Shown here: positions 1-32,380 of the stretch, piece after piece
Layout of the letters: each line of letters opens with the position of its first letter
How positions within the stretch are numbered: position 1 is the first letter of the stretch
Program-made: the position numbers and the translations under genes
DNA from: Chitinophagales bacterium
Lineage (GTDB): Bacteria > Bacteroidota > Bacteroidia > Chitinophagales > S012-47
DNA length: 32,380 bases
Direction of reading: 5' to 3'
Assembly (NCBI GenBank): GCA_015487695.1
Contig: WFPF01000005.1
Location: 1 to 32,380, forward strand
The notes under the pieces: model-generated
What the model was told of the DNA's origin: nothing
What the model saw: the letters and a program-made list of their open reading frames with translations, nothing else
The model's database searches: none

Positions 1-474
1 GGAATCCCGTCTGTCTTTGTCAGCGATGAAAAATTCAAGGCTCCGAGGGGTGCATTCGGCCTGAGCGGGATTGTCTATCATCCCGATCATTTTCTAATTG
101 TTGGCCAGGCATTTGATGCCCTTCTGTTTCGGATTCCCATCAGCAACCCCTCTGATTTTAAGCAGTTGACACTCGACCGCCCGGTGCATTCGATTGACGG
201 ACTCCTGCTTCAAAAAAAGAACCGGCTCATTCTGGTCAGCAACAACTTTTCGGGAGATCCCTTCAACGAATCTATTTATCAGATACAGACCCGGGATCAC
301 TGGCAAACAGCTGTGGTCATCGACTCTTTTGCTTCTTTTGCAGGCCGTTTTCCCACTTCTGTTTCAAATATCAGAGACGAAGTCTATGTCAACTACTCTT
401 ACCTGCCCGACCTCATCGACCCCGGAACGAAAAGCATTGATGAATTTCAGATTCAGAAAATTCAATTCCGATAA
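1..474 (+). CDS. C-terminal part of a beta-propeller (SMP-30/gluconolactonase-like) protein, 5' truncated
   Basis: The reading frame is open from the first base of the window to a TAA at 472-474, so the start lies outside. The visible 157 residues contain strand-turn patterns such as GLSGIVYHPDHFLIVGQ and VHSIDGLLLQKKNRLILVSN, which resemble blades of SMP-30/gluconolactonase or NHL-type propellers. No catalytic residues can be assigned from this fragment. About 100 bases with no clear terminator separate it from the oxidoreductase gene on the same strand. The propeller assignment is an inference from repeat rhythm; a secreted hypothetical protein is equally possible. Confidence 0.6.
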   Translation, partial: GIPSVFVSDEKFKAPRGAFGLSGIVYHPDHFLIVGQAFDALLFRIPISNPSDFKQLTLDRPVHSIDGLLLQKKNRLILVSNNFSGDPFNESIYQIQTRDHWQTAVVIDSFASFAGRFPTSVSNIRDEVYVNYSYLPDLIDPGTKSIDEFQIQKIQFR

Positions 475-572
475 AACGAAAGTCAAAGCCGTGTTGAAAG
501 GGAGAAGTTCTTCAGCTCACTTCCCTGACAAACACAGCATTAAAAAATTACACAATTAAATACCAGAGTATT

Positions 573-1556
573 ATGAAAGCGATCATCAGAAACAGTTACG
601 GAGGTCCCGAAGTGCTCCGACTTGCAGAAATCGATTTACCCGTCATAAATGAAAACGAAGTACTTATAAAAGTACACGCCTCATCCGTAAGCATGGCAGA
701 CAGCATGATGCGCAAGGGAAGTCCATATATCGGCCGCTTGTTTTTAGGCCTTTTCCGACCCAGTCAGAAAATCCCGGGAACCAGTTTCTCGGGAGAAGTT
801 GTCTCCTGCGGAGAATCCGTCACACGTTTCAATAAAGGAGATCTCGTATTCGGGGGCACCCGGGTCAAAATGTCATCCTATGCGGAATATCTCAGCCTGG
901 ATCAGAATGAAGTCATTCATATCAGGCCGGGAAACATGAGCGATGAAGAAGCTGCACCCCTCAGTGACGGAGCCCTCACCTCCATCAGCATGCTCCGTGA
1001 TGTGGCCGGGTTGAAAGCAGGACAAAAAGTACTTATCATCGGTGCTTCGGGCGGACTGGGAACCTCGGCTGTGCAATTGGGCAAACATTACGGTGCGGAA
1101 GTAACGGGTGTATGCAGTACAAAAAACCTTGAGTTGGTAAAATCGCTCGGTGCCGATTATGTGCTGGATTACACTACCGAAGATTTCAGCCGGCAAGAAA
1201 AGAAATACGATCTCATCTTCGATACCGTGGCCAAAAGTTCCTATTCCGAATGCCGACAAGTGCTTAGCCCATCGGGCATGTACCTGACACCGGTAATGAG
1301 TTTCTCGTCCTTGTATCACATGATTCGAAGTGCCCGCAGCAAGGGACGAAAAGTGCGCTTTTCGGCAACCGGAATGCGCAAGGCTGGAGAATTGAATATC
1401 CTGCTGAATGAACTGGTGTCAATCATTGAAGCGGGTGCCCACCGAACAGTGATCGATCGCAGCTACCCGATGGAACAAGCAGCCAAGGCACACAGCTATG
1501 TAGACAAGGGTCATAAAACAGGAAATGTCATCCTTTCGATGAGGCACAGGAGTTAG
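573..1556 (+). CDS. Zinc-free MDR-family NAD(P)-dependent oxidoreductase (quinone oxidoreductase-like)
   Basis: This 327-residue protein has the layout of the medium-chain dehydrogenase/reductase superfamily: a GroES-like N-terminal domain (about 1-120) and a Rossmann domain. The nucleotide-binding loop GASGGLGTSAVQLGK lies at 157-171, followed by the family-typical stretch around LGADYVLDY (192-200). The catalytic and structural zinc cysteines of true alcohol dehydrogenases are missing: the equivalent of GxCGTD reads SVSMADS. It therefore fits the zinc-independent quinone-oxidoreductase/enoyl-reductase branch, probably a cytosolic NADPH-dependent reductase of unknown substrate. It appears monocistronic and ends just before a bidirectional terminator. 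Confidence 0.88.
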   Translation: MKAIIRNSYGGPEVLRLAEIDLPVINENEVLIKVHASSVSMADSMMRKGSPYIGRLFLGLFRPSQKIPGTSFSGEVVSCGESVTRFNKGDLVFGGTRVKMSSYAEYLSLDQNEVIHIRPGNMSDEEAAPLSDGALTSISMLRDVAGLKAGQKVLIIGASGGLGTSAVQLGKHYGAEVTGVCSTKNLELVKSLGADYVLDYTTEDFSRQEKKYDLIFDTVAKSSYSECRQVLSPSGMYLTPVMSFSSLYHMIRSARSKGRKVRFSATGMRKAGELNILLNELVSIIEAGAHRTVIDRSYPMEQAAKAHSYVDKGHKTGNVILSMRHRS

Positions 1557-1593
1557 TAGCTCAACTGGATTCTCCCCCTGCTCCTGCAAAAAG

Positions 1594-1624
1594 AAAAGCC
1601 ACCCCGGTCAGGAGTGGCTTTTTC
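1594..1624. terminator. Bidirectional rho-independent terminator
   Basis: The arms AAGCCAC and GTGGCTT, with inner CC/GG pairs and one mismatch, form a hairpin around the loop GGTCA. T-runs follow on both strands (TTTT on plus, TTTTCTTTTT on minus). It lies between two convergent genes and can serve both. Confidence 0.8.
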
Positions 1625-1645
1625 CATTGGGTTCGTTTGAAGGGC

Positions 1646-3055
1646 TTAGTTTTTGGCGAACTTGCCGCTTACCACTTTGTCCTCTTTTCTTAATTCATAC
1701 AAATACTGCCCTGCACTGAGTCTGCTGATATCCAGCGCAATCAGATCTTCACCGTTCAGGGTTCTTTCGGCTACAATGCGGCCGATCATATCATAAATGC
1801 GCAGGCTGGCTTCTCCGCGAAGCTCATCGTCCAGCTTGAAATAAAGCACATCGCCTGCCGGGTTGGGATAGAGGCTGATTCCGTTTCCAAAACCGGGAAC
1901 CGGTGTTTCAATGCCGGTGCTGTATTCAAGCACAATATGGTCCACGGTAAGCTTTGAACCGATTGTTCCGTTTCCGTCCAGACTGCTGGCTGAGAAAGCC
2001 ACCAACATCGAGTCGGGAGCCGGCTTTCCGGTCCAGTCGATATCGAGTTCTGCTGTCTGATAGCCGGCACTTGCAAACAAAGGAATACCGCCACCGTTGA
2101 TGCTGTCGCCATTTGCATCACCAAATGAAATCATACCGAATGCCGTATCGTTTCCAACAGGTGCATATTTATAGTCAAACTTGAACTTGGTGGGTTTCTG
2201 GGTAAAAGGTACGCCACCATTTCCTCCTCCGAAAAAGATCGGTGAGTTGGCCACGACAGCCATTACGGTTTTACTTCCGAAAATATCCAGTTCGAGGGCT
2301 GTAAGTTCGCAAGCCAGTTGTCCGTCACTGGCATCGGTGCTTTTCTTCACCGGCACGGGCGGGTTGACACCCCCGGTTATGGCCCCAAGAAGGTTGATAG
2401 AGAACCATCCATCCGGTTCTTCGCTGGCTACATCAAACCAGTCATTAAAATCATAGTTAACCAGCGTATCTACATTGGCACCCACAAATTCGATTTTATC
2501 AATTTCAATCCAACTGCCTGCCACGGCATTGGAAAGCATGTTTGAGCTGCTGGCCACCATGATCAGTGAATCAGCCGGAAGAAACAAGTTGAGTGGTCTG
2601 GTAATGGTTACAAAGTTGGAAGAGCTTCCTCCGATATTGATGATGTTGATCATCGGAACCGAGAAGGCTTTGAAAATAAGGAAAAACGTAGCCGAATCAT
2701 TTCCCGCCATTGAATAGCGGCAGGTAATTTTGACCGAGTCGGGCTGGCCGCTGTATGCCTGTCCTCCAGCGAAAATATTACCCCTTGCATTGGTGGCAAA
2801 GCCAGCAATGGTATCCTGACCTGACACCACGGTCTCAAGGCGCATGGCCGAGCCGCTTACGCCCGGCACTTTGCTCGCGTTGGGCGTACCGGTCAGAAAG
2901 TAAGATTGAAAATTAAAAGTTAGATATCCTACGGGTTCCTGATAATAAACCGTCTTAGTCCAGTTCTCGAAACTGGGATTAACCTGGGCCGGGAGCAGAG
3001 CCGAAACCATAAAAAACAGGTTAAGTATTACAAAATTTAGAAAAAGTCTCTTCAT
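1646..3055 (-). CDS. Secreted protein with two tandem homologous modules and a T9SS type A sorting domain
   Basis: This 469-residue protein starts with a signal peptide (about 1-24, ending LLPAQ). It ends in a typical type IX secretion sorting domain (about 394-469) with SLYPNPAGD at 394-402, an LRIYDMIGR-type strand and a terminal GKFAKN. Between them are two modules that appear homologous (about 26-192 and 199-378). Each opens with an xFxxW...EPxGW/Y motif and contains an N-S-x-I-F-x-G-G or similar stretch, followed about 20 residues later by GNDSATF or GNDTAFG. It should cross the outer membrane through T9SS and be released or surface-attached. The modules look like carbohydrate-binding beta-sandwiches, but no ligand can be named. 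Confidence 0.85.
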   Translation of the reverse strand: MKRLFLNFVILNLFFMVSALLPAQVNPSFENWTKTVYYQEPVGYLTFNFQSYFLTGTPNASKVPGVSGSAMRLETVVSGQDTIAGFATNARGNIFAGGQAYSGQPDSVKITCRYSMAGNDSATFFLIFKAFSVPMINIINIGGSSSNFVTITRPLNLFLPADSLIMVASSSNMLSNAVAGSWIEIDKIEFVGANVDTLVNYDFNDWFDVASEEPDGWFSINLLGAITGGVNPPVPVKKSTDASDGQLACELTALELDIFGSKTVMAVVANSPIFFGGGNGGVPFTQKPTKFKFDYKYAPVGNDTAFGMISFGDANGDSINGGGIPLFASAGYQTAELDIDWTGKPAPDSMLVAFSASSLDGNGTIGSKLTVDHIVLEYSTGIETPVPGFGNGISLYPNPAGDVLYFKLDDELRGEASLRIYDMIGRIVAERTLNGEDLIALDISRLSAGQYLYELRKEDKVVSGKFAKN

Positions 3056-3151
3056 AATTGCGCAGTTTTATTTGGTGTAAAGAAAGTATAAAATTCCATT
3101 ATTTTAGGCAGATTAATGTCATTTCAAGTGTAAAATTAAATTAATGCGCCC

Positions 3152-4012
3152 ATGAATCTGCAATTGGTTGAATGTCCGCGCGATGCCATGCAAGGCATAC
3201 GCAGGCCCATCCCGCTTGACCTCAAGGTAAAATACGTAAATCTCCTCCTGAAAGTGGGCTTTCATAGTCTCGATTTTGGAAGTTTTGTTTCTCCAAAAGC
3301 CATACCACAAATGGCAGACACGGCTGAACTCGTGCAAAAGCTTGAAACAGAGCACAGCCCGACCCGGCTCCTGGCAATTGTTCTCAACAGCCGGGGGGCA
3401 CTCGAGGCCTCGCGATTTGACAAAATCCACTATCTGGGATATCCTTTCTCTGTTTCCGAAACATTCCAGCAGCGCAATGCCAACAGCAGCATTGCCGGGT
3501 CACTTGAGCGGCTCAAAAACATCTGTGACATTGCCGGCCGGCATGACAAGGAAGTAGTCGTTTATCTCTCCATGGCATTTGGCAATCCCTATGGCGATCC
3601 GTGGAGTCCGGAGATTGTAGCCCGCTGGGCCGAAGAAATGCAGAAACTTGGTATCAAGATCATTTCACTGGCCGACACCGTAGGTATGGCCACGCCCGCT
3701 GAAGTCCGATCGCTTTTCGGGCAGATCATTCCCGCATTTCCCGATCAGGTGATCGGTGCGCATCTGCACTCCGCGCCTGCCCGGAGGCGCGAGAAGCTGG
3801 AAGCTGCCTGGGATGCCGGATGTCGCAGGTTTGACGGAGCCCTCAGGGGTTACGGAGGCTGCCCCATGGCCGAAGACGAACTGGTGGGTAATATGGCCAG
3901 TGAAGAAATTATTGCATTTCTTGAAGAAAAAGGCATGGATACGGGTATCCGGCAGGAAGCCCTGCACGAAGCCATGGCCCTGGCCAATGAGATATTTACG
4001 AACTATCAGTAA
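3152..4012 (+). CDS. Hydroxymethylglutaryl-CoA lyase
   Basis: This 286-residue TIM-barrel enzyme is predicted to split HMG-CoA into acetoacetate and acetyl-CoA, the last step of leucine breakdown. It shows the family landmarks: ECPRD at 7-11 (metal and substrate site), SFVSPKAIPQM at 44-54, the metal-binding pair HLH at 204-206, and the catalytic-cysteine loop GYGGCPMAEDELVGN with C237. Length matches the family. The ECPRD form rather than EVGPRD is common in Bacteroidota homologues. Its 3' end overlaps the opposing methyltransferase gene by 7 bp, so no terminator separates them. No other leucine-catabolic genes are visible in the window. Confidence 0.93.
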   Translation: MNLQLVECPRDAMQGIRRPIPLDLKVKYVNLLLKVGFHSLDFGSFVSPKAIPQMADTAELVQKLETEHSPTRLLAIVLNSRGALEASRFDKIHYLGYPFSVSETFQQRNANSSIAGSLERLKNICDIAGRHDKEVVVYLSMAFGNPYGDPWSPEIVARWAEEMQKLGIKIISLADTVGMATPAEVRSLFGQIIPAFPDQVIGAHLHSAPARRREKLEAAWDAGCRRFDGALRGYGGCPMAEDELVGNMASEEIIAFLEEKGMDTGIRQEALHEAMALANEIFTNYQ

Positions 4013-5133
4013 AGCTCGAAACGGTGAAATTTGCACTCCAGCGGACCATTGTATAGCGTCAGTTTACGGGAAGTTCGTAAACCCACTCTCTTCAGTGCGT
4101 CTTTATTGCTGCTCAGAATCCAGGCTGTATATCCTTTCCATTCATGCTTCAGCCGGTCTCCGATCATTTTGTAGAAAGCCTCCAAGTCGTTATCCTTCTC
4201 TTTCATTCGCTCGCCATAGGGCGGATTCATGAGTATGGTGCCGTTGCCCTGCGGAGGCTCCAGCCGGTTGAATGCTTTGCGAATGACCGTGACGCCCTGC
4301 ACTCCCGCACGATCCAGGTTTTGCCTTGTGATGCTTGTGGCCCGGGGCTCTTTGTCTGCCGCAAGAATTTCAAAATCTAAGGCTCTTACTTCCGATGCCG
4401 CTTCTTCGCTCAGTTCCTCCCACAGCCGGTGGTCAAAATCTTTCCACCCCAGAAAAGCAAATCGCTCACGCAGCAAACCCGGAGCCTTGTTCATGGCCAT
4501 CAGGGCCGCTTCGATGGCTATGGTGCCCGAACCGCACATCGGGTCCACAAAGGGCTGGCCGGGCTCCCATCCGCTGAGTCTGATCATACCGGCAGCCAGA
4601 ACTTCATTGAGCGGAGCCATTACCTTCTCCATGCGATAGCCCCGCATATGAAGAGAATCACCACTGCTGTCGAGCAGGATGCTTACCTCATTTTTAAAAA
4701 TGTGTACTCTGATCGTCACTTTCGGGCTCTGTACGTCCACATTGGGTCTGCGTCCCCTCTTTTCGCGAAAATAATCGGCTATGGCATCTTTGCTTCGCAG
4801 CGCGGTATAGTGTGAGTGGGTGAACACAGCCGAGTTGACCGTGGCGTAAACCGCAAAGGTATCGGTTACCCGCATGTACGCTTCCCAATCTATTGACCGG
4901 ATTCCGGCATAAAGAGCATCTTCGTCTTCCGCTTCGAAGCGGGATATGGGAATAAGCACCCGGAGGGCCGTGCGCAGTTTCAAATTGGCCCTGTAAAGCA
5001 GGGCCGTGTCGCCTTCAAAACTCACCGAACGCGTATGCAACTCCGTGTTTTCCGCTCCGAGGCTTTTCAATTCCGACTCCAAAACTTCTTCCAGGCCAAA
5101 CAGCGTGGTAGCCAGCATAGCTCTTTTACTCAT
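4006..5133 (-). CDS. THUMP-domain class I SAM-dependent RNA methyltransferase (RlmL N-terminal-half/YpsC type)
   Basis: This 375-residue protein has an N-terminal ferredoxin-like/THUMP part (about 1-160) and a Rossmann methyltransferase domain. The SAM-binding motif DPMCGSGT lies at 197-204, and the catalytic motif NPPYGER at 303-309 is that of N2-guanine rRNA methyltransferases. By homology it is likely to make m2G in 23S rRNA. An in-frame ATG exists 27 bases upstream (5160). The start at 5133 was chosen because a -7 promoter box (5138-5145) lies between the two ATGs and because MSKRAMLATT is the usual family N-terminus. It overlaps the HMG-CoA lyase gene tail to tail. Confidence 0.9.
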   Translation of the reverse strand: MSKRAMLATTLFGLEEVLESELKSLGAENTELHTRSVSFEGDTALLYRANLKLRTALRVLIPISRFEAEDEDALYAGIRSIDWEAYMRVTDTFAVYATVNSAVFTHSHYTALRSKDAIADYFREKRGRRPNVDVQSPKVTIRVHIFKNEVSILLDSSGDSLHMRGYRMEKVMAPLNEVLAAGMIRLSGWEPGQPFVDPMCGSGTIAIEAALMAMNKAPGLLRERFAFLGWKDFDHRLWEELSEEAASEVRALDFEILAADKEPRATSITRQNLDRAGVQGVTVIRKAFNRLEPPQGNGTILMNPPYGERMKEKDNDLEAFYKMIGDRLKHEWKGYTAWILSSNKDALKRVGLRTSRKLTLYNGPLECKFHRFELY

Positions 5134-5137
5134 AGTG

Positions 5138-5145
5138 CAAAGGTA
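5138..5145 (-). promoter_or_regulatory. Promoter -7 box (TACCTTTG) four bases before the methyltransferase ATG
   Basis: On the minus strand the sequence matches the Bacteroidota sigma-factor consensus TAnnTTTG. Only CACT lies between the box and the ATG at 5133, so the transcript would be leaderless or nearly so. No well-spaced -33 TTG was found. Confidence 0.5.
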
Positions 5146-5346
5146 AAGCCCCGCATTCAATTAGCGCTTGTCCTGCCCGGCCTCCCTCAGTAGGGTAAAA
5201 ATCAGCGTGAGTTTTGATTTATGGTTAAAAATTGCGGAGAAAAGGAAAAAGCTCCGAATCAATGAAATTAAAAAGAGGCACTGTGTTTATCTCTCCTCAG
5301 AATATTATGATCTGCCTCTTTTCTTTTCAATATCAGCATTTATTTT

Positions 5347-5354
5347 TATCTTTG
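5347..5354 (+). promoter_or_regulatory. Promoter -7 box (TATCTTTG) of the TetR operon
   Basis: It matches TAnnTTTG and lies 28 bases upstream of the TetR start codon, giving a predicted transcript start near 5360. It overlaps the first bases of the palindrome at 5353-5370. A -33 TTG is not evident. Confidence 0.55.
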
Positions 5355-5370
5355 ACCAACCGGTCGGTCA
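5353..5370. promoter_or_regulatory. Probable TetR-family operator (18-bp palindrome)
   Basis: The sequence TGACCAACCGGTCGGTCA is a dyad with perfect ACCGGT core and matching TGACC/GGTCA arms; only one base pair (5358/5365) breaks symmetry. It covers the end of the -7 box and the expected transcription start, 13 bases before the tetR-like gene. This is the geometry of an autorepressing TetR operator. Operator function is inferred from symmetry and position. Confidence 0.7.
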
Positions 5371-5382
5371 TAAACACAAATC

Positions 5383-5970
5383 ATGAGTCCGAAGAGCAGC
5401 GAACAATTTGCGCAGATGCGCAGCGACAGTCGTCAGAAGATTCTTGAATCCGCACTGGAAATATTCGCGCTCAAGGGCTATCATTCAAGCTCCATGGCGG
5501 CTGTAGCACGCAATGCCGGAATATCAAAGGGCCTCATCTACAACTACTTTCAAAGCAAGGAAGAGTTGCTTTTTGCCATCTTCGATTACCTTCTTCAGAT
5601 CTTCGACTCTTTCGCTCCCGAACATCTTGGCAATGACCCGCTTACCCAGCTCCGGGTAATGACCGAATTAAGCTTTGATATGATCAGGCGCGGTGACAAG
5701 CACTACCGCTTTGTGACAGGCATCATCACCCAGCCGGCCCTGCAGGATCTGGTACGCAACTATGCCGGCAAAGTCATGCATGGCAAGCTCCGGCAGTTCT
5801 TCAGCCTCTTTGAGCAGCTGGGGTTTCCCGATCCTGAGCAGGCGGCATATTCCTATGCGGCCATTATGGACGGCATCGGACTGGGATACATTGCGATGGG
5901 TGAAGAATATCCGATCGAAGGAATGAAAGCCTTTGTAATCGAAACTTTCTGTAAAAAACAAGCGTCATGA
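5383..5970 (+). CDS. TetR/AcrR-family transcriptional regulator
   Basis: This 195-residue protein has the typical N-terminal helix-turn-helix (about 17-63). RQKILESALEIFALKGY is followed by the recognition region ISKGLIYNYF (47-56) and KEELL. The C-terminal 130 residues form the variable ligand-binding part. It is the first gene of a six-gene operon: its TGA overlaps the next ATG (ATGA). A near-perfect palindrome lies in its own promoter, so it probably represses itself and the transport genes behind it until it binds a ligand. The ligand cannot be deduced. Confidence 0.93.
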   Translation: MSPKSSEQFAQMRSDSRQKILESALEIFALKGYHSSSMAAVARNAGISKGLIYNYFQSKEELLFAIFDYLLQIFDSFAPEHLGNDPLTQLRVMTELSFDMIRRGDKHYRFVTGIITQPALQDLVRNYAGKVMHGKLRQFFSLFEQLGFPDPEQAAYSYAAIMDGIGLGYIAMGEEYPIEGMKAFVIETFCKKQAS

Positions 5971-6713
5971 AAAAGAACCTGCCACTGTTCTGCTTATTCC
6001 TTCTGGCTTCCGCCTTTTTGCAGGCCCAGGATGCCGGTGAAATTGTAAAGAAAGCCCTCGATAATTTTCGGGGAAAGAGCAGCAAATCAACTATCACGAT
6101 GAAGATTATCCGCCCGGGATGGAGCCGCGAAATCCGGATGAAAGCCTGGTCCAAGGGAGACAAATATTCGCTCATCAAAATATTGGCTCCGGCACGCGAC
6201 AAGGGGGTTGCCTATCTGAAAGTGGGAAAAGAAATCTGGAACTGGCAACCCTCTATTGAACGTACTATCAAACTGCCCCCGAGCATGATGGGCCAGAGCT
6301 GGATGGGGTCGGACTTTACCAATGACGATTTGGTCAGGGAATCGTCTGAAGTGCGCGACTATACGCACCGGATCATCGGAAGCGATACCCTGCAGGGCCG
6401 TGAATGCTGGAAAATCGAGCTTATACCCAAAGAAGATGCGGCAGTCGTTTGGGGAAAGATTATCATGTGGATCAGCAAAAAGGACTATCTCGAACTGCGG
6501 GCCGAGTTTTATGATGAAGACGGCACCCTGGTCAACATCATGAAGGCATCGGACATAAAAAATATGCACGGGCGCATCATTCCCGTCCGGCTGGAGATGA
6601 TTCCGGCCGATAAGCCCGGACAAAAGACCGTCATTGTTTACGAAGACATCGTGTTTGACATTCCCATTCCGGACAGTTTCTTCTCTCTTCAAAACATGAA
6701 AAAAGTACGATAA
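5967..6713 (+). CDS. LolA-like outer-membrane lipoprotein-sorting protein (periplasmic carrier)
   Basis: This 248-residue protein has a signal peptide (1-20, ending FLQA-Q) and no lipobox cysteine, so it should be a soluble periplasmic protein. The stretch SWMGSDFTNDDLVRES (111-126) and the surrounding beta-rich layout are characteristic of the 'outer membrane lipoprotein-sorting protein' family with a LolA/LolB-type fold (PF17131-like). Such folds hold acyl chains in a half-open barrel. It overlaps tetR by 4 bp and the next gene by 1 bp (TAATG), implying translational coupling. It is likely to accept a lipid or lipoprotein from the ABC permeases encoded next; the cargo is unknown. Confidence 0.82.
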   Translation: MKKNLPLFCLFLLASAFLQAQDAGEIVKKALDNFRGKSSKSTITMKIIRPGWSREIRMKAWSKGDKYSLIKILAPARDKGVAYLKVGKEIWNWQPSIERTIKLPPSMMGQSWMGSDFTNDDLVRESSEVRDYTHRIIGSDTLQGRECWKIELIPKEDAAVVWGKIIMWISKKDYLELRAEFYDEDGTLVNIMKASDIKNMHGRIIPVRLEMIPADKPGQKTVIVYEDIVFDIPIPDSFFSLQNMKKVR

Positions 6714-7927
6714 TGCTACTGAAACTGGCCTGGCGAAATCTATGGAGGAATAAACGCAGAACCCTGATCACGGTCGCTGCCATCTTTTTCTCGATTACTC
6801 TCAGCATCCTCATGACCTCGCTTCAGCAGGGGACCTGGGCCCGCATGATCGCTTCGGTCGTTGAACAGTACAGCGGCTATGCCCAGATCCATAAAAAGGG
6901 CTACTGGCAAGAGCAAACCCTTGAAAACTCGATGCCGCTGCTGACTCCTGACAGCCTTTCGGAGCTACCGGAAAATCTGGAGGATATGATTCCGCGCATC
7001 GAATCATTTGCCCTTGGCTCAGATGACGAGAACGCCTTTGGCACACAGGTGATGGGCGTAGATCCGGTGCGGGAAGATCAACTGACGGGGCTTGCGTCCA
7101 AAGTATCTGCGGGCAGGTATTTCCGTCCGGGAGAGTCGGCCATTCTGCTGAGCGAAGGATATGCCGACATCATGGAGCTGGGCGTGGGCGATACCATCGT
7201 GCTGCTCGGGCAGGGCTACCATGGCATCACAGCCGTTGGGAAATATCCCATTGTAGGCCTGCTGCACTTCGGCAATCCGGAACTGAACAAACGCCTTAGT
7301 TACCTGCCTCTTCAGGAAGCACAGTTTATGTACGGCATGGAAGGCCGGGTGACAAGTATGGTTTTGAAGTTTAAAAACAATTATCGCTTTCGCGAAACGG
7401 TGGAAGAGATCAGACGGCAACTCGACAGCAATCGCTACGAGGTGCTGAGCTGGCAGGAAATGAATCCACAGCTGGTGCAGGCCATACAGGCCGACACGGG
7501 CGGCATGCTCATTGAGCTCTTTATCATTTATCTCGTCATTGCTTTCGGCATTTTCAGCACCGTCATCATGATGACGGCCGAACGCAAACACGAATTCGGC
7601 ATTCTGCTGGCCATCGGGATGAAAAGGGGCAGAATGCAGATAATGACACTCCTCGAGACCGTACTGCTCGCTTTTCTGGGCATTCTGAGCGGAGTGCTTT
7701 TTGCTCTGCCGATTGTTCTCTATTTCGAAGACAAACCCATAGCGTTGGGCGGTGAACTGGCCTCCTATTATGCCGAGTTTGGCTTTGAGCCGGTTATTGC
7801 ATTCACCTCCCAGCCTTACGTTTTCCTGAATAATGTGCTCATTGTCTTCTTCATCGTGCTGCTGGTTTATCTCTATCCTTTCAACAAACTCAGAAAACTG
7901 AATTCTATCCGGGCCATGAAAGGATAG
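6713..7927 (+). CDS. FtsX/MacB-like ABC transporter permease, first copy
   Basis: This 404-residue inner-membrane protein has the four-helix MacB/LolC topology. TM1 lies at about 19-36, a large periplasmic MacB-PCD-type domain at about 40-262, TM2 at about 266-287, TM3 at about 312-337 and TM4 at about 371-388. The FtsX signature after TM2 reads ERKHEFGILLAIGMKRG (290-306). The amphipathic start WRNLWRNKRRT is typical of this family. It starts on the last base of the LolA-like gene's stop codon and is followed after 31 bp by a second permease of the same length. The pair should form a heterodimer, as LolC and LolE do. Confidence 0.9.
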   Translation: MLLKLAWRNLWRNKRRTLITVAAIFFSITLSILMTSLQQGTWARMIASVVEQYSGYAQIHKKGYWQEQTLENSMPLLTPDSLSELPENLEDMIPRIESFALGSDDENAFGTQVMGVDPVREDQLTGLASKVSAGRYFRPGESAILLSEGYADIMELGVGDTIVLLGQGYHGITAVGKYPIVGLLHFGNPELNKRLSYLPLQEAQFMYGMEGRVTSMVLKFKNNYRFRETVEEIRRQLDSNRYEVLSWQEMNPQLVQAIQADTGGMLIELFIIYLVIAFGIFSTVIMMTAERKHEFGILLAIGMKRGRMQIMTLLETVLLAFLGILSGVLFALPIVLYFEDKPIALGGELASYYAEFGFEPVIAFTSQPYVFLNNVLIVFFIVLLVYLYPFNKLRKLNSIRAMKG

Positions 7928-7958
7928 CGAAGGCAGACACAGGCTAAAAAAGCAAATT

Positions 7959-9173
7959 ATGATCAGAAAAATAGCATGGCGCAACATTTGGAGAAACCGG
8001 ACAAGGAGTCTGGTCATCATTGCTTCGGTGGTGATGGGGCTCTGGGCCGGCATCTTTGTGATCGCCCTCAGCCGGGGCATGGTCGATCAGCGCAAGGAAA
8101 AGATGATCAATGAGCAGCTTTCACATATTCAGCTGCACACCCCCGGATTCAAGGAAAAACAGAAACTGGCGGATTTCATACCCGGGGCAGCACAAATTTT
8201 GGACAGCCTGCGAAATATGCCCGGCATCAAAGCCGTCAGCGGCCGGTCCATCATCAATGGTATGCTGAGTGCTCCGGGTGGCGGATCGGGTGTTCAAATC
8301 ATCGGCATCGATCCCGGTGCAGAAAACCGGCTGACGGGACTTGAAAAAAAGGTGGTGGAAGGGACTTATTTTCCGGACGGGAAAAACCGCATTCTGATCG
8401 GACGCGCGCTGGCCGACAAACTCGGCCTGCACATCGGTTCGAAAGTGGTACTCACTTTTCTTGATACCAGCTCGAACATACTGGCAGGTGCCTTTCGCAT
8501 TTCGGGTTTGATCAGCACGGGCGACATTCGCCTGGATAAAGTGAGGGTCTATGCCCGCTCGGATGAGCTACAGCGCGTACTGGGCACAAGCCGTCCTTTC
8601 ATCCACGAAATTGCGCTTCTGCTCGAAAATGACGAAGAGGTACCCTTCTACCGGGCACAACTCAAGGAACGCTATCCGCGACTGATGGTCGAAGCCTGGT
8701 ACGATCTCTCGCCCGAGTTGCGCTATCTCAACGAAATGATGGATGTTTTCCTTTACATATTTATGGGCATCATCATGCTGGCACTCGCTTTTGGACTGGT
8801 CAATACCATGTTGATGGCCGTGCTGGAGCGCAGTCGCGAGCTGGGCATGCTCATGGCCATCGGCATGAACAAGCGCAGGCTCTTTTTGATGATCGTCAGC
8901 GAAACGGTTATGCTGGCCCTTACGGGAGCCGTTATAGGCATGGTACTGGCCTATTTCTCCATTTTGATTGCCAGCCATCGCGGTATTGATTTGTCCATGG
9001 TCGAACAGGGAATGGAATCCTTTGGCATCAGTGCCGTGCTCTATCCCTCGGCCGACATTGCGTATTACCCGGGCATTGCATTGATGGTCATCGTTTTCTC
9101 GGTCATCTCGGCCATATATCCGGCACGCAAAGCCCTGAAACTGAATCCAAGTGAAGCAATAAGAAAAATTTAA
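7959..9173 (+). CDS. FtsX/MacB-like ABC transporter permease, second copy
   Basis: This is also 404 residues with the same plan. It has the start RKIAWRNIWRNRTRS, TM1 at about 18-38, a periplasmic domain at about 42-260, TM2 at about 262-288, the FtsX signature ERSRELGMLMAIGMNKRR (290-307), TM3 at about 309-336 and TM4 at about 370-387. Both copies share a related block in the periplasmic domain (GVDPVREDQLTGL in the first, GIDPGAENRLTGL in the second), so they arose by duplication. It is the likely heterodimer partner of the upstream permease; the ATPase gene follows after 19 bp. Confidence 0.9.
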   Translation: MIRKIAWRNIWRNRTRSLVIIASVVMGLWAGIFVIALSRGMVDQRKEKMINEQLSHIQLHTPGFKEKQKLADFIPGAAQILDSLRNMPGIKAVSGRSIINGMLSAPGGGSGVQIIGIDPGAENRLTGLEKKVVEGTYFPDGKNRILIGRALADKLGLHIGSKVVLTFLDTSSNILAGAFRISGLISTGDIRLDKVRVYARSDELQRVLGTSRPFIHEIALLLENDEEVPFYRAQLKERYPRLMVEAWYDLSPELRYLNEMMDVFLYIFMGIIMLALAFGLVNTMLMAVLERSRELGMLMAIGMNKRRLFLMIVSETVMLALTGAVIGMVLAYFSILIASHRGIDLSMVEQGMESFGISAVLYPSADIAYYPGIALMVIVFSVISAIYPARKALKLNPSEAIRKI

Positions 9174-9192
9174 CTCAATAAAAAAGAAGATC

Positions 9193-9882
9193 ATGGCTGT
9201 AATACGAACGGTAGACCTCCACAAAATCTATGACGAAGACACCGTACCCGTGCATGCGCTCAACGGAGTCAGCCTGGCTGTGGAAGAAGGCGAATTCACG
9301 GCCATTGTGGGCCCTTCGGGCTCGGGAAAGACCACCCTGCTCAATATGATCGGGGGCCTCGACAAGCCGAGCCGTGGAAGCGTTTTTATTGACGAACAGG
9401 ACATCACGAGTTACAGCGACAATCAACTGATCGACTTTCGGTTGAAGCACATCGGCTTTGTCTTTCAGGCTTATAACCTGATCCCCGTACTCACGGCTTA
9501 CGAAAATGTTGAGTTTATCATGCTCTTGCAAAAAAGGCCCAAAGAGGAGCGCAGGGTACGGGCCATGGAATTGCTCCGTGCCGTAGGCCTGGAAGAAAAG
9601 ACAGAGAAACGCCCGACCGAACTCTCGGGCGGACAGCAACAACGGGTAGCCGTGGCGCGCGCCCTGGCCTCGAAACCGCGCTTTGTCCTTGCTGATGAGC
9701 CCACGGCCAATCTCGATTCGAAATCCACGGCAGGCCTTCTCGACCTCATGCAGGAACTCAATCAAAACGAAAATGCCACCTTTATTTTCTCCACTCACGA
9801 TCAGCGGGTGATCGACCGGGCAAGAAGGGTGCTCACCCTCGAAGACGGTAAGATAGTCAGTGACGAAACCCGGCAAGGTTAA
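9193..9882 (+). CDS. ABC transporter ATP-binding protein, LolD/MacB type
   Basis: This 229-residue cytosolic ATPase has all expected motifs: Walker [10 protein letters not shown] (40-48), Q-loop at Q92, ABC signature LSGGQQQR (144-151), Walker B FVLADEP (164-170) and H-loop H202. Length and sequence fit the LolD/MacB/FtsE branch, which drives mechanotransmission rather than classic substrate transport through the membrane. It should energise the two permeases encoded just upstream. Eight bases separate it from the beta-barrel gene. No gene for a MacA-like adaptor is present, so the system is closer to Lol than to MacAB-TolC. Confidence 0.95.
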
Positions 9883-9890
9883 TAAGTTGA

Positions 9891-11054
9891 ATGGCTATGA
9901 AAAATGTTATACGGCTTCTTGTCTTGCTTCTTTTACCCTTCTCATCCCTCCGTGCCCAGGACAGCAGCCTGAGCAAATGGAGCTTTGGGGGCTATGTGAA
10001 AGACCTGCGAAGCATTGCGATAAGCAGTGGCAACGGAAGCGACATGGTGGTGGGCAATCAGATTCACAACCGCCTTAACATTCGTTTCGAAGCAGACAGT
10101 AACTGGACTTTCGCCCTTGAGCTCCGCAACCGCCTCTTCTATGGCGAGTCGATCAAGGCCAGCCCCGACCCCCTGGCTTTCATAGATTACAACGATTATT
10201 TCGACCTCTCCACGGTCTGGTTAAAAAAGCCCTATGCCATTGGGCACAGTGTTGTTGACCGGGCCTATATCGACTATCACAGGGGCAATTTCGAAGCCCG
10301 CATCGGCCGGCAGCGCATCAACTGGGGAATCAGTAGTTTCTGGAATCCCAACGACCTTTTCAATGCATTCAATTTTCTGGACTGGGACTACGAAGAGCGC
10401 CAGGGCAGCGATGCCATCCGGTTGCAATATTACAGCGGTTTTGCATCACACGTGGAACTGGCTGCTCGTATGAGCCGTTCGCTTGACAGCAGTGTGGTCG
10501 CAGCGCTCTGGCGCTTCAATCACTGGAATTTTGACTGGCAGCTGCTGGCAGGAATTGCCCGGGGCGATATGGCCCTCGGAGCAGGCTGGACCGGATATAT
10601 CGGACCCGTTGGGCTGAACGGAGAGGCTGCTTATTTCCACCCTTACCGCAATTTCCCGGACAGCAGCGGATCTCTTTCTCTTACCGCAGGGCTGAGCTAT
10701 CTCTTCCCCTCCAATTTGTATATCAACTATGCTTTCCTCTACAGCTCCCCGGGCAAGAATGATTTTACAGGTGTCAGCCCGCTCCGCTTTATGGATATCT
10801 CGGCCAAAAAGCTCTCCCCTTTTAAATACAATATGATCCTTCAGGGCATGTTTCCGGCTACTCCCCTGATTAATATCAATGCGGGCCTGCTCTACAGTCC
10901 GGGCAGCAATGCTTTCATTTTCTTCCCGGGTATCACCTTCAGCCTTAGTGATAACATGGATTTCGACCTGCTCGGTCAGTTCATGACGTTGAAATTAAAC
11001 GGCCTGAACATCAACCAGGAAATCATCTATACCCGCCTGAAATGGAGTTTCTGA
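9891..11054 (+). CDS. Outer-membrane beta-barrel protein (DUF1302/alginate-export-like)
   Basis: This 387-residue protein has a signal peptide (about 1-22, ending LRAQ), alternating amphipathic strands throughout and a terminal aromatic strand ending KWSF, as outer-membrane barrels do. The stretch GRQRINWGISSFWNPNDLF (139-157) recalls the GRQxxxWG...NPxD motif of DUF1302-type barrels, which in Proteobacteria are encoded beside a LolA-fold protein and an RND pump. An in-frame ATG at 9897 is an alternative start. As last gene of the operon it could be the outer-membrane exit or acceptor for the substrate. That role is inferred. Confidence 0.8.
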   Translation: MAMKNVIRLLVLLLLPFSSLRAQDSSLSKWSFGGYVKDLRSIAISSGNGSDMVVGNQIHNRLNIRFEADSNWTFALELRNRLFYGESIKASPDPLAFIDYNDYFDLSTVWLKKPYAIGHSVVDRAYIDYHRGNFEARIGRQRINWGISSFWNPNDLFNAFNFLDWDYEERQGSDAIRLQYYSGFASHVELAARMSRSLDSSVVAALWRFNHWNFDWQLLAGIARGDMALGAGWTGYIGPVGLNGEAAYFHPYRNFPDSSGSLSLTAGLSYLFPSNLYINYAFLYSSPGKNDFTGVSPLRFMDISAKKLSPFKYNMILQGMFPATPLININAGLLYSPGSNAFIFFPGITFSLSDNMDFDLLGQFMTLKLNGLNINQEIIYTRLKWSF

Positions 11055-11065
11055 CAAAGGCATAA

Positions 11066-11100
11066 AAAAAGGTGACGAATCATCGCTCCGTCACCTTTAT
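11066..11100. terminator. Bidirectional rho-independent terminator closing the TetR operon
   Basis: Perfect 10-bp arms AAAGGTGACG (11068-11077) and CGTCACCTTT (11089-11098) flank an 11-base loop, with an A-run before and T-rich sequence after. It can terminate both the operon and the opposing fasciclin gene. Confidence 0.85.
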
Positions 11101-11118
11101 TAATTTTCCACCAATTAT

Positions 11119-11688
11119 TTATTCTTCGGGCGGGAGGAGCACTTTGTCGATGACATGCACCCATCCATTCGATGCTTTCACGGAAGCAATGACTTTGGCT
11201 CCGTTCACATACACATCGCCATCTTTTTCTTCCACATTTACTTTTTGCATATTGGCCTGTCCGATTCCCATCACCCCGGCAATATTGTCCGGACCATAAG
11301 AACCCGGAGCTGCATGATATTCGATGATGTTTTTCAGGGTCGCTTTGTTTTCCGGTTTCATCAGTGTTTCGATGGTTCCTTCCGGCAATTGTGCAAAGGC
11401 TTCGTTGGTCGGAGCAAAAACAGTAAGCGGTCCGGCATTCGTCAGAACGTGTTCCATATTGGCAGCCTGCACCAGTTTGACCAGGGTTGTGTGGTCGGGT
11501 GATCCAAGGGCTATTTGCAGAATATTTTTCTCGGAGACATCGTCCTGCACACCGGCTTCGCCCAGATCGTTTTTGTTGCCGGCCGGAGCGACTTCTGTGT
11601 TCTGATTGTTGTTGTCTTCGGCCTTATTGCAGGATGCGGCAAGCAGAACCGAAGCAACTAATAATGAAAGGAAGAGCAACTTTTTCAT
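11119..11688 (-). CDS. Fasciclin (FAS1)-domain lipoprotein
   Basis: This 189-residue protein has a lipoprotein signal peptide with lipobox LAASC (16-20). An Asn/Asp/Glu-rich linker (about 21-50) precedes one FAS1 domain (about 52-187). The FAS1 hallmarks are visible: H1 box LTVFAPTNEAF (88-98), a central YH pair (124-125), and the H2-type end VHVIDKVLLP (177-186). It is probably anchored to the outer membrane and takes part in adhesion or surface interactions, as FAS1 proteins do; a partner cannot be named. The gene stands alone between two terminating or divergent regions. Confidence 0.9.
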   Translation of the reverse strand: MKKLLFLSLLVASVLLAASCNKAEDNNNQNTEVAPAGNKNDLGEAGVQDDVSEKNILQIALGSPDHTTLVKLVQAANMEHVLTNAGPLTVFAPTNEAFAQLPEGTIETLMKPENKATLKNIIEYHAAPGSYGPDNIAGVMGIGQANMQKVNVEEKDGDVYVNGAKVIASVKASNGWVHVIDKVLLPPEE

Positions 11689-11885
11689 GGTTTCTGAATT
11701 TTGTGATTAAATAGCTTTATAAAAATTAAAAGACTTTTCTGTCTCTTATTTAATGACACGACAATAATAGTGCTTTTAAAAAACGATCAAAATAACATAA
11801 GTCACCATTTAAAGATATTTTTATCATTGCTCGAAAAGCCATGCTGTCGATTTGCAATAGCAGCAAAGAAAAAAGACATTTCGGC

Positions 11886-11914
11886 TTGGCAGAATGCAAG
11901 TATGATTAACTTTG
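11886..11914 (+). promoter_or_regulatory. Promoter with -33 TTG and -7 TAACTTTG, directly before the S1-protein ATG
   Basis: TTG at 11886-11888 and TAACTTTG at 11907-11914 are separated by 18 bases, a good match to the Bacteroidota promoter. Only CAGC lies between the box and the ATG at 11919, so the mRNA should be leaderless or have a leader of a few bases. Confidence 0.6.
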
Positions 11915-11918
11915 CAGC

Positions 11919-12746
11919 ATGGCAAGCCCCGGAAAATCAGCAGAACTCACAGTAAGCGAAGTCAAAGAAGACGGATATCTCCTTCATGATGACAACGACA
12001 ATGTGGCCTTTTTGCCGCTTCGCGAAGCAAAGGGCCTGGAGCCGGGAGCCCGGGTGGAAGTATTTATCTACCAGGACAGCAAGAAAAACTGGCTGGCAAG
12101 CACAAAGATTCCACCCCTGCAACTGGGAAGAATAGCTCCTCTTAAAGCGGTGAGCAGCAGCGAAATAGGTGCTTTTATGGACTGGGGCCTCGACAAGGAT
12201 CTTTTCGTGCCGAAAGCCGAGCAAAGGGAAGAAATCAAAGTGGGGCAAATCTGTCTTGTCGGGCTTTACTGGGATGAGAAATCGAACAGACTGGCCGGCT
12301 CTACGAAGCTCGGGCGCTTTGTACACAACGAGAAAGTAAAACTCAGGGAAAGGCAGGAAGTGCAATTGCTGGTCTGGTATCCTTCGGATTTGGGCTACAA
12401 CGTTATCATTAATCAGCAATATCGCGGCCTGCTGCATTTCAGCGATATACACAAGCGCATAAGAGAAGGCGATGCCATTCGGGGCTATATCAAAAAAATC
12501 AGGGAAGACGGGAAAATAGATGTCATCCTGCAGCCGGAAGGTTACGGAAAAATCGAAGAAAATGCCGCCCGCATTCTCGAACTGCTCAACGAAGGCGGAG
12601 GCTACCTGCCGGTAAACGACAAGAGCCAACCAGAGGAAATCAAACGCATTTTTGAAATGAGCAAAAAAACCTTCAAAAAAGCCATCGGATCGCTATACAA
12701 GCAAAGGCTCATACGCATCGAAGAAGAAGGCATTCGCCTGCTCTGA
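11919..12746 (+). CDS. S1 RNA-binding protein, CvfB/YitL family
   Basis: This 275-residue cytosolic protein has the CvfB layout: several S1-like OB folds (about 8-62, 65-130 and 140-205) and a C-terminal winged helix (about 215-275) with SKKTFKKAIGSLYKQRLIRIEEEGIRLL-like helix-turn-helix spacing. Characteristic pieces are GAFMDWGLDKDLFVP (second S1) and GYIKKIREDGKIDVILQP (third S1). CvfB proteins bind RNA and affect virulence gene expression in Firmicutes; in Bacteroidota the role is not established. The start is fixed by the promoter box just upstream. About 200 bases of AT-rich sequence without an evident gene precede it. Confidence 0.88.
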   Translation: MASPGKSAELTVSEVKEDGYLLHDDNDNVAFLPLREAKGLEPGARVEVFIYQDSKKNWLASTKIPPLQLGRIAPLKAVSSSEIGAFMDWGLDKDLFVPKAEQREEIKVGQICLVGLYWDEKSNRLAGSTKLGRFVHNEKVKLRERQEVQLLVWYPSDLGYNVIINQQYRGLLHFSDIHKRIREGDAIRGYIKKIREDGKIDVILQPEGYGKIEENAARILELLNEGGGYLPVNDKSQPEEIKRIFEMSKKTFKKAIGSLYKQRLIRIEEEGIRLL

Positions 12747-12799
12747 AGAAAATCTTATCATCTTCCCGTGAATGGGTTTATCCCCACAGCTCAAATGAT

Positions 12800-12807
12800 T
12801 ATTTTTG
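12800..12807 (+). promoter_or_regulatory. Promoter -7 box (TATTTTTG) four bases before the TonB-receptor ATG
   Basis: It matches TAnnTTTG; GCAA separates it from the ATG at 12812. A TTT at 12777-12779 lies 20 bases upstream and could serve as a weak -33 element. Confidence 0.45.
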
Positions 12808-12811
12808 GCAA

Positions 12812-15661
12812 ATGAAAATCAGAATGTTGGTCCTGCTTTTCCTTGCCACGCTCGGCCCGCTGGCCGCTCAACACGATAAAGCAGGGGTTTATGGAGTCGT
12901 TAAGGATGCCAAAAGCGGAGAAACCCTGCCAGGGGTCAACGTTTATATTCAGGGAACCAACTTCGGAACAGCCACCGACATCAACGGGCATTACGAACTC
13001 AACGGAATCAGTCCGGGCGAATACAACATCGAGTTTTCATTCATAGGATACGCCAAAAAAGCTTTTACCGGCATCCGCCTGAAAGGCGGTGAAAAGAAAG
13101 AACTCAATGTATCGCTGGAAACTACTGCCCTCACCTTCGATGAAGTGGTTATTGTAGGCAAGAAACCTCTGGTTGACATTGACGACCCGAAAGGCACCAC
13201 GGAAATAGAAAAAGACGTCATCGAAGAGGCTCCTACCACCAATATCCAGCACATCCTCAACACCCAGGCAGGCATTCAGCAAAACCCGGAAGGTGTACAC
13301 ATTCGGGGAGGGCGAACCTACGAAACGGGATTTTACATTGACGGTGTAAACGCATCGGACCCATTGTCGGGCACGGGCTTCGGTATCGATCTCGGAACCA
13401 ACGCCATCAATTCGATTGAAATCAATACCAGCGGATCGGACGTGGTATTTGGCGATGCCACGGCCGGAACCGTGAATACAAACACCCGGTCGGGAGGAGA
13501 GAAATTCGCACTGAACTTCAGCTATGCCCGCGACAACTTCGGCTTCAACAAGGATTGGTTCAGCACATTCAATGCGCAAAATGCCGAGCTCAACTTTGGC
13601 GGCCCCATCCCGTTTGCCAATAAGTTGTCGAAAGGCAAGTGGAGCTACTTCAGCTCATTCAATTTCAATTTTTCGGATGAATTTACGCGCAACCCGGCCG
13701 ATCAGCTCTATTCCTCGCTCTATCCGGGTTCTACCTTCTGGACACCCTACCAGGACAACCGCTGGAGCGGCATGATCAAGCTGGAATACAAGCCCAGCTC
13801 CACCGATCAGTTTTCCTTCAGCTTCCTCCGATCGATCAATGTCAATCAGGACTTCAACATGTTGCGTATTACCACCAATTTTGTCCCCTTCTCACCGGGC
13901 TACCAGTGGAACTTTCACCTCATACCCGACAATGCCAACACCTACACACACGATACCAATCTGGAAATTTTCCGCTGGCGAAAGACCTTCAGCAACCGTT
14001 TTTCGACCAATGTGACCTTTTCAAGGCTCTTTGTGAAACTCCGTGCCGATGCCAACGGCAGGCCCTGGCGACCGGAAGAAGTCGACACGGAATTCGACCC
14101 CGAATCGGTGGTTACCTATCCGGCAGAATATTTCAATCCGGAGGATGAAGTGGTTTTCGTCAACCCGCCACCCGGGCTTTACAACCGTGGCATTGCCACC
14201 CTTTGGCACGATCACTTTGTGGAAGAATATACATTGAAAATTATCGGCAGCCTCTATTCCGAAGACGGGAAAAACCGGCTCATCTTCGGTGCGGAAGCCA
14301 AACCTCAGGACATGCAATGGATCGACATCACACGCCCCTGGATCGGAGCCCCGATTGTATTGCCCGATGGAAAAAAGACCCAAAGTTTCCGCCTCGGAGA
14401 TGTCAGCGATGTGTGGGCCGTCAAACCGCTTAAAGGAGCATTCTTCATTTCGGATAAAATCAAATACAAAGGCCTCGTAGCAGAGGTCGGCAGCCGTCTC
14501 GAATATTGGTTTCCCGGCAAGTTTGTAGATGAAGCGGTGCAAAACCCCGAGGCCCCCATCCGTGAAGAAATCCGCCAGGCCTATATGGACAATAGCATCG
14601 GAATCGGAAAGCGAAGGGTCAAAGTGCGGCTGCTGCCCAAAATTTCAGCCTCTTTCCCGATCAAGGAAAACCAGATGATGTACTTTAACTACAGTCATTC
14701 GATGGTCTACCCGCACCCCAGTTTCGTTTATGCGGGTCTTGATCCCTTCTACTCCGACCGCTCGACCCTGGGCCGCCTCGGAAATCCCAATATCAACCCC
14801 GAGGTGGATATCACCTATGAACTGGGCCTCCGATCGCAGATTACAAGCAATGATGCACTGAGTATAGCCGCTTACTGGAAAGACAAGTATGACTTCATCA
14901 CCGCTACCAGCATCCTCGTTGAAGATGTAACGGGACGCCAGGTATCGCGTACCATCCGCATCAACTCCGACTATGCCCGGGTGCGGGGGGTCGAACTGGT
15001 TTATATCAAGCGGGTCGGCAAGTGGTTCAACGGCCAGATATCGGCCTCTTATTCGGTAGCTACCGGACAAAGCAACTCTTCCTCGGAGATTATCCGGGAA
15101 ATACAACAAACGGGCAACCGCCAGTCGACCGTGGAAATACCCCTCGCCTGGGACTCTCCGCTGGATCTGAAAGCCGTTACGCTTTTCAAAGTCAACCGCG
15201 AAACCGGCCTCTTCGGGGTGCAATGGATGAACCATTTTTCGGCTTATCTGGAGGCTATCTATCGCACGGGAAGGCGCTATACGCCTTACGAACTGGTGGG
15301 CTATGAGTCCTTCTCGGGTCGCCCTATCTACGAGCGCATTGCTGACCCCGAAAAGCAATACTCCAGAATCGGTGCTTCACAATACTGGCTCAACTTTAGC
15401 CTGAGAAGATGGTGGAAGATCGGAAAAAGCGACATCAGTGCCAGCCTTCAGATCAACAACGTGCTGAACACCAAAAACTCGGCAATCATCAACCCCGTGA
15501 CGGGAAGGGCCTATGAAACGGGAGATCCTGTACCTACCGAGTGGCGCGATCCGATGTTCCTCGATCCGCGCGATCCGCGATCATTCGGCACTCCGCCCGA
15601 CAATCCGGCCCGCTACTTTGCACAACGCCATATTCTCCTGGGCATCGACCTGCGATTCTGA
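12812..15661 (+). CDS. TonB-dependent receptor with carboxypeptidase-like regulatory domain
   Basis: This 949-residue outer-membrane receptor has a signal peptide (1-19, ending GPLAA). A CarboxypepD_reg-like beta-sandwich follows (about 24-107; GVVKDAKSGETLPGVNVYI, IGYAKKAF). DEVVIVGKKP precedes the plug domain, which includes VHIRGGRTYETGFYIDGVNASD. A long beta-barrel ends in a terminal aromatic strand (LLGIDLRF). It should import a TonB-energised substrate that cannot be read from the sequence. There is no SusD partner next to it, so it is not a standard SusC/D glycan pair. It appears to be transcribed alone. Confidence 0.92.
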   Translation: MKIRMLVLLFLATLGPLAAQHDKAGVYGVVKDAKSGETLPGVNVYIQGTNFGTATDINGHYELNGISPGEYNIEFSFIGYAKKAFTGIRLKGGEKKELNVSLETTALTFDEVVIVGKKPLVDIDDPKGTTEIEKDVIEEAPTTNIQHILNTQAGIQQNPEGVHIRGGRTYETGFYIDGVNASDPLSGTGFGIDLGTNAINSIEINTSGSDVVFGDATAGTVNTNTRSGGEKFALNFSYARDNFGFNKDWFSTFNAQNAELNFGGPIPFANKLSKGKWSYFSSFNFNFSDEFTRNPADQLYSSLYPGSTFWTPYQDNRWSGMIKLEYKPSSTDQFSFSFLRSINVNQDFNMLRITTNFVPFSPGYQWNFHLIPDNANTYTHDTNLEIFRWRKTFSNRFSTNVTFSRLFVKLRADANGRPWRPEEVDTEFDPESVVTYPAEYFNPEDEVVFVNPPPGLYNRGIATLWHDHFVEEYTLKIIGSLYSEDGKNRLIFGAEAKPQDMQWIDITRPWIGAPIVLPDGKKTQSFRLGDVSDVWAVKPLKGAFFISDKIKYKGLVAEVGSRLEYWFPGKFVDEAVQNPEAPIREEIRQAYMDNSIGIGKRRVKVRLLPKISASFPIKENQMMYFNYSHSMVYPHPSFVYAGLDPFYSDRSTLGRLGNPNINPEVDITYELGLRSQITSNDALSIAAYWKDKYDFITATSILVEDVTGRQVSRTIRINSDYARVRGVELVYIKRVGKWFNGQISASYSVATGQSNSSSEIIREIQQTGNRQSTVEIPLAWDSPLDLKAVTLFKVNRETGLFGVQWMNHFSAYLEAIYRTGRRYTPYELVGYESFSGRPIYERIADPEKQYSRIGASQYWLNFSLRRWWKIGKSDISASLQINNVLNTKNSAIINPVTGRAYETGDPVPTEWRDPMFLDPRDPRSFGTPPDNPARYFAQRHILLGIDLRF

Positions 15662-15702
15662 AAGTTCTTTACTTTGGAATATTATTCCGGATGTGATGGC
15701 GA

Positions 15703-17052
15703 TCAGAGGCTTTCGACCTTCTCATTAAAGCAGACACCGTATTGTTCTAATTCCTGCAAGACGGGTTCGTAGATGGCCGGGATGGTGGGAATATGCACTC
15801 CGACCGTATTGATTTTTCCCAGCATGATCAACTTCACGAAAACTCCGATGGGCAGGCCGACCAGCTTGGCCATGGCAGTCTGGCGCGAATTCTCTCCTTT
15901 CATCACCAGGGTATCGGTGGCTTTCATTCGTTTTCCGTCTTTTGAATAGATGAACTCATGCTGCATCACCACCATGTCACGGTCTTCGGGCTGCATGGTC
16001 CATTTGCGAAGCAGGAGCTTCAGCAGGATTTGAGCCGGGGATGCATTCTTTAGTTCAATCTTTTCCTCTTCAAACAAACCGAGCCATTCGAGTTTGCGCA
16101 GAATTTCGTCATTGTGATCAATGCGCAGAAAATCAGCGAGGCGTTTCTGCACGTTGTAATCGGCCGGATAATGCTCCCAGATACCTTCGAGATAGGCCTC
16201 GACCATGCGCGAATAGGTCATGCGCTCCGAGTCGATGATCGGATAGGAGTCATCTGTCAGCCCGATGCGTACCAGGGCATCCCATGCCCGGCAAAAACCC
16301 GGATAGCGCAGGGTGCCGCGAATCAAAGTCGGGATATCATCGAGGCCGTAGAGTGTCTTATAGAGGAGGCTGTCGCGGTTGGCATAGGCCTCCAGGTCAC
16401 CGATTCCGTCTACCTTGATATACTCTGTCTGCCTGAAAACACGGTTGTAGGGAATATACTTATATCGCCCCTGCTTCAGATACTGAGCCGTACCCTGGCC
16501 GGCCAGCACCACATTCTTCGGGTTCCATGTAAACTTGTATTTCCAGGGATTGTCGATGCTTTCAGGTGCTACGAGCCCTCCGGTAAAGGACTTAAAACTT
16601 TCCAGGGTATAGCCTTCGGATTTGAGGTTGTTTATTTTCCGCATGGCCGACATATGATCGAGGCCCGGATCGAGCCCCATCTCTCCCACCATCATGATGG
16701 CAGCTTCACGGACTTTGTCTTCCAGCCCGTACATCTCGTTGCTCAGGTAAGAAGCCGTCACCACATGCTTGCGGAACTTGATACAATCGTGCACCACGAG
16801 ATAGTGAAGCGAAACCGGCAGCAGGGAGACCACCACATCGGCCTCAGAGATCAGTTTCTGCCGCAGCTTCTGTTTGGTAATGTCAATATAGATGGCTTTG
16901 CCGTTGGGATGCTTATTGACCTTGCTTTCGGCCAGCTCCTTGTCGGCATCGGCCACAATCACTTCCCATCCGTGCTCTTTCGCCTGTTCCAGGATGTAAT
17001 CAATCAGTGCCGTTGCCGAGCGTCCGGCTCCAAAAACCAGTATATTTTTCAT
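15703..17052 (-). CDS. Saccharopine dehydrogenase-family protein (saccharopine reductase-like)
   Basis: This 449-residue protein starts with a Rossmann nucleotide-binding site, GAGRSATALIDYI (8-20). It contains VVVSLLPVSLHYLVVHDCIKF, the GLDPGLDHMSAM signature around 150-162 and a C-terminal saccharopine-dehydrogenase catalytic domain. This matches the glutamate-forming (LYS9/AASS C-terminal) branch, which converts saccharopine to glutamate and 2-aminoadipate semialdehyde, or the reverse. It is divergent from the cytidine deaminase and ornithine aminotransferase genes. A lysine-ketoglutarate reductase gene is not visible in the window, so whether lysine is the true substrate remains open. Confidence 0.88.
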   Translation of the reverse strand: MKNILVFGAGRSATALIDYILEQAKEHGWEVIVADADKELAESKVNKHPNGKAIYIDITKQKLRQKLISEADVVVSLLPVSLHYLVVHDCIKFRKHVVTASYLSNEMYGLEDKVREAAIMMVGEMGLDPGLDHMSAMRKINNLKSEGYTLESFKSFTGGLVAPESIDNPWKYKFTWNPKNVVLAGQGTAQYLKQGRYKYIPYNRVFRQTEYIKVDGIGDLEAYANRDSLLYKTLYGLDDIPTLIRGTLRYPGFCRAWDALVRIGLTDDSYPIIDSERMTYSRMVEAYLEGIWEHYPADYNVQKRLADFLRIDHNDEILRKLEWLGLFEEEKIELKNASPAQILLKLLLRKWTMQPEDRDMVVMQHEFIYSKDGKRMKATDTLVMKGENSRQTAMAKLVGLPIGVFVKLIMLGKINTVGVHIPTIPAIYEPVLQELEQYGVCFNEKVESL

Positions 17053-17110
17053 GAGTAATTTTCCTTTTACGCGGGGTGAATTTAAGCATATGCATCTACT
17101 CTTTAAACTC

Positions 17111-17118
17111 TATATTTG
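17111..17118 (+). promoter_or_regulatory. Promoter -7 box (TATATTTG) upstream of cdd-rocD
   Basis: It matches TAnnTTTG, 28 bases before the cdd-like start codon. An ATGGAGTGA mini-frame (Met-Glu-stop, 17125-17133) lies between box and gene; whether it is translated is unknown. Confidence 0.45.
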
Positions 17119-17146
17119 CTAAATATGGAGTGAAAAATGAAGCGGC

Positions 17147-17647
17147 ATGAAAAACAAGGAATTACGAATAAAATATCAGCTGAGCGATGACATCAGCGAG
17201 CTCCGGGCCGAAGATCAGGAGCTCATGCGCAGGGCCCGGGAGGCATTAAAAGGAGCCTATGCCCCCTATTCCGGATTTCAGGTGGGCGCTGCCGTCCGAT
17301 TGGCCAACGGAGAAATATTTATTGGAAGTAATCAGGAAAATGCATCGCTGCCGGCCGGTCTTTGTGCCGAGCGCGTAGCCCTTTATGCGGCCAATGCCGC
17401 CTATCCCGATGTGCCCGTTGAGGCCCTGGCCATCAGTGTGCACAACCCCAAAGAACCTCACCTGCAGCCGGCCACACCCTGTGGACCCTGCCGCCAGGTG
17501 CTCGAAGAAGCGGAGCAACGTTTCGGACAGGAATTCCCGATCATACTCGGTGGCGATGGCAGTCAGCTGCTCATCCTTCCCAATGCAAGTACACTCCTTC
17601 CCCTGGCATTTCATGCCGACTTTCTAAAAAAAGATTCGCCCTCATAA
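17147..17647 (+). CDS. cdd: Cytidine deaminase
   Basis: This 166-residue enzyme converts cytidine or deoxycytidine to (deoxy)uridine in pyrimidine salvage. The zinc and catalytic residues are all present: CAE at 73-75 in [15 protein letters not shown], and CGPC at 112-115 in PCGPCRQVL. The substrate-binding segment [13 protein letters not shown] lies at 38-50. An N-terminal extension of about 25 residues precedes the core. An in-frame stop at 17138 rules out a longer form. The ornithine aminotransferase gene begins 11 bases downstream, so the two are probably cotranscribed. Confidence 0.93.
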
Positions 17648-17658
17648 AATCAGAAAAG

Positions 17659-18879
17659 ATGCAAGCAAAGATCAGCAGCAAACATGCGCGCGAACTGGAG
17701 ATTAAATACGGTGCTCACAACTATCACCCCCTGCCGGTGGTGCTCTCCCGTGGCGAAGGGGTTTTTCTGTGGGATCCCGAAGGCAGAAGGTACTACGATT
17801 TTCTCTCCTCCTATTCGGCTGTAAATCAGGGCCACTGCCACCCGCGCCTCGTTGAGGTCATGCGCGAGCAGGCCGCCACCCTGACCCTGACCTCCCGCGC
17901 CTTCTACAACGACCGCCTGGGACCATTTGCCGAGTATATTACAACAATGTTTGGCTACGACAAGGTGCTGCCGATGAATACGGGGGCCGAAGCCGTGGAA
18001 ACTGCCATCAAACTCTGCCGCAAGTGGGCCTATGAAATCAAGGGAATAGAAGACAACAAAGCAGAAATTCTCGTTTGTTCGGGCAACTTCCATGGCCGGA
18101 CCACCACAATCATCTCCTTCTCGGATGATCGTGAAAACTATGAGGGTTTCGGTCCGCTCACTCCCGGATTCCGTATTATCCCCTACAACGACCTTCTTGC
18201 ACTGGAAGAAGCGCTGGCGCATCCCAACGTTGCGGGCTTTATGGTCGAGCCCATTCAGGGAGAAGCCGGTGTGAGAGTACCTGATGACGGTTATCTGGCT
18301 GCTGCGGCTGCTCTTTGCCGCGAGAAAGAGGTACTCTTCATTGCCGATGAAATCCAGACCGGGCTGGCCCGCACAGGCAAGATGCTGGCCTGCGACTACG
18401 ACAATGTTCGCCCCGATATCCTCATTCTCGGCAAAGCCCTCTCAGGCGGAATGATGCCTGTTTCGGCCGTGCTGGCCGATGATGAGATCATGCTGACCAT
18501 CAACCCGGGAGAACACGGAAGCACCTTTGGTGGCAATCCGCTCGGAAGCGTGGTGGCCATGGAAGCCCTTCAGATAATCCTCGATGAAAAACTGGCTGAG
18601 AATGCTTTCCGGCTGGGCGAATACCTACGCACCGAATTACGGAACATGGCGGGAAGCTTCATCAAAGAAGTACGGGGCAAAGGCCTGCTCAATGCCATTG
18701 TCGTGGATTGCGAGCAGGGCAAGAGCGCCTGGGACTTCTGTCTCGACCTGCGCGACAACGGCCTCCTCGCCAAACCAACACACGGTGATAAGATCCGCTT
18801 TGCTCCACCGCTGATCATCAATGAGGAGCAAATGGAAGAATGTGTAGCCATTATTAAAAAGACCATCGAAAACTTTTGA
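17659..18879 (+). CDS. rocD: Ornithine--oxo-acid aminotransferase
   Basis: This 406-residue class III PLP-dependent aminotransferase is predicted to convert ornithine and 2-oxoglutarate into glutamate semialdehyde and glutamate. Visible markers are [12 protein letters not shown] (107-118), the cofactor aspartate in [15 protein letters not shown] (D230), the Schiff-base lysine in ILGKALSGG (K259), EPIQGEAG (197-204) and the [10 protein letters not shown] loop near 283. Sequence and length match RocD/OAT closely (the [18 protein letters not shown] start is diagnostic). It follows cdd by 11 bases; with the divergent saccharopine dehydrogenase it suggests basic amino-acid turnover. Confidence 0.93.
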
Positions 18880-18888
18880 TTTCCGGGC

Positions 18889-18923
18889 TCCCTAAAATGC
18901 GATTTCACGAGCTTTTTTAGGGA
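18889..18923. terminator. Inverted repeat, possible weak terminator after rocD
   Basis: Perfect 9-bp arms TCCCTAAAA (18889-18897) and TTTTAGGGA (18915-18923) enclose a 17-base loop just after the rocD stop. No T-run follows immediately, so termination is uncertain. Confidence 0.35.
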
Positions 18924-19007
18924 TCATACTCCTTTTTTCAATGCATTGAGTGTATTTTTTACACTTAAAGTATTGACAACGCCCATTTTTTGTTTTTTCA
19001 TAGGGGT

Positions 19008-19259
19008 ATGAATACGCCAAAACCCATACATGTAATGATGCTGATCGCAGCGATCGGCATTGCCCTAGGCCTCTTCTCCCCGGCTGCAGCAGGCACTGCG
19101 GCAGCAGTGGTTCCGGGCAATGCAAGTTTTCACTTTGCGATTGACTTTTCTTCCTCACAAATTATTTGGATTCTGAGTGCTGCCGCCCTCCTTTTTCTCT
19201 CCCTTGCACTCCTATTACACCCGGCAGCATTTCGCAAGCGAAACCTCATTCACCACTGA
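19008..19259 (+). CDS. Small two-helix membrane protein, unknown function
   Basis: This 83-residue frame starts at an ATG preceded by AGGGG and ends in TGA, 6 bases before the end of the opposing TonB-receptor gene. It has two clear hydrophobic segments (about 9-35 and 51-71), a polar linker (PGNASFHFAIDFSSSQ) and a basic C-terminus (FRKRNLIHH), consistent with a helical hairpin with both ends in the cytosol. I do not recognise a family. A start 18 bases upstream (18990) is also in frame. Hydrophobic periodicity and lack of an overlapping gene argue that it is real. Confidence 0.55.
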   Translation: MNTPKPIHVMMLIAAIGIALGLFSPAAAGTAAAVVPGNASFHFAIDFSSSQIIWILSAAALLFLSLALLLHPAAFRKRNLIHH

Positions 19260-19265
19260 GCGCAA

Positions 19266-21779
19266 TCAGAAGCGTGCAATGAGTCTCAGGTTCAGTCTTC
19301 TGCCGGTGAGGTAATTTTCAAAGGCATAAGAGGTATTTGTATTGTCTTTTATCCAGATATGGCTTACCGTGTTGTTGATGCCCAGCAGGTTGAATACTTC
19401 CAGCGAAGCCCATATGGATTCAAATTCTTTCCAGCCGCTTTTTCCCGGCAGTCTTTTCCCCTTGTCCAGCAGCAAAGCCGAAAAACCGATATCCACCCTG
19501 CGATAGGGCGGCATTCGAAAGGCATTTCTGTAGCGTTCGTTGTCGGGAGGCCCGAACGGCAGGCCTGTTCCGAATAGCAGATTCAGGTGCACCTTGAAGT
19601 TTTCGTTGTTCGGAAAATAATCCTGGAAAAGAATTCCGACATTCACGCGCTGGTCCGTAGGCCGGGCGATGTACCCGACCTCGGCCAGCACCGTATCGCT
19701 GACCCTTGAGGCAAAGTCTGTCTGGAAAGTAAATATCTCCTGCCCCGAGGCATCTACGTATTTTGTGTAAGTATCACCCTCAATGTCCTCCCGGGTTTGC
19801 ATCAGGCTCAGGGTCACCCACGACTCGGCATCCCTTACAAACTCGCCATGCAGACGGAGGTCGATACCGGCCGCATAGCCCTTCGAAAGGTTCTCACCGA
19901 AATAGCGAATTTTCACGTCCTCAATATTGTAAGGCACGAGATCCCAGAGATATTTGTAGTAGAGCTCGGAGATAAAGCGAAACTCCCGGTCCCACATCTG
20001 AAAGACATAGTCGCTGCCCAAAACGGCATGAAAGGATTTCTGTGCCCGCACATCGCGGTGAATATTTCCGTCCAGGTCGCGAATTTCCCGGTAGAAAGGT
20101 GCCTGCTGATACAGACCGGTTGACAGACGGAACACCATATTTTTCTCCCAAACGGGCTTCCACGAAAGCTGAAAACGCGGACTGATTAAAATCTCCCCGT
20201 TGACCGTCCAATAGCTGCCCCGTACCCCGCTGGTAAGATTGAGATCTCCGCTGCTGTCGGATGCCAGAATCCAGGTATCCTGAAAATAGGCCGAATAGCG
20301 CTGTGACTGAAGATTGTTTTGCGTCTTTAATACCTCATTGACGAGGACCTTGCCCGGCACATCGGGCAGGGAATAGAGAGCCGAGTCGATGCGCCTCCAT
20401 TCATTGAGGCGGTCGTCCACTGTCTCGTATTGAGCGCGGGCACCGAATTCCAGAAAATGCTTTTCGCTGAAAAGGTAGCCTTTTGCCCCGGCATTGGCCA
20501 CATTCATGGTCAGATAGTTGCGTGCCCAGTTCTGATAGGTGCCGTAGCCCAGACTGAACAAGCGCTCTCCGAATTCCTTTGCGCCCAGGTCATTCTCCAC
20601 CTGATAAAGAAAATAATCTCCGATGATATCGAAAGTTTCGGATTCCTGTGTGCGGAAGGCAGAGGCCAGAAGCTTGAGACGGAAACGATTGGAGTCGGCC
20701 GCATAGGTAAAAGAAAGTCCTCCGAAGCCGGTTTCGAAACGATCTTCCTCCTGCCCGTCAAAAAAGACCTCCAGTTCCTTCACATCATTGAAAGTACCAA
20801 TGGATGAAACACGGCTTTCGGGAATGAAGACATAGGCATTTCGGGCATAATTGCCAATAAATTCCATCTCCCAGTTTTCATTGATTGTGTATATCATCAT
20901 GGCCTGTGCATCGCTGAAGCTGGGCTGATAGCTGCCGCGCGTGGTCAGTCCCTGCAGGAGATACTGATTCGACTTTTGCCGCAGTCCGATGAGATATCGA
21001 AAGCGTTTGTAGCGGTCGGCACCCTCAAGGTGCAGCTGGGCCCCCAGGAGGCTCAATTGCAGGGAAGCAGCAAAGGAATCGGGGCGTTTGTACTGTACGT
21101 CCAGCACCGATGACATCTTGTCGCCATAGCGTGCTTCGAAGCCACCGGAAGAAAACTCAATCTTTCGCGTCAAATCGGGATTGACGAAACTGAGGCCTTC
21201 CTGCTGTCCGGAGCGTATCAGCTGGGGACGGTAGATCTCAAAATCGTTGACATAGACGAGGTTTTCGTCAAAATTGCCCCCGCGTACCGAATATTGCGAA
21301 CTCAACTCTCCACCGGCCGTACTCACACCCAGTCCGATGGTTTTCAGCAAGGCCTCGAAATTGCCTGAAGGTGTCGGTATGCGGCTGACTTCCTGAGGGT
21401 CAAGGGTAAAAGTGGAAGACTTGTTTCGCTCGCCCTGCGGTTTGATTTCAATGACAGGCAGGTTTTCCGGTGAACGTCTGATACGAATATCCAGATAAAG
21501 TGTATCTCCGGCCGCTACCGTGACAGGCAGATGCACGGGACGATAGCCCACATAGCTGACCGCCAGGGTCCTTTTTTGTCCGCCCCGAATGCGCAGGAAG
21601 AAGTGTCCCTCACGATCGGTCACATCACCGCTTCCCGGCTCTTCCCGCAGGCCTACATTGACAAATTCAATGGGATTTCCTTTTTCATCTTTCACCTCGC
21701 CACGGATGTAGGCGCTTTGGCCTGAAACGAGCACGGATGAAAGAAGGAGGAAGAGCAAACAGGCAAGGCCTCTGATCAT
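19266..21779 (-). CDS. TonB-dependent receptor with carboxypeptidase-like regulatory domain, second copy
   Basis: This 837-residue outer-membrane receptor has a signal peptide (about 1-20), a CarboxypepD_reg-like domain (about 24-104; GEVKDEKGNPIEFVNVGL, YVGYRPVHL), a plug domain with YSVRGGNFDENLVYVNDFEIY, and a barrel ending LNLRLIARF. It is shorter than the receptor at 12812 and clearly diverged from it. It begins 19 bases after the ribulose-phosphate epimerase stop, so it is likely cotranscribed with that gene. No SusD-like or siderophore gene is adjacent, and the substrate cannot be inferred. Confidence 0.92.
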   Translation of the reverse strand: MIRGLACLLFLLLSSVLVSGQSAYIRGEVKDEKGNPIEFVNVGLREEPGSGDVTDREGHFFLRIRGGQKRTLAVSYVGYRPVHLPVTVAAGDTLYLDIRIRRSPENLPVIEIKPQGERNKSSTFTLDPQEVSRIPTPSGNFEALLKTIGLGVSTAGGELSSQYSVRGGNFDENLVYVNDFEIYRPQLIRSGQQEGLSFVNPDLTRKIEFSSGGFEARYGDKMSSVLDVQYKRPDSFAASLQLSLLGAQLHLEGADRYKRFRYLIGLRQKSNQYLLQGLTTRGSYQPSFSDAQAMMIYTINENWEMEFIGNYARNAYVFIPESRVSSIGTFNDVKELEVFFDGQEEDRFETGFGGLSFTYAADSNRFRLKLLASAFRTQESETFDIIGDYFLYQVENDLGAKEFGERLFSLGYGTYQNWARNYLTMNVANAGAKGYLFSEKHFLEFGARAQYETVDDRLNEWRRIDSALYSLPDVPGKVLVNEVLKTQNNLQSQRYSAYFQDTWILASDSSGDLNLTSGVRGSYWTVNGEILISPRFQLSWKPVWEKNMVFRLSTGLYQQAPFYREIRDLDGNIHRDVRAQKSFHAVLGSDYVFQMWDREFRFISELYYKYLWDLVPYNIEDVKIRYFGENLSKGYAAGIDLRLHGEFVRDAESWVTLSLMQTREDIEGDTYTKYVDASGQEIFTFQTDFASRVSDTVLAEVGYIARPTDQRVNVGILFQDYFPNNENFKVHLNLLFGTGLPFGPPDNERYRNAFRMPPYRRVDIGFSALLLDKGKRLPGKSGWKEFESIWASLEVFNLLGINNTVSHIWIKDNTNTSYAFENYLTGRRLNLRLIARF

Positions 21780-21798
21780 AATGCGAGTGTAACGATCC

Positions 21799-22470
21799 TT
21801 AAATTTCTATAGTATGAGGGGGTGGCGATTTCAGATTGCGGATGGCCTGCCGCGGATCGGGGGCTTTGAAGACCGAACTGCCGGCTACGAGCACATCGGC
21901 ACCAAACTTCACCAACCGGGCGGCATTGCTTTCGTTCACGCCTCCATCAATCTCAATCCATGCCGATGAAGAGGTGGCAGCACGCAGGGCCACCAGTTTC
22001 TCCAGTTTCTTATAGCTGTGTTCAATAAATCGTTGTCCGCCATATCCCGGATTGACCGACATCAGGATTACGAGGTCGAGGTCTGCCAGCACATCTTCCA
22101 GTTCGAGCACATTCGTATGGGGATTGATGGCCACTCCGGCTTTCATCCCCTCGGCTTTGATCATCTGAATGCTTCGGTGAAGATTGGGACAGGCTTCCAC
22201 ATGTACCGTAAGGTGATCGGCACCGGCTTCGCGGAAGGGACGAATATATCGCTCAGGCTCCACGATCATTAAGTGCACGTCCAGCACTTTCTTCGTCAGC
22301 GGCCGGATGTCGCGAATGACGGGAAATCCGAAGGAGATGTTGGGCACGAAACACCCGTCCATCACGTCCACGTGCACCCAGTCGGCTTCGCTGCCATCGA
22401 TCAAGGCCATTGCTTCGTGCAGCCTTGCAAAATCGGCTGCCAGTATGGAAGGTGCAATCAGGTGACTCAT
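21799..22470 (-). CDS. rpe: Ribulose-phosphate 3-epimerase
   Basis: This 223-residue TIM-barrel enzyme interconverts ribulose 5-phosphate and xylulose 5-phosphate. It carries the family signatures IAPSILAADFARL (5-17), HVDVMDGCFVPN (33-44, metal and catalytic residues H33, D35, D38), LDVHLMI (63-69, H66), VNPGYGGQRF (139-148) and IDGGVN (174-179, catalytic D175). An in-frame ATG exists at 22500, but a promoter box at 22475-22482 lies between the two and MSHLIAPSIL is the usual N-terminus, so 22470 was chosen. The TonB-receptor gene follows directly. Confidence 0.95.
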   Translation of the reverse strand: MSHLIAPSILAADFARLHEAMALIDGSEADWVHVDVMDGCFVPNISFGFPVIRDIRPLTKKVLDVHLMIVEPERYIRPFREAGADHLTVHVEACPNLHRSIQMIKAEGMKAGVAINPHTNVLELEDVLADLDLVILMSVNPGYGGQRFIEHSYKKLEKLVALRAATSSSAWIEIDGGVNESNAARLVKFGADVLVAGSSVFKAPDPRQAIRNLKSPPPHTIEI

Positions 22471-22474
22471 GCTG

Positions 22475-22482
22475 CAAAGATA
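22475..22482 (-). promoter_or_regulatory. Promoter -7 box (TATCTTTG) four bases before the rpe ATG
   Basis: It matches TAnnTTTG on the minus strand. The spacer CAGC is identical to that of the S1-protein gene. A TTTG (22498-22501) lies 15 bases upstream as a possible -33 element. Confidence 0.55.
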
Positions 22483-22544
22483 CAGGACTTTGCAGATCAA
22501 AAAACAGGACTTTTCCTCAGCAGCCGGACGGCCTGTCCATCTTG

Positions 22545-24104
22545 TTAATTCAGGGTAAAAGGTTCGCGTCCGACCTCAGCCGGTACATACATAGGCCGGT
22601 CGGGCCGCTGATTGTCGAGCATATGCCGCACCTGGGCATAGAGAAAGAGAAAATACATCACATCCATGGCCATGCGGGGTTTTCCCTCCAGCTTATTCAT
22701 CACCCGCTCATACATTTCCGCTTCTTCCCGGCCCATTTTCCTCAGATTTCTCATCACCCGAAGCAGGTCCTTTTTTACGGTCATTACACTGCTGCCCCCG
22801 GGGATCATCTGAACCTTGGGCTCACCGGATTTGTCGATCATATCCACAAGTCGCTGGCCGTAGTTTCGGGGTGCGTACAGATTGCTCAGGAGCCATCGCA
22901 TGCCTCTGTATTGCTGATCTTCGTTCAATCCCTTGAAACGTACATTGCTCGTATACTGGGTGCTGCCGTCAATCTCTTCATCGGGCCGTATGCGACCGGC
23001 TTTTTTGAGTCGGGTGAAAAGCGGAGTGCTCTCCAGAGCTACCAGATAGTTGAGTGAGAAGAAGGGAATCGAACTGTCCACGGCAAAATCATATTGCCGC
23101 TTGAAAATATCGGGGCCGTCATGGTCAAAGCCTACAATCATCCCCGCATAGACGGTGATGCCGTGTTTGTAGAACTTGGCCACTTCATCGACCAGGTTTT
23201 GTTTGGTATTCTGAAATTTACGTGCCTCGCGCAGCGACTCTTCATTGATGGTCTCGATGCCCACAAAGACACTCGAGAAGCCGGCCCGGTTGAGCAGGTC
23301 CAGCATTTCCTCATCGCGTGTGATGTCAATAGAAAGCTGTGTACTGAATTTGTGGGTTCGGCCCGGAACGGCTTTGTTCCATGCTTCGAGGGCCAGAAGA
23401 ACTTCTTTCGCCCGGCTGCGATAGACACTGAAATTATCGTCCGAGATGAAGCTGTTGGTATAACCGATGGCATGCAGGACATCCAGTTCGCGGAGGATAT
23501 TTCCCACCGGTTTATGCCGCTGTTTGCGGCCCAGATACTGAATCACATCACAAAACTCGCACTGGAAGGGGCAGCCCCGCGAGACCTGCAGATTGCCCGA
23601 AAGGCTTCGATGATTGGGATAGAGCTCCCATGCCGGGAGAGGCGAATTTGCCAGGTCTGCCTTCTCACCTTCGTAATAGTCTTTCCATTTGCCGCTGGCT
23701 ATTTCCGGAAATATTTCATCCGCAATTTCCTCCAGCTCGCCCACAATCAGAATGTCGGCAAAATGCCGTACCCGCTCGGGCGACAGCGAAGCAAAGGGGC
23801 CGCCCACCATGACCGGTATGCCCCTGTCACGGAAGCGCATGGCGATCTCTTCGGCATGCCTGCGCTGAGTTACTTTTCCCGTAATGGCCACAAAGTCGAC
23901 ATCCAGGTCGTAGTCTACCTCATCAATATGCTGATCGCAAAGCTGCACATCAAAATAGGGGCGCATCAGGGTGGCCACGGTCGTCACTGCCAGATCGGCC
24001 ACGATCACACCGGGCTTGCCCAGTACAGCGGTGAAAACCTCCGCACCATAATAGTTGGGGAAGTCATTCTTCGGGTTAATCAGGTATACTTTCTTCCTTC
24101 GCAT
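22545..24104 (-). CDS. Radical SAM protein with B12-binding-like N-terminal domain and DUF4070-like C-terminus
   Basis: This 519-residue protein has an N-terminal flavodoxin-like domain (about 1-140; AITGKVTQRRHAEEIA, VMVGGPFASLSPERVRHF, IVGELEE) of the cobalamin-binding type. A radical SAM domain follows, with the [4Fe-4S] cysteines in CPFQCEFC (C178, C182, C185). The C-terminal region (YAPRNYGQRL, then helices) resembles DUF4070, found in HpnP/HpnJ-related enzymes. The cobalamin-binding DxHxxG motif is not present. It is 74 bp upstream of rpe on the same strand and divergent from the nitrilase. Substrate unknown. Confidence 0.87.
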   Translation of the reverse strand: MRRKKVYLINPKNDFPNYYGAEVFTAVLGKPGVIVADLAVTTVATLMRPYFDVQLCDQHIDEVDYDLDVDFVAITGKVTQRRHAEEIAMRFRDRGIPVMVGGPFASLSPERVRHFADILIVGELEEIADEIFPEIASGKWKDYYEGEKADLANSPLPAWELYPNHRSLSGNLQVSRGCPFQCEFCDVIQYLGRKQRHKPVGNILRELDVLHAIGYTNSFISDDNFSVYRSRAKEVLLALEAWNKAVPGRTHKFSTQLSIDITRDEEMLDLLNRAGFSSVFVGIETINEESLREARKFQNTKQNLVDEVAKFYKHGITVYAGMIVGFDHDGPDIFKRQYDFAVDSSIPFFSLNYLVALESTPLFTRLKKAGRIRPDEEIDGSTQYTSNVRFKGLNEDQQYRGMRWLLSNLYAPRNYGQRLVDMIDKSGEPKVQMIPGGSSVMTVKKDLLRVMRNLRKMGREEAEMYERVMNKLEGKPRMAMDVMYFLFLYAQVRHMLDNQRPDRPMYVPAEVGREPFTLN

Positions 24105-24211
24105 AATATCCTCGTCCTCTGTGCAAGGTACTTAAGATAGTGCGCATCCCGCATATCCGACTCTCCGAAATGCTTTATTTTAGATTATTTTAATATTCAA
24201 ATGCCATTCAA

Positions 24212-25168
24212 ATGAAGAAAGAAACGATCAAAGTAGGGCTGGCCCAGCTGGCACCGGTTCTTCTCGACCGCAAAGCCGGACTGAAGCGCATCCTTGAAGA
24301 AACGGAGAAGGCCGTGGCTCTTGGCTGCGACTTGCTGGTATTTGGCGAAGCCACCCTGCCGGGTTATCCCTTCTGGCTGGAAAGAAGCAATGCAGCCGCA
24401 TTCAACGATCCCCGGCAGAAAGCCATCTATGCCCACTACCTCGACCAGGCCGTGGATCTGCAGGCCGGGCACCTTGACCCCCTCCGCGAAAAGTGCCGGA
24501 AAGCAGGACTGCAACTGGTCATCGGAATCGTTGAGCGCGCGCCCGACCGGGGCGGGCACAGTCTCTATTGCTCCCTCGTCACCATCCATGCCGGAGGAGA
24601 AATCGCTTCGGTTCACCGCAAAGTAATGCCCACCTACGAAGAACGTCTGGTTTGGGCCATCGGTGACGGGCACGGTTTGCGCGTACACCCCTTGGGCAAA
24701 TTCAAATTCGGAGGCCTCAACTGCTGGGAAAACTGGCTGCCGCTCCTGCGCTCGTCTCTCTATGCCCAGGGCGAAGACCTGCATATAGCCGTCTGGCCCG
24801 GGAGCCGGCACCACTGCGAAGACATCACACGCTTCATTGCCAAAGAAAGCCGCTCCTATGTGATCTCTGTCGGAAATATTCTGCTCCGCGAACGGATATC
24901 GCCCCGGATGCCCCATTACAGCGAGATTATGGAGCGCTGCGATGAACAGATGAGCGATGGGGGCAGCTGCCTGGCGGGACCTGACGGAGAATGGATCATT
25001 GAACCACTCAGTGGCCCCGTGGCCCTGCTGACAGCCGAAATATCGCACGAGAGAGTGCGGGAGGAAAGGCAAAACCTCGACCCTGCAGGCCATTACAGCC
25101 GTCCCGATCTGACCCGCCTCATTGTTAACCGCTCGCGGCAGTCGACCTGTCATTTCGAAGAGGAATAA
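24212..25168 (+). CDS. Carbon-nitrogen hydrolase, nitrilase branch
   Basis: This 318-residue cytosolic enzyme has the Glu-Lys-Cys triad of the superfamily: E46 in LLVFGEATLPGYP, K137 in HRKVMPTYEE and C171 in LNCWENWLP. The forms NCWEN and HRKxMPTYEERLVWxxGDG are those of true nitrilases (branch 1, nitrile to carboxylate plus ammonia) rather than amidases, in which the cysteine context is usually CYD or CFE. The N-terminal VGLAQLAP and the length agree with this. It is divergent from the radical SAM gene with 107 bp between. The natural nitrile is unknown. Confidence 0.9.
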   Translation: MKKETIKVGLAQLAPVLLDRKAGLKRILEETEKAVALGCDLLVFGEATLPGYPFWLERSNAAAFNDPRQKAIYAHYLDQAVDLQAGHLDPLREKCRKAGLQLVIGIVERAPDRGGHSLYCSLVTIHAGGEIASVHRKVMPTYEERLVWAIGDGHGLRVHPLGKFKFGGLNCWENWLPLLRSSLYAQGEDLHIAVWPGSRHHCEDITRFIAKESRSYVISVGNILLRERISPRMPHYSEIMERCDEQMSDGGSCLAGPDGEWIIEPLSGPVALLTAEISHERVREERQNLDPAGHYSRPDLTRLIVNRSRQSTCHFEEE

Positions 25169-25229
25169 AAGTCCGTGAAAAAAGTATAAAAAGTTGATCT
25201 GCGTCATTCCGGGTCCTGCGCGGCTCTGC

Positions 25230-25237
25230 TATTTTTG
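25230..25237 (+). promoter_or_regulatory. Promoter -7 box (TATTTTTG) five bases before the cytochrome-lipoprotein ATG
   Basis: It matches TAnnTTTG; CATGC separates it from the ATG at 25243. No -33 TTG at standard spacing was found. Confidence 0.45.
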
Positions 25238-25242
25238 CATGC

Positions 25243-25734
25243 ATGAAAAAAGCAAGAATACCTGCCTTCACCGGCCTGCTCGCACTTCTTTTGCTGGCAA
25301 GCGCCTGCGGAAAAAACACGGAACCGAAGCCTCCGACTAAAAAAGCCGTCAACCATAAAGCGGATACCCGGAAAAGCCACCCCAATGGCATCAGCGAACT
25401 TGCGCAATTGATGAACGACATGTACGCCATGGGGCAGGAATCCAAAGCCGGGATAATAAAGGGCGAAGATTTCGACATTGATATTGATTACCGCTCCATT
25501 CTCACAGCCACTCCCACCGATGCTTTTATCGCTGATTTTCCCGAATTCGAACCCCTTGCCCGCCAATACATCGAAGCCATGGATCGGCTCGAGAGGGCCG
25601 GGAGCCAACGTGAGCGCATCGCAGCCCACAAAGCCATGGTCGCCTCCTGTGTGGCCTGCCATTCCCTCTCCTGCTCGGGTCCTCTTGTCAGAATACGCAA
25701 GCTGCACCTGCCAAAGAAATTGACGGCACGCTGA
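25243..25734 (+). CDS. Lipoprotein with C-terminal c-type heme motif (class II cytochrome-like)
   Basis: This 163-residue protein has a lipoprotein signal peptide with lipobox ASAC (C22) and a charged linker. A mostly helical domain ends in the heme-attachment motif CVACH (136-140). A heme motif near the C-terminus, with methionines about 80 residues earlier (M57, M60, M63) as candidate axial ligands, recalls class II (cytochrome c'/c556-type) four-helix proteins. An extra cysteine follows (C144, SLSCSGP). It is probably tethered to a membrane on the periplasmic side for electron transfer. No oxidase or reductase genes are adjacent. Confidence 0.75.
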   Translation: MKKARIPAFTGLLALLLLASACGKNTEPKPPTKKAVNHKADTRKSHPNGISELAQLMNDMYAMGQESKAGIIKGEDFDIDIDYRSILTATPTDAFIADFPEFEPLARQYIEAMDRLERAGSQRERIAAHKAMVASCVACHSLSCSGPLVRIRKLHLPKKLTAR

Positions 25735-25945
25735 AGCGGCATCCACAATGCGCCCATTCTGTTACTATACGATAAATCAATTTATTTCTTATATTGCGTA
25801 GTGCTTCCAACGCACATGAAAGAAAAGAAGCCACCAAAGGGTCAGCTGTGATGACCTGGCAAACCGGGTGTGCTCTTCTTCATTTGCTGTGGATACAATA
25901 AATAAACGCTTTGAATTTGACCTGCCACCCAAAAACTTCGGGATC

Positions 25946-26707
25946 ATGAAAAAATCACACCACATTGCCCTCGCTTCCTTTCTCTTTCTCCTTTTGACAC
26001 TGCAGCTGCCGGCCCAGAGCCAAACTCCGCCCATGGGAATGGAAACGCCCGTAACCGAAGGCATCTCCGGAGGCATACAAATAAACTCAATCCAAAGCTT
26101 TACCCAATACCACCGGGCCTCTTCACAGCGGATTACCCTCCCTTACAACATTTACCCCAACTGGCAGGCAGGGGTCACCTTTTCCTACAATACTTTCCAA
26201 GTTCAGGAGCAAGAGCGCCTGAGCGAATTCAATCCGCCTGCCATTTTTACCAAAGTTCAGTTTTATCGGAAAGAGATAAAAAACAAAAGCTTTCGCCTGG
26301 CATATAAATACAGTCATTTCTTTGCCTCGGATGAAAGACCCTGGATGGGCAATAATTCCCTGCTGGCCGCATGGATTGCTCCGCGATATGCCCTGTACAC
26401 GGAAATCAGCTCCGGCTTTTCGGCCCAGCGCCCTTTTGAGTATTTCAGCACGAATCTGTCAGCCGTTGTTCCCGTTCTGGCTCCCCAAGCCAATGTCAGA
26501 CAGCTGAGCCTGTCCGCGGGCGTGGGCAGTTATTTCATGTCAGAAACAAAAGACCTTTCGTATACAGGCACCCTGGGCCTTCAATACCAACACAGCAGGC
26601 GATTTATGATGGAGGCCGGCAGCAGCGTGCCGATAAGCGCTCCCGGCTCATTATATCGGACATACTCTGTAGCCCTGAACGTTGGGATTCGTTTTCTGCT
26701 CTATTAA
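25946..26707 (+). CDS. Small outer-membrane beta-barrel-like protein, unknown function
   Basis: This 253-residue protein has a signal peptide (about 1-23, ending LPAQS). The rest shows alternating amphipathic strands with many aromatic residues (FRLAYKYSHF, ARYALYTEISSGF-like patterns) and a last strand ending VGIRFLLY. That fits a small outer-membrane barrel of roughly 10-12 strands. No named family was recognised. The start was placed at 25946 because MKKSHHIALASFLFLLL is a normal signal peptide. The frame stays open upstream to 25868, but that extension is not signal-like. About 210 bases of possibly structured sequence precede it. Confidence 0.7.
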   Translation: MKKSHHIALASFLFLLLTLQLPAQSQTPPMGMETPVTEGISGGIQINSIQSFTQYHRASSQRITLPYNIYPNWQAGVTFSYNTFQVQEQERLSEFNPPAIFTKVQFYRKEIKNKSFRLAYKYSHFFASDERPWMGNNSLLAAWIAPRYALYTEISSGFSAQRPFEYFSTNLSAVVPVLAPQANVRQLSLSAGVGSYFMSETKDLSYTGTLGLQYQHSRRFMMEAGSSVPISAPGSLYRTYSVALNVGIRFLLY

Positions 26708-26786
26708 TTCTCACAGCCGTTGTGGCCGCTCCTGAAACTTCGGCCGGTTTTCCGCTTTCACGTATATTCGAAGTCTGCGGCCGGAA

Positions 26787-27455
26787 ATGGCCCCGAGAAA
26801 AATGAAATTTGCAAACTTCTTTTCTTCGCTTCAGGAGGAACCCTGGTATCATCACTTTCTGGCACCGGTGCTGGCCGAGCTTGATGAGGAGGGTACACTG
26901 CTCGACATCGGAACTGGCAGCGGCAAGCTTCTGCAAATGGTCAGCAGCGAAACGAATATCCACTGTACAGGTATCGACAGCAGCAAAGAGATGCTGGAAG
27001 AAGCGCGCATCAAGCTTGGGGACTATCCGGCAGAACTCCTGCAGGTGGAGCCCGGAGCCCGCCTGCCTTTTGAAGAGCAAAGTTTTGATTTTATCAGCAT
27101 CTGCAGTGTCCTCTTCCTCCTGCCCCGGTCTGCAGCAGAATTCCTCCTGAAAGAGTCGCTGCGCCTCATGCGCAATGGCGGTAAAATCATCGTACTGACA
27201 CCCAGCGGAAACAGGCGCTTTCTTTCTCTCCTGCGTCATTTCCTCTCCTTCAAAAACCGCGGCATGACCGTCTGGTACACCGCCACCCGGGCACGCGGAC
27301 AGCAATGGTCAGAATCCCGCTTTTTGCAAGGCTTTGCCTCGCAGCACGGACTACACTACCGCGAAGAGAAGGTATTGAAAGGTTTTGCCCGCCTCGAGGT
27401 CCTTCAGCGCGCCACCGGCAGCGGAGCCAAAGACAATACCGGAGCCGAAGATTAA
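26787..27455 (+). CDS. Class I SAM-dependent methyltransferase (Methyltransf_11-like)
   Basis: This 222-residue cytosolic protein has SAM motif I LLDIGTGSGKLL (38-49), the acidic residue after strand 2 in TGIDSSKEML (D64), a LPFEEQSFDFISICSVLFLL motif around 92-112 and a post-III segment, LRLMRNGGKIIVLTP. This is the ubiquinone/menaquinone-type methyltransferase fold without features that fix a substrate. A second in-frame ATG at 26802 (MKFANFFSSL) is an equally plausible start. A near-consensus -7 box (TATATTCG) lies at 26763-26770. It may be cotranscribed with the CMD-like gene 62 bp downstream. Confidence 0.85.
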   Translation: MAPRKMKFANFFSSLQEEPWYHHFLAPVLAELDEEGTLLDIGTGSGKLLQMVSSETNIHCTGIDSSKEMLEEARIKLGDYPAELLQVEPGARLPFEEQSFDFISICSVLFLLPRSAAEFLLKESLRLMRNGGKIIVLTPSGNRRFLSLLRHFLSFKNRGMTVWYTATRARGQQWSESRFLQGFASQHGLHYREEKVLKGFARLEVLQRATGSGAKDNTGAED

Positions 27456-27517
27456 ACGCTATTCCGTGCCGGCTTCCGTCACTCTGTCTTATTTTTACTC
27501 TACAAATATTTAAAAAT

Positions 27518-28078
27518 ATGGCGCGCATCCGCATTATCGGAGAAGACGAAGCAGAAGGCCTTCTCAAGGAAATATACGATCAACTGACAGCCAGGCGCGG
27601 ACAGCTGGCCGAGGTACATAAACTTCAGAGCCTGCGGCCCAAAAGCATCCTCCGGCACATGGAACTCTATATGGAGATCATGTTTACCCGATCGGAGCTG
27701 AGCCGGGCCGAACGCGAAATGATGGCGGTGGTCGTTTCGGCTGCCAATGCCTGCCACTATTGCATGGAGCATCACGGAGCTGCGCTCCACTTCTACTGGA
27801 AAGATGCCGCACGCCTGGAAGAGCTGAAAAAAGACTTTTCACGGGCCGGACTCAATGAGCGGGAAACGGCTCTGGCCCGCTATGCCCGACATCTGACTCT
27901 GCATCCGCAGGAACATGCCGGAAAGGATTTCACCGGGGCACTGCGGGCGCATGGCCTCAGTGACAAAGGAATTCTTGATGCCACGCTGGTTATCTCCTAC
28001 TTCAACTTTGTAAACCGCATGGTAGCAGCCCTCGGAGCCGAACTGGAGGCCCATGGCGGAGAAGGTTTTCAATATTAA
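27518..28078 (+). CDS. AhpD/carboxymuconolactone decarboxylase-like protein (peroxidase-related)
   Basis: This 186-residue cytosolic protein has the CMD/AhpD fold signature ANACHYCMEHHGAAL (76-90), giving C79-x2-C82-x3-H86, the redox-active cysteine pair and proton-relay histidine of alkylhydroperoxidases. A conserved helix, SRAEREMMAVVVS, precedes it. The sequence fits the uncharacterised peroxidase-related enzyme group. The frame extends upstream to 27305, but that part is Arg-rich and overlaps the methyltransferase gene; the family start is MARIRIIGEDEAEG. It is likely a thiol-dependent peroxide reductase with an unknown electron donor. Confidence 0.87.
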   Translation: MARIRIIGEDEAEGLLKEIYDQLTARRGQLAEVHKLQSLRPKSILRHMELYMEIMFTRSELSRAEREMMAVVVSAANACHYCMEHHGAALHFYWKDAARLEELKKDFSRAGLNERETALARYARHLTLHPQEHAGKDFTGALRAHGLSDKGILDATLVISYFNFVNRMVAALGAELEAHGGEGFQY

Positions 28079-28095
28079 AACTTGCGATACGCTTT

Positions 28096-28875
28096 TCAGG
28101 CAATTTTAAGCAGATAATCGACCACCACGCGGTTGAATTCATGCGGCTTGTCGACATTCACCACGTGTCCACAATCAGCAATCACATGCAATGTGGCCGA
28201 GGCATGACTTTCGCTGATTTTCCGGATGGTTGGCAAAAACATATAGTCTTCGGCCCCCATCACGTAGAGCGTGGGAATATTCACCTCGCGAGAGCGGAAA
28301 AGACGGAGGATGGGCTTCACTTCAGCAGCCAGCCTGAACCAGCGGATAAACTCCTTTTGATAAAGTTTCCTGGCTTCCCGCACAAAAAGATTGCGCGATT
28401 CGCGGTGTTTGCGCCTCGGCATGATGTTGAAAGCAAAAAACTTGTAAAGGATGATATAAGGAATCACCGATTTGAACCATACCCCGAAGCGCATGAGCAA
28501 CTGCGACTGAGTAGTCATCTTGAGAGTCGCCCCGCCCATTATCATGCCCGAAACGCGTTCCGGATAGTGCTCTGCGAGCACACGGATGATAATTGTGCCC
28601 AAAGAGATACCCACGAAGTGGGAGCGGTCTATTTTCAGGTGATTCAATACTTCAATGACATCGCGGGAGATGAATTCGAAGGTGTAACACTTCAAATCCC
28701 CGGGCATGGGTATTTTGGAACGTCCGTGCCCCCGCAGATCAACCAGGAGTACGTTAAAATGTTCTCTGAAAGCCTTCACCTGTTTGTACCAGATAGAGGA
28801 ACTGCCCCCTGCCCCGTGGACAAAGGTCACCCAGGGGGCCGAGGGGTCTTTTAGATATGTGCTGAAATGAAGCAT
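28096..28875 (-). CDS. Alpha/beta-fold hydrolase with intact catalytic triad
   Basis: This 259-residue protein has the oxyanion motif HGAGG (20-24), VDLRGHGRS (45-53), nucleophile elbow GISLG (89-93, S91), acid D210 in MGAEDYM and catalytic histidine H237 in CGHVVN. A lid of about 75 residues (120-195), rich in aromatic and basic residues, lies between the core parts. No signal peptide is seen, so it is cytosolic. It is most like small-ester hydrolases or MhpC-type enzymes; the substrate is unknown. It converges on the CMD-like gene with a 17-bp gap and is divergent from a second, degenerate hydrolase-fold gene. Confidence 0.9.
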   Translation of the reverse strand: MLHFSTYLKDPSAPWVTFVHGAGGSSSIWYKQVKAFREHFNVLLVDLRGHGRSKIPMPGDLKCYTFEFISRDVIEVLNHLKIDRSHFVGISLGTIIIRVLAEHYPERVSGMIMGGATLKMTTQSQLLMRFGVWFKSVIPYIILYKFFAFNIMPRRKHRESRNLFVREARKLYQKEFIRWFRLAAEVKPILRLFRSREVNIPTLYVMGAEDYMFLPTIRKISESHASATLHVIADCGHVVNVDKPHEFNRVVVDYLLKIA

Positions 28876-28888
28876 GGGGTATTGCGGC

Positions 28889-28896
28889 CAAAGATA
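28889..28896 (-). promoter_or_regulatory. Promoter -7 box (TATCTTTG) for the alpha/beta hydrolase
   Basis: It matches TAnnTTTG on the minus strand, 13 bases from the ATG at 28875, predicting a leader of only a few bases. Confidence 0.45.
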
Positions 28897-29014
28897 TCAA
28901 AAGCCGGTCAATGAGAAGCTGCAATGCACCTGAACAGAAAGATGAGTGTTGCCCGCCTGCTTCACACTCCGTTTTTAAGCCGTGCCTGCCCGCTTTTTTA
29001 GAGATATTTGCAGA

Positions 29015-29842
29015 ATGATATTTATCAGGTTCCGCTCCTTGTTCCCTCAGGCCATGCTCCTCCTCGTCACAGCCCTTATGATCCGCTGTGCACCGCATAT
29101 CCGGGAAGAGCAGGACGGCTTTGCCGCCATGGAGGACGGCAGCCGAATCTACTATGAAAAAGTGGGCTCGGGCAAAGAGGCCGTAGTGCTCATTCAGGGG
29201 CCCTGTCTCGATCGCAGCATATGGGACAGCAGCGTCAGTGAACTGAAGGATGAATACACACTGCTGCGCTTTGATCCGGCCGGCACGGGGCGCTCCACCA
29301 CCCCCAATCCTGACTATAGCCCCCTCGGCATCGCGCGGCAAACACTGGCCGTCATGGATGCCTGTGGCATACGCAAAGCCATCTTCATCGCCTACGGCCC
29401 TGCCGATCAAGTCATGCTGGCGCTCAGCCGTGAAGCTCCGCAGAGAATTTCGGGTCTTCTCTCCATCGAGGGCTTTCTCTGGCTCGGCTCCGGACCAGAG
29501 GCCGAGCTCTCCGGCTGCTTCAGATACCCAAAGAAGGAAGATATTATGGATTGTTTGCAGGGCGGTCCCGAAGCTGCCGCATATTTGCACCTGCCCTGCC
29601 CCGGGTGGGAGGAGTATACCGGGCATAGCAGCCGCTCCACCGGTATGATTGAGAAATTACCCGTTCCGCTGCAAATCATCATTTCAGGCCAAACCGATGC
29701 ACTTGAGGCTGCCGGGGATTCCTGCTGTCCGGCCGGTCTCATCCTCTATCCGCTAAATTGTGAGGGCCGTCTGCCCATGCTGCGTTGCCCCGTAGCTCTG
29801 AATCGCGAATTGCGGATAGCCCTGGCTTCAGCAGGAATCTGA
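29015..29842 (+). CDS. Cysteine-rich alpha/beta-hydrolase-fold protein lacking catalytic Ser and His (probable pseudoenzyme)
   Basis: This 275-residue protein starts with a hydrophobic segment (about 11-24) followed by C25, which could be a signal or lipoprotein anchor, although Arg before the Cys is unusual. The core is an alpha/beta-hydrolase: VVLIQGPCLDRSIWD, LLRFDPAGTGRSTTP and a candidate acid at D228. The nucleophile elbow reads YGPADQ, with Ala130 where Ser is expected. The histidine region reads CEGRLPML, with Arg252 instead of His, and the oxyanion HG is QG. Ten cysteines are present. The frame opens at 28982, but M12 of that frame gives the better signal-like start. Confidence 0.78.
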   Translation: MIFIRFRSLFPQAMLLLVTALMIRCAPHIREEQDGFAAMEDGSRIYYEKVGSGKEAVVLIQGPCLDRSIWDSSVSELKDEYTLLRFDPAGTGRSTTPNPDYSPLGIARQTLAVMDACGIRKAIFIAYGPADQVMLALSREAPQRISGLLSIEGFLWLGSGPEAELSGCFRYPKKEDIMDCLQGGPEAAAYLHLPCPGWEEYTGHSSRSTGMIEKLPVPLQIIISGQTDALEAAGDSCCPAGLILYPLNCEGRLPMLRCPVALNRELRIALASAGI

Positions 29843-29878
29843 AGCGGAATTAAAGATGAAAATTCAGCGTTTTTGCTT

Positions 29879-29886
29879 TAATTTTG
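29879..29886 (+). promoter_or_regulatory. Promoter -7 box (TAATTTTG) for the tRNA gene
   Basis: It matches TAnnTTTG, 20 bases before the mature tRNA 5' end, a suitable distance for a short precursor leader. Confidence 0.5.
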
Positions 29887-29906
29887 CAGCACTCTTTTGA
29901 GAAAAC

Positions 29907-29983
29907 GGCCGCGTAGTTCAATTGGATAGAACATCAGATTTCGGCTCTGAGGGTTGAGGGTTCGAGTCCTTCCGCGGTCACCA
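29907..29983 (+). tRNA. tRNA-Arg, anticodon TCG, CCA encoded
   Basis: A full cloverleaf can be drawn. The acceptor GGCCGCG pairs with CGCGGTC (one G-T), D stem GTTC with GAAC, anticodon stem TCAGA with TCTGA, and T stem GAGGG with CCTTC (one G-T) around TTCGAGT. The seven-base anticodon loop TTTCGGC places TCG at 29941-29943, reading CGA and, by wobble, other CGN arginine codons. CCA is encoded at 29981-29983. It is followed at once by a strong terminator, so it is a single-gene transcription unit. Confidence 0.96.
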
Positions 29984-29987
29984 TCAC

Positions 29988-30014
29988 AGCCGGGCAGATG
30001 CCCGGCTTTTTTTT
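29988..30014 (+). terminator. Rho-independent terminator after tRNA-Arg
   Basis: Perfect 8-bp arms AGCCGGGC and GCCCGGCT enclose an AGAT loop and are followed by eight T residues. Confidence 0.92.
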
Positions 30015-30183
30015 AAGCCTGCAGCAAAGCCCGTGGCGATAATTTTTTCCAGCGAGTCATGAATTGAGTGATCTTCGGAATGAGAAAAGATCCGCGCCCC
30101 GGCTTTTTACATTTTATTCCCGGTTTAGCAACGATCCCACCCATCGCGCAAGGGGTTATGAATTATCAGCCTGCGGGGGGTGG

Positions 30184-30210
30184 TTGCTATTGACCCGCTA
30201 TGTAATTTTA
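30184..30210 (+). promoter_or_regulatory. Probable promoter of the CDF-like gene
   Basis: TTG at 30184-30186 and TAATTTTA at 30203-30210 (one mismatch from TAnnTTTG) are 16 bases apart. Between this and the ATG at 30245 lies a near-palindrome (CTTCGCA, G, TGCGGAG) flanked by AATTTTA and TAAAATT, possibly an operator. Confidence 0.4.
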
Positions 30211-30244
30211 CAGTCTTCGCAGTGCGGAGTATAAAATTCCGGAA

Positions 30245-31039
30245 ATGAAAAAAACAAGTTTTAAAATACGCCAAATGGATTGTCCGGCCGAAGAAGCACT
30301 GGTACGTGCCAAACTGCAAGCTTTTGAGGATATCCGGCACCTCGACTTTGACCTTCCGCAGCGTCAGTTGACCATTTATCACGAAGGCGAGAGCGCCCCC
30401 CTTGCCAAAGCCCTTGCCGAGCTGCACCTGGGCGAAACACTGATTGGGAGCGAGGAAAGCGAAGCGGAAACCTTCAGGGAGCAAAGCAATCAGAAAAAAT
30501 TGCTTTGGACCGTGCTTGCCATCAATTTTGCCTTCTTCATCTTCGAAATGGGTACCGGCCTCCTCTCGCGCTCCATGGGCCTTGTGGCCGACAGCCTCGA
30601 TATGCTGGCCGATTCCTTTGTTTATGGAATCAGCCTCCTTGCCGTGGGTCGTTCCCTCCGCAGAAAAAAAAGAATCGCCCGCCTGGCCGGATATTTTCAG
30701 ATTGTACTGGCATTAAGCGGATTTGCCGAAGTGCTGAGGCGCTTCTTTCTTACAGGAGAAAGTCCCGATTTCAGAACCATGATCGTGGTTTCACTGCTTG
30801 CGCTGGCTGCCAATGCCTATTCCCTCTATCTCATGCAAAGATCGAAAAGCCGGGAAGAAGCGCATATGAAAGCCAGCCTGATTTTTACCTCGAATGACAT
30901 CGTCATCAACCTGGGTGTCATCGCAGCCGGGGTTCTCGTATATCTCTTCCATTCAGCCCTCCCTGATTTACTGATCGGAAGCATCGTTTTTCTCCTCGTT
31001 GTCCGAGGCGCCATCAGAATACTGAAAGTGGCCCGGTGA
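30245..31039 (+). CDS. CDF-like cation transporter with N-terminal HMA-like domain
   Basis: This 264-residue protein has an N-terminal ferredoxin-like domain (about 1-75) resembling heavy-metal-associated domains, with a single Cys in QMDCPAEEALV (C13) rather than CxxC. A cation-diffusion-facilitator membrane part follows (about 87-262, six predicted helices). TM2 carries DxxxD in ADSLDMLADS. In TM5 the usual HxxxD is replaced by FTSND, so the canonical zinc site lacks its histidine. The cytosolic C-terminal domain of CDF proteins is absent. It probably moves or senses a transition metal, but the ion is unclear. It stands alone after tRNA-Arg. Confidence 0.8.
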   Translation: MKKTSFKIRQMDCPAEEALVRAKLQAFEDIRHLDFDLPQRQLTIYHEGESAPLAKALAELHLGETLIGSEESEAETFREQSNQKKLLWTVLAINFAFFIFEMGTGLLSRSMGLVADSLDMLADSFVYGISLLAVGRSLRRKKRIARLAGYFQIVLALSGFAEVLRRFFLTGESPDFRTMIVVSLLALAANAYSLYLMQRSKSREEAHMKASLIFTSNDIVINLGVIAAGVLVYLFHSALPDLLIGSIVFLLVVRGAIRILKVAR

Positions 31040-31393
31040 ATGCATATCCCGGAGTTTTTATCTCCGTATTAAGAGATTCCTGCAAATACTCCTGATACAT
31101 GTAAAGGCCTATCATTTCGATATCATGTACCAAAGTGTGGTGAAAGATTTTCATTGTTATTCTGCCTGACAATATGGGCAATAACTCACATCTTCTTTAC
31201 CGCCTGTTTGACTCTTCTCATATGAATAATCCAACAAACTCAGGCACCCTGCTTTCTTCGATACCCATAAGATGTAAAAAACTGCAATTAACGGCCGGTT
31301 ATTCAAAAACAAAAAGCTAACAAAGTGTCAATAATTTTCCCGAAGATTGGAAATATCAAATAAATTACGATATTTAAGGAAAATTCTAATTCT
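31040..31393. other. 354-base intergenic stretch without a recognisable gene
   Basis: The stretch is more AT-rich than the rest of the window. A weak CGGAG...CTCCG hairpin lies shortly after the CDF-like gene but lacks a T-run. No coding frame, tRNA or repeat was recognised on either strand. The promoter of the next gene must lie near its right end, but no consensus -7 box was found. Confidence 0.5.
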
Positions 31394-32065
31394 ATGACTA
31401 GAGAAGAGCAACTGGTCTTTTGCAAAAAATGCATTAACCGAAGGCTGGATTCAAAGCAGGGTTTTCTCTGTGCATTAACGGGCGAGAAAGCAGATTTTGA
31501 AAAGGAATGTGCTCATTTCCAAGCCGACCCCAACGTGGATGTTGCCCTCTTCCCGGAGGAGGAAGTGTTGACAAGAAAAGAGATAAAGGCCAAACTTCCG
31601 GTGGAAGTGATGGAAAAGTTAAGACTGGAACAGAGGCTCTTCTCTGCTTTGCTGACGGGGTTGATTGTTGGTGTCATAGGAGCCATACTCTGGGGTATCA
31701 TCTCAGTAGCTACCGGATACCAGATCGGCTATATGGCTCTGGCAATTGGCGCAGCTGTTGGGTTGAGTATTCGCCTTGTAGGACGGGGACTGGACAATGT
31801 CTTTGGTTTCATGGGAGCCGGCATTGCATTCTTTAGTGTTTTGCTTGGGAATTTTTTCACGATTATCGGATTCCTTGCAAATACTTTTGAACTCGGGTAT
31901 TGGGAAATGCTCGGAAATATCAACTACCAGTATCTTCCCGACCTGATGATCGAAACTTTCAGTCCCTTCGATCTTCTGTTTTACGGAATTGCTGTTTACG
32001 AAGGTTACCGTTTCTCATTTCGTGTGATTTCTTCACAACCAATAATCGCAAATCCAAAATCATAG
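31394..32065 (+). CDS. Membrane protein with N-terminal four-cysteine motif, unknown function
   Basis: This 223-residue protein has an N-terminal cytosolic stretch with C10, C13, C26 and C39 in the pattern CKKC...LCALTG...KECAHF, which could bind a metal ion (zinc or an Fe-S cluster). A charged linker (about 43-80) and about four hydrophobic helices follow (84-106, 113-130, 136-162 and 188-205, approximate). This Cys pattern recurs, as far as I recall, at the N-terminus of other Bacteroidota membrane proteins, but I cannot name a function. Codon use is more AT-leaning than in neighbouring genes, and it sits between an AT-rich spacer and an insertion sequence end. Confidence 0.78.
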   Translation: MTREEQLVFCKKCINRRLDSKQGFLCALTGEKADFEKECAHFQADPNVDVALFPEEEVLTRKEIKAKLPVEVMEKLRLEQRLFSALLTGLIVGVIGAILWGIISVATGYQIGYMALAIGAAVGLSIRLVGRGLDNVFGFMGAGIAFFSVLLGNFFTIIGFLANTFELGYWEMLGNINYQYLPDLMIETFSPFDLLFYGIAVYEGYRFSFRVISSQPIIANPKS

Positions 32066-32247
32066 GGAAAAAGTGCCATTACTTGTGGCTGTCAAGGCTA
32101 TAAGCTCATAAAACGACCCCACAGTATTCCGCATCTTTATTCTAAAGACAAAGTGTTAGAAGAGAATGAGAGATTATATGCAGAATCAATTCTGATACTT
32201 CCTTATGAATTTTATTTTCTGTAATCGTAATGTACGCAATATCAGAT
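32066..32247. other. AT-rich spacer before the insertion sequence, no gene recognised
   Basis: No convincing coding frame was found on either strand. A minus-strand frame across 32142-32360 runs through the predicted IS end and has no recognisable motif. Confidence 0.4.
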
Positions 32248-32269
32248 TGTTTTGGCCCCCTAAGAAATC

Positions 32270-32318
32270 GGACATAATTATAGTTAGATATCTGTAATAA
32301 TTTTTTAAAATTATGTCC
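32270..32318. repeat. Inverted repeat directly before the transposase start
   Basis: GGACATAATT (32270-32279) is repeated inverted as AATTATGTCC (32309-32318), a perfect 10-bp match with a 29-base loop. The right arm ends one base before the transposase ATG. Confidence 0.6.
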
Positions 32319-32319
32319 T

Positions 32320-32380
32320 ATGGAAAAGCGAACATTCACAAAAGAGCAAAAGCTGGCCATTATAAAGGAAGCCTCTGAGC
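32320..32380 (+). CDS. IS3-family transposase OrfA (helix-turn-helix subunit), N-terminal fragment
   Basis: Twenty codons are visible before the window ends: MEKRTFTKEQKLAIIKEASE. The xFTxEQKLAIIKE pattern is the usual start of IS3/IS911-type OrfA proteins, whose helix-turn-helix binds the element's ends. In that family a second frame (OrfB, DDE integrase) normally follows by programmed -1 frameshift; here that part is outside the window. Confidence 0.72.
   Translation, partial: MEKRTFTKEQKLAIIKEASE

What the first reader, a model, noticed from the sequence alone, without database searches (positions are those of the whole stretch)
29015..29842. Cysteine-rich alpha/beta-hydrolase pseudoenzyme next to an active-looking relative
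The nucleophile Ser is Ala130 (YGPADQ), the catalytic His is Arg252 (CEGRLPML) and the oxyanion HG is QG, while the fold and the final P-x-x-x-N-R segment are kept. The divergent neighbour at 28096-28875 has an intact triad (S91, D210, H237) and aligns in the same regions. Ten cysteines and a hydrophobic N-terminus suggest an extracytoplasmic, possibly disulfide-stabilised protein. Loss of two triad members with an intact frame points to a binding or sensing role rather than decay.
Basis: partly seen in the sequence, partly recalled or inferred. Interest (0 to 1): 0.5.

Follow-up and report, generated by a model that had tools for sequence, protein, structure and literature searches.

The report
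Enzyme-shaped protein with dead active site
A bacterial gene encodes an apparently exported, enzyme-shaped protein that lacks the residues needed for catalysis, and its counterpart in a sister species lacks them too, so it probably now works by binding something: a modest example of an enzyme turned non-enzyme.

Summary
Window 29015-29842 encodes an apparently exported alpha/beta-hydrolase-fold protein (275 aa) without a serine-hydrolase triad. The only orthologue found, at the same locus in the one other genome of the genus held, is also dead: Ala at the nucleophile slot, Pro at the His slot. The window protein has no His after residue 204. Of 50 relatives, 50 keep the His and 44 the Ser. The loss therefore most simply predates both species, while the replacement residues drift. 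Both frames are open at 40% identity and omega = 1 is rejected. The sister clade is four lipoprotein-like Chitinophagales hydrolases; grouping with the divergent neighbour is rejected (p-AU 0.0055). The pair has a shortened cap and Cys180, Cys249 and Cys258; Cys25 (lipid position) and Cys64 look inherited. Most likely it is a periplasmic pseudo-esterase kept for binding or scaffolding; that role is inferred. Open points: Arg at lipobox position -1 here, dN 4-10 times that of flanking genes, saturated dS, only two sequences. It is a new member of a known kind: non-catalytic alpha/beta-hydrolase-fold proteins.

The parts
29015..29842 (+). Pseudo-hydrolase CDS, 275 aa, alpha/beta-hydrolase fold, signal-like N-terminus
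   Evidence: (PF00561 27.5 bits, cutoff 25.8)
29003..29010 (+). GATATTTG, one mismatch to TAnnTTTG (Bacteroidota -7 consensus, recalled), 4 nt before the ATG; the same box stands 4 nt before the orthologue's ATG
29087..29089 (+). Cys25, lipid-cysteine position; window MIRC is non-canonical, orthologue LAAC
29195..29197 (+). Gln61 in place of the oxyanion HG His (His in 46 of 50 relatives; Pro in orthologue)
29204..29206 (+). Cys64, conserved in the orthologue and common in relatives (17 of 50), hence probably ancestral
29396..29398 (+). Gly128, the nucleophile slot (Ser in 44 of 50 relatives, Gly in 5, Ala in 1; Ala in orthologue)
29552..29554 (+). Cys180 in the shortened cap, aligned to a Cys in the orthologue; Cys in 1 of 50 relatives (cap alignment unsure)
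29696..29698 (+). Asp228, acid slot; opposite Asp of the orthologue in two alignments and opposite Glu in two others
29759..29761 (+). Cys249, conserved in orthologue, 0 of 50 relatives
29768..29770 (+). Arg252, catalytic His slot (His in 50 of 50 relatives; Pro in orthologue)
29786..29788 (+). Cys258, conserved in orthologue, 0 of 50 relatives
28096..28875 (-). Divergent neighbour: alpha/beta hydrolase with intact triad, best NCBIfam match PcaD (120.8 bits, below its cutoff 255.85); not a close relative of the pseudo-hydrolase
29907..29983 (+). tRNA-Arg(tcg), same place in the sister species

Best explanation
A pseudo-esterase found only in this genus. An ancestral exported, probably lipid-anchored alpha/beta-hydrolase lost its Ser nucleophile, catalytic His and HG oxyanion His, most simply before the two species split, and has a cap about 20-35 residues shorter than its relatives plus Cys180, Cys249 and Cys258. 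Shown: fold (predicted), residue losses in both species, conserved locus, rejection of neutral evolution in the fitted model. Inferred: it sits on the periplasmic side of a membrane; Cys249-Cys258 (and possibly Cys64-Cys180) form disulfides that lock the former His loop and pocket; and it works by binding a ligand or partner protein, as neuroligins or NDRG proteins do, rather than by hydrolysis.
For: Both proteins lack Ser and His at the slots. The window protein's only His are 28, 192 and 204, all before the last strand (242-247), where the catalytic His would follow, so its loss does not depend on alignment. Relatives: His 50 of 50, Ser 44 of 50. Residues 31-150 of the model have block pLDDT 81-97. 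Fold: Z 21.4, rmsd 3.4, 208 aligned; orthologue Z 23.1, rmsd 3.1, 216 aligned. Same locus: start of the neighbour's orthologue, pseudo-hydrolase, tRNA-Arg(tcg), CDF gene. omega = 1 rejected, 2dlnL 70.5; identity at codon positions 0.57/0.61/0.37. 0 of 300 neutral runs free of stops. Sister clade of four lipoprotein-like hydrolases, 97/91. Cap 65 and 52 residues, median 87 in 50 relatives. All five Cys of the orthologue face a Cys here.
Against: Only two sequences, both from fragmented assemblies. dN 0.58 is 4-10 times that of three flanking genes; dS is saturated, and with the CDF gene's dS (1.1) as clock omega would be about 0.5, with the CMD gene's (0.53) about 1.1, so relaxation is not excluded. 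The window's lipobox has Arg at -1. The relatives' profile does not reach the His slot and model confidence there is lower (blocks 241-260: 64 and 79), so slot 252 in detail rests on MAFFT. Ser is not universal in relatives (6 of 50 lack it). No ligand, partner or expression evidence; no coordinates to measure Cys-Cys distances.
Confidence: 0.62

Rival explanations
1. A relic under relaxed selection: an ancestral lipoprotein esterase that lost activity and is drifting, with the frame still open only because loss is slow.
For: dN 4-10 times that of the flanks; omega near 0.5-1.1 if flank dS is used as clock; unlike residues at the dead slots (Gly/Ala, Arg/Pro); lipobox apparently degraded in the window; gene not found in the two other genomes of the family.
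Against: omega = 1 rejected, 2dlnL 70.5; neutral simulations to 41% identity gain 6.9 stops on average, 0 of 300 with none; all five orthologue cysteines kept; promoter-like box kept.
Confidence: 0.2
2. An enzyme with a new chemistry: the fold uses a non-serine centre (conserved Cys, Asp or Tyr) for catalysis.
For: Tyr127, Asp131, Cys64 and Cys249 are identical in both species.
Against: No nucleophile at the elbow, no His column shared, oxyanion His lost in both, cap shortened. The acid slot Asp228 faces Asp or Glu of the orthologue depending on the alignment and is not Asp in any of the four sister proteins.
Confidence: 0.08
3. A metal- or redox-responsive lipoprotein in which Cys64/180/249/258 form a metal site, working with the downstream CDF cation exporter that carries an HMA-like stretch.
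For: Four conserved non-lipid Cys; adjacent CDF gene in the same order in the congener, Pfam Cation_efflux 63.3 bits, HMA just under its cutoff (23.1 against 24.8).
Against: A tRNA gene lies between them; no co-occurrence test is possible with two genomes; Cys64 is common in the superfamily (17 of 50).
Confidence: 0.06
4. Annotation artefact: the real gene is the antisense ORF 28754-29626 or there is no gene.
For: A 290-aa antisense ORF exists in the window.
Against: Within the gene the antisense is open over 214 codons here but at most 80 in the orthologue; the sense protein has Pfam, fold and orthologue support.
Confidence: 0.01

Closest known systems
Four lipoprotein-like Chitinophagales alpha/beta-hydrolases (L049, L052, L053, L058)
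   Same: Sister clade, 97/91; N-terminal hydrophobic stretch with a Cys aligned to Cys25 (4 of 4; Ser or Ala at -1; 2 of 4 match my lipobox pattern); same Pfam-type N-half
NDRG proteins (nonenzymatic alpha/beta-hydrolase fold; PMC7022630, passages read)
   Same: Triad residues replaced by non-reactive ones while the fold is kept
   Different: Human proteins of another family; PF03096 not listed for P0001 at E <= 1
Neuroligin, glutactin, gliotactin, neurotactin and the thyroglobulin C-terminal domain (PMC5943944, passages read)
   Same: Non-catalytic members of the superfamily; neuroligin is a cell adhesion ectodomain
   Different: Animal, cholinesterase-type, larger (recalled); not compared directly here
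Est816 (5egn) and Pseudomonas hydrolase 3om8
   Same: Best sequence matches among solved structures (E 5.9e-10 and 6.5e-10)
   Different: They carry Ser at the elbow (alignments); the match covers only residues 36-170

Membership tests
alpha/beta-hydrolase fold superfamily | Fold and sequence profile | tested here: met
   PF00561 27.5 bits (cutoff 25.8); orthologue 39.9 bits; model Z 21.4, rmsd 3.4, 208 aligned to 1zoi
Serine hydrolases of this fold (active) | Nucleophile in GxSxG | tested here: not met
   Gly128 here, Ala in orthologue
Serine hydrolases of this fold (active) | Catalytic His after the last strand | tested here: not met
   No His after residue 204 in the window protein; Arg252 here, Pro in orthologue; His in 50 of 50 relatives
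Serine hydrolases of this fold (active) | Acid residue | tested here: inconclusive
   Asp228 here; the orthologue has Asp opposite it in the alignments and Glu in those; the sister clade lacks Asp there
Bacterial lipoprotein | Signal with lipobox ending in Cys (consensus recalled) | tested here: inconclusive
   Orthologue LAAC25 fits; window MIRC25 has Arg at -1
Bacteroidetes surface lipoprotein | Export signal K-(D/E)2 or Q-A-(D/E)2 after the Cys (PMC5080379, abstract) | tested here: not met
   CAPHIREEQ and CGPRIGEKQ, read by eye
NDR family | PF03096 match | tested here: not met
   not listed for P0001 at E <= 1
Paralogue of the divergent neighbour | Groups with P0002 in a tree | tested here: not met
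   p-AU 0.0055 against a clade; the group was tested after seeing the tree, and P0002 has a long branch
Pseudoenzyme | Measured lack of activity | not testable with these tools
   needs purified protein

The most novel reading that the evidence does not exclude
A bacterial esterase lipoprotein rebuilt as a non-enzymatic periplasmic binder: the dead catalytic-His loop is bracketed by a newly evolved Cys pair (249/258) which, with Cys64 of the oxyanion loop and Cys180 of a shortened cap, makes either a disulfide-locked ligand pocket or a thiolate metal site in the former active site, possibly serving the adjacent HMA-like CDF metal exporter.
Probability: 0.1. Interest if true: 0.55.

Novelty: new member of a known kind. 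Interest (0 to 1): 0.3.

Why it matters
A small bacterial case with a sister clade that keeps Ser and His, a preserved locus and few derived features would let the step from enzyme to binder be tested directly. It also shows how a GxSxG slot read by eye can be off by two.

Tried and rejected
Orthologue hunting outside the genus. Genome-contig scan with P0001: none. With A2: 12 loci, of which only the known congener matches over most of the length. Order draw, 396 genomes, E <= 1e-8: 125 genomes match, but every listed match outside the genus ends at or before profile position 237 of 277, most near 150; the best, G030 at 1.7e-17, has an intact GHSMGG and His. Class and phylum draws, 395 genomes each, E <= 1e-16: only the own genome matches; these are samples, overlap the order draw, and cannot have included the congener, which would have matched. 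Two other genomes of the family (82% and 89% complete): no match. In one of them the neighbour's orthologue (64%, E 6.4e-118) has on that side a 104-aa and a 748-aa ORF (the latter TonB-receptor-like by eye), not the pseudo-hydrolase.

Rejected or weakened: antisense ORF; a triad with a shared His; Cys64 as a derived disulfide partner, being Cys in 17 of 50 relatives; the neighbour as paralogue. A viral scan with P0002 found nothing. I first took the 104-aa protein in G003 for an HMA domain; Pfam did not list HMA for it at E <= 0.01. I first wrote that Asp228 is identical in both species; on recheck this holds in two of four alignments, so the acid is now called inconclusive.

Literature: one search gave 0 papers, one (on malaria serine hydrolases), 16 (12 listed), 283 (15 listed). 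I saw no bacterial lipoprotein pseudo-hydrolase of this kind in the listed titles and abstract starts; that is no proof of absence. One search was on lipoprotein export.

Rows dropped: L042 (reading interrupted) from A3 and A4; L044 and L046 (near-copies of L043) from A3, L046 from A4. One search took 56 of the genome-search loci (L004-L031, L048-L075; own, congener and loci of later searches left out): 54 had a complete ORF hit, 49 were distinct; these plus P0002 are the 50 relatives. The tree flags P0003 for odd letter make-up and P0002 for a long branch.

Full report
What is there. The window is one whole contig (C5, 32,380 b) of a 2.77-Mb, 137-contig genome. The congener's record is titled Chitinophagales bacterium. 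The ORF 29015-29842 (+) encodes 275 residues with a weak but above-cutoff Abhydrolase_1 match (27.5 bits against 25.8). AlphaFold2 with an 11-row alignment gives mean pLDDT 74.3 and pTM 0.73: blocks of residues 31-150 lie at 81-97, 158-207 is below 50, and the C-terminal blocks (211-275) run from 51 to 90. The orthologue gives 81.2 and 0.80. Both match many alpha/beta hydrolases: Z 21.4, rmsd 3.4, 208 aligned, and Z 23.1, rmsd 3.1, 216 aligned.

The dead site. A profile built from 50 relatives without the two pseudo-hydrolases aligns residues 40-152 at 97.5 bits and sets the elbow Ser opposite Gly128; Ala130 is opposite the second Gly of GxSxG, as. In the orthologue the slot is Ala in all four alignments checked. 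The His slot is Arg252 here and Pro in the orthologue; the oxyanion His is Gln61 here and Pro there. Among 50 relatives the His slot is His in 50, the nucleophile slot Ser in 44, Gly in 5 and Ala in 1, and the oxyanion His is His in 46. The profile does not extend to the His slot, so that assignment rests on MAFFT alignments; but the window protein has His only at 28, 192 and 204, none after the last strand (242-247 in the model), where the catalytic His of this fold would lie. The orthologue has one His (248) beyond its last strand, in the final helix, facing no His here. Asp228 at the acid slot faces Asp in two alignments and Glu in the other two, and the four sister proteins lack Asp there, so nothing can be built on the acid.

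Orthologue and locus. The only orthologue found is in the one other genome of the genus held (G001:C45, record JALSIH010000045.1; 40% identity, 43% over the matched stretch). The order start of the P0002 orthologue (C45:1-87, minus strand), pseudo-hydrolase, tRNA-Arg(tcg), CDF-type transporter is the same; the rest of the P0002 orthologue (87% identical) opens contig C93. Draws of 396, 395 and 395 genomes of the order, class and phylum gave no other orthologue. In another genus of the family the P0002 orthologue has different genes on that side. On present sampling the gene is confined to this genus; the family genomes without it are only 82% and 89% complete.

Selection. A codon model fitted by maximum likelihood (my own script) gives omega 0.097 with saturated dS (6.0); omega = 1 is worse by 2dlnL 70.5; identities at codon positions 1, 2 and 3 are 0.57, 0.61 and 0.37. 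Simulated neutral decay to 41% identity yields 6.9 stops on average and never zero in 300 runs. Against this, dN (0.58) is far above P0002 (0.068), CDF (0.146) and CMD (0.056), and dS differs widely between these genes (5.4, 1.1, 0.53), so it is unreliable; using the CDF dS as a clock would give omega about 0.5, the CMD dS about 1.1. The protein is constrained but fast-evolving, and partial relaxation cannot be excluded.

Origin. In a tree of 52 proteins the pair is one clade (100/99), and the branch uniting it with four hydrolases that keep Ser and His has support 97/91. All four carry a hydrophobic N-terminus with a Cys aligned to Cys25; two of four match my lipobox pattern. A clade of the pair with the neighbour P0002 is rejected (p-AU 0.0055; caveats: long branch, tested after seeing the tree, odd letter make-up of the orthologue). 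The pair has a shorter cap (65 and 52 residues against 84-89 in the four; median of 50 relatives 87, one of 50 at 65 or less).

Cysteines. The window protein has Cys at 25, 64, 117, 168, 180, 195, 237, 238, 249 and 258; the orthologue has five, all aligned to Cys25, 64, 180, 249 and 258. Cys25 is the lipid position. Cys64 is Cys in 17 of 50 relatives, hence probably ancestral. Cys249 and Cys258 are in 0 of 50 and Cys180 in 1 of 50, the cap alignment being unsure; seven relatives carry some Cys within columns 246-262, four of them two residues before the His. Cys249 and Cys258 bracket the dead His slot. A disulfide there is inference; no coordinates were available to measure.

Export. The orthologue has a standard lipobox (LAAC). 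The window has MIRC; Arg at -1 is outside the lipobox consensus as I recall it. No surface-export signal of the K-(D/E)2 or Q-A-(D/E)2 kind (PMC5080379, abstract) follows either Cys, so the periplasmic face is the likelier place if the protein is lipidated.

Promoter. A GATATTTG box, one mismatch from TAnnTTTG (consensus recalled), stands 4 nt before the ATG in both species. Of 12 full TAnnTTTG matches in the window, five stand 4-5 nt and one (P0002) 13 nt before the ATG of an ORF (no chance expectation computed).

Verdict. The finding is a real, probably functional, non-catalytic alpha/beta-hydrolase-fold protein. Such proteins are known as a kind (NDRG3, PMC7022630, passages; neuroligin and others, PMC5943944, passages; AXR4, PMC10756756, passages). 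Its binding role is inferred and its partner unknown.

Noticed in passing
L009, L011, L015, L026, L061 (genomes G046, G058, G021, G063, G159 of the same order): A separate clade (100/97) of alpha/beta-hydrolase-like proteins with hydrophobic N-termini has GFGDGG where its sister L028 has GWSDGG: Gly at the nucleophile slot, His kept. An independent loss seen in two families, better sampled than the window's case.
   Followed up: partly
L054 (G041): A hydrolase with GIAMGG, Ala at the nucleophile slot and His kept; its close relative L051 has GLSMGG.
   Followed up: no
window 11907, 12800, 25230, 22482(-), 5145(-), 28896(-): TAnnTTTG boxes lie 4-5 nt (28896: 13 nt) before ATG codons, which could give very short or leaderless transcripts.
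   Followed up: partly
window 27518-28078 (+) and 28096-28875 (-): A carboxymuconolactone-decarboxylase-family gene converges on a PcaD-like hydrolase; the same pair stands together in the congener.
   Followed up: no
window 30245-31039 (+): Cation-efflux (CDF) protein with an N-terminal HMA-like stretch, 77% identical in the congener.
   Followed up: no
window 32320-32380 (+): The contig ends inside an ORF that looks by eye like the start of an insertion-sequence transposase; not searched.
   Followed up: no
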